Assembly (NCBI RefSeq): GCF_014269025.2
Contig: NZ_CP077094.1
Location: 186,001-250,000 of the forward strand
Direction: 5' to 3'
From: Pseudomonas promysalinigenes
Lineage (GTDB): Bacteria > Pseudomonadota > Gammaproteobacteria > Pseudomonadales > Pseudomonadaceae
Length of the DNA stretch: 64,000 nucleotides
A program made the translations under genes and the position numbers. A model generated the notes under the pieces. It was not told the DNA's origin. It worked only from the letters and a program-made list of their open reading frames with translations, and did no database searches. Shown in pieces: positions 1 through 64,000 of the stretch. Position 1 is the stretch's first letter. The number at the start of each line of letters is the position of its first letter.

Positions 1-523
1 AGCTTTGGGGGTCGATCAGAAAAAAATGTGCTTCGGCGCCTTGGCTGGCTGCCCAAGTTTCCAGCAGCAGGCATTTGCGCCGCAGCTCCTCGCGCTGGGC
101 CTCGTCCAGGCCAGGGGCATGGCAGACCCAAAGATCCATGTCGCTTTGTTCGGCCTGAGCCAGCGAGCCCAAGCTGCCCATCAGAAATAGGCCATGAATT
201 GGCCGTGGTGGGTTGCCGTGGCGGGTCTTGTAAGCGAACGAGCGTGCCAGGCGCTGCGCATCGGCGATTTGCTCGGCATGCGGTTCGTACCCCGCAACCC
301 CTGCGGGGGTGGCGCCAGAAACGTAGCCTGGCAATAGCGGGTGGTTGACGTGGAACAACAGCGGCAGCAGGGTCAGGACCAGCTGCTGGCGGCTCGAAAG
401 CCCCTCCATTGCCCGCTCCAGCCGGCATTGGTTGATGTGTAGAAACCGCGCACGCAATGTCGCCAGCACCTTGCGGTCGATTCCTTCGTCCAGGTCAGGG
501 CGGATTTCGTGGGGGTGGCTCAT
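1..523 (-). CDS. cyaA: Class I adenylate cyclase, N-terminal part (runs off the window)
   Basis: Makes cyclic AMP from ATP in the cytoplasm. Only the first ~174 codons are present and the frame is open to base 1. The class I catalytic signature is visible as GSLGSLAQAEQSDMDLW at about residues 117-133, where the Ser/Asp pattern of the nucleotidyltransferase fold is conserved, and it is preceded by a segment on ordering of the N-terminal helix that is typical of this family. The start is the ATG at 521-523 (MSHPHEIRPD). The rest of the protein, including its regulatory C-terminal half, lies before this window. In pseudomonads cyaA lies close to argH, which fits the layout here. Confidence 0.9.
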   Translation of the reverse strand, partial: MSHPHEIRPDLDEGIDRKVLATLRARFLHINQCRLERAMEGLSSRQQLVLTLLPLLFHVNHPLLPGYVSGATPAGVAGYEPHAEQIADAQRLARSFAYKTRHGNPPRPIHGLFLMGSLGSLAQAEQSDMDLWVCHAPGLDEAQREELRRKCLLLETWAASQGAEAHFFLIDPQS

Positions 524-623
524 TGCACACTCGGGGGGCGGGCCGGGGAACTGTGGCGAGTTTAGCCTGAGTGGTGCAGTGGGATAAGCGGAATATGGAT
601 TATTGGCGCCATTTTTCTAACGC

Positions 624-651
624 CCTCTTCGCGCAGCGTTGCGCGAAGAGG
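624..651. terminator. 12-bp perfect inverted repeat between cyaA and the small gene at 662
   Basis: CCTCTTCGCGCA (624-635) and TGCGCGAAGAGG (640-651) pair perfectly around a 4-nt loop. It lies just downstream of the leftward gene ending at 662 and upstream of cyaA. The U-run expected of a Rho-independent terminator is weak, so it may also be a REP-related hairpin (TTCGCG core). Confidence 0.5.
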
Positions 652-661
652 CGGCATGGGT

Positions 662-907
662 TCAGGCCGGCTGCGGTGCCTTGAGGATGTTGAGCAGCAG
701 ATGCACGCTTTCTGCCGCATCATGCCCAAGGCTTGTAAGGTAGCCACCGTCAGGCTGGTCGGTCACCTGCTTGTCATACAGGCGTTGCGCGGCGGCAACC
801 AGGGTGGGGGAGGCGTTTGCGTGGATCTTGATCCCTTCTTGGTTGCTGTCCAGGTTGAACAGGGCGAGCACTTCCATTTCGGCGATCAGTTCGGGGGTGA
901 AGGACAT
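662..907 (-). CDS. TIGR02647-type small conserved protein
   Basis: An 81-residue acidic, probably cytoplasmic protein with no signal peptide or membrane segment. The opening MSFTPELIAEMEVLALFNLD and the GGYLTSLGHDAAE segment are what I recognise of the TIGR02647 family, which is found next to cyaA in pseudomonads. Its function is unknown. Start at ATG 905-907 follows a GGAGT ribosome site (GTCAGGAGTCGCC upstream). It is transcribed leftward between the 99-aa protein and cyaA. Confidence 0.75.
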   Translation of the reverse strand: MSFTPELIAEMEVLALFNLDSNQEGIKIHANASPTLVAAAQRLYDKQVTDQPDGGYLTSLGHDAAESVHLLLNILKAPQPA

Positions 908-976
908 GGCGACTCCTGACTTCCAGACAAGGATGGCGGCACCGCCAGCGGTGCCTGACCCTGGAGTGTAGTCGGG

Positions 977-1276
977 TTATGCGTCGTCGCCTTGATCTGC
1001 CTCAGGCGGCAGCTCGGGCAAGGCGCGAAGGGCGTCTTCGTACCACTGGCCGTTGAATGGGCGATCTTCCTTGAGCATGTTGTCGATTTCGATGGCCAGC
1101 ACGTGGGCCATGAGGTTGAGAATGTCTTCGCGCTCGTAGCCCACCAGAGTCAGTTTGTTGAACGTGGCCTTGGCGGCCGGCGGTTCACCGCTTTCGATCT
1201 GGTTCTCGATGGCTTCGGTCAGGGTCGCCTCGGCGAAGGCTTCGTCGTCGTTGTCGATTTCGTCATGTTCGCTCAT
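977..1276 (-). CDS. Conserved hypothetical acidic protein (99 aa)
   Basis: The frame opens upstream at 1312, but the internal ATG at 1274-1276 has an ideal AAGGAG six bases before it, so the protein starts MSEHDEIDND and is 99 residues long. The N-terminus is highly acidic (runs of D/E in residues 3-12), followed by a helical core with the segment LVGYEREDILNLMAHVLAIE. No domain with known function is recognised. It may be in one transcript with the TIGR02647-type gene 69 bases downstream. Confidence 0.7.
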   Translation of the reverse strand: MSEHDEIDNDDEAFAEATLTEAIENQIESGEPPAAKATFNKLTLVGYEREDILNLMAHVLAIEIDNMLKEDRPFNGQWYEDALRALPELPPEADQGDDA

Positions 1277-1423
1277 GGCGGTACTCCTTGGGTGGGAGGG
1301 ACAGTTTGCCATGCCTTCGCTGGCAATGCCCGGTCATCGACCGTGTGCATGACGCTGGTCAGGCAACGGTAGACGGTCTATAACAGCCGGGCCATTCCCA
1401 CACGGCCTGGAGGCTGTAACCCC

Positions 1424-2086
1424 ATGCTCAAGCTTCACGGATTCTCGGTCAGCAACTACTACAACATGGTCAAGCTGGCCCTGCTGGAGAAAGGCGTGCC
1501 TTTTGAAGAGGTCACGTTCTACGGCGGGCAAGCGCCGCATGCGCTGGATGTCAGCCCGCGCGGCAAGGTGCCAGTGCTGGAAACCGAGCACGGCTTTATC
1601 AGCGAAACCAGCGTCATCCTCGACTACATCGAGCAGACCCAGCCAGGTAAAGCGCTGCTGCCAAGCGACCCGTTCAGCCAGGCCAAAGTGCGCGAGCTGC
1701 TAAAAGAAATCGAACTGTATATCGAGTTGCCAGCACGTACCTGCTATGCCGAGTCGTTCTTCGGCATGGCGGTGGAGCCGCTGATCAAGGAGCGTGCGCG
1801 CACCGAATTGCTGGCCGGGTTCGCCACCCTCAAGCGCAATGGTCGCTTCGCGCCTTACGTGGCGGGTGAACAGCTGACCCTGGCCGACCTGATGTTCTGC
1901 TTCTCGGTGGACCTTGCGTGCGCAGTGGGCAAGAAGGTACTGGGCATCGACCTGCTGGCGGACTTCCCCCAGGCCAAGGCGTTGCTGCAGCTGATGGGCG
2001 AGAACCCGCACATGGCACGGATCGTGGCGGATAAGGAGGCTGCGATGCCAGCCTTCATGGAAATGATCCGCAGCGGTAAACGCTGA
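1424..2086 (+). CDS. Glutathione S-transferase family protein
   Basis: A 220-residue cytosolic protein with the two-domain GST layout. Residues 1-75 form the thioredoxin-like domain, with the cis-Pro motif KVPVLE and the glutathione gamma-glutamyl binding motif ETSVILDYIE. Residues ~90-210 form the all-helical domain, with the conserved N-capping box TLADLMFCFSVD. It presumably conjugates or reduces small electrophiles with glutathione; the substrate cannot be told. ATG at 1424 follows CTGGAGGCTG. It is a single gene, convergent with argH, and the two share a strong hairpin. Confidence 0.85.
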   Translation: MLKLHGFSVSNYYNMVKLALLEKGVPFEEVTFYGGQAPHALDVSPRGKVPVLETEHGFISETSVILDYIEQTQPGKALLPSDPFSQAKVRELLKEIELYIELPARTCYAESFFGMAVEPLIKERARTELLAGFATLKRNGRFAPYVAGEQLTLADLMFCFSVDLACAVGKKVLGIDLLADFPQAKALLQLMGENPHMARIVADKEAAMPAFMEMIRSGKR

Positions 2087-2109
2087 GGGCTCAGCGCAAG
2101 CCGTCGCCA

Positions 2110-2136
2110 GTGAAGCCTTCGCTGTAAAGGCTTCAC
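2110..2136. terminator. Bidirectional hairpin between gst and argH
   Basis: GTGAAGCCTT (2110-2119) and AAGGCTTCAC (2127-2136) form a perfect 10-bp stem with a 7-nt loop, placed in the 82-bp gap between two convergent genes. No long U-tract follows on either strand. Confidence 0.6.
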
Positions 2137-2168
2137 CGGCGATCCAGAGCACGCGCTGGCGATAGGAG

Positions 2169-3563
2169 TCAGCGCGAAGCCAGCAGCGCCTTGCCGCGCG
2201 CGACCGCAGCGCGAACCTGGGCCGGGGCGGTACCACCGATGTGGTCACGCGCGTTCACCGAGCCTTCCAGAGTCAGCACGGCGAACACATCCTGCTCGAT
2301 CTGGTCGCTGAACTGGCGCAGCTCGTCCAGGCTCATTTCGGCCAGGTCTTTGCCGGTGTCCACGCCATACTTCACGGCATGGCCGACGATTTCGTGGCAA
2401 TCACGGAACGGCAGGCCACGTCGGACCAGGTAGTCGGCCAGGTCGGTGGCGGTCGAGAAGCCGCGCAGGGCCGCTTCGCGCATGATCGCGTGCTTGGGCT
2501 TGATCGCCGGGATCATGTCGGCGAAGGCGCGCAGCGAGTCGCGCAGCGTGTCGGCAGCGTCGAACAGCGGCTCTTTGTCTTCCTGGTTGTCTTTGTTGTA
2601 GGCCAGTGGCTGGCCTTTCATCAGGGTCAACAGCCCGGTCAGCGCGCCGAACACTCGGCCGCTCTTGCCGCGCACCAGTTCAGGTACGTCGGGGTTCTTT
2701 TTCTGCGGCATGATCGAGCTGCCGGTGCAGAAGCGATCAGGCAGGTCGATGAACTGGAATTGGGCGCTGGTCCACAGCACCAGCTCTTCGGAGAAGCGCG
2801 ACAGGTGCATCATCGCCACGCTGGCGGCAGCGCAGAACTCAATGGCGAAGTCACGATCCGAAACGCCGTCCAGCGAGTTGCCGGCCACGGCTTCGAAGCC
2901 CAGCAGCTGGCAGGTCAGCTCACGGTTGATCGGGTAGGTGGTACCGGCCAGTGCGGCACTGCCCAGAGGCATGCGGTTGGTGCGCTTGCGGCAGTCCACC
3001 AGGCGCTCGTAGTCGCGGCTGAGCATTTCGAACCAGGCCAGCAGGTGGTGGCCGAAAGTCACCGGCTGGGCGGTTTGCAGGTGAGTGAACCCAGGCATGA
3101 TGGTTTCGGCTTCACGCTCGGCCTGCTCCAGCAGGCCCTGCTGCAGGCGGGTGATTTCGGCAAGGATCAGGTCGATCTCGTCACGCAGCCACAGACGGAT
3201 ATCGGTGGCCACCTGGTCGTTGCGGCTGCGGCCTGTGTGCAGCTTCTTGCCGGTGATACCGATGCGGTCGGTCAGGCGCGCTTCGATGTTCATGTGTACG
3301 TCTTCAAGGTCGACGCGCCAGTCGAAACTGCCGGCCTCGATTTCACCCTGAATAGTTTTCAGGCCATCGATGATGGTGTCGCGTTCGGCATCGCTCAGTA
3401 CGCCGACCTGCGCCAGCATGCTGGCGTGGGCGATCGAACCCATGATGTCGTGGCGGTACAGGCGCTTGTCGAAGTCGACCGAGGCGGTGAAACGGGCGAC
3501 GAAGGCGTCGACGGGTTCACTGAAGCGGCCGCCCCAGGACTGATTGGTCTTGTCGGTGCTCAT
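2169..3563 (-). CDS. argH: Argininosuccinate lyase
   Basis: Splits argininosuccinate into arginine and fumarate, the last step of arginine synthesis, as a cytosolic tetramer. The 464-residue protein has the fumarase/aspartase superfamily signature [12 protein letters not shown], which contains the catalytic Ser of the flexible loop, and the HTGRSRNDQ motif of the active site. The frame extends upstream to 3716, but homologues start at [12 protein letters not shown], so ATG 3561-3563 is preferred; a second ATG four codons upstream (3575) is possible. It is divergent from algR, as in other pseudomonads. Confidence 0.96.
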
Positions 3564-3872
3564 GGATTCACTCATTGCAGGCGTGAACGAAAAAGTGGCG
3601 CCGATGATAGCAGGGTTGGGCCTTGCGCCGCAGGGCGTCGGTCGACAGAAACCGTTGCAAAACACACCCCAATGTCGCACACGACGATATTCACCGATTG
3701 AACGGCAGTGTTCCATGGACCGTCTACAGTTGGACAGAGGACTGGCAGCGTTTCTGCCGGCTCAGTGAATCTTTGGCCTTCGTACCGGTCTAGAGCGTGA
3801 CCGCAGCGTCGCTCGACCTGCTCTTGTCTACGCTATACCTGTGCGAGACTCACTCAGGAATCCAGAGCAATT
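3564..3872. promoter_or_regulatory. argH-algR intergenic region (309 bp, no gene)
   Basis: The segment between the divergent argH and algR genes must hold both promoters. I see no open frame with a ribosome site and no clear -10/-35 pair. In P. aeruginosa the sensor gene fimS/algZ lies between argH and algR; nothing resembling it fits in these 309 bases. Confidence 0.5.
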
Positions 3873-4616
3873 ATGAATGTCCTGATCGTTGATGATGAAC
3901 CCCAAGCCCGTGACCGCCTCACACGCATGATCGCTGAACTGGAGGGGTACACCGTGCTGGAGCCCAGCGCCACGAATGGCGAAGAGGCCCTGGCGCTGAT
4001 CGAAAGCCTCAAGCCGGATGTGGTGCTGCTGGACATCGGCATGCCAGGCCTGGATGGCCTGCAGGTCGCCGCTCGCCTCTGCGAGCGCGAGTCGCCCCCT
4101 TCGGTGGTGTTCTGCACCGGTGACGATGAATACGGCGCCGAGGCGTTCAAAGACAGCACCCTCAGCAACGTGACCAAGCCGATTCAGCCCCAGGCCCTGC
4201 GCGATGCACTGCGCAAGGCCGATAAACCCAACCGTGCCCAGTTGGCAGCACTGACTCGGCCTGGCAGCGAGGGTGGCAGCCCGCGCAGCCACATCAGTGC
4301 CCGCACGCGCAAAGGGATCGAGCTGATTCCATTGCCACAAGTCATTTATTTCATCGCCGATCACAAATACGTCACCTTGCGTCACGAAACCGGCGAGGTA
4401 TTGCTGGATGAGCCGCTCAAGGCTTTGGAGGACGAATTCGGCGAACGTTTCGTGCGCATCCACCGTAATGCATTGGTAGCCCGTGAGCGCATCGAGCGCC
4501 TGCAACGCACACCCCTGGGGCATTTTCAGTTGTTCCTCAAGGGCTTGGACGGTGATGCGCTGACCGTTAGCCGTCGGCATGTGGCGGGCGTGCGCAAAAT
4601 GATGCAGTCCCTTTGA
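3873..4616 (+). CDS. algR: LytTR response regulator AlgR
   Basis: Transcription factor of 247 residues. Residues 1-115 are a CheY-like receiver with the acidic pair D7-D8, the phospho-acceptor D54 (VVLLDIGMPG) and the conserved Lys in the VTKPI motif. Residues ~140-245 are a LytTR DNA-binding domain (motifs YFIADHKYVTLRH and FVRIHRNALV). In P. aeruginosa AlgR controls alginate synthesis, type IV pili and virulence and is partnered by the kinase FimS/AlgZ; here no kinase gene is adjacent. hemC follows 114 bases downstream on the same strand. Confidence 0.95.
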   Translation: MNVLIVDDEPQARDRLTRMIAELEGYTVLEPSATNGEEALALIESLKPDVVLLDIGMPGLDGLQVAARLCERESPPSVVFCTGDDEYGAEAFKDSTLSNVTKPIQPQALRDALRKADKPNRAQLAALTRPGSEGGSPRSHISARTRKGIELIPLPQVIYFIADHKYVTLRHETGEVLLDEPLKALEDEFGERFVRIHRNALVARERIERLQRTPLGHFQLFLKGLDGDALTVSRRHVAGVRKMMQSL

Positions 4617-4730
4617 GGCTGTGCTGCCGCGCCCGCCGCTACAGGCCTCGACAGGTTCCTGACCCACATCTGCTAGCGATGCCGATGATGCTGTTATCAT
4701 CAGCGGCATTTCTTTGGATCGGGGCGTTTC

Positions 4731-5672
4731 ATGTCCACTCGCGAAATCCGCATTGCCACCCGTAAAAGTGCCTTGGCCCTGTGGCAGGCCGAATACGTCA
4801 AAGCCCGCCTCGAGCAGGCCCACCCCGGGCTGCTGGTGACCCTGGTGCCGATGGTCAGCCGCGGCGACAAGCTGCTCGATGCACCGCTGGCGAAAATCGG
4901 CGGCAAGGGCCTTTTCGTCAAGGAGCTGGAAAACGCCCTGCTGGACAATGAAGCCGACATCGCGGTGCATTCGATGAAGGATGTGCCCATGGACTTCCCC
5001 GACGGCCTGGGGCTGTATTGCATCTGCGAGCGCGAAGACCCGCGCGATGCCTTCGTTTCGAACAAACATGCCAGCCTTGCGGCTTTGCCCGCCGGTAGCA
5101 TCGTCGGCACTTCCAGCCTGCGCCGCCAGGCGCAGTTGCTGGCCCGTCGGCCGGACCTGAAAATCCACTTCCTGCGCGGTAACGTCAACACTCGCCTGGC
5201 CAAGCTCGATGCCGGAGAGTACGACGCCATCATCCTCGCGGCGGCAGGTCTGATACGCCTAGGTTTCGAAGACCGCATCACTGCCAGCATGGGCGTCGAC
5301 GACAGCCTGCCAGCCGGCGGCCAGGGCGCAGTGGGTATCGAGTGCCGCAGCGCGGACAGCGAAATTCATCAATTGCTGGCGCCACTGCACCATGCAGATA
5401 CCGCCGACCGCGTGGTCGCTGAGCGCGCCTTGAACAAACGCCTCAATGGCGGCTGTCAGGTGCCGATCGCCTGTTACGCAGTGCTTGAAGGTGACCAGCT
5501 GTGGCTGCGCGGCATGGTCGGCCAGCCCAGTGGCGGCACCCTGCTGATGGCCGAGGCCCGCGCGCCGCGCGAAGCTGCGCAAAGCCTGGGTGTGCAGGTT
5601 GCCGAAGATCTTCTGGGGCAGGGCGCGCAAGCCATCCTCGAAGAGGTCTACGGTGAGGCCGGGCATCCGTGA
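4731..5672 (+). CDS. hemC: Hydroxymethylbilane synthase (porphobilinogen deaminase)
   Basis: Polymerises four porphobilinogen molecules into hydroxymethylbilane in heme and siroheme synthesis. The 313-residue protein has the full family length. The catalytic Asp84 lies in SMKDVP, and the cysteine that carries the dipyrromethane cofactor is C242 in [12 protein letters not shown], both at the same numbers as in the E. coli enzyme. ATG 4731 follows GATCGGGGCG. It is the first gene of hemCDXY and its stop overlaps the hemD start (GTGA). Confidence 0.97.
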
Positions 5673-6451
5673 GCACCTGGCGCCTGCTGCTGACCCGGCC
5701 TGAAGAGGACTGCGCGGTACTGGCGCAGCAGCTGGCCTGCGCGGGTGTGGCCAGCAGTTGCTTGCCGTTGCTGGCCATCGAGCCCGTTGCCTTGGCAGAC
5801 GGCCCCCTGCGCCAATTGGCCGGGCTGGCGCAGTACCAAGCCATCATTGTGGTCAGCAAGCCCGCTGCGCGCCTATTGCTTGAGCAGTTGCAGCGAGCTG
5901 GCCGGCAGGCGCCCGTGGCAGCCTGGTTTACCGTGGGGCAGGCCACGGCAGCCGTCTTGCAGGGCGCCGGGCTTCGGGTATCGTTCCCTACCGAAGGTGA
6001 CGACAGCGAAGCATTGCTCAAGCTTGCGGCCTTGCACCAGGCCATCAGCGTGCCTCAGGCGCGTGTGCTGATCGTTCGAGGCGTGGGAGGTCGTGAACTG
6101 CTCGCCGAGCGTCTTGCAGAGCAAGGTGCTAGTGTCGATTATCTGGAACTGTATCGTCGCTGCCTGCCGGAGTACCCGGCCGGTACGCTGATGCGACGCA
6201 TTGAAGCGGAACGCCTCAATGGCCTGGTGGTCAGCAGTGGGCAGGGTCTTGAACATCTGCAGCAGCTGGCCGCCACCGATTGGCCGCAGCTGGCCAGCCT
6301 GCCGTTGTTCGTGCCGAGCCCGCGGGTCGCGGAGCAGGCCCGGGCCGCTGGTGCCCTAAAGGTTGTGGATTGCCATGGCGCGAGCGCCACGGCTTTGCTG
6401 GCAGCGGTGCAGCGTAGTGTTGCACCTGCCTCTCAAGGCGCTTCGAACTAG
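5669..6451 (+). CDS. hemD: Uroporphyrinogen-III synthase
   Basis: Closes hydroxymethylbilane with inversion of ring D to uroporphyrinogen III. The 260-residue protein has the loose sequence typical of HemD: N-terminal [10 protein letters not shown], a middle [17 protein letters not shown] segment and YRRCLPEYP. The start is a GTG overlapping the hemC stop codon, which indicates translational coupling. It is cytosolic. Confidence 0.93.
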
Positions 6452-6482
6452 CGCGAAGCGCCCCCATGCGAAGGATGGATAC

Positions 6483-7583
6483 GTGAGCGAAACTGTCTTG
6501 TCCAACAATGATCAGCCGTCGGCGCAGGAGCCGGCGCAACCTTTCACCGACAAGCCCGTCAAGCGCTCTGGCAATGGTCTGGCCGTGCTAGCGCTGTTGC
6601 TGGGTGCCGCTGGGCTAGCCGCCGGTGGTTGGGGTGTCTGGCAAGTGCGCCACCTTCAAAGCAGCGCCCTGAACCAGGGCCAGCACATCGAAACGCTTGA
6701 CCAGCGCGCCGTAGCGCTGCAGCAGCGCGAGCAGCAGATCAGCGCGCAGCTGGCGAGCCTGCCGGCAGCCAGCGAGCTGGAAGACCGTCGCCGTTTGGTA
6801 GCGCAACTGCAGGGCGATCAGCAACGTCTGAGCCAGCGCTTGGAAACCGTGCTGGGCGAAAGCCGCAAAGAGTGGCGTTTGGCCGAAGCTGAACATCTAC
6901 TGCGCCTGGCGACCCTGCGCTTGTCGGCGCTGCAGGATATCACCAGCGCCAAAGCGCTGGTCGAAGGTGCCGACCAAATCCTGCGCGAACAGAGCGACCC
7001 GGGTGCATTTGCCGCTCGCGAGGAACTGGCGCGTAGCCTGGCTACGCTCAACAGCACCCAACAACCCGACCGCACTGGCCTGTTCCTCGAGCTTGCCGCC
7101 CAGCGCGACCTGGTGCAGCAACTGAGCGCCCAATCCCCGGAGTTCACCAGCAATGCCAACGCGCTCGGCGCGCTGAGCAGCGACGGCGATGTGGCTAGCC
7201 GCCTGTCCCAGTGGTGGTCGGAAATTTCCAAGTACTTCCAGATCGACTTCAATGCTGACGACAATGTGCGGCCGTTGCTGGCCGGGCAGCAGTTGAACCA
7301 GCTGCGACTGGCTTTAAGCCTGACCCTTGAGCAGGCCCAGTGGGCTGCCCTCAACGGCGAAGCCAAGGTCTATACCCAGGCTTTGGATGATGCGCGCAGC
7401 GTGCTGCTGGCCAACTTCAACGCAGACAATCCGCAAAGCAAGGCGATGCTCGACAGCCTCAACGCGTTGGCCGATCAGCCGGTATCGGTAGTCACCCCGG
7501 ACCTGAGCGAAAGCCTGGCGGCGGTGCAGGCCTATATCCAGCGCCGCCATCTGCCTGCTGAGGCGCAAGGGGGCAAACCATGA
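6483..7583 (+). CDS. hemX: HemX family inner-membrane protein
   Basis: A 366-residue protein with a short cytoplasmic N-terminus, one membrane segment at about residues 28-50 (LAVLALLLGAAGLAAGG) and a long periplasmic coiled-coil-rich part. It is annotated in databases as a uroporphyrinogen-III methyltransferase-like HemX, but it lacks the methyltransferase fold; its real function is not established. The frame extends upstream into hemD, but GTG 6483 follows GAAGGATGG and gives the usual N-terminus. The stop overlaps hemY (ATGA). Confidence 0.85.
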   Translation: MSETVLSNNDQPSAQEPAQPFTDKPVKRSGNGLAVLALLLGAAGLAAGGWGVWQVRHLQSSALNQGQHIETLDQRAVALQQREQQISAQLASLPAASELEDRRRLVAQLQGDQQRLSQRLETVLGESRKEWRLAEAEHLLRLATLRLSALQDITSAKALVEGADQILREQSDPGAFAAREELARSLATLNSTQQPDRTGLFLELAAQRDLVQQLSAQSPEFTSNANALGALSSDGDVASRLSQWWSEISKYFQIDFNADDNVRPLLAGQQLNQLRLALSLTLEQAQWAALNGEAKVYTQALDDARSVLLANFNADNPQSKAMLDSLNALADQPVSVVTPDLSESLAAVQAYIQRRHLPAEAQGGKP

Positions 7584-8818
7584 AGCGTGTCTACCTGCTG
7601 GCCGTGCTGGCGATCGTGGTCGCTGCAGCCTTGGGCATCGCAGTGGCCAAGCATACGGGTTATGTGCTGATCAGCTATGGGAGCTTCCGTTATCAGTCCG
7701 GGCTGTGGGCTGCGCTCGCGGCCTTGGCTGGCGTGATCCTGCTGCTGTTGCTGCTGCGCTACCTGGTTGGATTGCTGCTGACTTCAAGTGGCGTGGTCAA
7801 CCCTTGGTCGCGGCGCAACCGCAGCCGAAGGGTGCGAATCGCCATCGAACAAGGCCAACTGGACCTGGCCGAGGGTCGCTGGGCCAGTGCGCAGCGTCAC
7901 CTGCACCGTGCTGCCGAGGCCGAGCGCCAGCCATTGCTTTATTACCTTGGCGCCGCGCGTGCAGCCAATGAACTGGGGCGAAAGGAGGACAGCGACAACC
8001 TGCTGGAGCGTGCGCTGGAGCGCCAGCCCCAGGCCGAGCTGGCCATTGCACTGACCCACGCGCAATTGCAGATGGACCGAGGCGAGCACGATGCTGCATT
8101 AGAAACGTTGATGGCCATGAACGAGCGCCATCCTCATAACGCCCAGGTGTTGCGCCTGTTGCAGCGCCTGCACCTGGAGCGTGGTGACTGGTCGGCGTTG
8201 ATTCGTCTGCTGCCGGATCTGCGCAAAGGCAAGGTACTGCCGGTCGATGAGCTCGCTGCGTTGGAGAAGCGGGCATGGGGCCAGAACCTTGGCCTGGCCA
8301 CAACCCGAGGCGAGGATTTGCAAGCCTCGCGCCAGGCACTCGAGCGGGCCTGGCAGCAATTGACCGCAGCCCAGCGCCAGGAGCCACAGCTGGTGCTGGC
8401 CTATGCGGAACAGTTGCGCCAGCTGGGTGCTCAAGGTGAAGCCGAGCAGGTGCTGCGTACCGCGCTCAAGCGCAACTACGAAAGCCACCTTGCGCGCTTG
8501 TACGGCCTGGTACGCGGCGATGACCCTGCGCGGCAGTTGCAGGCTGCAGAGGGCTGGTTGAAAGAACATCCGCAAGATCCAAGCCTGTTGCTCACGCTTG
8601 GTCGGCTGAGCCTGCAGAACCGTTTGTGGGGCAAAGCGCGCGATTATCTCGAGAGCAGCCTGCGCATGGAGCGTAATCCAGAAGCTTGTGCCGAGCTTGC
8701 GCGCCTGCTGGCCAGCTTGGGCGAAACCGAACGCAGTAATCAGCTGTTTCAAGAAGGTTTGGGCTTGCTTGATGAGCGTCTACTGGCGCTGCCGTTGCCC
8801 GAGAGCGAGCGGGCCTGA
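7580..8818 (+). CDS. hemY: HemY, TPR-containing inner-membrane protein of the heme operon
   Basis: A 412-residue protein with two N-terminal membrane segments (about residues 4-24 and 40-65) and a tetratricopeptide-like helical part (for example WASAQRHLHRAAEAE and LLYYLGAARAANELGRKED). It corresponds to proteobacterial HemY of the HemY_N/TPR family and not to protoporphyrinogen oxidase of the same name. Its role in heme synthesis is poorly defined. ATG overlaps the hemX stop by four bases. It is the last gene of hemCDXY and is followed by a strong hairpin. Confidence 0.88.
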   Translation: MKRVYLLAVLAIVVAAALGIAVAKHTGYVLISYGSFRYQSGLWAALAALAGVILLLLLLRYLVGLLLTSSGVVNPWSRRNRSRRVRIAIEQGQLDLAEGRWASAQRHLHRAAEAERQPLLYYLGAARAANELGRKEDSDNLLERALERQPQAELAIALTHAQLQMDRGEHDAALETLMAMNERHPHNAQVLRLLQRLHLERGDWSALIRLLPDLRKGKVLPVDELAALEKRAWGQNLGLATTRGEDLQASRQALERAWQQLTAAQRQEPQLVLAYAEQLRQLGAQGEAEQVLRTALKRNYESHLARLYGLVRGDDPARQLQAAEGWLKEHPQDPSLLLTLGRLSLQNRLWGKARDYLESSLRMERNPEACAELARLLASLGETERSNQLFQEGLGLLDERLLALPLPESERA

Positions 8819-8825
8819 GTGCTCC

Positions 8826-8852
8826 ATGAGCCCGCGTGGCGCGCGGGCTCAT
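8826..8852 (+). terminator. Hairpin terminator after hemCDXY
   Basis: ATGAGCCCGCG (8826-8836) pairs with CGCGGGCTCAT (8842-8852) across a 5-nt loop, seven bases after the hemY stop codon. No U-run follows. Confidence 0.6.
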
Positions 8853-9038
8853 GTGGGCGGATGACGCCTTTCTAGTGGAAAGTTAATTTCGCAACCTTCC
8901 CTGAGAAGTTTCCTACAAGCCAAGTGGAAACTTCCCCGCTCATATAGGGACTTCTCATTCCAGTAGCGCCTTGAAACAACCCCGGATTTTCCTCTACCGT
9001 TCCAAGCCACTACAACTTTTCCGGGATTTCTACTGCCC

Positions 9039-9545
9039 ATGTCGTTGGCCAGTCTGCGCGCACTGTTCATTCCGGTATGCCTTGCCTCGTTGGCAGTGTT
9101 GGGCGCTTCCTTCTATCTCGAAAGTGTGCTTGGGCTCGTACCTTGCGCTTTATGTTTCAGCCAGCGTGTATTGCTGGGCATGTATGCATTGGTGTGCCTC
9201 TGTGCGGCAGTGCACGCGCCTGGCACTACCGGGGTCAGGCGCTACGCTCAAACAGCGCTGTTGTGCGCATTCGGCGGTGCCGCACTGGCAGCGCGGCATG
9301 TGTGGGTGCAGGGCTCGGTCGATGCGAGCCCGATGTGCTGGCTGCCAATAGGGCGCATGTTCGAACTGTCCTGGCGTGAGGCTGCCCGCCAGCTCCTGCT
9401 CGGCGGCCCCGATTGCAGCTCGTTGGCCTGGAGCTTTCTCGACCTGACCTTGCCAGAGTGGAGTTTGCTGGCGTTTCTCCTGCTGGCGGCGGTCCCCTTG
9501 AGTTGCCTGCTCGCCTTTCGCTTTCGCTCGCTCGGTCATCCCTGA
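9039..9545 (+). CDS. dsbB: Disulfide bond formation protein B (DsbB)
   Basis: Inner-membrane quinone reductase that reoxidises periplasmic DsbA. The 168-residue protein has four predicted membrane segments, the first periplasmic loop with the CxxC pair C36-C39 (VPCALCF), and the second periplasmic loop with C100 and C126, the pattern needed for electron transfer to quinone. Pseudomonads usually carry two DsbB paralogues; this is the copy next to hemY. The first segment is long and hydrophobic and acts as its export signal. Confidence 0.93.
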   Translation: MSLASLRALFIPVCLASLAVLGASFYLESVLGLVPCALCFSQRVLLGMYALVCLCAAVHAPGTTGVRRYAQTALLCAFGGAALAARHVWVQGSVDASPMCWLPIGRMFELSWREAARQLLLGGPDCSSLAWSFLDLTLPEWSLLAFLLLAAVPLSCLLAFRFRSLGHP

Positions 9546-9784
9546 CCTGCCGCGCGCCGATCAGCCTTCGCACGACCAATGGTGGTGAAGCCGGCCATTA
9601 AACACTTGTATGAACTTAGTCTGCTGCGTACCTTGATGCCAAGCACGCGCGGGAATAATCTCCCAGCACGCATACCGAGAATACAACTGCCCGATGTCGT
9701 CCTGCTGATGTCACTTTGTGCTGCATGGTCGTGGTGCGAGGCGCAGGGGCATCTACCCAGAAGGCCAGAAGGGAAGAGATCGCC

Positions 9785-10255
9785 ATGCTCGATAGTTGTC
9801 AGAACGCCCAGGAACGCTGGGGTGGGGTTCACAAGCTGATCGACCGTTGGCTCGAGGAGCGAAAGGAACTGATCCAGGCTTTCCGCACCTTGCGCGACGC
9901 CAAGCCGGCGTTTGCCGACAAAGACAAGAACCGCGATTTCTGTGCGGTGCTGGTCGACTATGTGTCCGCCTGGCACTTTGAAGTCAGTGAGCAGCTAGTC
10001 ACCGAGGCAAAGGCGTTCGGCGATGAGAAAGCGCTGAAACTGGCCGACGAGATCAGCCCGCGGATCAGCGACATTACCCAGATCGCCCTGGCCTTCAATG
10101 ACCATTGCGAGAAGGGCGAGTGCAAGGACACCGAACGCTTCGCCGAGAAACTCGGCAAGTTGGGCAGCCTGTTGCACGAGCGTTTCGAACTCGAAGATTG
10201 CCTCATCGAAGTGCTGCATAACGCGCACAAGGAAGAGGGCGCGGTCGAGGCCTGA
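9785..10255 (+). CDS. rsd: Rsd/AlgQ anti-sigma-70 factor
   Basis: Cytosolic protein of 156 residues that binds region 4 of sigma-70 and shifts RNA polymerase to alternative sigma factors; in P. aeruginosa it is AlgQ, an alginate regulator. The motifs ERWGGVHKLIDRWLEERKEL and LVDYVSAWHFEVSEQL identify the family. The frame extends upstream to 9716, but ATG 9785 follows GGGAAGAGATCGCC and gives the usual N-terminus and length. It is divergent in theme but not in strand from dsbB, with a 239-bp leader holding its promoter. Confidence 0.93.
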   Translation: MLDSCQNAQERWGGVHKLIDRWLEERKELIQAFRTLRDAKPAFADKDKNRDFCAVLVDYVSAWHFEVSEQLVTEAKAFGDEKALKLADEISPRISDITQIALAFNDHCEKGECKDTERFAEKLGKLGSLLHERFELEDCLIEVLHNAHKEEGAVEA

Positions 10256-10264
10256 CGGCGGGCC

Positions 10265-10930
10265 TCAGCCGCCGACGGCCAGCAAGTCGATTTCGAACAC
10301 CAGCGGCGTGTAGGGCGCGATCAAGTCGCCGGCCCCCTCGGCACCATAGGCTTGGGCCGAGGGTATGACCACACGCCAGCTCGAACCCGCTTTCATGTGT
10401 GGCAGTGCCACCTGCCACCCTTCAATTACCGAGTCCAGGCTGAACCACTGCGGTTGCTGGTTCTGATCGAATACCGTGCCGTCGGGCAACCTACCCACGT
10501 AACGTACCTGGACCTTGCCATGGGGTTGCGGTTGCGCGCCGGTACCCGCCTTCAACTCGGTGTACAGCACTCCCTCAGGCAACTCGTGCACGCCGGCTCG
10601 GGCGCGCTCGTTGGCCATGAAACGGGTTTCAACGGCTTGCAGTTTTGCTGCATTGGCTTGTTCAGCAGCTGTGTTGGCCTGCTCCTCATGCTGTTGGAGG
10701 ATGGTCTGCATCGTAGCTTGGTCAAGCTTTAGTGGTTGGCCCTGGTACGCGTCACGCAGCCCTTCGACCAGTGCATCCAGTTGCAGGCCAGGCACCTCCT
10801 GGCGCAGGCGCTCACCCAAGCTGGCGCCGAGACTGTAGGCCAGATCTCGATCATTGGCAGGCGCAGTATTGGTGGTCGCCAAGGCTAAAGGCGCCATCAG
10901 GCAAAGGCTGAATACAAGGTAGCGCGACAT
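10265..10930 (-). CDS. FKBP-type peptidyl-prolyl cis-trans isomerase, periplasmic
   Basis: A 221-residue Mip/FkpA-like protein. It has a signal peptide of about 18 residues (ending LALA), an FKBP_N dimerisation domain (about 25-105, DLAYSLGASLGERLR) and a C-terminal FKBP catalytic domain (about 125-219) with VRYVGRLPDGTVFD, VIEGWQVALPHMKAGS and IPSAQAYG. It folds or chaperones periplasmic proteins. ATG 10930 has GGAG at the proper distance; the frame itself opens at an upstream TTG. It is convergent with rsd, nine bases apart. Confidence 0.9.
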   Translation of the reverse strand: MSRYLVFSLCLMAPLALATTNTAPANDRDLAYSLGASLGERLRQEVPGLQLDALVEGLRDAYQGQPLKLDQATMQTILQQHEEQANTAAEQANAAKLQAVETRFMANERARAGVHELPEGVLYTELKAGTGAQPQPHGKVQVRYVGRLPDGTVFDQNQQPQWFSLDSVIEGWQVALPHMKAGSSWRVVIPSAQAYGAEGAGDLIAPYTPLVFEIDLLAVGG

Positions 10931-11154
10931 GGGCAACTCCAGCTCGACAAGCCGTGGAGTATGCCAGTCTTATTCAGCCGATATGCGTGAATATCAGCAA
11001 CCTTTTGTTAAGCAACTACACTTGCACGCAGCTGCAAAATGACAACTTTGCCCAGGCATGCAACGCGGCACACACAATACTGTCAACATGCCCTAGCGGC
11101 GGTAGCAGCACAAGCATAGTATGAGCCGCAATCTCGTCAGCCAGGAGGTAAACC

Positions 11155-12123
11155 ATGTCGGCTAAAAAGAAGCCAGTAAGCACGCCGTTACACCTGCTCC
11201 AGCAACTTTCGGGCAGCTTGCTCGAACATTTGGAAGAGGCCTGCTCGCAAGCGCTGGCTGATGCAGAGAAACTGCTGGCCAAGTTGGAAAAGCAACGTGG
11301 CAAAGCCCAGGAAAAACTGCACAACGGGCGCTTGAAGTTGCAGGATTCAGCCAAGGCAGGTAAAGCCAAGGCACAAAGCAAGGCGCAAAAGGCTATTACT
11401 GAGCTTGAAACCTTGCTCGACTCGCTCAAGGATCGTCAGACCCAGACCCGAGCTTATATCCAACAGCTAAAACGCGATGCCCAGGAAAGCCTGAAACTGG
11501 CCCAAGGTGTCGGTAAGGTGCGCGAAGCGGCTGGCAAGGCGCTGGACAAGCGTGCAGTGGCTGACAAGGCCGAGAAACCAGCGGCTGGCAAACCTGCGAG
11601 CCGGGTCGCTGCAAAGGCTCCTGCCAAGCCAGCTGCAGCCAAAACACCGACCCGCGCCGCTGCATCCAAAACGGCTGCCAAGACCACTACTTCCCAGTCT
11701 GCAGCAGCCAAGCCAGCCGCCGCCGCCAAACCGGCTGCGAAAACCGCCGCCGCCAAGCCAGTAGCTAAACCCGCAGCAACCAAGGCACCTGCCAAAACAG
11801 CAGCCAAGCCAGCAGCGGCCAAGTCAGCAGCGGCCAAGCCAGCCGCCGCCAAACCGGCTGCGAAAACTGCCGCCGCCAAGCCAACAGCTAAACCCGCAGC
11901 AACCAAGGCGCCTGCCAAAACAGCGGCCAAGCCAGCAGCGGCTAAGCCAGTCGCCGCCAAGCCAGCAGCAAAACCTGCCGCGAAAGCGCCAGCAAGATCC
12001 ACTTCGGCAAAACCTGCCGACGGCAAGCCGGCTGCGCCCGCCAACAATGAGCCATCGACTCCGTCGGCCAGCACATCGGCGCCAGGCAGCACCCCAGCTC
12101 AGCCGTCTTCTTCAGCGTCCTGA
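11155..12123 (+). CDS. algP: Histone H1-like regulatory protein AlgP
   Basis: A 322-residue basic DNA-associated protein. Residues 1-130 are a charged helical/coiled-coil region. From ~135 the protein is almost only Lys, Pro, Ala and Thr, in KPAA-type repeats resembling eukaryotic histone H1 tails. AlgP (AlgR3) of P. aeruginosa has the same architecture and affects algD transcription. The repeat region holds a 41-residue tandem duplication in DNA (123-bp period). ATG 11155 follows CAGGAGGTAAACC. It overlaps the end of the convergent gene at 12099 by 25 bases. Confidence 0.93.
   Translation: MSAKKKPVSTPLHLLQQLSGSLLEHLEEACSQALADAEKLLAKLEKQRGKAQEKLHNGRLKLQDSAKAGKAKAQSKAQKAITELETLLDSLKDRQTQTRAYIQQLKRDAQESLKLAQGVGKVREAAGKALDKRAVADKAEKPAAGKPASRVAAKAPAKPAAAKTPTRAAASKTAAKTTTSQSAAAKPAAAAKPAAKTAAAKPVAKPAATKAPAKTAAKPAAAKSAAAKPAAAKPAAKTAAAKPTAKPAATKAPAKTAAKPAAAKPVAAKPAAKPAAKAPARSTSAKPADGKPAAPANNEPSTPSASTSAPGSTPAQPSSSAS
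11731..11970 (+). repeat. 123-bp tandem duplication inside algP
   Basis: The stretch beginning CCGGCTGCGAAAACC at 11731 recurs at 11854 with a few substitutions, giving two ~41-codon copies, both containing KPAATKAPAKTAAKPAAAK. Copy-number change would stay in frame. Confidence 0.8.
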
Positions 12124-12584
12124 AGCCCCGCGGCCGCGACGCGCAACGTGTTCAGCGCGTCATGGCCGCGAGCCTGCTCCGGCGCCAGCCGGTGCAGCCA
12201 ATCACTCGCCGTTTCACTGGCGCCTGTAGGCCATTGCTTTGCGCAGTTCTGCAGCCGTTCAAGCAGCGTTTGTTCTGCATGTAACTCCAGGCCCTTCACC
12301 TGTGCACGCAATGTCGCCAGCAATGGGTCGTGCTGAGCGGGCGTGCGCCATTGCTGGCGCAAATGGCGTAACGGTTCTACCACGGCTGTTTGCCAGGGCT
12401 CGGCAATTGCCCGCAGCGCCTGAGCGCGCTGTTCACTGAAAGCCACTTCACGCGCCTGTAGCCAGGTGGCGCAGAGTAGCAGGCAAACATCGCCACCCAT
12501 TGCCTGCACATCAAGGCAGGCCGTTTCGACACCCGGGCGTTCGTACAGCGCCAGGGCGTGTTTCCACAGGTCGGTGTGCATCAT
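12099..12584 (-). CDS. TIGR02444/DUF2390 family protein
   Basis: A cytosolic protein of about 161 residues of unknown function. The opening DLWKHALALYERPGVE and the CLLLCATWL segment are typical of the family found beside algP in pseudomonads. The starts ATG 12584, ATG 12581 and GTG 12593 are all possible; the ATG at 12584 is chosen because it gives the MMHTDLW N-terminus. It is divergent from the ABC-F gene and overlaps the algP 3' end. Confidence 0.8.
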   Translation of the reverse strand: MMHTDLWKHALALYERPGVETACLDVQAMGGDVCLLLCATWLQAREVAFSEQRAQALRAIAEPWQTAVVEPLRHLRQQWRTPAQHDPLLATLRAQVKGLELHAEQTLLERLQNCAKQWPTGASETASDWLHRLAPEQARGHDALNTLRVAAAGLQDAEEDG

Positions 12585-12631
12585 TCCACTCACGCTGTGG
12601 GCCGAGGAAGCTGGTAGACTCCGCGACCACT

Positions 12632-14542
<1,911 letters not shown>

Positions 14543-14550
14543 TGCATAGG

Positions 14551-14611
14551 TGGCACCGTGCTGGCCATTTCGTCGGGGAGCCCGCTCCCACAACGGTCAG
14601 TGCCGGTGCCA
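14551..14611. repeat. REP-like hairpin after yheS
   Basis: TGGCACCG (14551) and CGGTGCCA (ending 14611) flank an inner GGGAG-CCCG-CTCCC hairpin that resembles the AGCCCGCTCCCACA half of the putida REP sequence. It may also end yheS transcription. Confidence 0.5.
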
Positions 14612-14693
14612 TCACTCAAGCAGAATTCGCTGGTTATTTTTTCGCCAACCCCTTAGCTTACTGTTTTGCAACAAATGTTGAGCGAGGTGTGTG

Positions 14694-15326
14694 ATGTCGA
14701 TGGAAGTGTGGCTGGGCTTCTTTGCCGCGTGCTGGGTGATCAGCCTTTCGCCGGGTGCCGGAGCGATTGCTTCGATGTCCAGTGGGTTGCAATACGGGTT
14801 CTGGCGCGGTTACTGGAATGCCTTGGGCTTGCAGCTAGGCCTGGTCGTGCAGATCGCTGTCATTGCCGCCGGCGTGGGTGCGATCCTTGCCGCTTCTGCC
14901 ACCGCTTTCCATGTCATCAAGTGGTTCGGTGTCGCCTATCTGGTCTACCTGGCCTACAAGCAATGGCGCGCGCTACCCATGGACATGACTGACGAATCAG
15001 CGGTACGGCCGATCGGCAAGCCGTTGAGCCTGATGTTCCGCGGTTTTCTGGTCAACGTCAGCAACCCCAAGGCGCTGGTATTCATGCTGGCTGTATTGCC
15101 GCAGTTCATCAATCCACACGGAGCGCTGTTGCCGCAGTACATTGCCATTACCGTAACCATGGTCAGCGTCGACATGCTGGTTATGGCCGGTTATACCGGC
15201 CTGGCAGCGCGGGTGTTGCGCCTGTTGCGTACCCCCAGGCAGCAAAAGCGTCTGAACCGTACCTTCGCCGGTTTGTTCATTGGCGCGGCGACCTTCCTCG
15301 CCACTTTGCGTCGCGCGCCCATCTGA
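14694..15326 (+). CDS. LysE/RhtB family amino-acid exporter
   Basis: Inner-membrane protein of 210 residues with about five or six membrane segments. The N-terminal WVISLSPGAGAIASMSSGLQ carries the SPGP-like motif of the LysE/RhtB superfamily, and FLVNVSNPKALVFMLAVLPQFI is the second family motif. It probably exports homoserine, threonine or related amino acids; the substrate is not shown by sequence. ATG 14694 follows AGCGAGG; GTG 14691 and ATG 14700 are alternatives. It is a single gene. Confidence 0.88.
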   Translation: MSMEVWLGFFAACWVISLSPGAGAIASMSSGLQYGFWRGYWNALGLQLGLVVQIAVIAAGVGAILAASATAFHVIKWFGVAYLVYLAYKQWRALPMDMTDESAVRPIGKPLSLMFRGFLVNVSNPKALVFMLAVLPQFINPHGALLPQYIAITVTMVSVDMLVMAGYTGLAARVLRLLRTPRQQKRLNRTFAGLFIGAATFLATLRRAPI

Positions 15327-15537
15327 TCGAATGCCGGGGCTGGTTTACAGCCCTGGCTACTTTTGCTTGCCCATCCTCCTTTTGTTGCGAGTCTTATCCG
15401 CCAGGGCGATGTCTATCTGGAGTCGGGTGACTGTAATCACCCAATCCATTTGAGCATGAAGCAGTGCCACTAAGGGGTACCGCAAGCCATTGTCGGGTCT
15501 GCGTCATCGACGGCCAGCCCGGCTCACAGGAGGAACC

Positions 15538-15780
15538 ATGGACGCACCGATTCATCCATTCGCCGAACTGTTCCAGCAACTGGGCCTGCCTGATGATGCG
15601 CAGAGCATCGATCAGTTCATCACCAGCCATTCACCTTTGAAGAATGAAATCAAACTTGTGGATGCCCCGTTCTGGAGTGAATCCCAGCGCGCATTCCTGA
15701 AAGAAAGCATCCTCGAAGATGCTGATTGGGCAGTGCCTTTCGATCAACTCAACGAGGCGTTGCGCCGCCCCAAAAAATAA
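15538..15780 (+). CDS. DUF2789 family protein
   Basis: An 80-residue cytosolic protein of unknown function. FAELFQQLGLPDD near the N-terminus and LKNEIKLVDAPFWSESQRAFL in the middle are the family hallmarks. ATG 15538 has an excellent AGGAGG site seven bases upstream. The 211 bases before it hold no other frame. Confidence 0.8.
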   Translation: MDAPIHPFAELFQQLGLPDDAQSIDQFITSHSPLKNEIKLVDAPFWSESQRAFLKESILEDADWAVPFDQLNEALRRPKK

Positions 15781-15849
15781 AGTGCCGAGCGGCACCTGAC
15801 GAGTGATTGGCCGTTGCTATGCTCAGGAAAAACAATAGGGGATAGCGTG

Positions 15850-16488
15850 ATGAAAGATCCCTACGCACCAGCCTTCTGGTGCTCCGTGTCCATCCTGGGC
15901 ACCCTGACGGCCGGTTACTTCTTTGGCATTCGCCATGCCCAGCATATGTATCAGGCGACGCAGTTTCTCTATGCGGCAGGGGCGGTGACGGCCGCTGCCG
16001 CGCTGGTGGCGCTGACCTGGATTGCCTGGCAGCAATTGCACTTGAACAAGCGTGAAGTGATCCAGGGCCGAACGTTGCTTACCATTTGGAACACCAAGGT
16101 TGCATTGCGCCGCGTCGAGACGGTGTTCGATCGTTATTTCTGGGGCAGCTACTGGCACTCCGGGCGCACCTTCGAGGAGGTCATGGGCGAGCTCAAGGGC
16201 ACGCCTCTGGAGCAGAGCCTGGATGCCCTCAAGCGTCAGTGCCGGACCCTGGATCGCGAAATCCATGACCATCACCACCACTGGCTGGCCAACGCCCGTG
16301 ACCTTTCCAGCGTAGCCACCGCCATGGCGCGCGAGCGTTATCAGTTGGACCTGTGCGAACCTTCGAGCAATGGCTACGGCAATACTGCCGTGCTCAATCG
16401 TGACTTGGAGGTCTTGGTGTACACCTGGTCGGCGCGCCTGCGCAGCTTCGACCATCAGCTGGACGAGCTGGAGCGCGCCTACCACTGA
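15850..16488 (+). CDS. Hypothetical membrane protein with two N-terminal transmembrane segments
   Basis: A 212-residue protein. Two hydrophobic segments lie at about 8-28 (FWCSVSILGTLTAGYFFGI) and 40-62, followed by a cytoplasmic helical region with a HDHHHH run at about 138-143, which could bind metal. I do not recognise a named family. The frame opens at 15814, but ATG 15850 follows AGGGGATAGC. It is convergent with the CBS-domain gene, seven bases apart. Confidence 0.7.
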   Translation: MKDPYAPAFWCSVSILGTLTAGYFFGIRHAQHMYQATQFLYAAGAVTAAAALVALTWIAWQQLHLNKREVIQGRTLLTIWNTKVALRRVETVFDRYFWGSYWHSGRTFEEVMGELKGTPLEQSLDALKRQCRTLDREIHDHHHHWLANARDLSSVATAMARERYQLDLCEPSSNGYGNTAVLNRDLEVLVYTWSARLRSFDHQLDELERAYH

Positions 16489-16495
16489 GCCGGCA

Positions 16496-16933
16496 TCATT
16501 CGCCGCGGATGTATTGCTGCAGTTGTTGGATGAGGTTGGCTTGTTCAGCGATGGTTTCTTTGACCAAGTCGCCGATGGACAGCAAGCCCAGCAGTTGGCC
16601 ATTTTCAACCACCGGCAGGTGGCGCAGGTGACGGTCGGTCATTTGCTGCATGCAGTAATCCAGGCTTTTCTTCGGCTCGACGGTGATCACCGGCGCGCTC
16701 ATGATCTCGCGTACGGGGGTGGCGGCTGAGGACCGGCCCTTGAGTACCAGCTTGCGTGCATAGTCCCGCTCGCTGACGATGCCCACGACCAGATTGTCTT
16801 CCACCACAGGCAGTGCACCGATATTTTTCTCCGCTAGCAGTTTCAACGCGTCGAGCACCGAGTCATCCGGGCCGATGGTGTACACGGTCTGGTGCTGGGA
16901 CTTGGTCTTGAGGATTTGTTCGACGGTCTTCAT
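16496..16933 (-). CDS. CBS-domain pair protein
   Basis: A 145-residue cytosolic protein consisting almost only of two CBS motifs (about 8-65, ending VVGIVSERDYARKL, and 75-130, ending LLGLLSIGDLVKE), a Bateman module that binds adenosyl ligands such as AMP or ATP. Stand-alone CBS pairs regulate partner enzymes; the partner is unknown. The frame opens upstream at 17086, but ATG 16933 (MKTVEQIL) is the conserved start. Confidence 0.88.
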   Translation of the reverse strand: MKTVEQILKTKSQHQTVYTIGPDDSVLDALKLLAEKNIGALPVVEDNLVVGIVSERDYARKLVLKGRSSAATPVREIMSAPVITVEPKKSLDYCMQQMTDRHLRHLPVVENGQLLGLLSIGDLVKETIAEQANLIQQLQQYIRGE

Positions 16934-17088
16934 ACAGGCCTCTGCGGGTGGGAAAGATGAGCTCCTTGAGTAAATAAAGCATCCGGCACGCCGGCCTGCA
17001 CGGCAATGCAGGAAACGGCATGGAGTCGATTGAAAAACGTCATCGGTAGTGCCAAGTGGCCCATGAGTACGATGTGGGCATACCAACG

Positions 17089-17118
17089 AAAAGGCCCCGG
17101 CGGTTGCCGGGGCCTTTT
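17089..17118 (-). terminator. Rho-independent terminator downstream of the small lipoprotein gene
   Basis: AAAAGGCCCCGG (17089-17100) pairs with CCGGGGCCTTTT (17107-17118) around a 6-nt loop, so a U-run is present on both strands. It lies 20 bases beyond the stop of the leftward gene at 17138. Confidence 0.85.
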
Positions 17119-17137
17119 AGCAGTCTGCGAGCGATCA

Positions 17138-17461
17138 TCACAACCCGTTGGGAAGGAACCTGGTCGCACCGCTGACATCGTCGATCTTCTTGATCCGCAA
17201 GGCCTTGAGGCAGGTTTCATTACGGGTATTGCTGTCGGGGCAGTATTGCTGGACGAAGTCATTGAACGCCATGTCTTGGCCGTTCACGGTCAAGATGCGT
17301 TTGAAGTATTCGCCCTGGATACCCTGCGCCTGGCGAGACGCGGTCATTTCTTGATCGACGACTAAGCGGCCGTGTAGGTCGACCGACGGGAACTTGGCTT
17401 CTTCCTGCAGGCAGCCGCTCAGTACCAGGCCGGCACTGGCAACCAATATCAGACGTAGCAT
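17138..17461 (-). CDS. Small putative lipoprotein (107 aa)
   Basis: The signal peptide MLRLILVASAGLVLSGC ends in a lipobox (LSGC, lipidated Cys17). With Leu after the Cys at +2, outer-membrane sorting is expected. The mature part has three Cys in total, including a CLKAL segment near the C-terminus, and no domain that I recognise. It is the last of three leftward genes for envelope proteins (17138-18573) and is followed by a good terminator, so they may form one unit. Confidence 0.7.
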   Translation of the reverse strand: MLRLILVASAGLVLSGCLQEEAKFPSVDLHGRLVVDQEMTASRQAQGIQGEYFKRILTVNGQDMAFNDFVQQYCPDSNTRNETCLKALRIKKIDDVSGATRFLPNGL

Positions 17462-17518
17462 GTTGGATTCTCTGCAACGAGCATCGCCAACCCGTGGGCT
17501 GGCGATGCCAAGGGATGG

Positions 17519-18049
17519 TTACTCGCCGAACAGACCACCAGCGCGTTTGACTTGCGCCTTGCCGGTGTCTTCGAGAAAAGACTTGGCCCCTGAAGTAACG
17601 TTGCGGGCGGAGTCGGCATTGGACTGAATCACGTCGGTGCGTGCGGCGCTGTCGCGAAGTTCGGCATCGATGTAGTCGTTGGCACGGGCGACCTTGGCTT
17701 TTTTGGCTTGCAAGGCCAGGCGGCGTTCTTCCAGCTCCAGTGCGCGCAGGTCATCCTCGTAGGCCTCTTCCCGGGTTAGCACGCGCTTGCGCTCGGCAGC
17801 CTGGGCCTGCTGTTGCTCGGCGGCACGTTGGGCTGCGGCACGCTGGGCAGCTGCACGCTGTTGACGGGCGGCAGCGTCGCGAGCCTCGGCGCGTTGCTGG
17901 GCAGCGGCGGCCTGGCGTAGGCGTTCTGCTTCCAGCGCGGCTTGGGATTGTTTGGTTTGTTGTTCGATCTGATAAAGCTGATCGAACTGGCCCGCCACCG
18001 CAGTGGCAGCAGAGAGTGCCAGGGCGGTGCCCAGAACAAATTTCTTCAT
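17519..18049 (-). CDS. Periplasmic coiled-coil protein, DUF5384-like
   Basis: A 176-residue protein with a signal peptide of about 19 residues (ending ATAVA). A long helical stretch extremely rich in Ala, Gln, Arg and Glu (about 30-125) is predicted to be a coiled coil, and it ends in GGLFGE. It resembles DUF5384 proteins; the function is unknown. It lies 11 bases after the glycine-zipper lipoprotein stop and 57 bases before the next lipoprotein, which suggests co-transcription. Confidence 0.7.
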   Translation of the reverse strand: MKKFVLGTALALSAATAVAGQFDQLYQIEQQTKQSQAALEAERLRQAAAAQQRAEARDAAARQQRAAAQRAAAQRAAEQQQAQAAERKRVLTREEAYEDDLRALELEERRLALQAKKAKVARANDYIDAELRDSAARTDVIQSNADSARNVTSGAKSFLEDTGKAQVKRAGGLFGE

Positions 18050-18060
18050 GTGCTCAGGCC

Positions 18061-18573
18061 TCAGCTCTTTTTCGGATCTGGGCAGTTCGCATTCGGCTGG
18101 ATGCGGGTCTCATTGGAGAGGGTCATGACCATCAGGGAAATGCCACCCACTTCGTAATCGCACGGGCGGCCCACTTGAGCCGAGGTGTAGATCTTGCCGT
18201 TCTCCGAGTAACCGATCAGCACGCCAGGTACCAGCGAGGTGTCGCTGACCAGCGAGCCGGCCAGGGCACCCGCACCACCGCCTGCCACGCCACCAATGAT
18301 AGCGGTGTCCTTGTTGTGGCCCGCACCCAGTGCAGCGCCACCCAGCGCGCCCAGCACGCCGCCGACCATCATGGCGGCTTTCTGGTTCTTTTCGTTGCTG
18401 ACTTTGATCTTGGTAGGCGAGACAGTGATGATTTTCACTGTCTTGGCTTCTTGCTGGGTGTTGACCTGGCTAGCATCGAAAACATCGGATTGGTATTGCT
18501 CACCGGTCGCCTGGCAGCCCACCAATGTGGCGGCGATGGTCAAGGCCAGACAATGTTTCAGCATCGTTTTCAT
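18061..18573 (-). CDS. Glycine-zipper outer-membrane lipoprotein
   Basis: A 170-residue protein. The N-terminal signal ends in the lipobox LVGC (Cys20). The middle has two small-residue hydrophobic segments, GGVLGALGGAALGAG and GGVAGGGAGALAGSL, which form a glycine zipper as in SlyB/Pcp-type lipoproteins. The C-terminal part has two further Cys that could pair. The exact role is unknown. It is the first gene of the three-gene leftward group; the gap upstream (18574-18742) should carry its promoter. Confidence 0.75.
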   Translation of the reverse strand: MKTMLKHCLALTIAATLVGCQATGEQYQSDVFDASQVNTQQEAKTVKIITVSPTKIKVSNEKNQKAAMMVGGVLGALGGAALGAGHNKDTAIIGGVAGGGAGALAGSLVSDTSLVPGVLIGYSENGKIYTSAQVGRPCDYEVGGISLMVMTLSNETRIQPNANCPDPKKS

Positions 18574-18742
18574 TCCTAATTCCCTGGAGGGTATGGGTAA
18601 CCGCGCGACTATCCGTGTACAGGATGAGGCATAATGCCACTATTGTAAGCAAAGGGTTTTGGCGAGGTAAAGCCGGCAGCATCCAAGGCACCGTTTTGCA
18701 TCGCGAAATGGAATAACGAGAATGGTGAAGGGTGTGAAACGA

Positions 18743-18767
18743 CAAAGCCCACGCAAGGTGGGCTTTG
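18743..18767 (-). terminator. Terminator downstream of tRNA-Arg
   Basis: CAAAGCCCAC (18743-18752) pairs with GTGGGCTTTG (18758-18767) around a 5-nt loop, ten bases beyond the 3' end of the leftward tRNA. Confidence 0.75.
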
Positions 18768-18776
18768 AAAGGGATA

Positions 18777-18853
18777 TGGCGCACTCGGCGGGATTCGAAC
18801 CCACGACCCCTGCCTTCGGAGGGCAGTACTCTATCCAGCTGAGCTACGAGTGC
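18777..18853 (-). tRNA. tRNA-Arg (anticodon CCG)
   Basis: The reverse strand gives a 77-nt cloverleaf. The acceptor stem GCACTCG/CGAGTGC pairs fully and the discriminator G is followed by an encoded CCA (18779-18777). The anticodon stem CTGCC/GGCAG encloses the loop CTCCGAA, so the anticodon is CCG (codon CGG). The T-loop GGTTCGAATCC is canonical and the D-loop has AGCTGGATAGAG. It reads the CGG arginine codon, used often in high-GC genomes. Confidence 0.97.
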
Positions 18854-18864
18854 AACGCGCACGC

Positions 18865-18893
18865 ATAATACCCATCTGATTCGACGACGTCCA
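18865..18893 (-). promoter_or_regulatory. Sigma-70 promoter of tRNA-Arg
   Basis: On the reverse strand TGGACG (18893-18888) and TATTAT (18870-18865) are 17 bases apart and lie just upstream of the tRNA 5' end, fitting -35 and -10 boxes. Confidence 0.6.
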
Positions 18894-19012
18894 TCGCCTT
18901 GATCTACGGCCATTTTTCCAACGGCACGGGCGCCGTCCAGAAAAATGTCTCTATCCATATGCGATATCAGTATTTCCTGGTGAGCTCTTATGCTGCCTAT
19001 GATCTGGTAACA

Positions 19013-19028
19013 ACTTGTTATAACAAGT
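19013..19028. promoter_or_regulatory. Perfect 16-bp palindrome, likely operator of the GntR regulator
   Basis: ACTTGTTATAACAAGT reads the same on both strands and ends 21 bases before the gntR start codon. HutC-subfamily regulators bind palindromes of the CTTGTAnnnACAAG type, so autoregulation is a reasonable inference. Confidence 0.65.
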
Positions 19029-19049
19029 CCTTGATCAGTGAAGAGACTC

Positions 19050-19799
19050 ATGGCCGAACTGTTCCCCCTGTCACCAGTACCGTTATACACACAGCTCAAG
19101 GAGCTGCTGCGCGAACGTATTCTCGACGGCACCTATGCCCCGCACAGCCGAATGCCTTCGGAAAGTGAGCTGGGCAAGGTCTTCGATGTCAGCCGTATTA
19201 CAGTGCGCCAGGCGTTAGGTGACCTGCAAAAAGAAGGGTTGATCTTCAAAATTCACGGTAAAGGCACTTTCGTCGCCAAGCCCAAGGCGTTTCAGAATGT
19301 CAGCACCCTGCAGGGCCTGGGTGAATCGATGACGCAGATGGGCTACGAGGTTATCAACCGCCTGCGCAGTTTCCGCCATGTACCAGCCAATAGCTTGGTG
19401 GCGGCTCGGCTGCAGGTTGGGGAGGGCAGTTTGGTCACCGAAATTCGCCGGGTCCGCCTGATCAACCGTGAGCCGGTATCGCTGGAGCTGACCTGGCTAC
19501 CAAAGGCCATCGGCGAGAAGCTGGAAAAGGCCGACCTGGTGACCCGCGACATCTTTTTGCTATTGGAAAATGACTGCGGCATCGCCCTTGGCCATGCCGA
19601 TCTGGCGATCGACGCGGTGTTGGCCGATAGCGACCTGACCCAAGCGCTGGGTGTGGAGGAGGGCGCGCCGATCATGCGCATAGAACGCTTGACCCACACA
19701 GCCGAAGGCACGCCGCTTGACTTCGAACACCTCTATTACCGCGGGGATGCCTTCCAGTACCGGCTGCGCATTGACCGCCAGAAAGGGAGCAAGGCATGA
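19050..19799 (+). CDS. GntR family regulator, HutC subfamily (UTRA ligand domain)
   Basis: A 249-residue transcription factor. Residues 8-75 form the GntR winged helix-turn-helix (PLYTQLKELLRERI, MPSESELGKVFDVSRITVRQ), and residues ~95-240 form a UTRA effector-binding domain ending in the typical LDFEHLYYRGDAFQYRLRI. ATG 19050 follows GAAGAG; an in-frame GTG at 19038 is less likely. Its stop overlaps the start of the AprA-like flavoprotein gene (ATGA), so it is co-translated with the operon it presumably controls. The effector is unknown. Confidence 0.88.
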   Translation: MAELFPLSPVPLYTQLKELLRERILDGTYAPHSRMPSESELGKVFDVSRITVRQALGDLQKEGLIFKIHGKGTFVAKPKAFQNVSTLQGLGESMTQMGYEVINRLRSFRHVPANSLVAARLQVGEGSLVTEIRRVRLINREPVSLELTWLPKAIGEKLEKADLVTRDIFLLLENDCGIALGHADLAIDAVLADSDLTQALGVEEGAPIMRIERLTHTAEGTPLDFEHLYYRGDAFQYRLRIDRQKGSKA

Positions 19800-21520
19800 G
19801 CATCGAGACCCAGGACTTCGACATCATCGTCATCGGGGGCGGCACTGCCGGGCCCATGGCGGCGATCAAGGCCAAGGAGCAAGACAAGCAATTGCGGGTG
19901 TTGCTGCTGGACAAGGCCAACGTAAAGCGCAGCGGAGCCATCAGCATGGGCATGGACGGCTTGAACAACGCAATCATCCCCGGCCATGCCACGCCCGAGC
20001 AGTACACCAAGGAAATCACCGTGGCCAACGACGGTATCGTCAACCAGGCCGCCGTCTACGCCTATGCTACCCACAGTTTCGAGACCATCGAGCAGCTCGA
20101 TCGCTGGGGTGTGAAGTTCGAAAAGGACGAAACTGGCGACTACGCGGTGAAGAAGGTCCACCACATGGGCGCTTATGTATTGCCCATGCCCGAGGGTCAC
20201 GACATCAAGAAGGTGCTCTATCGGCAACTCAAGCGCGCCCGAGTTCAGATCAGTAACCGCATGGTCTGCACTCGCGTATTGCTCGATGCCGAAGGCGCCG
20301 CTGCCGGTGTGTTGGGTTTCGACTGCCGCTCTGGCGCGTTCTGCGTGGTGCGAGCCAAGGCGGTGATTCTTGCCTGCGGCGCGGCGGGGCGCCTGGGGTT
20401 GCCATCGTCGGGTTACCTGATGGGCACCTACGAGAACCCGACGAACGCTGGTGACGGCTACGCCATGGCCTACCACGCCGGCGCCGAGCTCGCCAACCTC
20501 GAGTGCTTCCAGATCAACCCGTTGATCAAGGACTACAACGGCCCTGCGTGTGCCTATGTCACAGGCCCGTTAGGTGGCTATACCGCCAACAACAAGGGTG
20601 AACGCTTCATCGAGTGCGACTACTGGAGCGGCCAGATGATGTGGGAATTCCACCAGGAGCTGGAGGGCGGCAACGGTCCGGTTTTTCTCAAACTCGATCA
20701 CCTGGCCGAGGAAACCATCCAGAACATCGAACAGATTCTGCACAGTAACGAACGCCCCAGCCGCGGCCAGTTCCATGCTGGGCGTGGCACCGATTACCGG
20801 CAGCACATGGTCGAGATGCACATTTCGGAGATTGGCTTCTGCTCGGGGCATTCGGCCTCTGGGGTGTGGGTCAACGAAAAGGCCGAGACCAGCGTCAAGG
20901 GCTTGTATGCCGCTGGTGACATGGCAGCGGTGCCCCATAACTACATGCTAGGCGCGTTTACCTACGGCTGGTTTGCCGGTGTGAACGCGGCGCAGTACGT
21001 GGCCGGACGGGCGCTGGCCGAGGTTGATGTCGTGCAGGTCGAGCGCGAGCGTGCGCGGATATTCGCCCCGCTGCAGCGTGAGCATGGCCTGCCGCCAGCG
21101 CAGGTGGAATACAAGCTGCGGCGCATGGTGAACGATTACCTGCAACCGCCGAAAGTAACCAAGAAGATGGAAATCGGCCTGGCGCGCTTTGCCGAAATCG
21201 AGCGTGATCTCCAGCAGATCAAAGCCAGCAATCCCCACGAGCTGATGCGCGCTATGGAGGTCTCGGTGATTCGTGACTGCGCCGAAATGGCGGCCCGCGC
21301 CTCATTGTTCCGTGAGGAAAGCCGCTGGGGCCTTTACCACTACAGGGTCGACTTCCCCGAGCGCAACGATGGCGAATGGTTTTGCCACTGCCATCTGAAG
21401 AAAGGCGCAAACGGTGAAATGATCAGTTTCAAGAAACCCGTCGAGCCGTACCTGATCGCGTTGGATGCTGAAGAACAAACTGCCTATGACCGGTTAAGAG
21501 TCAAAGCCAGTGCCGCCTGA
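19796..21520 (+). CDS. AprA-like FAD flavoprotein (fumarate reductase/adenylylsulfate reductase superfamily)
   Basis: A 574-residue cytosolic flavoenzyme subunit. The N-terminal Rossmann motif is DIIVIGGGTAGP (about 10-20), and the C-terminal FAD motif is GLYAAGDMAAVPHN. The segments AGDGYAMAYHAGAE and GPLGGYTANNKGERF recall the alpha subunit of dissimilatory adenylylsulfate reductase, but at 574 residues it is shorter than AprA. It lacks a signal peptide. A two-cluster ferredoxin resembling AprB follows, so it probably works as a heterodimer with electron transfer to it. No APS-metabolism genes (sat, qmo, dsr) are nearby, so the substrate is likely different and is unknown. Confidence 0.82.
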   Translation: MSIETQDFDIIVIGGGTAGPMAAIKAKEQDKQLRVLLLDKANVKRSGAISMGMDGLNNAIIPGHATPEQYTKEITVANDGIVNQAAVYAYATHSFETIEQLDRWGVKFEKDETGDYAVKKVHHMGAYVLPMPEGHDIKKVLYRQLKRARVQISNRMVCTRVLLDAEGAAAGVLGFDCRSGAFCVVRAKAVILACGAAGRLGLPSSGYLMGTYENPTNAGDGYAMAYHAGAELANLECFQINPLIKDYNGPACAYVTGPLGGYTANNKGERFIECDYWSGQMMWEFHQELEGGNGPVFLKLDHLAEETIQNIEQILHSNERPSRGQFHAGRGTDYRQHMVEMHISEIGFCSGHSASGVWVNEKAETSVKGLYAAGDMAAVPHNYMLGAFTYGWFAGVNAAQYVAGRALAEVDVVQVERERARIFAPLQREHGLPPAQVEYKLRRMVNDYLQPPKVTKKMEIGLARFAEIERDLQQIKASNPHELMRAMEVSVIRDCAEMAARASLFREESRWGLYHYRVDFPERNDGEWFCHCHLKKGANGEMISFKKPVEPYLIALDAEEQTAYDRLRVKASAA

Positions 21521-21589
21521 GCGACACCTCACCTTATGGCAGCAAGTTCATCCAAGAACAGCGGGGGCAGCCGGTGGCGTCCACCGTGT

Positions 21590-21620
21590 TGGACCCTTTG
21601 CGGGTAAGCCCGCTCCCCTA
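21590..21620. repeat. REP-like element inside the flavoprotein-ferredoxin gap
   Basis: CCTTTGCGGGTAAGCCCGCTCC matches the putida-type REP core closely. It lies in the 160-bp gap between the two subunit genes, which otherwise shows no promoter. Confidence 0.6.
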
Positions 21621-21680
21621 GGGATAAGTGCAAGTCTTCAGATTAGAGGGTGCCCGTGAAGGCCCCAAGGACCCCGAGAA

Positions 21681-21926
21681 ATGGCCTACCAACCCCAGGA
21701 AATCTTCTTTCGCAGCAGCGCTCCGGTGACCATCGACGAAGAAAAGTGCATCGCCGACAAAGGTTGCACAGTTTGTGTCGAGGTGTGCCCCATGGACCTG
21801 CTGGCGATCAACCCGGCAACTCAGAAGGCTTACATGGCTTTTGACGAGTGCTGGTACTGCATGCCCTGTGAAAAAGACTGCCCTACCGGCGCTGTGAAGG
21901 TGGACATCCCTTACTTGCTGCGCTGA
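21681..21926 (+). CDS. AprB-like ferredoxin with two [4Fe-4S] motifs
   Basis: An 81-residue iron-sulfur protein. Cys 23, 29, 32 and 36 (CX5CX2CX3CP) and Cys 57, 60, 63 and 67 (CX2CX2CX3CP, in CWYCMPCEKDCPTGAV) form two cluster sites. The CW-x-C-xx-C-xxx-CP-x-GA arrangement is that of the beta subunit of adenylylsulfate reductase, but the long C-terminal tail of AprB (which wraps around AprA) is absent. It is therefore most likely the electron-transfer partner of the flavoprotein upstream. ATG 21681 follows CCCCGAGAA. Confidence 0.85.
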   Translation: MAYQPQEIFFRSSAPVTIDEEKCIADKGCTVCVEVCPMDLLAINPATQKAYMAFDECWYCMPCEKDCPTGAVKVDIPYLLR

Positions 21927-22046
21927 CCAATCTCCGCCATCCGGCAAACCACCGGACGCGCCTTCCTGCAAAGCCCCTCGTTTCCCACCCCCAATCCGGG
22001 CGGCGGAGACGACTTCATAACTCAAAACGATTCGAGGGGATCATCC

Positions 22047-23453
22047 ATGCGCCTTGTAGCAACCGTCGCCGGCCTAGCGCTGGCGCTAACCGGGCTGAAC
22101 GTCAACGCCCAGACCATCCGCGTCGCCATCGGTACCCAGGACACCACCATCAACTGCGCCACTGCAGGCCTGTTGATCCGCGAGCTTGGCCTGCTCGAAA
22201 AGTACCTGCCCCATGACGGCAAGTACAAGGACGCCCACTACCAGGTGGAGTGGAAGAATTTCACCAGCGGTGCGCCACTGACCAATGAGATGGTCGCCGG
22301 TAAGCTCGACTTCGGCGTCATGGCAGATTTCCCCGGCGCATTCAACGGCGTGGCGCACCTGGATGCGGGCAAACGCAGCCTGTTCATCAGTGTGCTGTCC
22401 GGTAGTGTGCAGGGTAGCGGCAATGGCATCGTCGTGCCGGCAGCCTCACAGGTGCAGTCGCTGAGTGAGCTCAAAGGCAAGACCATATCCGTGCCGTTTG
22501 CCTCCACTGCCCACGGGATGCTGCTGCGAGCCGTCGCTGCCCAGGGCTGGGATCCGCAAAAGGACGTGCGAATCATCGCCCAGGCACCTGAAATCGCGGG
22601 TTCCGCCTTGCGCAGCAACCGCATTGATGCGCATGCCGACTTCGTGCCTTTCGCCGAGCTGTTTCCCAACCGCGGCTTTGCCCGCAAGATTTACGATGGT
22701 GCCCAGGCCAAAGCACCGACCTTCCATGGCGCCTTGGTCGATGCTGACTATGCCAATCGGTACCCAGAAGTCGTCACCGCGTACCTGCGTGCCAGCTTGG
22801 AAGCTGACCGCTTGATCGCCAAAGAGCCCGAGAAATACAGCGAGTTAATCGAGAAGGTGACTGGCATCGAGGCCGAGGTTAGCTACCTGTTTCACGGCCC
22901 GCTCGGCCTACAGACCCGCGATCAGACCTGGAAACCCGAGTACCGTGAGGCAGTGGCTACGTCCATCGACACTCTCAAGTTGCTGAAGAAAACCGACCGC
23001 GGCCTGGACACCGCGCAGTTCATCGACGACCAGTACATCCGCGCCGCTTTCAAGCAGGCCGGCCTGGATTACGACAAGGCGCTCAAGAACTACGACGCAC
23101 TCCCGCTCAAGGCCAACGATGCACTAACGGGCAAGCCGATCACCGATTTCAGTCGCCTGGCGCAGATTTGGGTGCGCGGTGAAGACAAAGTACGTAACTA
23201 CGCCTCGCCCCAAGCCGCCTTGGGTGCGCTGGCCCAAATTGAGCAGGACGGCAAGGACATCCGCGCAATCTACGCCCAGGCTGCTGATAGCGGCATCAAG
23301 CTGTTAGCCAACCAAGCCTGGTTTGTGCGCAACGCTGAGGGCGAACTGGCCGCCTTCCTGCTCAAGGACCAGGCTGAGCAATATGCCAAAGCCCATGGGG
23401 GCCAAGCGCTCGACTTCGTCAGTGCCAACCAGAAGCTGGTCGCCCAGCGCTGA
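22047..23453 (+). CDS. ABC transporter substrate-binding protein (NMT1/SsuA type) with C-terminal NosL-like domain
   Basis: A 468-residue periplasmic protein. A 21-residue signal peptide (ending NVNA) precedes a two-lobe binding domain of the nitrate/sulfonate/taurine type (about 22-345), with motifs such as DFGVMADFPGAFNGV and KGKTISVPFAS. The extra ~118 C-terminal residues (about 351-468) resemble NosL, the copper-binding accessory protein of nitrous-oxide reductase: TDFSRLAQIWVRGEDKV, then AWFVRN, then AKAHGGQALDF. The metal ligands usual in NosL (the CxxCGM segment) are replaced here by ALTGKP. A typical SsuA is ~320 residues. It is followed 15 bases later by the permease gene. Confidence 0.85.
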   Translation: MRLVATVAGLALALTGLNVNAQTIRVAIGTQDTTINCATAGLLIRELGLLEKYLPHDGKYKDAHYQVEWKNFTSGAPLTNEMVAGKLDFGVMADFPGAFNGVAHLDAGKRSLFISVLSGSVQGSGNGIVVPAASQVQSLSELKGKTISVPFASTAHGMLLRAVAAQGWDPQKDVRIIAQAPEIAGSALRSNRIDAHADFVPFAELFPNRGFARKIYDGAQAKAPTFHGALVDADYANRYPEVVTAYLRASLEADRLIAKEPEKYSELIEKVTGIEAEVSYLFHGPLGLQTRDQTWKPEYREAVATSIDTLKLLKKTDRGLDTAQFIDDQYIRAAFKQAGLDYDKALKNYDALPLKANDALTGKPITDFSRLAQIWVRGEDKVRNYASPQAALGALAQIEQDGKDIRAIYAQAADSGIKLLANQAWFVRNAEGELAAFLLKDQAEQYAKAHGGQALDFVSANQKLVAQR

Positions 23454-23468
23454 CCGGGAGCCGCCACC

Positions 23469-24254
23469 ATGAACCGCGACCTCAAGCGTTGGCCCCTGCG
23501 CCTGATCTCTTTGCTGGCCTGCTTGCTGTTCTGGCAGGTGGCGGCCAGCGTCAGGCTGGACCTGGGCCTGCTGACCTTCACCTACGTTCCTACGCCGCAG
23601 ACGGTGCTGAGCGCGGCCTGGCAACTGCTGACTTCGAGTTTACTAATGGCGCACCTTGGCAGCAGCCTGTCGCGGGTATTTGCCGGTTACGCGGTTGCCT
23701 CATTGCTTGGCGTGGCACTGGGGCTGCTGATCGGCCGATCGAAATGGGCCGAGGATGTGCTGCTGCCGCCATTGGAGGTGTTGCGGCCGATTCCAGCGGT
23801 TGCCTGGATCCCGCTGTCGATCCTGATGTTCCCCTCTTCGGAGCTGTCGATGGTGTTCATCACTTTCACCGGAGCCCTGTTCCCGATCCTGCTCAATACC
23901 GTTCATGGCGCAGAGGCCGTAGACCCGCGCCTGGTGGCCTCGGCACGCAGCCTCGGTGCCGGGCGCTGGGCGATCTTGCGCGATGTGGTATTGCCCGGCG
24001 CGCTGCCAAGCATCGTTACAGGCCTGGCTATCGGCATGGGCACCTCGTGGTTCTGCCTGGTCACTGCCGAAATGATCGCCGGGCAGTTCGGCATCGGTTA
24101 CTACACCTGGGAGTCATATACCTTGCAGAACTATCCGGACATTGTTGTCGGCATGTTGTTGATCGGCGTACTTGGTATGGGTAGCAGTGCGCTGGTCAAG
24201 CGCCTTGGAGCACTGGCCACGCCTTGGTACCGCACGCGGAGGGCCGGTAGATGA
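23469..24254 (+). CDS. ABC transporter permease (SsuC/TauC type)
   Basis: Inner-membrane subunit of 261 residues with about six membrane segments and the BPD_transp_1 EAA-type loop ([27 protein letters not shown]), which contacts the ATPase. RPIPAVAWIPLSILMF is typical of the sulfonate/taurine/nitrate transporter family. It starts 15 bases after the binding protein and overlaps the ATPase gene by four bases (ATGA). It forms the importer with its two neighbours; the substrate is unknown. Confidence 0.9.
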   Translation: MNRDLKRWPLRLISLLACLLFWQVAASVRLDLGLLTFTYVPTPQTVLSAAWQLLTSSLLMAHLGSSLSRVFAGYAVASLLGVALGLLIGRSKWAEDVLLPPLEVLRPIPAVAWIPLSILMFPSSELSMVFITFTGALFPILLNTVHGAEAVDPRLVASARSLGAGRWAILRDVVLPGALPSIVTGLAIGMGTSWFCLVTAEMIAGQFGIGYYTWESYTLQNYPDIVVGMLLIGVLGMGSSALVKRLGALATPWYRTRRAGR

Positions 24255-25102
24255 GCACTGGTCAACAGATGCATGGACGCGTCGATGGGCGTGGCCTGTC
24301 GATTCGCCTGGGGGAGGGCGATGAAGCTTTCGAAGCAGTCCAACGTCTGGATTTTGCCGTGGAGCCTGGTGAGTTCGTCTGCATACTCGGGCCTTCGGGC
24401 TGTGGCAAATCCACCTTGCTCGGCGCCTTGGCCGGCCACCTGGCCCCCAGCGACGGCACCTTGAGCGTGGATGGGCAGGCCATTGCCGGCCCTTCGCCGC
24501 TGCGCGGCATGGTGTTTCAGCATCACACCCTACTGCCATGGCGCAGCGTGCTCGACAACGTAGCCTTTGGCCTGAAGATGCAAGGCATTGGCAAGGCCGA
24601 GCGCCGCCGGCAGGCAGCCGAAATGCTGCGTTTGGTAGGCCTGGCGGAGTTTGCCGAACGCTGGCCCAGCCAGCTATCTGGTGGCATGCAGCAGCGCGCT
24701 GAAATCGCGCGAGTATTGATCAACCGCCCACGGCTGCTGCTGATGGACGAGCCGTTTGGCGCCCTGGATGCACAGACCCGATCGCGCATGCAGGAGCTGC
24801 TGCTGAAAATCTGGGCGCGCATTGGCACCACGGTTGTGTTCGTTACGCATGATATCGATGAAGCCCTGTTCCTGGCCGACCGCATTTTGGTCATGAGCCC
24901 TCGCCCGGGGCGCTTCATTGAGGAGCTGCGCTTGGACTTCGCCCGTCCGCGCAATGCCAGTCTGCTGACCCGCCCAGACTTCACTCACCTAAAACGCCAT
25001 TGCCTGGCCCTACTGCGCCATGAAGAAGGCCGCGAATTACCACGCCTAACGCCACTTGGCCTGCCACTCAGCGAACATCCGCCGCTAAGGATCGCGCTAT
25101 GA
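24251..25102 (+). CDS. ABC transporter ATPase (SsuB/TauB type)
   Basis: A 283-residue ATPase. Walker A is GPSGCGKST, the Q-loop QHHTLLPW is of the sulfonate/nitrate type, the signature is LSGGMQQR, and Walker [13 protein letters not shown] is followed by the switch His in VFVTHDIDEAL. A short extra N-terminus of ~35 residues precedes the domain. It overlaps the permease and the HEAT-repeat gene by four bases at each end, so all are translationally coupled. Confidence 0.92.
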   Translation: MSTGQQMHGRVDGRGLSIRLGEGDEAFEAVQRLDFAVEPGEFVCILGPSGCGKSTLLGALAGHLAPSDGTLSVDGQAIAGPSPLRGMVFQHHTLLPWRSVLDNVAFGLKMQGIGKAERRRQAAEMLRLVGLAEFAERWPSQLSGGMQQRAEIARVLINRPRLLLMDEPFGALDAQTRSRMQELLLKIWARIGTTVVFVTHDIDEALFLADRILVMSPRPGRFIEELRLDFARPRNASLLTRPDFTHLKRHCLALLRHEEGRELPRLTPLGLPLSEHPPLRIAL

Positions 25103-26067
25103 CCGAACGACGCACAGACAACCCTGAGATTCTGCAACTGCTGCCACGCCTGGAAGCTGACGACGCAGCGGTGCGCCGCATCGCCCTGCTCGAATTGGCC
25201 GATCTTGAAGATTCCGATGCCCTGCCGTGGCTCACCGATGCCCTGTTGATAGACAGCGCCGACCAGGTGCGTGCCGAGGCTGCGCGCCTGCTGGAGGCCT
25301 GGGAAGAGCCGGCAGTGGTGCAAGCCTTGTGCGCCGCTCTGGCCGATGCTGGAGAAGCAGTGCGCTTGGCGGCTGCGCAAAGTCTCAGCGAATTGAAGCA
25401 CCCGCAGTCGGGCCTATTGATCCTGCCATGGACGACCCATGCCGATGGTTTCGTACGCGCCAGTGCCTTGCGTGCGCTGCGTGAATTGCGCCTCGAAGAT
25501 GCCGCCGCACCTGCCTTGCTGGCACTGCAGGACACGGACGCGACTGTGCGTCGCGAAGCGGTAGGCGTGCTGGGTTGGCTCAAGCACGAGCCTGCCTTGC
25601 CTGCCTTGGCGAAACTGGCCGAGCATGAGCCGGATACCGAAGTCCGTCGCGCAGCGATTGGCGCGTTGGGGCTTTCCCGTAACTCCACAGTCTTGCCGGC
25701 ACTTATCGGCGCCCTGTGCGATCCGGCCTGGCAAGTGCGCGAGGAGGCCGCGACGACCCTGGGCAAGGTAGGGCATGTTCAGGCGGCCCCGGCATTGGTG
25801 TCGGCGCTGGCAGATGGCTTCTGGCAGGTGCGATTGCGCGCTGCTCGATCGCTTGGCCGCCTGCGTGATGCACAGGCGTTGGATGCCTTGGCCGGTTTGC
25901 TTGGCCACTGCATCGCCAACCTGCGTAAAGAAGCCGCGCTGGCCCTCGGTGAGCTGGGCCAGGCCCGCGCCTTGCCAGCGTTGCAGGCGGCTGAAGCTGA
26001 CAGCGACCCTGAAGTACGTAAGGCGGTTCGCATTGCCTTGACGCAGTTGAGCGGGGCTAACGGATGA
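25099..26067 (+). CDS. HEAT-repeat (PBS lyase-like) protein
   Basis: A 322-residue soluble protein built almost entirely of ~31-residue alpha-helical repeats, each with a pattern such as VRxEAxxxLGxLxxxxALPAL (for example VRREAVGVLGWLKHEPALPAL and VREEAATTLGKVGHVQAAPAL). This is the PBS-lyase/HEAT fold, usually a protein-protein interaction or assembly scaffold. No catalytic residues are seen. It overlaps the ATPase start (ATGA) and the DUF971 gene (ATGA), so it belongs to the same unit. It might help to mature the Fe-S flavoprotein, but that is only inference. Confidence 0.8.
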   Translation: MTERRTDNPEILQLLPRLEADDAAVRRIALLELADLEDSDALPWLTDALLIDSADQVRAEAARLLEAWEEPAVVQALCAALADAGEAVRLAAAQSLSELKHPQSGLLILPWTTHADGFVRASALRALRELRLEDAAAPALLALQDTDATVRREAVGVLGWLKHEPALPALAKLAEHEPDTEVRRAAIGALGLSRNSTVLPALIGALCDPAWQVREEAATTLGKVGHVQAAPALVSALADGFWQVRLRAARSLGRLRDAQALDALAGLLGHCIANLRKEAALALGELGQARALPALQAAEADSDPEVRKAVRIALTQLSGANG

Positions 26068-26360
26068 ATGGCCCAAGTCGGATTCATAACCAGCGTGCGT
26101 ACGGGTTGCTGACCGTACAGTGGCCCGATGCCGAGGCTGTCATTAGCCATGCTCGACTAAGGGGCAACTGCCCTTGCTCGCAATGCCGAGCAGCGGGTTT
26201 GCAGGGGCGGGTGATGGTGGTCAGAGACGATGTTCGCGTGGAGCGCCTCATAGAGCAGGGCTACGGTGTGCAGCTGCTATTCAGCGATGGGCATCAGCGA
26301 GGTATCTACCCTTGGGCCTACTTGCGCACGCTTGCCGATCTGTCGCCTACAGTGCGATGA
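26064..26360 (+). CDS. DUF971 family protein (GBBH-like N-terminal domain)
   Basis: A 98-residue protein with LRGNCPCSQCR in the middle, a Cys cluster conserved in DUF971, followed by GVQLLFSDGHQRGIYPWAYLRTL. The same fold is the N-terminal zinc domain of gamma-butyrobetaine hydroxylase, and DUF971 proteins are also found fused or next to Fe-S assembly proteins of the Mrp/ApbC type. Here it is the last gene of the operon, overlapping the HEAT-repeat gene by four bases. An accessory role for Fe-S or metal sites is an inference. Confidence 0.8.
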   Translation: MNGPSRIHNQRAYGLLTVQWPDAEAVISHARLRGNCPCSQCRAAGLQGRVMVVRDDVRVERLIEQGYGVQLLFSDGHQRGIYPWAYLRTLADLSPTVR

Positions 26361-26650
26361 GTTCTGGCCTGAGCCCAGCTGAGTGACTTCAGTGGTGCTT
26401 CCCGGCCAGAAAGCGACAAGCAGTTCAGCTATCGGGCTCAGCTCAAGTTCCCTAGTCCGCAGAAGCTCACCACCACGGTGCTCAACAAAATGCGTCGGGG
26501 TACTTAAAGGGTGGTGGTGGCGCTGAACGTACACAGTCGTCAGCTGGACTCAGTGACCGATCAGGGCAAGGGTTACTGATCGATTCCTTTCAGAAAGCCG
26601 TCGGTCCTCTCTTCAACTTTGCATGAGCGGCGTCGGCTAACCTTCATCAG

Positions 26651-26814
26651 CGTTTCGCGGGTAAACACACAGGCCAGCATGGGCTTTGCGATAGACTCCA
26701 GCTTGTGAGAGCGGCTTTAGCGCAACGGTCTGCACAGCTCGACAAGCCTTTTGCTCCACCGGCTGTCACATGGCTATGCATGACCTGTGCAGGCCGGTTC
26801 ACCCGCGAACAGGT
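26651..26814. repeat. Inverted pair of REP-like sequences
   Basis: TTTCGCGGGTAAAC at 26653 and GGTTCACCCGCGAA at 26796 are inverted copies of the putida REP core about 130 bases apart. Confidence 0.55.
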
Positions 26815-26849
26815 CAGTTGCCGCTTTGCAAAGTGCTGCACTTTTAGCC

Positions 26850-26887
26850 AGGCTGTTCAACCATTCGTTCTTTTTTTTGAACAGCCT
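26850..26887. promoter_or_regulatory. 11-bp inverted repeat with U-rich loop upstream of gabD
   Basis: AGGCTGTTCAA (26850-26860) and TTGAACAGCCT (26877-26887) pair perfectly; the 16-nt loop ends in a T-tract. It may be a terminator or a regulator site. Confidence 0.5.
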
Positions 26888-26920
26888 ATTGTCCAACACC
26901 CCAGCACCCGCTTAGCATTC

Positions 26921-26936
26921 GTTTGAGATTTCAAAC
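26921..26936. promoter_or_regulatory. Palindrome GTTTGA-GATT-TCAAAC upstream of gabD
   Basis: Six-base arms with a 4-bp spacer, 55 bases before the gabD start. It may be an operator for gabDT; no cognate regulator is in the window. Confidence 0.4.
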
Positions 26937-26991
26937 GCTCGATGCCCTGCGTTGGGCGCTTTTCATACAATCAACAATTCGGGAAGCCGAC

Positions 26992-28434
26992 ATGCAGCTC
27001 AAAGACGCTCAGTTGTTCCGCCAGCAAGCCTTCATCAACGGTGAGTGGCTGGATGCGGACAGCGGCCAGACCATCAATGTGACCAACCCGGCCACAGGTG
27101 AAGTCATCGGTACCGTGCCGAAGATGGGCACTGCGGAAACCCGCCGCGCCATCGAAGCCGCCGACAAGGCCCTGCCGGCCTGGCGTGCACTGACCGCCAA
27201 GGAGCGCTCGGCCAAGCTGCGTCGCTGGTTCGAACTGATGATCGAAAACCAGGACGACCTGGCTCGCCTGATGACCACCGAACAAGGCAAGCCGCTGGCC
27301 GAAGCCAAAGGCGAAATCGCCTACGCGGCCTCGTTCATCGAGTGGTTCGCCGAAGAAGCCAAGCGCGTTTATGGTGACACCATCCCAGGTCACCAGCCAG
27401 ACAAGCGCCTGATCGTCATCAAGCAGCCAATCGGCGTTACGGCGGCCATCACCCCGTGGAACTTCCCGGCTGCCATGATCACCCGTAAAGCCGGCCCGGC
27501 CCTTGCTGCGGGTTGCACCATGGTGCTCAAGCCTGCCTCGCAGACCCCATACTCGGCCCTGGCGCTGGTCGAACTGGCAAACCGTGCCGGTATCCCGGCT
27601 GGCGTGCTGAGCGTAGTTACCGGCAGCGCTGGTGAAGTCGGCGGCGAGCTGACCGGCAACTCCCTGGTACGTAAGCTGTCCTTCACCGGCTCGACCGAAA
27701 TTGGTCGCCAGCTGATGCAAGAATGCGCCAAGGACATCAAGAAAGTTTCCCTGGAACTGGGTGGCAACGCTCCGTTCATCGTGTTCGACGACGCCGACCT
27801 GGACAAGGCGGTCGAGGGCGCGATCATCTCCAAGTACCGCAACAACGGCCAGACCTGCGTTTGCGCCAACCGTATCTATGTGCAGGACGGCGTCTACGAC
27901 GCGTTCGCTCAGAAGCTGGCTGCCGCAGTGGCCAAACTGAAGATCGGTAACGGCCTGGAAGAGGGCACCACCACTGGCCCGCTGATCGACGGCAAGGCTG
28001 TAGCCAAGGTTCAGGAACACATCGAAGACGCCGTTGGCAAAGGCGCCAAGGTGCTGTCCGGTGGCAAGCTGATCGAAGGCAACTTCTTCGAGCCGACCAT
28101 CCTGGTTGACGTGCCGAAAACCGCTGCAGTCGCTAAAGAAGAGACCTTCGGCCCACTGGCGCCACTGTTCCGCTTCAAAGACGAAGCCGAAGTCATTGCC
28201 ATGTCCAACGACACCGAGTTCGGCCTGGCCTCGTACTTCTATGCCCGTGACATGAGCCGTGTGTTCCGTGTTGCCGAGGCCCTGGAATACGGCATGGTGG
28301 GTATCAACACCGGCCTGATCTCCAACGAAGTCGCGCCATTCGGCGGCATCAAGGCTTCGGGCCTGGGTCGTGAAGGCTCCAAGTACGGTATCGAGGACTA
28401 CCTCGAAATCAAGTACCTGTGCATCAGCGTTTGA
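26992..28434 (+). CDS. gabD: Succinate-semialdehyde dehydrogenase (NADP+)
   Basis: Oxidises succinate semialdehyde to succinate in GABA degradation. The 480-residue aldehyde dehydrogenase has the oxyanion-hole Asn in PWNFPAAM, the FTGSTEIGRQL nucleotide-binding motif, the catalytic Glu motif LELGGNAPFIV and the catalytic Cys289 (NNGQTCVCANR). ATG 26992 (MQLKDAQLFRQQ) matches the family N-terminus; the longer frame from 26923 has no ribosome site. gabT follows 181 bases downstream, with a hairpin between. Confidence 0.95.
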   Translation: MQLKDAQLFRQQAFINGEWLDADSGQTINVTNPATGEVIGTVPKMGTAETRRAIEAADKALPAWRALTAKERSAKLRRWFELMIENQDDLARLMTTEQGKPLAEAKGEIAYAASFIEWFAEEAKRVYGDTIPGHQPDKRLIVIKQPIGVTAAITPWNFPAAMITRKAGPALAAGCTMVLKPASQTPYSALALVELANRAGIPAGVLSVVTGSAGEVGGELTGNSLVRKLSFTGSTEIGRQLMQECAKDIKKVSLELGGNAPFIVFDDADLDKAVEGAIISKYRNNGQTCVCANRIYVQDGVYDAFAQKLAAAVAKLKIGNGLEEGTTTGPLIDGKAVAKVQEHIEDAVGKGAKVLSGGKLIEGNFFEPTILVDVPKTAAVAKEETFGPLAPLFRFKDEAEVIAMSNDTEFGLASYFYARDMSRVFRVAEALEYGMVGINTGLISNEVAPFGGIKASGLGREGSKYGIEDYLEIKYLCISV

Positions 28435-28459
28435 TCGCCGGGTAAAGCTTTTACCTCTG

Positions 28460-28497
28460 CCAGCGGGGCGCGAGAGCGACGTCTCGCTGGCTTTTTT
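28460..28497 (+). terminator. Hairpin and T-tract between gabD and gabT
   Basis: GCGAGA (28470-28475) and TCTCGC (28482-28487) pair, with an alternative CCAGCG/CGCTGG stem, followed by TTTTTT at 28492. It probably ends or attenuates part of the gabD transcript before gabT. Confidence 0.6.
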
Positions 28498-28615
28498 GAC
28501 ATCGCAGCACCTGGTGGCCAGGGCGTTCACGGCAGTCGATCAACGAATACTGTTCGCGAGCACTCCCAGCCACCCCCGAATAAAAGCGCCGCTGATTGGC
28601 GCAAATGAGGGCATT

Positions 28616-29893
28616 ATGAGCAAGACCAACGAATCCTTGATGCAACGTCGTGTAGCCGCCGTCCCACGTGGCGTTGGCCAGATTCACCCAATCTTCGTTG
28701 AATCCGCGAAGAACTCCACGGTGATCGACGTTGAAGGCCGCGAACTGATCGACTTCGCCGGCGGCATCGCAGTACTGAACACTGGCCACCTGCACCCGAA
28801 AGTGGTTGCAGCCGTGCAAGAGCAGCTGACCAAGGTCAGCCACACCTGCTTCCAGGTGCTCGCGTACGAGCCTTACGTAGAGCTGTGCGAAAAGATCAAC
28901 AAGCTGGTTCCAGGTGACTTCGACAAGAAGACCCTGCTGGTTTCCACCGGCTCTGAAGCCGTTGAAAACGCCGTCAAGATCGCCCGTGCTGCCACTGGCC
29001 GTGCTGGCGTGATCGCCTTCACCGGCGGTTACCATGGCCGCACCATGATGACCCTGGGCCTGACCGGCAAGGTCGTACCGTACTCCGCAGGCATGGGCCT
29101 GATGCCAGGCGGCATCTTCCGCGCCCTGTTCCCGAGCGAACTGCACGGTATCAGCGTTGACGACGCCATCGCTTCGGTCGAGCGCATCTTCAAGAACGAC
29201 GCCGAGCCACGCGACATCGCCGCGATCATCCTCGAGCCAGTACAAGGCGAAGGCGGCTTCCTGCCAGCGCCGAAAGAGCTGATGAAGCGTCTGCGCGAGC
29301 TGTGCGACAAACACGGCATTCTGCTGATCGCCGACGAAGTGCAGACTGGCGCTGGCCGTACCGGCACCTTCTTCGCCATGGAACAGATGGGTGTTGCGCC
29401 TGACCTGACCACCTTCGCCAAATCCATTGCTGGCGGCTTCCCGCTGGCCGGTGTGTGCGGCAAGGCCGAAATCATGGACGCTATCGCCCCGGGCGGCCTG
29501 GGCGGCACCTACGCCGGTTCGCCGATCGCCTGCGCCGCTGCCTTGGCCGTTATCCAGGTGTTCGAGGAAGAAAAACTGCTGGACCGCAGCAAGGCGGTCG
29601 GTGAGCACCTCACCACTGGCCTGCGCAAGATCCAGGAAAAGCATCCGATCATTGGCGACGTCCGTGGTCTGGGCTCGATGATCGCTGTGGAAGTGTTCGA
29701 GAAGGGCACCCACACCCCGAACGCTGCTGCTGTTGCCCAAGTTGTGGCCAAAGCGCGCGACAAGGGCCTGATCCTGCTGTCGTGCGGCACCTACGGCAAC
29801 GTCCTGCGTATCCTGGTTCCGCTGACCGCCGAAGACGCGCTGCTGGACAAAGGCCTGACCATCATCGAAGAGTGCTTCGCTGAACTCGCCTGA
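28616..29893 (+). CDS. gabT: 4-aminobutyrate aminotransferase
   Basis: Transfers the amino group of GABA (or 5-aminovalerate) to 2-oxoglutarate, giving succinate semialdehyde for GabD. The 425-residue class III PLP enzyme has STGSEAVENAVKIAR, the cofactor Asp in IADEVQTGAGRTG and the Schiff-base Lys269 in TFAKSIAGG. ATG 28616 follows AATGAGGGC. The frame runs further upstream without a start site. It is followed at once by a strong terminator. Confidence 0.96.
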   Translation: MSKTNESLMQRRVAAVPRGVGQIHPIFVESAKNSTVIDVEGRELIDFAGGIAVLNTGHLHPKVVAAVQEQLTKVSHTCFQVLAYEPYVELCEKINKLVPGDFDKKTLLVSTGSEAVENAVKIARAATGRAGVIAFTGGYHGRTMMTLGLTGKVVPYSAGMGLMPGGIFRALFPSELHGISVDDAIASVERIFKNDAEPRDIAAIILEPVQGEGGFLPAPKELMKRLRELCDKHGILLIADEVQTGAGRTGTFFAMEQMGVAPDLTTFAKSIAGGFPLAGVCGKAEIMDAIAPGGLGGTYAGSPIACAAALAVIQVFEEEKLLDRSKAVGEHLTTGLRKIQEKHPIIGDVRGLGSMIAVEVFEKGTHTPNAAAVAQVVAKARDKGLILLSCGTYGNVLRILVPLTAEDALLDKGLTIIEECFAELA

Positions 29894-29909
29894 TGTGACG
29901 CGCTTCATG

Positions 29910-29938
29910 AAAAAACCCGCTTCGGCGGGTTTTTTTTG
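29910..29938 (+). terminator. Rho-independent terminator of gabT
   Basis: AAAAAACCCGC-TTCG-GCGGGTTTTTTTT: GC stem with a stable TTCG loop and a run of eight T, 17 bases after the gabT stop. Confidence 0.95.
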
Positions 29939-30030
29939 TGCCAAGAAAAGCCCTGTAGCGCTATGGTGGTGTGAGGACTTGCCTTGGAAGCTGCAACGGA
30001 TTGCGTGTCAGGGATATTCAGGAGTTGCTG

Positions 30031-31293
30031 ATGAGTGCTGCAGACCCCACCCCACCTTGCGTATTGATTGCCGAAGGTGACCCTTGGGTAAGGGAAATGT
30101 TGAGCGAGATGCTGCTCAGCGTGCGCTGCGATGCCCGCTTGCAAGTCTGCGCCGACGGCACTCAGGCTCTTGCGGCGCTGGCCAGCAAGCCTGACCTGAT
30201 CATCGCCGCCCGCGAGCTGGCCGGCGTCGATGGCCTGGACCTGCTGCGCAAGGTGCGGGTCAAAGGCCCGGGGTTGCCGTTCATTCTCATGAGCAACCGC
30301 AGCGACAGCGCCAGCGTTCGCGAAGCCTTACCACTGCACCCCACGGCTTACCTGAGCAAGCCGCTGAATCTCGATAAATTGCGCAAAAGCCTCGAAGAGC
30401 TGTTGCTGGCAGTAGGTGAGCAGGTGGCCTGCCCTGTGCCACCGTTGCAGCCTGGCACCAGGCTGCCGGCTTACCTTGAGCAGCGCCGCGCCAGTGCCGA
30501 TGGCGGTCCTTTGTTCGCGGATGTACAACTGGCTATCAAGCGTGCGCTCAACCCCCAAGGCCTCAACCTCAAAGTGCTCGAAGAAGAGGTGCGTGGCGAC
30601 CCGCAGATCACTGCGGTGCTGATCGCCGCTGCCAACAGCGCCAGCCTGCACCGTGACGCGCCTGTGCAGACCCTGCTGCAGGCGCTTAACAAGCTGGGCA
30701 GCACCCAGAGCATGAACTTGATCCTGGGTCTTACGCTCAAGCGCAGCGCGCGCCTGAGCGACCCCTTGCTTACACAACACGCCACGCATTACTGGAACTT
30801 GTCACTGCATTGCGCGGAATACGCCCGCTCGCTGGCACGCATGCTCGAGCTGGAGCAAGAGCGCTGCTACTGCGCCGGCCTGCTGCATTGCCTGGGTGAC
30901 CTGGCGGTCTTGCGCTGCCTGCAGGAGTGGCGCCTGGCCGGGGGCGAGTTGGACGAGGGGCGGGTGACACTATCACTGGAGGAGTTCGGCGCGGCATTCG
31001 GCTCGGCCTTGCGCACCCGCTGGCGCCTGCCACTGAGCCTGCGGGAGCTGATTGCAGCGATCTACCAGTTAGGTGGTGGTGTGTATTCTCGGGAGATCCT
31101 GGCCATGAACCTGGCTGGGCAACTCGCCCGGCTGCCGGCAGAGCAAGGCCTGGAGAAGCTTGCCAGTAGCAAGACGGCGCGCTTGCTCAAGGTTGGCCTG
31201 CCAGAGCTGCGCCGGTTACGCAAGGTGGCGAATCCTGAAGGGGAGCCCCATGCCGATGGGCCGCTCGACCCGGACCCCTCCAGCAACGTTTGA
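30031..31293 (+). CDS. Degenerate receiver-HDOD domain protein
   Basis: A 420-residue cytosolic signalling protein. Residues ~8-130 have the receiver fold with VLIAEGDPW at the first strand and a conserved AYLSKPLN Lys motif. The phospho-acceptor position, aligned with D54 of AlgR, is Ala (A60, in LIIAARELAGVDG), so classic phosphorylation is not expected. Residues ~170-370 are an HDOD domain (VAxNSAS-like AAANSAS segment and CAGLLHCLGDLAVL), a degenerate HD domain used in signalling. ATG 30031 follows CAGGAGTTGCTG. It is the first of several c-di-GMP-type genes here. Confidence 0.8.
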   Translation: MSAADPTPPCVLIAEGDPWVREMLSEMLLSVRCDARLQVCADGTQALAALASKPDLIIAARELAGVDGLDLLRKVRVKGPGLPFILMSNRSDSASVREALPLHPTAYLSKPLNLDKLRKSLEELLLAVGEQVACPVPPLQPGTRLPAYLEQRRASADGGPLFADVQLAIKRALNPQGLNLKVLEEEVRGDPQITAVLIAAANSASLHRDAPVQTLLQALNKLGSTQSMNLILGLTLKRSARLSDPLLTQHATHYWNLSLHCAEYARSLARMLELEQERCYCAGLLHCLGDLAVLRCLQEWRLAGGELDEGRVTLSLEEFGAAFGSALRTRWRLPLSLRELIAAIYQLGGGVYSREILAMNLAGQLARLPAEQGLEKLASSKTARLLKVGLPELRRLRKVANPEGEPHADGPLDPDPSSNV

Positions 31294-31317
31294 GCTACCG
31301 TGGCAGCCGCGGGGCCA

Positions 31318-32304
31318 TCAGCCGTGAACGATCTGATTCTTGCCCTGCCGCTTGGCGCGGTACATAGCGGCATCGGCACGGGCGAACAGGTCGTCCAGCG
31401 AGGTGTCTTGATCGGTCAGGGCGGTCAATCCTTGGCTTACCGTGACGCTATAGGTCTGTTCGCCGTGGCTGAAACTCAGCCGTTGGACCTCTCGCTGCAG
31501 GCGCTCAGCAATGAGCTCGGCAGCTTGTGCATTGCAACCTGGGAAGATGGCGGCGAACTCCTCACCCCCGATACGCCCGAACTGGTCCCCCCGGCGTAGA
31601 ACGGCTTTGCCGCTGTCGGCGATGCGCTGGAGCACCTGGTCGCCTTCCTGATGGCCGTAACTGTCGTTGATACGCTTGAAGTCGTCGATGTCCAACAGCA
31701 GAAAGGCCAAAGGTGTGCCGTCCTCTCGGGCGTGATCGAACGCTTGTCGGGCACACTCGAAGAAATGCCGGCGGTTGCTGCTCTGGGTCAGCACATCGGT
31801 GGTAGCCAGGCGCTGCAGTTCGCCTTCCAATTGCTTCTTTTCGGTGATGTCTTCAGCAATACCAACGACGATGACCCGCTCACCTTCGCTCTGTTGATTG
31901 ATGTAGCACTTATCGCTCAGCCAGCGTACCTGCCCGCTGGCGTTGAGAATACGGTACTCCCGGTCCTCCACGGCGCCTTTAAGCAGCACCTGGGCCAGGC
32001 TACGCTCGGCGAATTCCAGATCATCGGGATAGATGCTGTCGCGCCACTCGTTGTAGTCGGCCAGTACCAGGCTGGCTGGGCGGCCGAAGATGCGCTCGTA
32101 GGCGGGGCTGACATAAAGCACTTGACGGGTTTCCCAGTCAAAAGCCCACAGCACGGCATTGACGCTGTCCAGTAGTGAGCTGTAGAGCTGGTCGCGTTCA
32201 CTCAAGCGGGCAACTTCGCCTTGGGCGTGGAGCAGGGCCAGCAAGGTTTGTGCAGTTTCGGGAGGTTGGCTACCTGATAGCAAAGGTGGAAGGTGTTTGG
32301 CCAT
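31318..32304 (-). CDS. PAS-GGDEF diguanylate cyclase
   Basis: Makes cyclic di-GMP. The 328-residue soluble protein has a PAS domain at about 35-155 (YERIFGRPASLVL, then GIAEDITEKKQLE) and a GGDEF domain with an intact active site GGEEF and the inhibitory I-site RRGD five residues before it, so it is a feedback-controlled active cyclase. The frame opens at TTG 32343; ATG 32304 (MAKHLPPLL) is used here because the extension has no ribosome site. It is convergent with the HDOD gene. Confidence 0.88.
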   Translation of the reverse strand: MAKHLPPLLSGSQPPETAQTLLALLHAQGEVARLSERDQLYSSLLDSVNAVLWAFDWETRQVLYVSPAYERIFGRPASLVLADYNEWRDSIYPDDLEFAERSLAQVLLKGAVEDREYRILNASGQVRWLSDKCYINQQSEGERVIVVGIAEDITEKKQLEGELQRLATTDVLTQSSNRRHFFECARQAFDHAREDGTPLAFLLLDIDDFKRINDSYGHQEGDQVLQRIADSGKAVLRRGDQFGRIGGEEFAAIFPGCNAQAAELIAERLQREVQRLSFSHGEQTYSVTVSQGLTALTDQDTSLDDLFARADAAMYRAKRQGKNQIVHG

Positions 32305-32446
32305 GAGCACGGAGCGGATCTCAACAATGAGGCGTGCGGCCAAGAACCCGGCCCGCCACGCGGGCGATGTGCGGGTTTTGAGTCGGTTTTCACAAGGTAA
32401 GTTCCAGCAGGCACGCCCTATTGCAGGGCGCGCCGATCAGCGGCCT

Positions 32447-33631
32447 TCAGGCGCCAGTGGGGCGCAGGGAGTAGGTTTTAAGCTGTGCTGCGAAGTCGCG
32501 CAGGGCATGAATACCACTGGCCTCGGCCTCGTGTACCCAATCTTTCATTGCGGCCAACATGTCGTGACCATTGGCGCTGGTGCGCGCCCAGATCTGTTGC
32601 AGGGCGAGCCGCTTCTCATAGATGGTCTTCAGCGCCTGACTATGGGCGAGCATGCCCTCGATACGCAGGTGGTGACGGTCTTCCAGCAGGCTGGTTTCAC
32701 GGGACAGCAGGCGCTTGGCACGGCGAAAGCGATGGCGGACAGACTCATCGACTTTTGCCAGCTCTTGCTTGACCAGCGGGGCGATCACCAGCTTGCGGTA
32801 CTGGGCCATGATCTGGAACCGGTTATTGAGGATGGCCATGGCAGTGTCCATGTCCAGGCTGGCCTTGCCCTCGACCCTGTGGGCGATGGGCGCCACGCGC
32901 TGAACCTTGGCCAGGCGCAGCAGGCAGAACAGACGAATCCAGGCCCAGCCCATGTCGAACTCCCAGCGCTTGACGGAAAGCTTGGCCGAGTTGGGGTAGG
33001 TGTGATGGTTGTTGTGCAGCTCTTCGCCACCGATGACGATGCCCCACGGCACCAGGTTGGTGGCGGCGTCGCGGCATTCGAAATTGCGGTAGCCCACCGC
33101 GTGGCCCAAGCCATTGACCACGCCTGCGGCCCAGAACGGAATCCACATCATCTGCACCGCCCAGACGGTGATGCCAGCGGTGCCGAACAGCAGCAGGTCG
33201 ATGATGGCCATCAGCACGATGCCGCCGAATTTGAAGCGTGAGTAAAGGTTGCGCTCGACCCAATCCTGCGGGCAATTTTTGCCATAGATGCGCAGCGTTT
33301 CAGGGTTGCGGGCCTCTTCGCGGTAGAGTTCGGCGCCTTTGCGCAGCACCGTACCAAGGCCCTTGTATACGGGGCTGTGTGGGTCGTCCGGGGTTTCGCA
33401 CTTGGCGTGGTGCTTGCGGTGAACGGCGGTCCACTCACGGGTGTTCTGCGCTGTGGTCAGCCACAGCCAGAAGCGGAAGAAGTGCTTGAGCGCGCCGTTA
33501 AGCTCCAGCGCACGGTGGGCGGAGTAGCGGTGCAGGTAGAGAGTGACGCTGATGATGGTCACGTGGGTCATCAGCAGGGTGACGCCAACCAGTTGCCAGG
33601 CCGACAAGTCGAGCAAACCGTTGTACCACAT
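32447..33631 (-). CDS. desA: Membrane fatty acid desaturase DesA
   Basis: A 394-residue integral membrane di-iron enzyme that introduces a delta-9 double bond in phospholipid acyl chains, adjusting membrane fluidity. The three His boxes are visible: HRYSAHR (first), HRKHHAKC (second) and HNNHHTYP (third). Hydrophobic segments flank them, followed by a helical C-terminal part. The frame extends far upstream (34036) but ATG 33631 (MWYNGLLDLS) is the family start. It is divergent from the GGDEF-EAL gene. Confidence 0.92.
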   Translation of the reverse strand: MWYNGLLDLSAWQLVGVTLLMTHVTIISVTLYLHRYSAHRALELNGALKHFFRFWLWLTTAQNTREWTAVHRKHHAKCETPDDPHSPVYKGLGTVLRKGAELYREEARNPETLRIYGKNCPQDWVERNLYSRFKFGGIVLMAIIDLLLFGTAGITVWAVQMMWIPFWAAGVVNGLGHAVGYRNFECRDAATNLVPWGIVIGGEELHNNHHTYPNSAKLSVKRWEFDMGWAWIRLFCLLRLAKVQRVAPIAHRVEGKASLDMDTAMAILNNRFQIMAQYRKLVIAPLVKQELAKVDESVRHRFRRAKRLLSRETSLLEDRHHLRIEGMLAHSQALKTIYEKRLALQQIWARTSANGHDMLAAMKDWVHEAEASGIHALRDFAAQLKTYSLRPTGA

Positions 33632-33779
33632 AGGTGTAGAAGCCCTCGTGAATGCAGGGAGAAGGGTGTGATTATCCCTTGGCAGGGAAATAAAACCAGT
33701 CACCCTTTCCGATAGGAAGTCACGGCATGTTTCAGCCTTTATAATGCCCCATCCTTTTTCATGGGCTTTCCCCCCCGAC

Positions 33780-35675
33780 ATGTCTGTTTCCGTTCGCGAC
33801 GCCTTGCGCATGGCCGCGCTGTATGTGGTGCTCTCGTTCCTTTGGCTGGTGTTGGCCGAGGTGGTCCTGCGCAGTATGACTGACGACCCGCTTGCGTTAA
33901 CCGTGGGCCGGCAGATCAATGTAGTGGTGTGGGTGCTGGTCAGCGCCCTGCTGATCTTCGTGACCCGCGCCCGTCTGCTCAACTTCATCGGCGTCGGCGC
34001 GCGCCTGCGCAGCGAGGACCGCGAGCGCCTGCGCATGGCTGCAGCTGTGTTCGACAGTACACTGGAAGGCGTACTGGTTACCGACCGTCACGGCCTGATC
34101 GTGCATGTCAATCGTGCCTTCATGCAGATCACTGGGTACCAGCAGGAGGAAGTGCTCGGCCAGCGCCCCAGCAAGTTCAAGTCTGGGCGCCATGACGCGG
34201 CGTTCTACCAACAAATCTACGGGGCGCTGGCAGAAAAGGGCGAGTGGAGCGGTGAGATCTGGAACCGCCGCAAAAGCGGCGAAATCTACCCGCAATGGCA
34301 GACCATCAGCGCCATTCGCGATGAGCATGGTGAGCTGAGTCATTATGTGGCGGTGTTCAGCGACATCAGTGCCATCAAACATACCGAACAGGAACTCGCT
34401 TACCTGGCCCACCATGACCCGCTCACCGGGTTGCCCAATCGGTTGCTGTTCAACGACCGTGCCCGGCAGGCCCTGGCCGCGGCGCAGGCCAACAAGCGAG
34501 GCTGCGCGCTGCTGTTGCTCGATTTGGATCACTTTCAGAGCATCAACGATGGCCTTGGCCACACCATCGGCGACCAGTTGCTCAAGCTGGTTGGCGAGCG
34601 CCTGGGCCAGGCCGTGGGCAGCAGCGTTACCCTGGCGCGTCTGGGCGGCGACGAGTTCGGGGTGCTGGCCGAGAACTGCCAGCAGGTAGGGCAAGCTGGC
34701 AAGCTGGCCCAAGGCATCATCGAGCGCATGCGCGAACCTTTCGAGTTCGACGGCCACCGGCTGTTCATCAGTGCCAGCGTGGGTATCAGCCTGTTCCCCA
34801 GCGATGCGCTGAGCGCCGAGCAGCTGTTGCGCAATGCCGATTCGGCACTGTTCAAGGCCAAGAGCAGTGGCCGTGCCTGCTATGCGTTGTACACGGAGGA
34901 GCTGACCGCGCACGCACAGCACCGTGTCGAAACCGCCAGTGAACTGCGCCGGGCCTTGGCCAAGGATGAGCTGCGGGTGTTTTTCCAACCGGTGCATGAC
35001 CTGTTCACGGCAAGGATGGTCGGGGTCGAGGCGCTGGTTCGCTGGCAGCATCCGCAGCGCGGGTTGGTGCCGCCTGGGGAGTTCATTCCGATCGCCGAGC
35101 GCACTGGGCTGATTGCCGAGATCGATGCCTGGGTACTGCGTGAAGCATGCCTGCAGATGGTGCATTGGCAGGCCCAGGGGCGATCGCTGGAATTCGTTGC
35201 CGTAAATATCTCTAGCCGCTTGTTCGGCCAGCGTGAGTTGTACAGGCAGGTTGCCGATGTGCTCCACCAAACCGGCTTGGACCCGGCCTTGCTGGAACTG
35301 GAGGTGACCGAAAGTGCGGTGATGGAAGACCCGGAGGTGGCCCTTGAACAACTGCATCGCTTGCGTGAGCTGGGCTTGAACCTGGCCATCGATGACTTCG
35401 GTACAGGCTATTCGTCGCTGCTGCGGCTCAAGCGCATGCCCGTGCAAAAGCTCAAGATCGACCAAGGTTTCGTGGCTGGCCTGCCGTTGGACGATGATGA
35501 CATTGCGATCGTGCGGGTGATCATCGCCCTTGCGCGGAGCATGGGCATGCAAGTGCATGCTGAAGGCATCGAAGAGGCCGAGCAGGCGCGGTTCCTGTTG
35601 GAGCAGCAGTGCCAACTGGGGCAGGGGTACTGGTTCGGCCGGCCGGTCCCGGCTGGCGATCTGCGCTGGGGTTGA
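33780..35675 (+). CDS. Membrane-anchored PAS-GGDEF-EAL protein
   Basis: A 631-residue c-di-GMP enzyme. Two membrane segments (about 12-32 and 47-65) precede a PAS domain (about 85-205, GRHDAAFYQQIYGALAEKG), a GGDEF domain with an intact LGGDEFG but no Arg at the I-site position, and an EAL domain with EALVRW, LEVTESAVMED, IDDFGTGYSSL, LKIDQGFV and HAEGIEEAEQ, so phosphodiesterase activity is expected. ATG 33780 is chosen; a TATAAT at 33740-33745 may be its -10 box. Confidence 0.9.
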   Translation: MSVSVRDALRMAALYVVLSFLWLVLAEVVLRSMTDDPLALTVGRQINVVVWVLVSALLIFVTRARLLNFIGVGARLRSEDRERLRMAAAVFDSTLEGVLVTDRHGLIVHVNRAFMQITGYQQEEVLGQRPSKFKSGRHDAAFYQQIYGALAEKGEWSGEIWNRRKSGEIYPQWQTISAIRDEHGELSHYVAVFSDISAIKHTEQELAYLAHHDPLTGLPNRLLFNDRARQALAAAQANKRGCALLLLDLDHFQSINDGLGHTIGDQLLKLVGERLGQAVGSSVTLARLGGDEFGVLAENCQQVGQAGKLAQGIIERMREPFEFDGHRLFISASVGISLFPSDALSAEQLLRNADSALFKAKSSGRACYALYTEELTAHAQHRVETASELRRALAKDELRVFFQPVHDLFTARMVGVEALVRWQHPQRGLVPPGEFIPIAERTGLIAEIDAWVLREACLQMVHWQAQGRSLEFVAVNISSRLFGQRELYRQVADVLHQTGLDPALLELEVTESAVMEDPEVALEQLHRLRELGLNLAIDDFGTGYSSLLRLKRMPVQKLKIDQGFVAGLPLDDDDIAIVRVIIALARSMGMQVHAEGIEEAEQARFLLEQQCQLGQGYWFGRPVPAGDLRWG

Positions 35676-35695
35676 AAGGTAGGGCGCCAGGTTCT

Positions 35696-35723
35696 CTGCG
35701 CCTGTGATATCTCACAGGCGCAG
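35696..35723. terminator. Bidirectional hairpin between the EAL gene and metI
   Basis: CTGCGCCTGTGA (35696-35707) and TCACAGGCGCAG (35712-35723) form a perfect 12-bp stem with a TATC loop between two convergent genes. Confidence 0.75.
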
Positions 35724-35743
35724 CAGAGGCAACGGCAGGTGCG

Positions 35744-36388
35744 TCAACGCTTGTTCAACCCTTTCGCCAGCCTGTCCCCACCCAGTTGTATCAGTGCCAC
35801 CAAAGCCACCAGCATGGCGATCACGGTCAACATGATCTGGCTGTCGAAACGCTGATACCCGTAGCGATAGGCGATGTCCCCCAGCCCGCCTGCGCCAATC
35901 GCCCCGGCCATGGCCGAAGAGTTGATCAGCGTTACCAGCGTGACAGTGAACCCGCCGATGATCCCCGGCAGCGCCTCAGGCAGCAGCACATGCCAAACGA
36001 TGTGCCAGCGCCGGCAACCCATGGCCTGGGCGGCTTCCACCAGACCATGATCGACCTCGCGCAGGCTTACCTCGGCAATGCGCGCGAAGAAAGGTGTGGC
36101 AGCGATGGTCAGCGGTACCACGGCTGCCCAGACGCCGTAGGTAGTGCCTACCACCAGCCGAGTGAAGGGGATCAGCGCGACCATCAAGATCAGGAATGGG
36201 ATGGAGCGGAACAGGTTGACGAAGCCACCCAGCACGCGATTGAGCAACGGTGCCTGGTAGATACCGCCTTTATCGCTGGTGACCAGCAGTACTGCCAGCG
36301 GCACACCCAGCAGCAGCGCGATCAATGAAGACACGCCCACCATCAATAGCGTGTCGAGCAGCCCTTGCAGCAAGCGATCAAACCACAT
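35744..36388 (-). CDS. metI: Methionine-type ABC transporter permease MetI
   Basis: A 214-residue inner-membrane subunit with five or six membrane segments and the EAA-type loop [27 protein letters not shown]. The start ATG 36388 (MWFDRLLQG) lies 11 bases inside the metN 3' end, so it is coupled. It forms the importer with MetN and MetQ. The upstream monooxygenase genes suggest methionine-like organosulfur substrates (see findings). Confidence 0.93.
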
Positions 36389-37487
36389 GGCCCAGTACCT
36401 CCACGTTCTCGGCCCAGCACCGTGCACGGTCGAGCAATTGCTGGGTGTCATGCACCGAGCCCTGAACAGACAGGATCAGTTGGCCAAGCGCATGCGTGCC
36501 AATGGTTTGCACGCCACCTTGGAGCAGGCGCACACGCCCGCCCAGGTCGGCGAACAGCTCCGACAGGGCAGGTTCGCCAAGCAGGGTCAGTTTGAGCACC
36601 ACGGCGCTGTCTTGACCCACTGGATCGGCCCGCAGGCTTGCCTGTAACGCAGCAGGCAGCTTGGTCTGCAACGGTGCAAGCAGGGTACGAGTGACCTCGT
36701 GGCGGGGGCTGCCGAACACCCGCCAGACTTCGCCCTGTTCCACCACAGCTCCCTGCTCCAGCACCACCACGCGATGGCAGATATCACGGATCACGGCCAT
36801 TTCATGGGTGATCAGCACCACCGTCAGGCCCAGGCGCAGGTTGATGTCGCGCAGCAACTGGAGGATGGACGCCGTGGTTTCGGGGTCAAGCGCCGAGGTA
36901 GCCTCATCGCACAATAGAATATCGGGGTCATGCACCAGTGCCCTGGCGATGCCAACCCGCTGCTTCTGGCCTCCGGACAGCTGGGCCGGGTAAACCTGAT
37001 GTTTGTCTTGCAGGCCAACCAGCGCAAGCAGCTCGCGGACCTTACGCTGACGCTCGGCCTTCGCCACGCCCGCGACTTTCAGGGGCAGCTCCACGTTCTG
37101 CCACACGGTCTTGGCCGACATCAGGTTGAAGTGTTGGAAAATCATGCCGATGCGCCGACGCAGCGCCACCAGGCGTTCTTCGTCGAAGGGTGCGATATCG
37201 ATCTGGTCGATCAGCACGCGGCCCTGGCTTGGCTGTTCCAGGCGGTTGATGGTGCGCAGCAACGATGACTTGCCCGCGCCGCTGCGGCCGATGATGCCAA
37301 AGATCTCACCTCGGCGGATATTCAGGTCGATGCCCTGCAGGGCAGGTTGCTGCTGGCCGGGGTAGGTCTTACCCAGCCCGATGAAGCGCACGTGGGCCTG
37401 GTCGAGCTCAGGTCGCAGGGCGTGCTGGGTGGCCGGGGCTGGTGATGGTTGAGCAGTTGGCGCCCTGAGCGCATTGGCCTGGCTCAT
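36378..37487 (-). CDS. metN: Methionine-type ABC transporter ATPase MetN
   Basis: A 369-residue ATPase. After a ~30-residue unusual N-terminal extension come Walker [10 protein letters not shown], the [15 protein letters not shown] signature, Walker [16 protein letters not shown] and the switch His in LITHEMAVI. The C-terminal NIL domain (about 285-365), which binds methionine and inhibits transport in E. coli MetN, is present ([25 protein letters not shown]). It begins one base after the metQ stop and overlaps metI. Confidence 0.94.
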
Positions 37488-37488
37488 C

Positions 37489-38289
37489 TCAGCCCTCCCA
37501 GCCGGCTTGATACAGGCTGCCGTGGGCTTTGTTCAGCGCCGCACGTACCGCTGGCGAGTGCTGGTAGATATCCACGAACTTGGCCAGGCGAGGGTCGTCT
37601 TTGCTTTGCGGGCGGATGACGAACTGAATCACGTATTCCTTGTTTTCAAGGCCATCGAAAAGCAGTGCCGAGGTGGCGTCGAAACTGTTGGCCAGGCGGA
37701 TGTAGGCCGGGTAGCCCTGGACCAGATCGGCATCATCGTAGGCGCGCACCAGTTGCACGGCTTCGACTTGTAGGATCTTCAACTTCTTGGGGTTGGCGAT
37801 GATGTCGTCTTCAGTGGCCTTGTAACCCACGCCCGGTTTCAAGGTGATCAAGCCAGCCTTGGCCAGCAGCTGCAAGCCGCGGCCGCTGTTGATCGGGTCG
37901 TTGGCGATGGCCACGCTTGCCCCTTCGGGCAGTTGCGCGAAGCTTTTGTAGCGCTTGGAATACAGGCCGACGTTGTTGATGATGCCGGGTGCATAGGGCA
38001 CCAGGTTGAAACCGGCTGCAGCCTTGGCGTTTTCCAGAAAGGGAATGTGCTGGAAGTAGTTGACGTCGATATCGCCGCTGTTGAGGCTGACATTCGGCGC
38101 GATCCAGTCGCTGAATTCGATCAGCTTCACTTCCAGGCCTTGTTTGTGTGCCTCTTCCACCGCTGCCTCCAGCGGGATGGCAAAGGCGGCGGTGGTGCCG
38201 ATCTTAAGTGATTCGCCAGCCACGGCACTGGTGGCCAGACTCAAGCTGATGGCAAAGGCCGCGACGGGCCGGATCAATTTTTCAAGCAT
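37489..38289 (-). CDS. metQ: MetQ/NlpA family substrate-binding protein
   Basis: A 266-residue periplasmic binding protein. The signal peptide of ~24 residues ends SAVA without a lipobox Cys, so unlike E. coli MetQ it is not lipidated. The family segments [32 protein letters not shown] and [21 protein letters not shown] are present. The start codon lies inside the 3' end of the LLM monooxygenase gene (8 bases overlap) and the stop is one base from metN. Confidence 0.92.
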
Positions 38290-39673
38290 GGTGCAGGGCT
38301 CCAGTCGGGCTGACGATAGGTGGGTTGCGGTAGGTGGAACCTGGGTGCTCGGCGGGCAGGTACGGGTGATCGCTTTCGAACAGCTTTTCGCGCAGGGTGC
38401 CGTCGGCGTAGGCGGTTTTGTAGCGGCCGCGTTGCTGCAACTGGGGGACCACCAGCTCGATGAAGTCTTCATAGCTTTCCGGGGTCACGGTGCGGGTCAG
38501 GTTGAAACCGTCCAGGCCGGTTTCGTCGATCCAGGCAATCAGTTGCTCCGCAATCTGGTCCGGGGCACCGACCAGCGTCACATAGCGTCCGCCCAAGGCG
38601 TGCTGTTGCAACAGCTGGCGGCGGGTCCAGACGTTTTCCTGCAATTGCCGGGTGGCCGACTGAATAGCATTGCCTTTGCTGGCGCCGATCGGCTCGTCCA
38701 GCCCGTAGCTGGCAAAGTCGATGCCGGTCGAGGCCGCAAAATGGGCAACACCGGCTTCGGCGCTGGCGTGTTGCAGGTATTCGGCGTATTTGGCCTGAGC
38801 CTGTTGCTCGGTAGGCGCCACGATCACCGTGATGCCCATGAACACCTTCACTGCCTGGGCGCTGCGGCCGGCAGCCTGGGCGGCCGCACGCACCTTGTCG
38901 ACCTGGGCGCGGGTGGCGGCTTTGCTCTGGCCACTGATGAACACGCATTCGGCATGGTTGCCGGCAAACGCCAGGCCACGCGGGGAGCTGCCTGCCTGGA
39001 ACAGTACCGGCGTGCGCTGTGGCGAGGGCTCGCACAAGTGGTAGCCCTCGACCGTGTAGAACTCGCCTTGGTGGCGCACCTTGCGCACTTTGCTCGGCTC
39101 TGCGTACACCCGGCGTTTGCGGTCGCTGACCACGGCATCGTCCGCCCAGCTACCTTCGAGCAGTTGGTAGAGCACCTGCAAATATTCGTCGGCCTGGTCG
39201 TAACGGCGGTCGTGCTCGGGCTGTTGCGCCAGGCCCATGGCGCGGGCGGCGCTGTCGAGGTACCCGGTGACGATGTTCCAGCCGACCCGGCCATTGCTCA
39301 GGTGGTCGAGGGTGGAGAGGCGCCGAGCGAACAGGTAAGGGGCTTCGTAGGTCAGGTTGGCGGTCAGGCCGAAGCCCAGGTGGCGTGTGACCGCGGCCAT
39401 GGCCGATACCAGCAGCAGCGGGTCGTTGACCGGCAACTGGATCGACTCTTTCAGCGGCACGTCGACGGAGTTGCCGTAAATGTCATAGGTGCCGACGATA
39501 TCGGCGATGAACAAACCGTCGAACAGCCCACGCTCCAGCAGGCGCGCCAGATCGGTCCAGTAGGCCAGGGTCTTGTACTGGGTCGAGGTGTCCCGTGGGT
39601 GGGTCCACAGGCCGTGGTTGATGTGCCCAATGCAGTTCATGTTGAAGGCATTGAGCAGGATCTGCTTGGCCAT
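38282..39673 (-). CDS. FMN-dependent LLM monooxygenase (NtaA/SnaA/DszA family)
   Basis: A 463-residue flavin-dependent class C monooxygenase. The N-terminal NMNCIGHINHGLW and DGLFIADIVGTYDIYG motifs and RVGWNIVTGYLDSAARAMG mark the DszA/NtaA branch of bacterial luciferase-like enzymes, which use FMNH2 from a separate reductase. Members degrade sulfones, dimethyl sulfone and nitrilotriacetate. Because it sits between SfnB-type genes and metQNI, cleavage of a C-S bond is likely. It overlaps the SfnB-like gene (39673) and metQ. No flavin reductase gene is adjacent. Confidence 0.88.
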   Translation of the reverse strand: MAKQILLNAFNMNCIGHINHGLWTHPRDTSTQYKTLAYWTDLARLLERGLFDGLFIADIVGTYDIYGNSVDVPLKESIQLPVNDPLLLVSAMAAVTRHLGFGLTANLTYEAPYLFARRLSTLDHLSNGRVGWNIVTGYLDSAARAMGLAQQPEHDRRYDQADEYLQVLYQLLEGSWADDAVVSDRKRRVYAEPSKVRKVRHQGEFYTVEGYHLCEPSPQRTPVLFQAGSSPRGLAFAGNHAECVFISGQSKAATRAQVDKVRAAAQAAGRSAQAVKVFMGITVIVAPTEQQAQAKYAEYLQHASAEAGVAHFAASTGIDFASYGLDEPIGASKGNAIQSATRQLQENVWTRRQLLQQHALGGRYVTLVGAPDQIAEQLIAWIDETGLDGFNLTRTVTPESYEDFIELVVPQLQQRGRYKTAYADGTLREKLFESDHPYLPAEHPGSTYRNPPIVSPTGALHHA

Positions 39674-40854
39674 CAGATGGTCCCCCGGCGTGGAGGGTTT
39701 GCGTGGTTGAGGTAGTAATTGCCGATGGCGTGGTATTTCCAGCGTACCGGGTCGTGCAGCGTATGCACGCGTGCGTTGCGCCAGTGGCGGTCGAGGTTGT
39801 GCTCGGCCAGCGTGGCCTGGCTGCCGGCCAGTTCGAACAGGCTGGTGCCAGCGGACAGAGACACCTCAGTGCTGATCGCCCGTGCTTCGGCTACCGCAAT
39901 CGAAGCTGCCGCGACATTGTCGGCAGTGCTGTCGAGCTGAGCGCGGTCGAGGTATTCACCCGCACGCTCGAGCAACGCCTCGGCGGCATGCAGGCGGATG
40001 ACCAGATGGCCGAAGCTTTTCAGGGTCAGAGGGTCGTCACTGGCCTTGTCCACGCCCGAATCAACCCACGGTCGGCTTCGGGTGCGCACGAAATGCAGGG
40101 CGTCTTGCACCGCAGCACGGGCAATGCCGGTGTCGATGGCTGCGTGCAGTATCTGCGCCAGCGGGCCGACCGGGGTCGGGCGTTCGAAAGCGCTTTCGAA
40201 GGGCACCACGTCTTCGGCGCCGACCCAAACGTTGTCGAATGTCACCGAGCCGCTGCCGGTGGTGCGTTGGCCAAAGCCGCTCCAGTCATCGATGACTTCA
40301 AGCCCGTGGCTGTCGGCGGGGACGAAAGCCAGTTGCTGACGGCCTTGCTCGTCGATCACCGAGGTCGGGATACGCTGGGCGTACAAGGCACCGGTGGCGT
40401 AGAACTTGCGGCCATTGATGCGATAACCGGCGCCATCGCGGGTCAGGCGCGTGGTGCGGTCGTGAGCGGTTTTAGTGCCGAGCTCTGCCAGTGCATTGCC
40501 GAAGCGGCGGCCTGCGAGGACTTCGGCATATAGCCGATGCTGCTGCTCGGGGCTGCCGTTCACCCGTAGTACTTCCAGGGCGTAGAAATGATTCTGCGGG
40601 ATTTGCCCCAGCGAGGCGTCCGCCTGGGCAATGCGGGCGACGACTTTGGCCAGGGTGACGTTGGATACGCCGGCGCCGCCGAAAGCTTTGGGAACGCTGA
40701 TGGCCCATAGGCCGGAGCGGGTGAACAGTTCCAGCTCGGCATGGGGCAAGCGGCGTTCGCGGTCGCGCAGAGCGCTGTCACGCTCGAGTTGCTGGGCGAT
40801 GTGTTCAGCGACGGAAAGTGCCTGGGCGTCGCTGGTGATAACGGATGTAGTCAT
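39673..40854 (-). CDS. SfnB family sulfur-acquisition oxidoreductase (copy 1)
   Basis: A 393-residue flavoprotein of the acyl-CoA dehydrogenase fold, DszC/SfnB branch. SVPKAFGGAGVS near 60-70, YRINGRKFYATGALYAQ in the middle and the C-terminal HWRNARVHTLHDPVRWKYHAIGNYYLN are family hallmarks. SfnB proteins are induced by sulfate starvation; the reaction is not firmly established. ATG 40854 follows GCGGAG. A paralogue lies 107 bases upstream and the LLM gene overlaps its stop. Confidence 0.88.
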   Translation of the reverse strand: MTTSVITSDAQALSVAEHIAQQLERDSALRDRERRLPHAELELFTRSGLWAISVPKAFGGAGVSNVTLAKVVARIAQADASLGQIPQNHFYALEVLRVNGSPEQQHRLYAEVLAGRRFGNALAELGTKTAHDRTTRLTRDGAGYRINGRKFYATGALYAQRIPTSVIDEQGRQQLAFVPADSHGLEVIDDWSGFGQRTTGSGSVTFDNVWVGAEDVVPFESAFERPTPVGPLAQILHAAIDTGIARAAVQDALHFVRTRSRPWVDSGVDKASDDPLTLKSFGHLVIRLHAAEALLERAGEYLDRAQLDSTADNVAAASIAVAEARAISTEVSLSAGTSLFELAGSQATLAEHNLDRHWRNARVHTLHDPVRWKYHAIGNYYLNHANPPRRGTI

Positions 40855-40930
40855 GGTGATCTCCGCAGCCAATAGGGCCGCTTTTACAGGCGAGCGCGAT
40901 CCCGTGTAGGAGCGGCCTCATATCGCGAAG

Positions 40931-40949
40931 GGGCTGCTAAGCAGCCCCG
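40931..40949. terminator. Hairpin between the two SfnB-like genes
   Basis: GGGGCTGC (40931-40938) and GCAGCCCC (40942-40949) pair perfectly with a 3-nt loop, next to a REP-like GTAGGAGCGGCCTC. No U-run, so it may protect or attenuate mRNA rather than end it. Confidence 0.45.
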
Positions 40950-40961
40950 AGGCCCTCGAAC

Positions 40962-42203
40962 TCAGATCCAGGAATGCCGGGCTGGTAGGGTGCCGTTGAG
41001 GTAGTAGGAGCCGACGGCGTGATACTTCCAGCGCACCGGGTCGTGCAGGGTGTGTACCCGAGCATTGCGCCAGTGCCGGTCAAGGTTGAACTCGGCCAGG
41101 CTCGCGCGGCTACCGGCCAGCTCGAAGAGCTTCTCGCTGGCCAGCAGGGCGATTTCGGTGGTCAAGACCTTGGCCTCAGCCACGGCAATCGAGGCCCGCG
41201 CCGCAGCGTCAGCATCGATGGGCCCTGCGTTGACCTCGTCGAGTACCTGCGCGGCCTTGCGCAGCAGCGTCTCAGCGGCATGCAGCTCGAGCTTCAGGCG
41301 GCCGACATCGGCGATCACGTAAGGGTCATCGCCCGCACGCTCGACCTTGGCGTCGATCCATGGCCGGGACTTTTCCCCGACGAAGGCGATGGCGTCGTCG
41401 ATAGCTGCCTCGGCGATGCCCGCATCGATGGCTGCCTGGATCAGCTGCGAGGCCGCGCCCTGAATATTGGGGATATCGCGCTGGCGCCAGTTGTCGATGA
41501 CCAGTTCGGCGTCTACTGGTACTTGGTCGAGCAGCACAGTCCCGCTGGCAGTGGTGCGCTGGCCGAAGCCGGACCAGTCGTCGACGATGCGTAGCCCTGG
41601 CGAGCCACGGCGTACGAAGGCCAGGCGCTGGCGGCCTTCATCGTCCAGTGCCTTGACCGCCACCCAGTGGGCGAACAGCGCACCGGTGGAATAGAACTTC
41701 TCGCCGCTGATGCGATAGCCGTCGCCGCTGCGGCTAATGCGCGCCTTGAGCGTCAGCGTGTCTTTGGTGCCCCGCTCGGGGCCGGCGTTACCGATGCGCC
41801 AGCCGTCCAGCACGCTGCGCCAGATCAGCGCCTGTTGGGCTTGGGTCGCGGTCAGGCGCAGCAGTTGCAGAATGCCGAACTGGTTCTGCGGAATTTGCCC
41901 CAAGGCCGGGTCGGCAGCGCTGATCAGGCGGAACACCTCGGCAATGGTGACGAACGAGACGTCTGGGCCACCGTAGGCTTTGGGCACACTGATGCTGCCC
42001 AGGCCACTACGGGTGAACTGTTCGATCTCTGCCCAGGGCAATTTGCGATGTTGGTCGCGCTGAGCGGCCTGCTCGCGGGCATGGCTTGCCAGTTCACGGG
42101 CAGCCTGCAATGCCTCGGCGTCATTGCGCAGAACCTTGGCGCGCAGCAGCGGGGGCGGGCTGTCGATATCGCTGTGGAAGGGGGTATTGGGTTGGATGGT
42201 CAT
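40962..42203 (-). CDS. SfnB family sulfur-acquisition oxidoreductase (copy 2)
   Basis: A 413-residue paralogue of the adjacent SfnB-like protein, with the same C-terminal motif (HWRNARVHTLHDPVRWKYHAVGSYYLN) and similar central motifs YRISGEKFYSTGALFAH and DWSGFGQRTTASGTV. It is the first gene of the leftward run ending with metI. The N-terminus has an extra ~20 residues. No signal peptide. Duplicated SfnB genes suggest different sulfur substrates or a complex; this cannot be told from sequence. Confidence 0.88.
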   Translation of the reverse strand: MTIQPNTPFHSDIDSPPPLLRAKVLRNDAEALQAARELASHAREQAAQRDQHRKLPWAEIEQFTRSGLGSISVPKAYGGPDVSFVTIAEVFRLISAADPALGQIPQNQFGILQLLRLTATQAQQALIWRSVLDGWRIGNAGPERGTKDTLTLKARISRSGDGYRISGEKFYSTGALFAHWVAVKALDDEGRQRLAFVRRGSPGLRIVDDWSGFGQRTTASGTVLLDQVPVDAELVIDNWRQRDIPNIQGAASQLIQAAIDAGIAEAAIDDAIAFVGEKSRPWIDAKVERAGDDPYVIADVGRLKLELHAAETLLRKAAQVLDEVNAGPIDADAAARASIAVAEAKVLTTEIALLASEKLFELAGSRASLAEFNLDRHWRNARVHTLHDPVRWKYHAVGSYYLNGTLPARHSWI

Positions 42204-42494
42204 CAGAACCGAACCTCACAAAGTGGATGCGTCGCTTCAGTTGATGGCGACAAGCGTTTGTGGTCCGGTGGTCCGGTTCATATAGCCTAATGGCTTATAA
42301 ATTGTTTATGAACTAGATTTTTGGAATATGCATAGAAGGGAGGAATCTGCCGTGGGTGTAACGGCCTTTCGCGGGCATGGGCAGGCATCGCGCAGGTGCG
42401 GCTTGAGCCGCGAGTACCACCCACCGCGACGAGCCTTTGCGCTCCCACAGAGGCTACTCGCAGTGGACATACCCGTGAAAAGGCCCGTGAGGGT
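42204..42494. promoter_or_regulatory. Intergenic region upstream of the SfnB operon, with inverted REP-like pair
   Basis: The first ~130 bases are relatively AT-rich and should hold the promoter of the leftward SfnB operon. The remainder (about 42361-42486) has GGCCTTTCGCGGGCATG and CATACCCGTGAAAAGGCC, inverted REP-like copies that could terminate the tcy transcript. Confidence 0.55.
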
Positions 42495-43253
42495 TCACTC
42501 GGAGGCGGTTGTGCCGAGGAATTTGCGCAGGAATTGCCGCGTGCGCTCTTCCTTGGGGGCGGCAAACAGCGCCTTGGCTTCGCCTTGTTCCACGATCACG
42601 CCTTTGTCGAAAAAGATCACTCGGTTGGCAACGTCGCGGGCAAAGCTCATTTCGTGAGTGACGATGATCATGGTGCGCTTCTCCTCGGCCAAGCCGCGGA
42701 TGGTCGCCAGTACTTCACCTACCAGCTCCGGGTCCAGGGCTGAGGTGGGCTCGTCGAACAGGATCACCTCAGGCTCCATGGCCAACGCGCGAGCAATAGC
42801 CACGCGTTGTTGCTGGCCCCCGGACAGGCGCCTTGGATAGGCATCTTCCTTGCCTGCCAGGCCAACCTTGGCCAGTAATCGCCGGCCAAGGTCCAGGGCT
42901 TGCTCGCGCGGGGTTTTCTTGACGATCACCGGGCCCTCGATGACGTTTTCCAGGGCGGTGCGGTGGGGGAACAGGTTGAAGTTCTGGAACACGAAACCTG
43001 CCTGCTGTCGCAGGCGGCGAATCGCACTTTGCTGGCCGCTGAGCGGGCGGTTGGCATCGATGCTGATAGCGCCGATCTGAATCTGCCCCGCATCCGGTGT
43101 TTCCAGCAGGTTGAGGCAGCGCAGGAAGGTAGTTTTGCCCGAGCCGCTGGGGCCGATGATGGCTACCACCTCACCGGCTTGCACGGTGAGGTCGATACCG
43201 TTGAGTACGGTCTGGCCCTTGAACTGCTTGGTCAGGCCTTTGACGACGATCAT
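42495..43253 (-). CDS. tcyN: Cystine-type amino acid ABC transporter ATPase
   Basis: A 252-residue polar amino-acid ATPase. Walker [10 protein letters not shown] (about 34-42), signature [15 protein letters not shown] and Walker [16 protein letters not shown], with the switch His in IVTHEMSFA. It is the last gene of the leftward tcyJ-tcyL-tcyN run, separated from the permease by one base. Cystine or a related sulfur amino acid is the likely substrate from family and neighbours. Confidence 0.9.
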
Positions 43254-43254
43254 C

Positions 43255-43923
43255 TCATTGCTCCTGGTCGTGCTGGTTGACCCGCGCTTCCATGCGGTTC
43301 TGGAAGTACGCAAGGATGCTGCAGAGGACCCAGTAAATCACTGCAACGGCCAGGTACATGGTGAACACCTCGAAGGTGCGCGCGGTGATCAACTGCGCCT
43401 GGCGGAACAGTTCGGGCACCTGGATGGTGGCGGCCAGTGCGGTGTCCTTGACCAGCGAAATGAAACTGTTGCCCAGCGGGGGCAACGCCGTGCGCAACGC
43501 CTGGGGCAGAATCGCCCGGCGCATTGCTTGGGTGCGGGTCATGCCGATGCTGGCCGCCGCCTCCCACTGGCCGCGGTCGATCGACGAGATGGCCGCCCGC
43601 AGAATTTCGCAGATGTAGGCCGCCATGTTCAGAGACAGACCGATCAGCGACGCTGGAATCGGGTCGAGCTCGATCCCTATCTGAGGCATGCCAAAGTAGA
43701 TCACGAACAGTTGCACCAGCAGTGGCGTGCCCCGGAAGAACGACACGTAGATGCGCGCCAGCCAGTCAAGCGGCAGAATCTTCGACAGCCGCATCAGTGC
43801 CAGGACAAAGCCCAGCACCAAGCCGAAGAACATGCCGCCGACACTGAGCAGCACCGTATAACCCGCGCCCTTGAGCAAAAAGGGCGCGGAATCGGCAACG
43901 AGTTGCAGGCTTTCAGCAATCAT
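43255..43923 (-). CDS. tcyL: Cystine-type amino acid ABC transporter permease
   Basis: A 222-residue inner-membrane protein of the polar amino-acid permease family, with five segments. The N-terminal LLKGAGYTVLLSVGGMFFGL and the EAA loop WEAAASIGMTRTQAMRRAILPQALR are characteristic. Its start overlaps the binding-protein stop by four bases (ATGA) and its stop is one base from the ATPase start. It forms a cystine importer with its neighbours. Confidence 0.9.
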   Translation of the reverse strand: MIAESLQLVADSAPFLLKGAGYTVLLSVGGMFFGLVLGFVLALMRLSKILPLDWLARIYVSFFRGTPLLVQLFVIYFGMPQIGIELDPIPASLIGLSLNMAAYICEILRAAISSIDRGQWEAAASIGMTRTQAMRRAILPQALRTALPPLGNSFISLVKDTALAATIQVPELFRQAQLITARTFEVFTMYLAVAVIYWVLCSILAYFQNRMEARVNQHDQEQ

Positions 43924-44714
43924 TTGGTGACATCGGCACCGAAGTATTTTTCGGACAGCTTGGCGAGCGTGCCATCTGCCTTGAGCTTGTCGATGGCCTT
44001 GTTGATGGCCGCCAGCAATTCAGGCTCGCCTTTGCGCAGTGCCACGCCGCTTTCCAGGCGCGAGAAGGCATCGCCGGCCAGCTCGGTGTCCTTGGCTTTC
44101 TGGGCGTATTCCAGTGCTGCCAAGCGGTCGATCAGGATCGCATCGATGCGGCCGTTACGCAGGTCGGCGAACTTGCTTGGGTCGTCTTCATAGGTGCGCA
44201 CGTCAGCTTTAGGCACGTCCTGCTTGACCCATTGCTCATAGTTGGTACCAAGGCCAACGCCGACTTTCTTGCCGGCCAGATCCTGGGCGCCATGGATGTT
44301 CAGCTGGTCGGCCTTCTTTTTCAGCACCAGTGCCTGGATCCCGGAGACGGTGTAGGGCTCGGAGAAATCATATTTCTTCTTGCGCTCTTCGGAGATGGTC
44401 ACCTGGTTGACCACGATGTCCAGGCGCTTGGATTCCAGCGCGGCGAGGATACCGTCCCACTTGGTTGGCTGGATCTTGGCCTTGACGCCTAGCTCCTTGG
44501 CCAGCAACTCCGACAGCTCGACCTCGAAACCCGTGAGCTTGCCGTTTTCATCCTGGAAGCTGAAAGGCGGGTAGGTGCCTTCGAGGCCGACGTTGATCAC
44601 GCCTTTCTCTTCGATGGTTTTCAGCTGCTCGCCTGCGAAGGCCTGGCCAAGCAGGCCGGCGCCCAGAAGGAGGGCTAGACTGGCGTTGAGTAAGGGTTTG
44701 GCGAATTTCGACAT
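43920..44714 (-). CDS. tcyJ: Cystine-binding periplasmic protein (FliY/TcyJ family)
   Basis: A 264-residue solute-binding protein. The signal peptide (~27 residues) ends GQAFA. The SBP_bac_3 fold has INVGLEGTYPPFSFQDENGK and VELSELLAKELGVKA near the N-terminus, and GVGLGTNYEQWVKQDVPKA in the second lobe. It captures cystine or a similar amino acid for TcyL/TcyN. It is the first gene of the leftward run; an AT-rich palindrome lies upstream. Confidence 0.9.
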   Translation of the reverse strand: MSKFAKPLLNASLALLLGAGLLGQAFAGEQLKTIEEKGVINVGLEGTYPPFSFQDENGKLTGFEVELSELLAKELGVKAKIQPTKWDGILAALESKRLDIVVNQVTISEERKKKYDFSEPYTVSGIQALVLKKKADQLNIHGAQDLAGKKVGVGLGTNYEQWVKQDVPKADVRTYEDDPSKFADLRNGRIDAILIDRLAALEYAQKAKDTELAGDAFSRLESGVALRKGEPELLAAINKAIDKLKADGTLAKLSEKYFGADVTK

Positions 44715-44780
44715 GTCAGGCCCCGCGCTTGTAGTGGAAGTAGTGGGTGGCGACTATAGAGCTGGCCTTTTAGGCCGGGA

Positions 44781-44805
44781 AATAATAAAAACTTATCTTA
44801 TTATT
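44781..44805. promoter_or_regulatory. AT-rich inverted repeat between tcyJ and epsC
   Basis: AATAATAA (44781-44788) and TTATTATT (44798-44805) pair perfectly around a 9-nt spacer in the divergent promoter region. It could be a LysR-type (CysB) site, an inference. Confidence 0.45.
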
Positions 44806-44987
44806 ACCAATTAACTCAGTGCCGTGGTCCGGCTGCTCTTGAGGGTAGGCCAGGACTTGGCCACCGTCATTACGGCTTATGCCGTACTTAGCGCAGGATG
44901 GAATAAAGCGTTGTTTTTTCCAAGGGGTGGATTTGCCGTAGAGTGAATTGCACAACGTCAGATCAGCCCCTTTGGCAGGAGAACACC

Positions 44988-45920
44988 GTGAGCGAACAAC
45001 CTTCATCTGGGCAATGGCACCTGCACACTATCGTCAGCGGCCTGCGCACTGCCCGCGAACAGTGGCGCAGCCGCAATGGGCGCAGCATCGGCGAGCAGGG
45101 CGGGCGTGAGCTGCCTTCTCGCGAAGCCATGCGGCAGATACTCGAGCAGCTTTGCGGCGCACTGTTCCCGATGCGCCTGGGGCCGGTCGACCTTCGCGAA
45201 GAGAGCGAGGACTTCTATGTCGGCCATACCCTCGACACGGCGCTTACCGCGCTGCTGGTGCAGGCGCGGTTAGAGCTGCGCTACGCCGCGCGCCAGAGCA
45301 AAGCGCCGGTGCACGACATCGATGCCCAGGCCCTACACTTGATTCAAGGTTTCGCGGCGGCCTTGCCCGGCCTGCGTGAGCTACTCGATACCGATGTACT
45401 GGCGGCGTATCACGGCGACCCCGCCGCGCGCAGCGTGGATGAAGTACTGCTGTGCTACCCCGGCATTCTGGCGATCATCCACCACCGCCTGGCCCACTAC
45501 CTTTACCAGGCCGGTTTGCCGCTGCTGGCGCGTATCAGCTCGGAGCTGGCACATTCGGCGACTGGCATCGATATCCACCCAGGCGCCCAGATCGGCCCGA
45601 GTTTCTTCATCGACCATGGTACCGGCGTGGTGATTGGCGAAACGGCGATCATCGGTGAGCGGGTGCGCATCTACCAGGCGGTGACACTGGGCGCCAAGCG
45701 CTTCCCCAGCGATGAGTCGGGCACGCTGCACAAAGGCTTGGCGCGCCACCCAATTGTCGAAGATGACGTGGTGATTTACGCCGGCGCGACGATCCTTGGG
45801 CGGATCACCATCGGCAAGGGTTCGACCATTGGCGGCAACGTCTGGCTGACCCGCAGCGTGCCGGCCGAAAGCAACATCACTCAAGCGAACCTCCAGCTCG
45901 ATTGCCAGGTCAAAAATTGA
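44988..45920 (+). CDS. epsC: Serine O-acetyltransferase, EpsC type
   Basis: Makes O-acetylserine from serine and acetyl-CoA, the carbon acceptor for sulfide in cysteine synthesis. The 310-residue cytosolic enzyme has a helical N-terminal domain (DFYVGHTLDTALTALL) and a left-handed beta-helix of hexapeptide repeats with the active-site DIHPGAQIG and FFIDHGTGVVIGETAIIGE motifs. GTG 44988 follows CAGGAGAACACC; no better ATG exists. It is divergent from the cystine transporter genes. Confidence 0.9.
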   Translation: MSEQPSSGQWHLHTIVSGLRTAREQWRSRNGRSIGEQGGRELPSREAMRQILEQLCGALFPMRLGPVDLREESEDFYVGHTLDTALTALLVQARLELRYAARQSKAPVHDIDAQALHLIQGFAAALPGLRELLDTDVLAAYHGDPAARSVDEVLLCYPGILAIIHHRLAHYLYQAGLPLLARISSELAHSATGIDIHPGAQIGPSFFIDHGTGVVIGETAIIGERVRIYQAVTLGAKRFPSDESGTLHKGLARHPIVEDDVVIYAGATILGRITIGKGSTIGGNVWLTRSVPAESNITQANLQLDCQVKN

Positions 45921-45978
45921 CCCATATGGGGTGCCAATCGGCGCCCCAGTTCGCATTGAGCGGCGATCCATGTTTAAC

Positions 45979-45994
45979 TTGAACGCTTGTTCAA
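45979..45994. promoter_or_regulatory. Palindrome TTGAAC-GCTT-GTTCAA, likely TetR/BetI-type operator
   Basis: Six-base arms and a 4-bp spacer upstream of the BCCT transporter gene. BetI-type repressors bind TTGA..TCAA palindromes in front of choline genes, so control by a BetI-like protein is plausible. Confidence 0.5.
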
Positions 45995-46039
45995 TTAAAA
46001 AACGCTGGTCCGCTGCCGGTGTTCAACAGGAGGATTCCT

Positions 46040-46096
46040 TTGCTGAACCCGTTCATCCCGAACCTCACGTCGATTGACGAGGTGCCTTACGCATGA
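46040..46096 (+). CDS. Putative 18-codon leader peptide overlapping betT
   Basis: TTG 46040 lies seven bases after a strong AGGAGG. The frame encodes an 18-residue peptide (MLNPFIPNLTSIDEVPYA) and ends at a TGA overlapping the betT start (ATGA). Coupled translation of betT is possible. It could also be a chance frame; no homologue is known to me. Confidence 0.4.
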   Translation: MLNPFIPNLTSIDEVPYA

Positions 46097-48096
46097 GTGC
46101 ACCGTCCCCATCCCTTGCCGACGGCAAGATCCGCATGAACCCGCCGGTGTTCTACTTTGCGGCAACGTTCATTCTATTGTTCGGCCTAGTGGTAATCGCC
46201 TTTCCCGAGGCTGCCGGCCAATGGTTGCTGGCGGCGCAGAACTGGGCGGCCAATACGGTCGGCTGGTACTACATGCTTGCCATGAGCCTGTACTTGGTAT
46301 TCGTCGTGGTCACTGCGGTGTCAGGCTACGGCAAGATCAAGCTCGGTGCCGACCACGACGAACCTGAGTTCAGTTACCTGTCTTGGGCCGGCATGCTGTT
46401 CGCCGCCGGCATCAGCATCACGCTGTTCTTCTTCTGCGTATCCGAACCCTTGACCCACATGCTTACCCCGCCCCAAGGCGAAGGTGGCACGGCCGAAGCC
46501 GGGCGTCAGGCGATGCAGATTCTGTTCCTGCACTGGGGCCTGCATGGTTGGGGCGTGTTCGCCTTCGTCGGCATGGCGCTGGCGTATTTCGCCTATCGGC
46601 ATAACCTGCCGCTGGCCCTGCGCTCGGCGCTGTATCCGCTGATCGGCAAACGCATCAACGGGCCGATTGGCTACGCCGTGGACGGTTTCGGCATCATCGC
46701 TACGGTGTTCGGTCTGGGCGCCGACATGGGCTTTGGTGTGCTGCACCTGAACGCCGGCCTCGACTACCTGTTTGGCATTAGCCATAGCCAATGGGTACAG
46801 GTGGTGCTGATTGCATTGATGATGGGCGCGGCGGTGGCGGTTGCCGTGGCAGGGGTGGAAAAGGGCGTTCGGGTGATGAGCGACATCAACCTGTTCCTGG
46901 CCTGTGCCTTGCTGTTGTTCGTATTGTTCGCTGGGCCCACCCAGCACTTGTTCAATACCTTGATCCAGAACCTTGGCGACTACCTCGGCGCCTTGCCGCG
47001 CAAAAGCTTCGATGTGTACGCGTACGGCGAGCAGCGTGACTGGCTGGGCGGCTGGACGGTGTTCTACTGGGCCTGGTGGATTGCCTGGGCTCCGTTCGTA
47101 GGGCTGTTCATTGCGCGTATCTCCCGTGGCCGTACCATCCGCGAGTTCGTGTTCGGTGTATTGCTGATTCCGCTGGGCTTTACCCTGGCGTGGATGTCGA
47201 TCTTCGGCAACAGCGCGCTGGACCAAGTGCTCAGCCACGGCATGACCGCGCTTGGCCAGTCGGCGTTGGACAACCCGTCGATGAGCCTGTACCTGCTGCT
47301 GGAAACCTACCCCTGGAGCAAGACGGTGATCGCCGTCACGGTGTTCATCAGCTTCGTGTTCTTCGTCACATCGGCCGACTCGGGCACCGTGGTGCTGTCG
47401 ACCCTGTCAGCCAAAGGCGGCAACGCTGACGAAGACGGGCCGAACTGGCTGCGGATTTTCTGGGGCGCGATGACCGCATTGATCACCAGCGGCCTGTTGT
47501 TCGCCGGCAGCATCGACTCGCTGAAATCGGCGGTGGTACTGACCTCGTTGCCGTTCTCGCTGATTCTGCTGTGCATGATGTGGGGGCTGCACAAGGCCTT
47601 CTACCTCGAGAGCCAGCGGCAGATCGCGCAGATGCATTCGTTGGCACCGTTCGCCCAGTCCCGCCGTGGCCGCGGTGGCTGGCGCCAGCGCCTGAGCCAG
47701 GCAGTGCACTTCCCCTCGCGCGACGAGGTGTATCGCTTCATGGACGATGTGGTGCGCCCGGCGATTGCCGATGTGCGCGAGGTGTTCGAGCAGAAGGGGC
47801 TGGTGCTGGTGACCCAGGACGACCCGAGCCATGACAATGTCAGCCTGAAAGTGGGCCATGGCGAGGAGCAGCCGTTCATCTATCAGGTGCAGATGCGCGG
47901 CTATTTCACCCCGTCTTTCGCGCTGGGTGGGCTGGGCTCGCAGGAGCTCAAGAACCGCCGCTACTACCGTGCCGAGGTGCATCTGAGCGAAGGCAGCCAG
48001 AACTATGACCTGGTCGGCTACAGCAAGGAGCAGATCATCAACGACATCCTTGACCAGTACGAACGGCACATGCAGTTCTTGCATCTGGTCAGGTAG
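46093..48096 (+). CDS. betT: BCCT family transporter, BetT-like
   Basis: A 667-residue inner-membrane symporter of the betaine/choline/carnitine family, with about 12 membrane segments in residues ~15-510. The family motif is seen in WTVFYWAWWIAWAPFVGLFIARISRGRTIREF, followed by the long C-terminal cytoplasmic tail (about 520-667) typical of osmosensing BetT. Na+ or H+ coupled uptake of choline or betaine is expected. Its place in a sulfur block is odd. ATG 46093 overlaps the leader ORF stop; a GAGGTG lies nine bases upstream. Confidence 0.88.
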   Translation: MSAPSPSLADGKIRMNPPVFYFAATFILLFGLVVIAFPEAAGQWLLAAQNWAANTVGWYYMLAMSLYLVFVVVTAVSGYGKIKLGADHDEPEFSYLSWAGMLFAAGISITLFFFCVSEPLTHMLTPPQGEGGTAEAGRQAMQILFLHWGLHGWGVFAFVGMALAYFAYRHNLPLALRSALYPLIGKRINGPIGYAVDGFGIIATVFGLGADMGFGVLHLNAGLDYLFGISHSQWVQVVLIALMMGAAVAVAVAGVEKGVRVMSDINLFLACALLLFVLFAGPTQHLFNTLIQNLGDYLGALPRKSFDVYAYGEQRDWLGGWTVFYWAWWIAWAPFVGLFIARISRGRTIREFVFGVLLIPLGFTLAWMSIFGNSALDQVLSHGMTALGQSALDNPSMSLYLLLETYPWSKTVIAVTVFISFVFFVTSADSGTVVLSTLSAKGGNADEDGPNWLRIFWGAMTALITSGLLFAGSIDSLKSAVVLTSLPFSLILLCMMWGLHKAFYLESQRQIAQMHSLAPFAQSRRGRGGWRQRLSQAVHFPSRDEVYRFMDDVVRPAIADVREVFEQKGLVLVTQDDPSHDNVSLKVGHGEEQPFIYQVQMRGYFTPSFALGGLGSQELKNRRYYRAEVHLSEGSQNYDLVGYSKEQIINDILDQYERHMQFLHLVR

Positions 48097-48100
48097 TCAT

Positions 48101-48146
48101 CTGCTCGGGCCCTTTCGCGGGTTCACCCTCGAAAGGGCCCGAGCAG
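48101..48146. terminator. Bidirectional terminator between betT and tauD
   Basis: CTGCTCGGGCCCTTTCG (48101-48117) and its perfect 17-bp complement at 48130-48146 flank a 12-nt loop in the gap between two convergent genes. The core resembles a REP element (TTTCGCGGGTTCACC). Confidence 0.8.
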
Positions 48147-48152
48147 GATGCC

Positions 48153-49872
<1,720 letters not shown>

Positions 49873-49876
<4 letters not shown>

Positions 49877-50661
49877 GGGCGCTCCTGCAGGCTTTGGCGT
49901 TGGGAGAACACGCGGGCCAGAACGTGCTCGCGCGTTTCGATGAAAGCTGGGTCGGACTTGATCGCCCGAGCCGGCTCCCCAGCCGCGTAGCGCTGGCCGA
50001 AATCCAGTTGCAGGCGCTCGACCACACGGCCAGGGTTGGGCGCCAGCAGCACCAGCTCGGTGGCCAGGAACACCGCCTCTTCGATGTCGTGGGTAATCAG
50101 GAAAACCGGCTTGGCGGTGCGCTGCCAAACCTGCAGCAGCAGCTCTTGCATCTGTTCACGGGTGAAGGCATCGAGGGCGCCGAAGGGTTCGTCCATCAAC
50201 AGCACGCGCGGGTCGGCGGCCAGCGCACGGGCCAAGCCAACACGCTGTTTCTGGCCGCCGGACAACTGCCAGATGCGCCTATCGGCGAAGCCTTCGAGGT
50301 CCACCAGGGTCAACATTTCGCGGGCTTTGGCCTCGCGCTCGGCGCGTGGTACACCGGCCAGCTCCAGGCCGAAGGCAACATTGCCCAACACGTTCTGCCA
50401 CGGCAGCAAGGCGTCGTCCTGAAACACCACGCCCCGCTCGGCCCCGGGGCCTTGTACCGGTGCGCCATCAAGGGTGATGTGCCCAGCGCTGGGGCTAACG
50501 AAGCCGGCGATAAGGTTGAGCAGCGAGGTTTTGCCGCTGCCCGATGGTCCCAGGGCCACCAGCAGTTGGCGTGGCCCCAGGCTTAGGTTGATATCGGCCA
50601 GCACCGGGGAGGTGGCGCCGGGGTACTGTGCGCTGATGCGCTCCAGCTCTAGCAAGGCCAT
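49873..50661 (-). CDS. tauB: Taurine ABC transporter ATPase TauB
   Basis: A 262-residue ATPase with Walker [11 protein letters not shown]-loop [11 protein letters not shown], signature [15 protein letters not shown] and Walker [13 protein letters not shown], then the switch His in [13 protein letters not shown] 50661 is 24 bases after tauA. Its stop overlaps the tauC start. It powers taurine uptake. Confidence 0.95.
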
Positions 50662-50685
50662 GGCAGGCTCCGTGTGGTTGCAGTC

Positions 50686-51657
50686 TTACTGCGGGATGTA
50701 CTGCGCGCTGACGTAGGGCGAGTAGTCGGGCAGCACTGCTTCGACCTTGCCTTGCTGTTTGAGGAAGGTAGCCGTATCGGTCAGCGCTTGAGTGGTCGGT
50801 GCGCCCAGCTCTTTAGCCTGGTCGGCGGCCAGCGGGTAGATGTTGCCTTGCAGCAGCACCGGGATATCCGCAGGTTTGGCACCGGACAGCTTGGCTAGCT
50901 TGGCCACGTTGTCCGGGTTGGCCAGCCACGCTTTGGGGTCTTTGCGATAGTCGGCATAGGCGTCCAGGGTGACCTTGGCGAAGGCCTTGACCACATCGGG
51001 ATGCTTGGCGGCGAAGTCTTTGCGCACGATCCAGGCATCGAAGGTCGGCGCGCCCTTCTTGGCCAGATCACCCGAGGTGATCAGCACCTTGCCGTTTTCC
51101 TTGGCTACACCCAGGGCAGGGTCCCACACGTAAGTGGCATCGATGTCGCCGCGCTTCCAGGCGGCTATGATCGCCGGTGGTGCGAGGTTGAGGATCTGCA
51201 CCTTGGACGGGTCGATGTTCCAGTTCTTCAGCGCGGCGAGCAGGCTGTAGTGGCCGGTGGAGACGAACGGCACGGCGACTTTCTTGCCAATCAAATCTTG
51301 CGGGGTCTGAATACCGTCGCGGGCCACCAGGGCCTCGCCGGCACCGATCTGGGTAGCGATGAGGAAGGTTTCGACTGGCAGCTTGCGGGTGGCCGCGGCG
51401 GCCAATGGGCTGGAGCCGAGGTAGCCGATCTGCACGTCGCCGCTGGCCACAGCGGTAATCACATCTGCGCCGTTATCGAACTTGCGCCAGTCGATACTGG
51501 TTTTGCTGGCTTTTTCGTAGTCGCCATCGACCTGGGCAACCTTGGCTGGGTCGACGGTGGTCTGGTACGCAACGGTAAGGTCGGCGGCCTGAACCGACCA
51601 GGTGGCGCCAACCACAGCGATGGCAGCGAACAGACGCAGCGAAGCATGCGGGATCAT
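50686..51657 (-). CDS. tauA: Taurine-binding periplasmic protein TauA
   Basis: A 323-residue substrate-binding protein with a 24-residue signal peptide (ending WSVQA). The mature part opens with DLTVAYQTTVDPAKVAQ and has VQIGYLGSSPLAAAATRKLP and KVAVPFVSTGHYSLLAALKNW, typical of TauA. It is the first gene of the tauABCD unit. ATG 51657 is preferred to the ATG at 51678. Confidence 0.94.
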   Translation of the reverse strand: MIPHASLRLFAAIAVVGATWSVQAADLTVAYQTTVDPAKVAQVDGDYEKASKTSIDWRKFDNGADVITAVASGDVQIGYLGSSPLAAAATRKLPVETFLIATQIGAGEALVARDGIQTPQDLIGKKVAVPFVSTGHYSLLAALKNWNIDPSKVQILNLAPPAIIAAWKRGDIDATYVWDPALGVAKENGKVLITSGDLAKKGAPTFDAWIVRKDFAAKHPDVVKAFAKVTLDAYADYRKDPKAWLANPDNVAKLAKLSGAKPADIPVLLQGNIYPLAADQAKELGAPTTQALTDTATFLKQQGKVEAVLPDYSPYVSAQYIPQ

Positions 51658-52144
51658 GTAGGACCTCTCGTCGGGCAAAGGATGAGCTGAATGACGAAAA
51701 GACTAAATGATCTAACAAATCCAATATAAATAACTTTTTAGAATTAGCTTAGGAGGCAATCGTTTTACTCCCAACGGCAGTGGCGCAATGCAAATGCGCT
51801 GCTAGGCTCCTGTCCCTTCACTGCCTATGGAAAGACTGCGCGCTGGTCAGCAAACGTTTGCAAATAACCTAAAGATATGATTGGAAGCGTCGATACAACT
51901 TTTTGTAGGATTGGTTCCTTTGATATTCCGTAATAATCTTACAAATTCACAAAACGGTCATTTTGGATTTATAGGATTGTCATTATCCTGTAGCGCAGGG
52001 CCGTCTTAGACCAAAGTCGAGAAATGTTTAGAAACTATTGACTAAATGGTCACGGTTTGGGGCTAATCGCCCATCCACGGTCGAGCGGGGCACAAGACCC
52101 TGCCGCCAGTGATACACAAGAATTAGAACGTAGAGGAGCAAAAC
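51658..52144. promoter_or_regulatory. AT-rich divergent region between tauA and the porin (487 bp)
   Basis: No gene. The sequence is clearly more AT-rich than its surroundings, with several A/T tracts, and must hold the tau promoter (leftward) and the porin promoter (rightward). CysB-type LysR regulators drive such sulfur-starvation promoters in pseudomonads; I cannot point to a single defined site. Confidence 0.6.
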
Positions 52145-53473
52145 ATGTACAAGTCCAGCCTGGCTCTGGCCGTGGCAGTGGGGGTTTTCGCCCAAGCAGC
52201 AGGTGCCGCCGGTTTCGTAGAAGACAGCAAGCTGTCGGTGAGCTCGCGTACCATGTATTTCAACGGTGACAACCGTGAAGGTGGTGCCGATAACCGTGAG
52301 TCTGGTCAGGGCTTCAAGCTCGACTACATCTCCGGTTTCACTCAAGGCACTGTTGGTTTCGGTGTCGATGCCCAGGCCCTTTGGGGTATTCACCTGGACG
52401 GCGGTCGCGGTAAGCACCCCGACAACAGCTCCTTCTTCCCAAGCGATACCGACGGTTCGGCGGTAAGCCAGTGGGCACGTGCCGGTGCCAATGCTAAGGC
52501 TCGCTTCTCCAAGACCGAAGTTCACTACGGTAGCGCCCTGGCCCCTAACCTGCCGATCCTGGTGGCCAACGACGGTCGACTGCTGCCACAAACCTTCGAG
52601 GGTGGCACCATCCAGTCGAAGGAAATCGACAACCTGACCATCAACGCCGGTCAGCTGACTCACGCCATGGGCCGTGCTTCGAGCAACCGTACTGGCCTGT
52701 CGATCGCTGGTGCCACTGCCGACAGCAACAAGTTCCGCTACGGTGGCCTGGACTACAAGCTCACTCCAGACCTGACCCTTCAGTACTACTACTCGAACCT
52801 GGAAGACTTCTACAAGCAGCACTTCCTGGGTGCGACCCACATCTTCAAGATCGCTGACAACCAGTCGTTCAAGACCGACCTGCGCTACTTCGACAGCAGC
52901 AGCGACGGTAACAACGGCCACGGCGGCGGCTACAACTTCAACAACAACGGTGGTTATGCCAAGAACAATGGCAAGGTCGACAACAAGACCTGGACTGCCA
53001 TGTTCACCTACACCTTGGGCGGTCACTCGCTCATGCTGGGTCGTCAGCAAGTCAGCGATGACGGCGGTTTCGTCTGGCTGAACCAGGGTAACGTAGTTGA
53101 CGGCAACGGCCGTGGCGAAGGCGCTGGCGGTTCCAGCTTCTACCTGTTCACCGACAGCATGATCAACCAGTTCGCCCGTGCTGGCGAGAACACCAACTTC
53201 GGTCAATACGCCTATGACTTCGCCTCGCTGGGCGTACCAGGCCTGAAGGCCTCGGTTTCGTACCTGCGCGGTGATGACATCCGCTACAAGTCCGGCCACG
53301 GCACCTACAACGAGTGGGAACGTGATGCGCGCATCGACTACACCGTTCAGCAAGGCACCCTCAAAGGCCTTGGCTTCAGCCTGCGCCAGGGCGTGTTCCG
53401 TGGTCAGGGTGAGTCCTCTGCCGATCAGGACCAGACTCGCTTCATCGTGAACTACACTTACAGCTTCCTGTAA
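52145..53473 (+). CDS. OprD/OprE-family outer membrane porin
   Basis: A 442-residue outer-membrane protein. The ~21-residue signal peptide ends AQAAGA; the mature protein opens with GFVEDSKLSVSSRTMYFN and ends with the aromatic NYTYSFL typical of beta-barrels. Features of the OprD family include GFKLDYISGFTQGTVGFGVDA and LTPDLTLQYYYSNLEDFYKQ. A Gly/Asn-rich loop at about 255-275 is surface-exposed. It probably passes sulfonates or other small organic compounds; the neighbours suggest a sulfur substrate. ATG 52145 follows TAGAGGAGCAAAAC. Confidence 0.9.
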   Translation: MYKSSLALAVAVGVFAQAAGAAGFVEDSKLSVSSRTMYFNGDNREGGADNRESGQGFKLDYISGFTQGTVGFGVDAQALWGIHLDGGRGKHPDNSSFFPSDTDGSAVSQWARAGANAKARFSKTEVHYGSALAPNLPILVANDGRLLPQTFEGGTIQSKEIDNLTINAGQLTHAMGRASSNRTGLSIAGATADSNKFRYGGLDYKLTPDLTLQYYYSNLEDFYKQHFLGATHIFKIADNQSFKTDLRYFDSSSDGNNGHGGGYNFNNNGGYAKNNGKVDNKTWTAMFTYTLGGHSLMLGRQQVSDDGGFVWLNQGNVVDGNGRGEGAGGSSFYLFTDSMINQFARAGENTNFGQYAYDFASLGVPGLKASVSYLRGDDIRYKSGHGTYNEWERDARIDYTVQQGTLKGLGFSLRQGVFRGQGESSADQDQTRFIVNYTYSFL

Positions 53474-53492
53474 GTCTTAGTTACACCAAGAG

Positions 53493-53517
53493 CCTCGCCT
53501 AGTGCGAGGCTTTTTTG
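53493..53517 (+). terminator. Rho-independent terminator of the porin gene
   Basis: GCCTCGC-CTAGT-GCGAGGC is followed by TTTTTT, 20 bases after the stop. Confidence 0.9.
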
Positions 53518-53549
53518 TGGACATCATTCGATATTCCTTGGGGTTATAG

Positions 53550-53565
53550 ATAAATCATTATTTAT
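53550..53565. promoter_or_regulatory. AT-rich palindrome upstream of lsfA
   Basis: ATAAAT-CATT-ATTTAT lies about 70 bases before the lsfA start, in an AT-rich leader. A regulator site for sulfate limitation is possible. Confidence 0.4.
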
Positions 53566-53636
53566 TCTTTTTGTTCTGGTTCGAATACAGGCACATTCAA
53601 CCCATACAACAGAACACCGCACAGGAGCCGCACCCC

Positions 53637-54275
53637 ATGAGCCTCAAACTTGGCGACATCGCCCCGGACTTCGAGCAGGATTCAAGTGAAGGCAAGATCC
53701 GCTTTCACGAATGGCTAGGCAGCAGCTGGGGTGTGCTGTTCTCCCACCCGGCGGATTTCACTCCAGTGTGCACCACCGAGCTGGGCCTGACCGCCAAGCT
53801 CAAGGATGAGTTCGCCAAGCGCGGTGTAAAAGCCATCGCCCTGTCGGTTGACCCGGTCGACTCACACCATAAGTGGATCGCGGATATCAACGAAACCCAG
53901 AACACTGTGGTCAACTTCCCGATCATTGCCGACGCCGACCGCAAGGTTTCGGACCTGTATGACCTGATTCACCCCAATGCCAGCGACACTTTGACGGTGC
54001 GCTCGCTGTTCATCATCGACCCGAACAAGAAGGTACGCCTGACCATCACCTATCCGGCCAGTACCGGGCGCAACTTCAACGAGATCCTGCGGGTGATCGA
54101 CTCGCTACAGCTCACCGACAACCACAAGGTTGCCACACCAGGGAACTGGCAGGACGGCGACGATGTGGTGATTGTGCCTTCTCTAAAAGATGAGGAAGAA
54201 ATCAAGCAGCGCTTCCCGAAAGGTTACCGGGCTGTGAAGCCTTATCTGCGGCTGACTCCGCAACCTAATCGCTGA
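53637..54275 (+). CDS. lsfA: 1-Cys peroxiredoxin LsfA
   Basis: A 212-residue cytosolic peroxidase of the Prx6 group. The only cysteine is C45 in FTPVCTTELG, the peroxidatic Cys, so it works without a resolving Cys and needs glutathione or another thiol. The C-terminal half has the Prx6 dimer domain (PASTGRNFNEILRVIDSLQL). LsfA is induced by sulfate starvation in pseudomonads. ATG 53637 follows CACAGGAGCCGCACC. It sits between the porin and ssu genes. Confidence 0.94.
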   Translation: MSLKLGDIAPDFEQDSSEGKIRFHEWLGSSWGVLFSHPADFTPVCTTELGLTAKLKDEFAKRGVKAIALSVDPVDSHHKWIADINETQNTVVNFPIIADADRKVSDLYDLIHPNASDTLTVRSLFIIDPNKKVRLTITYPASTGRNFNEILRVIDSLQLTDNHKVATPGNWQDGDDVVIVPSLKDEEEIKQRFPKGYRAVKPYLRLTPQPNR

Positions 54276-54318
54276 CCAAATCCTCGTTGCAGTGCTCTTA
54301 GCCATAGCAGGGATTTTC

Positions 54319-54342
54319 GGGCCGTTTCGACGGCCCTTTTTT
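54319..54342 (+). terminator. Rho-independent terminator of lsfA
   Basis: GGGCCGT-TTCG-ACGGCCC with a T-run (54337-54342), 44 bases after the lsfA stop. Confidence 0.92.
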
Positions 54343-54608
54343 ATGCCTGGGTAAAAGTGATGGGGTTGTTCGCGGATAGACCCGCTCCCGACCGATGCTG
54401 CGTGGGTTGCAAGAAGACCTGGTAAGGGCGGCTTTCGCCGCAATAAAGCCCTCATGTCCAAAATCATAAAATGGAATAAACAAATGAAAAAATATGATTT
54501 CTAGATATATAAGCAGGCTGGTACTGTCACCCCATAGCTTCACCACCTTACTCGCCCGTCAACGAGGCAAGCAGGTGCAACCCGAACCCTATCGCACAGG
54601 AGAGCGCC
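54343..54608. promoter_or_regulatory. REP copy and AT-rich ssu promoter region; ssuE is absent here
   Basis: The first part (about 54365-54395) has TTCGCGGATAGACCCGCTCCC, a REP-like sequence. The last ~140 bases are AT-rich, with inverted arms AAATCATA (54461-54468) and TATGATTT (54493-54500), probably the sulfur-controlled promoter of ssu. The usual first gene ssuE is missing from the whole lsfA-ssuA gap. Confidence 0.6.
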
Positions 54609-55574
54609 ATGCGCACTGTCTTCTTGCGTCGTGGTCTGGTCGCCCTGTTTGCGGCGGCTGTGTCCTTCGGCGCCATCACCCAAGCTCACGCAGAAAGCCT
54701 GCGTATCGGTTATCAGAAATACGGAACCCTGGTGCTACTCAAGGCCAAGGGTACGCTTGAGAAGCGCCTGGCCGCTCAAGGCGTGCAGGTGCAATGGACT
54801 GAGTTCCCCGGCGGGCCGCAGTTGCTTGAGGGGTTGAACGTCGGCTCGATCGACTTCGGTGTCACCGGTGAGACCCCGCCGGTGTTCGCTCAGGCCGCTG
54901 GTGCCGACCTGCTGTATGTGGCCTATGAGCCACCTGCGCCGCACAGCGAGGCCATTCTCGTGCCCAAGGACTCGCCGGTGCAGTCGGTGAAGGACCTCAA
55001 AGGCAAGAAAGTCGCCCTCAACAAGGGCTCGAACGTGCACTACCTGTTGGTCCGCGCCCTGGAAGACGCCGGCCTCAAGTACAGCGACATCCAACCCGTC
55101 TACCTGCCCCCCGCCGATGCCCGCGCCGCCTTCGAGCGTGGCAGTGTCGATGCTTGGGTGATCTGGGACCCGTACCAAGCTGCCGCCGAGCAACAACTAC
55201 AGGCCCGCACGCTGCGTGATGGTCAAGGCCTGGTGGATAACCATCAGTTCTATCTGGCAACGCGCAGCTACGCCACCCAGCACCCGGCGGTAATCAGCGC
55301 CCTGATCGACGAAGTGCGCGCTGTCGGCCAGTGGTCCCAGGCCAACCCGCAAGAGGTCACCGAGCAGGTCGCCCCACTGCTGGGCCTGCCTGCCGACATC
55401 ACCCTGACCTCGGTGAAACGCCAAGGTTACGGTGCCCAGCCGCTCACCCCGCAGGTGGTTGCCGCGCAACAGAAGATTGCCGACACCTTCCAGGTGCTCA
55501 AGCTGATTCCCAAGCCCTTGAGCATCAAGGACGTGATCTGGACACCCCCGGCCAAGGTCGCCACTGCGCCTTGA
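54609..55574 (+). CDS. ssuA: Sulfonate-binding periplasmic protein SsuA
   Basis: A 321-residue binding protein with a ~28-residue signal peptide (ending QAHA). The mature protein opens with [17 protein letters not shown] and has [20 protein letters not shown] and [20 protein letters not shown], typical of SsuA. It captures alkanesulfonates for the SsuBC importer. ATG 54609 follows CACAGGAGAGCGCC. First gene of ssuADCBF. Confidence 0.95.
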
Positions 55575-55633
55575 ATGATTCGCCTGCGCCGGGGCGCCGT
55601 CTCGGCTCGAGCCACCCTGAGGAGACAACTCCA

Positions 55634-56782
55634 ATGAGCCTTAACATTTTCTGGTTCCTCCCCACCCACGGTGACGGCAAGTACCTGGGCACCTCCGACG
55701 GCGCTCGCGCGGTCGATCATGGTTATCTGCAACAAATTGCCCAGGCCGCTGACCGCCTGGGTTTCGGTGGCGTCCTGATCCCCACCGGGCGCTCCTGCGA
55801 GGATTCCTGGCTGGTGGCTGCGTCGCTGATACCGGTGACCCAGCGCCTGAAGTTTCTGGTGGCCTTACGCCCCGGCATCATCTCCCCGACCGTGGCGGCT
55901 CGCCAGGCTGCCACGCTCGACCGGCTGTCCAACGGCCGCGCGTTGTTCAACCTGGTGACCGGGGGTGACCCGGACGAGTTGGCCGGCGACGGTCTGCACC
56001 TCAATCACCAGGAGCGCTATGAGGCCTCTGTCGAATTCACCCGCATCTGGCGCAAGGTGCTGGAAGGCGAAGTTGTCGACTACGAGGGCAAGCACATTCA
56101 GGTCAAGGGCGCCAAGCTGCTCTATCCGCCAGTCCAGCAACCGCGCCCGCCGCTGTATTTCGGTGGATCCTCCGAGGCCGCTCAGGATCTGGCAGCCGAG
56201 CAGGTCGAGCTGTACCTGACCTGGGGCGAGCCGCCATCGGCCGTGGCCGAGAAGATCGCTGCAGTGCGTGAGAAGGCCGCCGCTCAAGGCCGCCAAGTGC
56301 GTTTCGGCATCCGCCTGCACGTCATCGTGCGGGAAACCAACCAAGAAGCGTGGGCTGCCGCCGACAAACTGATCTCGCACCTGGACGATGACACCATCGC
56401 TCGCGCCCAGGCTTCCCTGGCGCGTTTCGACTCCGTGGGTCAACAGCGCATGGCCGCCCTGCACAACGGCAACCGCGACAAGCTCGAAGTCAGCCCCAAC
56501 CTCTGGGCCGGCGTCGGTCTGGTGCGCGGCGGTGCTGGCACCGCTCTGGTCGGTGACGGCCCCACGGTAGCGGCGCGGGTCAAGGAGTATGCCAAATTGG
56601 GCATAGATACCTTCATCTTCTCTGGCTACCCGCACCTGGAGGAGTCTTACCGGGTTGCCGAGTTGCTGTTCCCGCATCTTGACGTGCAGCGCCCGGAGCA
56701 GCCGAAAAGCGGCGGCTATGTGAGCCCGTTCGGCGAGATGGTGGCCAACGACATCTTGCCCAAATCGGTTGCGCAGAGCTGA
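55634..56782 (+). CDS. ssuD: FMNH2-dependent alkanesulfonate monooxygenase
   Basis: A 382-residue cytosolic class C flavin monooxygenase that cleaves the C-S bond of alkanesulfonates to an aldehyde and sulfite, using FMNH2 from a separate reductase (SsuE in most organisms). The motifs [45 protein letters not shown] and the segment [20 protein letters not shown] match SsuD. ATG 55634 is the family start. SsuE itself is not encoded here. Confidence 0.96.
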
Positions 56783-56792
56783 GGGCCGGGCC

Positions 56793-57590
56793 ATGAGTCG
56801 TGCAACTACAACCACCCTGAGCCAGCGCCTGGCGCCGTGGGCGCTGCCAGTGCTGCTGCTGGCGACCTGGCAATTGGCAGTCAGCGCCGGCTGGCTGTCG
56901 ACCCGCATTCTGCCAGCGCCCAGTGCGGTGGTCAGCGCTGGCGTTGAGTTGGTGCGCAGCGGGGAAATCTGGACGCACCTAGCCATCAGCGGCTGGCGTG
57001 CTGGGCTGGGCTTCGTGATCGGCGGCAGCATCGGCCTGGTGCTGGGCTTTATCACTGGCCTTTCGAACTGGGGCGAACGCCTGCTCGATAGCTCGGTACA
57101 GATGATCCGCAACGTGCCACACCTGGCGCTCATCCCGCTGGTGATCCTGTGGTTCGGGATCGATGAGTCGGCGAAGATTTTTCTGGTCGCGCTGGGCACG
57201 TTGTTTCCGATCTACCTGAACACCTATCACGGCATCCGCAACGTCGACCCGGCCTTGGTGGAAATGGCCCGCAGCTATGGCCTGTCAGGTTTTGGCCTGT
57301 TCCGCCAGGTGATCCTGCCTGGGGCGCTGCCCTCGATCCTGGTGGGGGTACGCTTTGCGCTGGGCTTCATGTGGCTGACGCTGATCGTTGCCGAGACCAT
57401 TTCGGCCAATGCTGGCATCGGTTACCTGGCGATGAATGCCCGCGAATTCCTGCAGACCGATGTAGTGGTGCTGGCCATCGTCCTGTACGCGGTGCTGGGC
57501 AAGCTAGCCGACCTCGCCGCACGCGGCTTGGAGCGCGTGTGGTTGCGCTGGCACCCGGCCTACCAAGTGGCGAAGAAGGAGGGCGCATGA
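56793..57590 (+). CDS. ssuC: Sulfonate ABC transporter permease SsuC
   Basis: A 265-residue inner-membrane permease with about six membrane segments. [20 protein letters not shown] and [24 protein letters not shown] are the SsuC motifs. ATG 56793 is 10 bases after ssuD. Its stop overlaps ssuB (ATGA). It forms the alkanesulfonate importer with SsuA and SsuB. Confidence 0.95.
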
Positions 57591-58399
57591 CGGTGCTCAA
57601 AGAACAGCCGCCACGCCTGCTGCGTGGCATCCCGTTGGCCGCCAAGGGCTTGCGCAAAGCCTTCGGCCAGCGCGAGGTTTTGAAAGGTATCGACCTGCAC
57701 ATACCCGCAGGGCAGTTCGTTGCCATCGTCGGGCGCAGTGGTTGCGGCAAGAGCACCTTGTTGCGGCTGCTGGCCGGGCTCGACCAACCGACTGACGGTG
57801 AGCTGCTGGCCGGAGCCGCCCCGCTGAGCCAGGCTCGTGAGGAAACTCGCCTAATGTTCCAGGACGCGCGGCTGTTGCCGTGGAAGAAGGTGATCGACAA
57901 CGTTGGCCTGGGTTTGCATGGCGGCTGGCGGCAGCGTGCGCTGGATGCGTTGGAGGCCGTCGGCCTGGCTGACCGCGCCGATGAATGGCCCGCTGCGTTG
58001 TCCGGTGGGCAAAAACAGCGTGTGGCTTTGGCCCGAGCCCTTATCCACCAGCCGCGCCTGCTGCTGCTGGATGAGCCGTTGGGCGCGCTGGATGCACTGA
58101 CGCGCATCGAGATGCAGCAATTGATCGAACGCCTGTGGCGCCAGCATGGCTTCACCGTGCTGTTGGTGACCCACGACGTCAACGAGGCCGTCGCCGTCGC
58201 CGACCGAGTGATTCTGATCGAAGAGGGTGAAGTCGGCCTGGACCTCACTGTCGATCTGGCCAGGCCCAGGGCGCGTGGTTCGCACCGCCTGGCTGCGCTT
58301 GAAAGCGAAGTGCTTGACCGTGTTCTGTCGGCCCCGGGCGGTGCGCCCGAGCCCGATCCTGTAGCCCCATTGCCCACGCAACTGCGTTGGGCACACTGA
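57587..58399 (+). CDS. ssuB: Sulfonate ABC transporter ATPase SsuB
   Basis: A 270-residue ATPase with Walker [10 protein letters not shown], the short Q-loop [13 protein letters not shown], signature [15 protein letters not shown], Walker [13 protein letters not shown] and switch His in [10 protein letters not shown]. The start ATG 57587 overlaps the ssuC stop; the longer frame upstream is a different reading of ssuC. The next gene is ssuF. Confidence 0.95.
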
Positions 58400-58430
58400 A
58401 CCCAAGAAGCCAAAGAGAAGGAATCAAGCC

Positions 58431-58646
58431 ATGACCATCAAAGCCATCAACGTTCGCAACCAGTTCAAAGGCACCGTGAAAGAAATCCTCGAAGGCCCGG
58501 TACTGTCGGAAATCGACGTGCAGACTGCCTCGGGCATCGTCACTTCGGTCATCACCACCCGCTCGGTGAAGGAGCTGGAGCTGCAGGTGGGCAGCGAAGT
58601 GATCGCGTTCGTGAAGTCGACCGAAGTCTCCATCGCCAAGCTGTGA
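58431..58646 (+). CDS. ssuF: SsuF, TOBE-type molybdopterin-binding-like protein
   Basis: A 71-residue cytosolic protein made of a single Mop/TOBE domain (SAINVRNQFKGTV-like start, VTSVITTRSVKELEL in the middle), as in the small molbindins that hold molybdate. In P. putida it is needed for growth on sulfonates, and the reason is unknown. ATG 58431 follows GAGAAGGAATCAAGCC. It ends the ssu operon. Confidence 0.92.
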   Translation: MTIKAINVRNQFKGTVKEILEGPVLSEIDVQTASGIVTSVITTRSVKELELQVGSEVIAFVKSTEVSIAKL

Positions 58647-58657
58647 GGCGGGCATCC

Positions 58658-58676
58658 AGGGCCGCGACGCGGCCCT
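58658..58676. terminator. Bidirectional hairpin between ssuF and the TetR gene
   Basis: AGGGCCGC (58658-58665) and GCGGCCCT (58669-58676) form an 8-bp stem with a 3-nt loop between convergent genes. Confidence 0.65.
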
Positions 58677-58681
58677 AGTCT

Positions 58682-59314
58682 TCAGGGTGCACGTTTGGCC
58701 AGAAAAGGCGGCAGATAAAGCCCAAGATAGGCCTCGAACACCCGCTTGCCTTCCTCGGCCATGCGCGGGGTGATCGTCTCGTGCAACTGCACCGAGCGGG
58801 CATAAACCCGATCACTCAGTTCCATCGCCAAGGTGAACACATCCACATCTGCCGGAATCTTCGGCAAGTGGAAATGCCGGTCGAACAGGTTGTGCATCAG
58901 GCTGCCCAGCTCCATATCGTGCAGCCGGTCGGCCTGCACCACTTCACTTAGCCCGTGCTGAGCCAGAATCAACTGGCGCGCTGCGGCATCCTCCTTGTAG
59001 ATGTCGAGCATGCGCTGCTCGACCAGCCGTGACAGCTCGTGCCAGGTGGCGAATGCGCTGCTGTCGATCGGTGCGCTCAGCGCCTCGCGAAAAGCCCTGT
59101 GCACATCGGCGGTCAGCGCCTCCAGTAGGGCCGGCACGCTGGCGAAGAAGTGGTACACCGAAGACGGCGGAATCTGTGCGTGCTCTGCCACACTGTAGAT
59201 CGAAAGCCCGGTCACTCCGTGCTCGGCCAGCAGCGCGCGGGCGGCCGCCAGGATCGCGTCGATCCTCGCCTGGCTGCTGGCGCGGGGCTTGCGCGAAGTG
59301 GCGGGCCGATTCAT
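58682..59314 (-). CDS. TetR family transcriptional regulator
   Basis: A 210-residue repressor-like protein. The TetR helix-turn-helix lies at about 15-60 (IDAILAAARALLAEHGVTG, then IPPSSVYHFFASVPALLEAL). The C-terminal ligand domain is all helical with no known ligand. The start ATG shares bases with the gshA stop (TGATG), so it is translated with gshA from one mRNA. It is convergent with ssuF, and may regulate its own operon or another locus. Confidence 0.88.
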   Translation of the reverse strand: MNRPATSRKPRASSQARIDAILAAARALLAEHGVTGLSIYSVAEHAQIPPSSVYHFFASVPALLEALTADVHRAFREALSAPIDSSAFATWHELSRLVEQRMLDIYKEDAAARQLILAQHGLSEVVQADRLHDMELGSLMHNLFDRHFHLPKIPADVDVFTLAMELSDRVYARSVQLHETITPRMAEEGKRVFEAYLGLYLPPFLAKRAP

Positions 59315-60891
59315 CAGTTGCTGATCGCCAGGATGCTGGCCTGGTAAGCGCCGACGAACAGGTCGAAGTCGCCGACCTCCTCTTGCTCAAGCTCCGACTG
59401 CCGGGCCAGCGACTCACGCGCCAGCGTCTCGAACGCCTGCTGTTGCTCCACATGCAGTGGTTGCTCGCGCAACGTTTCGGCATGCAGGCGGCTCTGGCGC
59501 AGGGAGAACTGGACGAAGGTTTCGTCATGTTCGGTCATGCGGGCCAGCACCTGGGCGGATGGGGTCAGGGCTGCATCATCGACCTTGGCCTGTTGTTCAG
59601 CCAACGCTTTGGCATGTTCGTCACCGCCTTGCGCCTGGTCGAGCAGCGCGGCGAACTGGCCGATGCGTTCGATCAGTTCGCTGGCCCACTCACGCAGCCC
59701 GATGGGTTGGCCATCGCGCAGCAGTTCAAGGCCTGGGCGACGGCCTTCCTTGTTCACGGTCAGGAAGTTGCTGGAGCACTGGCCGCACTCGCTGTTGTCC
59801 AGTTGCGGGCTCTCTTCCAGCGCGCAGAACAGCAGGAATGCATCGAGGAAGCGTGCTTCTGTAAGGTCGATGCCCACCGGCAGGAACGGGTTGATATCCA
59901 GGCAGCGCACTTCGACGTACTGCACGCCGCGCGAGGTCAAAGCCTGGATCGGCCGCTCGCCGGTGTAGGTCACGCGCTTGGGGCGGATGTTCGAGTAGTA
60001 CTCGTTTTCGATCTGCAGGATGTTGGTGTTCAACTGCACCCACTCGCCATCCACATGGGTGCCGACCTCGACATAAGGCGGGTAGGGCGTGCCGACTGCC
60101 TTGCGCAGGCTATCGGTGTAGCTCTCGAGGTTGTTGTAGCACGGCGTAAGGCCCGCCTGGGCATTGCTCTGGTAGCCCAGGTCGCTCATGCGCAGGCTGG
60201 TGGCGTAGGGGAGATACAGGGTTTCGGCATCCAGCTCTTCAAGCTGGTGCGGGCGGCCACGCAAAAAGCCTTTGTCCAATGCCGGTGAGGCGCCGAACAG
60301 ATACATCAGCAGCCAGCTGTAGCGGCGGAAATTGCGAATCAGCGCAATGTACGCTGAGGACTGGTAATCACGGTCGCTCTGTTCACCACCTTCGGCATCG
60401 CGCAACAGTGGCCACAGCGCCTCAGGCAGCGAGAAGTTGTAGTGGATACCGGCGATGCACTGCATGGTGCGGCCATAGCGCAGGGCCAGGCCCTTGCGGT
60501 AGACGTGCTTGAGCTTGCCGATGTTCGACGTGCCGTACTCGGCAATCGGGATGTCCTCCTCGGCCGGCAGCGTGCAGGGCATCGACGGGCTCCACAGGAG
60601 TTCGTCGCCAAGCTTGCTGTAGACGAAGCGGTGGGTCTGTTCGAGGCTTTCGAGCACCTTGGCCGAGTCGGCCATCGCTGGGGTGATGAACTCCAGCAGC
60701 GACTCGGAATAATCGGTGGTGATCTGTTCGTTGGTCAGTGCCGAGCCCAAGGCCTCTGGGTGGGGCGTCTGGGCCAGGCGCCCTTCATGGGTCACGCGCA
60801 GGCATTCTCGCTCAATACCGTGCAGGCACTGCTTGAGCAGGGGAAGATTGGCGCCGAGCAGGCTCAGGCGGCGGTTGAGGAGGTCGCTCAA
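59314..60891 (-). CDS. gshA: Glutamate-cysteine ligase
   Basis: Joins glutamate and cysteine, the first and limiting step of glutathione synthesis. The 525-residue enzyme has the family motifs [36 protein letters not shown] and [12 protein letters not shown]. The start TTG 60891 ([13 protein letters not shown]) is chosen because AAGGA lies eight bases upstream; a GTG at 60906 would overlap that site and give five more residues. It is translationally coupled to the TetR gene, and draws on cysteine supplied by the sulfur genes nearby. Confidence 0.94.
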
Positions 60892-60995
60892 GATGTATTC
60901 CTTCACGCGTCAGTGGCCCCAATATGGGGGTAGCAAAGACGGTCTACAAGGGTAGGAGGAAAGGAACTGGCGTGGTCGCCTGGTTTACGCGGCTC

Positions 60996-61017
60996 CGGCA
61001 GTGCCAGCGCACTGCCG
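60996..61017. terminator. Hairpin downstream of the thioesterase gene
   Basis: CGGCAGTGC (60996-61004) and GCACTGCCG (61009-61017) pair perfectly with a 4-nt loop, 29 bases beyond the leftward thioesterase stop. No U-run follows in that direction. Confidence 0.45.
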
Positions 61018-61045
61018 AAAAATACCGCAGATACCACTTGGTGAG

Positions 61046-61429
61046 CTAGAGAACCGCAAAGGTTCCTTGCGCTTTTGCCACCAGTTTGTCGCCTTGAACT
61101 ACGTCGGCGTCGACCACCAGCGTACGGCGCCCGGCATGCAGCACGCGGGCCGTGCACAGCACCTCACCGTCACTGACGGCACGCAGGTAGTTGATCTTGC
61201 ACTCGATGGTCACGCTTTGCTGGTCGAAGCCATGGCTGGCCGAACACGCCAGGCCCATGGCGATGTCCACCAGGCTGAAGATCGCCCCGCCGTGCAGCTT
61301 CTGGCCGCGATTGCGCAGGTGCGGCTCAAGGGCCAGGCCTACTTCCGCCAGCCCGGCGTCCAGGCGTTGTACCCGGCAGCCGAGCAGCTGGCTGTAGGCG
61401 CTCTCGAGCAGTTCCTTGGGGATATCCAT
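61046..61429 (-). CDS. PaaI family hotdog thioesterase
   Basis: A 127-residue thioesterase-like protein. The hotdog-fold motif LHGGAIFSLVDIAMGLACSA (about 46-65) includes the HGG..D active-site pattern of the PaaI/4HBT-II family. It probably hydrolyses an acyl-CoA or aryl-CoA; the substrate is unknown. Its ATG shares one base with the tex stop (TGATG), so it is coupled to tex. Confidence 0.85.
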   Translation of the reverse strand: MDIPKELLESAYSQLLGCRVQRLDAGLAEVGLALEPHLRNRGQKLHGGAIFSLVDIAMGLACSASHGFDQQSVTIECKINYLRAVSDGEVLCTARVLHAGRRTLVVDADVVQGDKLVAKAQGTFAVL

Positions 61430-63753
61430 CACTTCTTCTTCAGCTGCTTGGCATTGGCGAACAAGGCGGCCATGGCGTTGTTGGCCGGGGCTGCTGCGGT
61501 GGTTTCACGCTGGCGCGGCGCCTGCTGCTGACGGTTACCAGCATTGCCACGGTTGCCGCCGCGGTTGCCTTCGACCTTCTCGCCCGGCGTGTCGCTCATG
61601 CGCATGGACAGGCCCACGCGCTTGCGCGGGATGTCCACTTCCATGACCTTGACCTTGACCACGTCGCCGGCCTTGACCGCCTCGCGTGGGTCTTTGACGA
61701 ATTTCTCCGACAGCGCCGAAATGTGAACCAGGCCGTCCTGGTGGACGCCGATGTCGACGAAGGCCCCGAAGTTTGTAACGTTGGTCACCACACCTTCGAG
61801 GATCATGCCGGGCTCCAGGTCCTTGAGGTCTTCCACGCCATCCTGGAAGGTGGCCGTCTTGAACTCAGGGCGCGGGTCGCGGCCGGGTTTGTCCAGCTCT
61901 TGCAAGATGTCAGTGACGGTGGGCAGGCCGAAGGTTTCATCGGTGAACTGCTTGGGGTCCAGGCGCTTGAGGAAGCTGCTGTCGCCAATCAGCGAGCGAA
62001 TGTCACGGTCGGTGCCTGCGGCGATGCGCTGCACCAGCGGGTAGGCCTCCGGGTGCACGGCAGAGGCGTCGAGCGGGTTGTCGCCGTTCATCACACGCAG
62101 GAAGCCGGCAGCCTGTTCGAAGGTTTTCTCACCCAGGCGGCTGACTTTTTTAAGCGCTGCACGGGTGGCAAATGGGCCATTGGCGTCGCGGTGAGCGACG
62201 ATGTTCTGGGCCAGGGTGGCGTTCAGGCCAGAGATGCGGGTCAGCAGCGCCACCGACGCGGTGTTGACGTCGACGCCCACGGCGTTCACGCAGTCCTCGA
62301 CCACCGCGTCCAGGCCGCGGGCCAGCTTGATTTGCGAAACGTCGTGCTGGTACTGGCCAACGCCGATGGATTTCGGGTCGATCTTCACCAACTCGGCCAG
62401 CGGGTCCTGCAGGCGGCGGGCGATCGACACAGCGCCACGGATCGACACGTCCAAGTCGGGGAACTCGCGGGCTGCCAGTTCCGATGCCGAGTACACCGAA
62501 GCACCGGCCTCGGAAACCATGATCTTGGTGATCTTCAGTGCTGGGTACTTCTTCACCAGCTCAGCCACCAGCTTGTCGCTCTCGCGGCTGGCGGTGCCGT
62601 TGCCGATGGCGATCAACTCTACCGAGTGCTTGGCGCACAAGGCGGCCATGATGGCGATGGTGCGGTCCCAGTCGTTTTTCGGCGCATGGGGGTAGACCGT
62701 GGTGTGGTCCAGCAGCTTGCCGGTGGCGTCGACCACGGCGATCTTGCAGCCGGTGCGCAGGCCCGGGTCGAAGCCCAGGGTGGCGCGTGGGCCTGCAGGT
62801 GCTGCCAGCAGCAGGTCGTGCAGGTTGTGGGCGAAGACGTTGATCGCCTCACTTTCGGCATTGTCGCGCAGTTCACCGAACAGGTCGGTTTCCAGGTGGG
62901 TATAGAGCTTGACCTTCCAGGTCCAGCGCACCACCTCGCCCAGCCATTTGTCGGCAGGGCGGCTGCGGTTTTCGATGCCGACATGGTTGCCGATCATCAG
63001 CTCGCACGGGTGCAGGGTGCCGGGCAGTTCTTCGCCAACCTTCAGCGAGGCACTCAGCACGCCTTCGTTGCGGCCGCGGAATATGGCCAGCGCCCGGTGC
63101 GAGGGCGCTGTACGCAGCAGCTCGTCGTGGGCGAAGTAGTCGCGGAACTTGGCACCTTCTTCTTCCTTGCCGGCCACCACGCGGGCGCTGAGCACCGCTT
63201 CCTGCTTGAGGAAGTTGCGCAGCTTGTCGAGCAGTGCGGCGTCTTCGGCGAAGCGCTCCATCAAGATGTACTTGGCGCCCTCCAGAGCCGCCTTGACGTC
63301 GGCCACGCCCTTGCCGGCATCGACGAAGCGCGCGGCTTCGCTTTCCGGGGCCAGGGTTGGGTCGTTGAACAGAGCATCGGCCAGCTCACCAAGACCGGCT
63401 TCCAAGGCGATCTGACCCTTGGTGCGGCGTTTTTGCTTGTATGGCAGGTAAAGGTCTTCGAGACGCGTCTTGGTGTCGGCGAGCTTGATCTCGCGGGCAA
63501 GTTCCGGGGTGAGCTTGCCCTGTTCCTCGATGCTGGACAGGATGCTGGCGCGGCGCTCGTCGAGTTCGCGCAGGTAGCGCAGGCGCTCTTCCAGGTGGCG
63601 CAACTGGGTGTCGTCCAGGCTACCGGTCACTTCCTTGCGGTAACGGGCGATGAAGGGCACGGTCGAGCCTTCGTCCAACAGGCCCACGGCCGCCTCGACC
63701 TGCTGGGGGCGTACGCCCAGTTCCTCGGCGATACGGCTGTTGATGCTGTCCAT
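61429..63753 (-). CDS. tex: Transcription accessory protein Tex
   Basis: A 774-residue nucleic-acid-binding protein. The N-terminal Tex_N domain starts [20 protein letters not shown]. The YqgF-like RNase H fold domain includes [16 protein letters not shown] (about 325-350), followed by helix-hairpin-helix motifs, and the S1 RNA-binding domain (about 650-720, [21 protein letters not shown]). The low-complexity Gly/Arg/Asn tail ([16 protein letters not shown]) is typical. The frame opens further upstream, but ATG 63753 (MDSINSR) is the family start. It is divergent from ompR. Confidence 0.96.
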
Positions 63754-63970
63754 GAAAACCACCTGACATTTGTGAAAACGTGGGTCGCCGGTGGGCCTTT
63801 GGCCCTGTGGCGCTGGATGAAAGCCGCGCATTATACCCATCGCAAACAGCTTGCGGTGATGGCGCCCGGCCAGCCGGAACTGGCGCCCGGGGAAAAATCT
63901 GCTAACAATGCTCACGCAACGTGCAGCAATGGCTACGCCATAATGCGCGGCGATATCAGAGGAGTTATTC

Positions 63971-64000
63971 ATGACCGGCACGCCAAATACCGCTGAAGGT
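63971..64000 (+). CDS. ompR: Response regulator OmpR, first codons (runs off the window)
   Basis: ATG 63971 follows AGAGGAGTTATTC, an excellent ribosome site. The ten visible residues ([10 protein letters not shown]) resemble the N-terminus of pseudomonad OmpR/AmgR, which lies divergently from tex. Too little is present for firm identification. Confidence 0.55.

Follow-up and report, generated by a model that had tools for sequence, protein, structure and literature searches.

The chromosome of Pseudomonas promysalinigenes encodes a flavoprotein and a ferredoxin that resemble the two subunits of AprAB, together with an ABC importer, and the question that this locus raises is what the importer brings in and what the pair does to it. 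The flavoprotein is usually annotated as a fumarate reductase or succinate dehydrogenase. We analysed the locus within a window of 64,000 nucleotides (contig NZ_CP077094.1, positions 186,001 to 250,000). The reading that we place first, at not quite even confidence, is that the operon is a self-contained import-and-reduce module, in which a ferredoxin-driven reductase would act on one imported small molecule, most likely an organosulfur compound.

An eight-gene unit common to distantly related bacteria

All eight open reading frames, R-A-B-S-P-T-H-D, lie on the + strand at 19050..26360, with a palindrome upstream of the first:

19013..19028, no strand: putative operator upstream of R, a perfect palindrome of 16 bp, ACTTGTTATAACAAGT
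19050..19799, +: R, GntR-family regulator with a UTRA ligand-sensing domain (PF00392, PF07702)
19796..21520, +: A, FAD flavoprotein resembling AprA and PAPS reductase, the probable catalytic subunit (NF006131; 8a8o_A; own clade)
21681..21926, +: B, 2x[4Fe-4S] ferredoxin subunit, AprB-like (Fer4 dicluster)
22047..23453, +: S, periplasmic binding protein of SsuA/TauA type with a C-terminal extension (SsuA_fam below cut-off; TauA 6ssy)
23469..24254, +: P, ABC permease (PF00528)
24251..25102, +: T, ABC ATPase (PF00005)
25099..26067, +: H, HEAT-repeat protein (PF13646; NF010374)
26064..26360, +: D, DUF971 (GBBH-like_N) protein (PF06155, 67.4 bits against a cut-off of 22.8)

Read from the sequence, the junctions R/A, P/T, T/H and H/D are ATGA overlaps and S and P are separated by 15 bases, in agreement with the first-pass annotation, which had described eight codirectional genes with five such junctions; the A-B and B-S junctions are wider, at 160 and 120 bases. 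The Pfam domains found, all above the Pfam cut-off, are GntR and UTRA, FAD_binding_2 with Succ_DH_flav_C, a Fer4 dicluster, NMT1-type, BPD_transp_1, ABC_tran, HEAT_2 and GBBH-like_N, and by these domains none of the eight genes is Sat, Qmo, Dsr or APS kinase.

The gene order is well preserved. B and H accompany A in all 48 neighbourhoods read, B lying immediately 3' of A in 46 and displaced in two (L115, L116), and 68 of 80 Pseudomonas loci retain all eight genes. Among the other Pseudomonas loci, seven have A-B-H-D and lack S-P-T, four run into a contig end and one is reduced to R and A. The A gene is present in 88 of 249 sampled Pseudomonas genomes, the A-B-H combination occurs across phyla, and A with its partners is found on plasmids of rhizobia, Burkholderiaceae, Acinetobacter, Acidithiobacillus, cyanobacteria and Tsukamurella. 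The operon is a unit common to distantly related bacteria, and the earlier view of an AprAB-like flavo-iron-sulfur pair conserved with its own importer holds in both the 80 Pseudomonas loci and the 48 neighbourhoods. A full-text search of openly licensed papers (CC0, CC BY, CC BY-SA) returned no description of this operon that we recognised and no experiment on any of its members, and the available portion of a paper on sulfolane (PMC6395730) contains nothing on it.

The operator-like palindrome upstream of R is likewise conserved. A GTTATRAC-type core lies within 130 bp upstream of R at 87/87 Pseudomonas or same-family loci that have R (three of them from a sister genus), against 20/1740 random windows, and at 9/22 other loci against 2/440. 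R scores below the cut-off of the HutC model (126.6 bits against 220); it may act as a repressor at ACTTGTTATAACAAGT, released once its ligand appears. The palindrome is the sole such site in the 5.05-Mb genome, allowing up to two mismatches, so the operator regulon yields no further target genes from which function could be read.

The flavoprotein, its ferredoxin and their companions

A passed the NCBIfam model NF006131 (1137 bits, cut-off 587), which corresponds to the PRK08275 family and whose name carries no tested substrate, and failed the models for aprA (189 bits against 641.75) and SdhA/FrdA (TIGR01812; 163 against 567.3). Its closest solved relative is 8a8o_A, the PAPS reductase of Methanothermococcus thermolithotrophicus (MtPAPSR; E 3.9e-64, 30% identity). 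In a tree with PAPS reductase, AsfA-type proteins and the host's own SdhA as references, AprA being absent, A formed a separate clade, sister to the archaeal enzyme and outside the AsfA-type clade (support 100). The first-pass annotation had called the oxidoreductase undescribed, and A indeed grouped with no included enzyme of known substrate; AprA, absent from the tree, was covered by the failed curated score. Neither the neighbourhood comparison nor the tree contradicts the earlier view.

The catalytic arginine of AprA and PAPS reductase (R265 in AprA), retained in MtPAPSR, is replaced in A by Leu243 within a QINPLxKDYNG motif, a leucine shared by at least 98% of the 49 members compared, and a hydrophobic six-residue insert, YVLPMP, lies in the nucleotide-loop region relative to MtPAPSR. 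Residues 121-134, 236-260 and 344-356 are largely invariant among the 49 proteins, as expected for a substrate pocket. The cut-offs, the missing arginine and the tree (which did not include AprA) together rule out A as AprA, PAPS reductase or SdhA, and since Leu243 stands in place of the arginine, sulfur chemistry is not transferable to A by homology.

B matches both AprB and the beta subunit of PAPS reductase, failing the aprB model (35 bits, cut-off 135.65); it has eight conserved cysteines, and the tryptophan of its DECWxC motif lines up with the CW of AprB. The features of AprAB and PAPS reductase, an FAD subunit, a 2x[4Fe-4S] subunit and an electron-relay tryptophan, are thus present in A-B by sequence. 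Such kinship, with A sister to MtPAPSR, might suggest that A-B is a genuine APS or PAPS reductase of the assimilatory type. We consider this very improbable, given the near-universal leucine, the insert, and an operon that supplies an importer while lacking Sat and APS kinase.

Two further proteins appear to serve the enzyme. H corresponds to the C-terminal portion of NF010374, a family of A-HEAT fusions (82.8 bits); A and H are fused into one protein in actinobacteria (L116, Nocardia/Rhodococcus), one such homologue being named 'Putative reductase (alkanesulfonate metabolism)' in its source record. Because H is fused to A in these hosts and retained where the transporter is absent, its sequence context places it with the enzyme rather than the transporter, and it may serve A either as a partner subunit or as a chaperone. 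A relative of D occurs at 36/48 loci, Mrp/ApbC stands in its place at the two cyanobacterial loci, and D probably assists iron-sulfur cluster loading.

The imported solute and the supply of electrons

S falls below the cut-offs of both SsuA_fam (116 bits against 163.5) and the TauA model (78 against 304.25), its best solved relative being TauA (6ssy, E 2.9e-16). N126, S153, Q179 and H227 are kept in 43/43 S proteins, down to 31% identity, H196 and D94 in 42/43, and E182 in 36/43. From the invariance of the first four residues, it is likely that S binds one substrate everywhere. Asn126, Gln179, Glu182, His196 and His227 are other residues in TauA and SsuA, while D94 is Asp in SsuA also. The first-pass annotation had described S as fused to NosL, which overstated the case: this part scores 21.3 bits against a Pfam cut-off of 24, and within it no Cys, Met or His position is conserved in a majority of the 43 proteins, so that a copper-binding NosL domain is not supported. 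T scores below the taurine ATPase cut-off (267.5 bits against 357), and none of 23 NCBIfam matches of P reaches cut-off, the best being SaoP of the organometal SAO system.

Several hints point to sulfur: the kinship of S to TauA and SsuA, the name of the fused homologue, the AsfAB parallel discussed below, and genes in the flanks. Sulfur genes flank 8/35 usable loci against 1/40 controls, a modest enrichment in which three of the eight loci (L147-L149) belong to one genus; the raw count was 14/41, before removal of five loci that had donated references (L106, L107, L108, L114, L115) and one in which S itself had been matched (L116). Sulfite-exporter and YeiH genes are seen near A loci, and seven of the nine loci L158-L166 lack flanking sulfur genes. 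MtPAPSR has been described as performing sulfite-releasing FAD chemistry. In P. putida KT2440, where the orthologous genes would be PP_0204-PP_0211, zinc stress is reported to raise the ferredoxin PP_0206 7.5-8.5-fold, in a table shared with isc and fpr1 genes; this accords with a need for iron-sulfur clusters no less than with sulfur. On these sequence comparisons sulfur chemistry is favoured, though unproven.

A solute without sulfur (a metal complex, an inorganic anion or a nitrogen compound) is the rival to be taken most seriously, although we regard it as unlikely. D94, E182, H196 and H227 are conserved in S, the last three differing in TauA and SsuA, P's best match, although below cut-off, is SaoP, and SCO1, counted apart from a 220-aa membrane protein at these loci, is present at 4/41 loci against 0/40 controls and a PCuAC-like protein at 2/41 against 1/40. 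Yet SCO1 is restricted to four loci, D94 is shared with SsuA and the extension of S has no conserved metal-type residues, whereas the kinships of S and A and the flanking genes point to sulfur.

The direction of the reaction is suggested by what lies beside the enzyme in other hosts. FdxA occurs at 23/41 non-Pseudomonas loci against 0/40 control regions (22/40 without the locus that donated the reference), and a ferredoxin-reducing module, be it FNR, an Nfn-like fusion or Rnf, at 25/41 against 1/40. Module references came from five of these loci (L109, L110, L150, L156, L157), which match themselves; without them the count is 20/36, and grouped by genus, by hand, it is 19/33 against 1/13. The 41 loci include several per genus in places and 12 plasmid records that contributed no control regions, and the 40 control regions, drawn from 21 genomes, also yielded one RnfC, three TlpA and one PCuAC. 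No such module accompanies 16 of the 41 loci, nor the eight-gene Pseudomonas operon. The first-pass annotation had left reduction and oxidation side by side; the co-located modules at many hosts' loci point to reduction and sharpen the proposal accordingly.

The opposite direction, in which the imported solute is oxidised and electrons pass through ferredoxin to NADP or the membrane, is conceivable since FNR, Nfn and Rnf are reversible and AprAB runs both ways in nature. In aerobes, however, FNR/Fpr and Rnf usually reduce ferredoxin, and three unrelated ways of handling ferredoxin would hardly be needed for oxidation; we give this reading a poor chance. In the import-and-reduce reading, S would capture one specific small periplasmic solute and P-T would import it. 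A-B would take low-potential electrons from a soluble ferredoxin (the host's FdxA here, an enzyme-adjacent one in many relatives), relaying them via B's two [4Fe-4S] clusters to the flavin of A, and would reduce or reductively split the solute, most likely a small organosulfur compound giving sulfite or another usable sulfur species.

Comparison with known systems

The best-described parallel is AsfAB, which serves aromatic-sulfonate use. AsfRABC of P. putida S-313 and AsfAB of C. metallidurans CH34 likewise join a FAD_binding_2-type flavoprotein to a 2x[4Fe-4S] ferredoxin, with an SsuA-type binding protein and an ABC transporter, and the role described for AsfAB is electron transfer in support of oxygenation. 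A-B might similarly feed an oxygenase encoded elsewhere, the imported compound not being its own substrate. AsfAB at a Pseudomonas locus (L237) has beside it genes for a DmoA-type monooxygenase and a TauD-like protein, and among the A loci a Rieske protein follows D at one (L105) and a DmoA-type monooxygenase is present at another (L106). Across the flanks, however, luciferase-like monooxygenase and TauD each occur at 1/41 loci, so that none of the reference types used recurs; A is also nearer to PAPS reductase than to AsfA, and its invariant stretches look like a substrate pocket. We judge the oxygenase-feeding role improbable.

The two systems differ in other respects. Identity between A and AsfA-type proteins is 22-26%, A belongs to another clade, and its identification as AsfA was rejected (22% identity to the CH34 megaplasmid pair, which was assigned by partner and approximate position rather than locus tag). 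The regulator of AsfRABC, a system controlled by sulfate starvation, is of LysR type and that of the present operon GntR/UTRA, and the latter adds the HEAT and DUF971 proteins. AsfA-type proteins occur in 12/249 Pseudomonas genomes, three of which (G009, G887, G909) also have A.

PAPS reductase 8a8o shares a related ferredoxin beta subunit, and A keeps its SExxxxxGH histidine and Asn57; the two are set apart by arginine versus Leu243 and by the insert. AprAB shares the sequence family of A and a Fer4 subunit with the CWxC tryptophan, differing in that A and B fall below its cut-offs and Sat, Qmo and Dsr are missing from the eight genes. P and T match the SAO organometal ABC system (SaoA, SaoB, SaoP) weakly, both below cut-off; selenocysteine is a hallmark of that system.

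The import-and-reduce reading has a stronger form, possible but distinctly less probable: A-B would represent a new class of reductive enzyme, driven by ferredoxin in aerobic bacteria, in which an AprAB-type pair, its pocket redesigned and a HEAT partner subunit added, would split an imported organosulfur compound reductively, without O2, on a dedicated Rnf, Nfn-type or FNR supply. The desulfonation described in the AsfAB work uses oxygenation. More generally, aerobic desulfonation as described to our knowledge uses oxygenases; a ferredoxin-fed reductive route, if true, would give soil and root bacteria a new way to gain sulfur or to deal with a small molecule that is common.

Operon layout and distribution

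The first-pass annotation described an eight-gene block at 19050..26360 of the window, five of its genes joined by ATGA overlaps or 15-base gaps. This layout is borne out by gene calls and by a Pfam match above cut-off for each gene. ATGA overlaps at four junctions and a 15-base gap at a fifth link R-A and S-P-T-H-D; the A-B and B-S junctions are looser. The genome is that of a 5.05-Mb Pseudomonas, and judged by flavoprotein A its nearest named matches are P. putida and Pseudomonas spp.

Genes of the operon
R: GntR/UTRA regulator, first gene, operon from 19050
A: FAD flavoprotein, 574 aa
B: dicluster ferredoxin, 81 aa
S: periplasmic binding protein, 468 aa
P, T: importer genes with S
H: HEAT protein, 322 aa
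D: DUF971 protein, 98 aa, last gene, operon to 26360

A short, GC-rich inverted sequence lies in the A-B gap (21521-21680) and looks like a P. putida REP element.

Among 80 Pseudomonas loci from named genomes, the best 80 of at least 567 matches, 68 hold all eight genes in the same order, seven have A-B-H-D without S-P-T, four end at a contig edge and one retains only R and A. In the Pseudomonas locus L037, R and A are present and B, S, P, T, H and D were not found within 19.7 kb. Of 249 Pseudomonas genomes, 88 carry A; it is also present in 15 of 299 genomes sampled across the phylum (window genome counted) and on 53 plasmid records, including those of rhizobia, Burkholderiaceae, Acidithiobacillus, Acinetobacter, cyanobacteria and Tsukamurella. 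The co-occurrence that the first pass proposed to check was found: across 48 neighbourhoods (36 genomic stretches, seven from Pseudomonas or its family, and 12 plasmid records), B and the HEAT protein accompany A in all 48, full-length S in 42 and a DUF971 relative in 36. The operon is a real, widespread module, of which no description was found in the papers searchable here.

Variants were also observed. A 44-kb Acinetobacter baumannii plasmid record (L107) carries the whole operon, and in Nostoc (L115) five unrelated genes (two HAD hydrolases, methyltransferase, GNAT, VOC) separate A and B. In L150, L152, L156 and L157 a 220-250-aa membrane protein is inserted between P and T, accompanied by SCO1 and, in three, cytochrome c; the L156 copy of this protein matched no Pfam or NCBIfam family.

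Upstream of R is a perfect palindrome, ACTTGTTATAACAAGT, whose end is 21 bases from the R start; no other such site occurs in the window genome with up to two mismatches allowed. A GTTATRAC-type core precedes R in 87/87 loci of Pseudomonas or its family (20/1740 random windows) and in 9/22 other loci (2/440 random windows); L157, which belongs to another family within the same taxonomic order, has the identical 16-mer. From the single genomic site and the core kept upstream of R, we infer that R is probably a dedicated, local regulator.

The flavoprotein and its electron supply

The compared A proteins are 57-93% identical to that of the window, whereas methanogen PAPS reductase shows 30% and AsfA-type proteins 22-26% identity. 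The first-pass annotation had asked whether A clusters with a characterised enzyme; in a tree of 27 sequences, AprA itself left out, A forms its own clade (support 83), grouped with PAPS reductase (98), and AsfA-type proteins form another (100). An arginine of PAPS reductase, which we take to be R265 of AprA, aligns with Leu243 in A, and A differs further by a hydrophobic YVLPMP insert within the nucleotide-loop region. Alignments revealed the near-invariant motifs VHxxGxYVLPMPxG, ECxQINPLxKDYNGxxCAYV, DYWSGQM and SEIGxCxGHSASG. Passages of PMC10322725 state that PAPS reductase retains the residues for which a catalytic role had been proposed in dissimilatory APS reductases, and propose FAD N5 attack on sulfur. 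Given this kinship, Leu243, the insert and the motifs, the scaffold of A is, judged by sequence, of the sulfite-releasing reductase type with a different pocket.

In actinobacteria, A and HEAT form a single polypeptide. A search with the fused protein gave 6097 matches; the 120 listed, a selection biased towards fusions, all measure 887-911 aa and contain HEAT domains. NCBIfam NF010374 is an A-HEAT fusion family to which A scores 871 bits and H, on its own, 82.8 bits, both below its cut-off. These fusions, and its retention where S-P-T is missing, place HEAT with the enzyme and not with the transporter.

The clearest new result is a ferredoxin case-control comparison of 41 non-Pseudomonas loci with 40 stretches drawn from other parts of their contigs in 21 of the genomes. 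FdxA was found at 23/41 loci versus 0/40 controls, and a ferredoxin-reducing module at 25/41 versus 1/40 (FNR 16, GltD + PyrK/SudB-like fusion 8, Rnf 1), with Fisher p = 3e-9 and 5e-9, uncorrected for relatedness or reference donors; hand grouping by genus gave 19/33 versus 1/13 (p = 0.003). The fusion, about 1150-1190 aa, adjoins the enzyme in L155, L158, L159, L160, L161, L164, L165 and L109. Its label "Nfn-like" is one that we infer, because its matches to NF009414 and NF005128 both fall below cut-off; it is possibly a single-chain Nfn. L156 has the order A-B-H-FdxA-Rnf genes, where RnfB, RnfC and membrane subunits were identified by eye and RnfC served as a case-control reference. The window genome has one FdxA, located elsewhere. 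The neighbouring modules suggest that A-B is reduced by ferredoxin, and its reaction direction is probably reductive.

Both cyanobacterial loci lack D but carry an Mrp/ApbC-type iron-sulfur carrier; L157 has both. In plants, DUF971 forms part of HCF101, an iron-sulfur factor of the Mrp type. A putative maturation role for D is plausible.

Substrate class and relation to AsfAB

At first pass, sulfur chemistry had been called attractive but unproven in view of a sulfur-scavenging island further along the chromosome. A sulfur-scavenging stretch at 36-58 kb of this window, recognised by eye, speaks for sulfur:

36000-58400: MetNIQ-like genes, DmoA-type monooxygenase, two SfnB-like proteins
36000-58400: TauABCD-like genes, LsfA-like peroxiredoxin, Ssu-like genes

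Sulfur gains from TauA/SsuA-type kinship, S and T having taurine/alkanesulfonate transporters as their closest relatives, with scores under the cut-offs, and from flank enrichment (sulfur-type genes in 8/35 usable flanks versus 1/40 controls, p = 0.01). A TauE/SafE sulfite-exporter gene adjoins the operon in L108, joined by YeiH in L114, and one fused homologue carries the source name "Putative reductase (alkanesulfonate metabolism)". Other findings count against sulfur or are neutral. Among the nine loci L158-L166, seven show no flanking sulfur gene, and several conserved residues of S differ: N126, S153, Q179 and H227 are kept in 43/43 proteins, H196 and D94 in 42/43 and E182 in 36/43, whereas taurine/sulfonate binding proteins have other residues at N126, Q179, E182, H196 and H227, sharing S153 and, in SsuA, D94. 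SCO1 is present at four loci, and the zinc response of the KT2440 ferredoxin PP_0206, in a passage of PMC6066579, fits iron-sulfur demand too. Sulfur is favoured as the substrate class.

The asf system of aromatic-sulfonate use is similar in architecture, a further point for sulfur. A passage of a review (PMC4267179) reports that P. putida S-313 asfA mutants lose growth on aromatic sulfonates and keep it on aliphatic ones, and C. metallidurans AsfAB is named in a passage of PMC2864759. AsfA-type genes occur in the Pseudomonas loci L232-L236 and L237, in the last beside TonB-receptor-like and TauD-like genes, AsfB, an SsuA-type protein and a DmoA-type monooxygenase. The module is a new variant of the AprAB (dissimilatory APS reductase)/AsfAB kind, and a member of neither.
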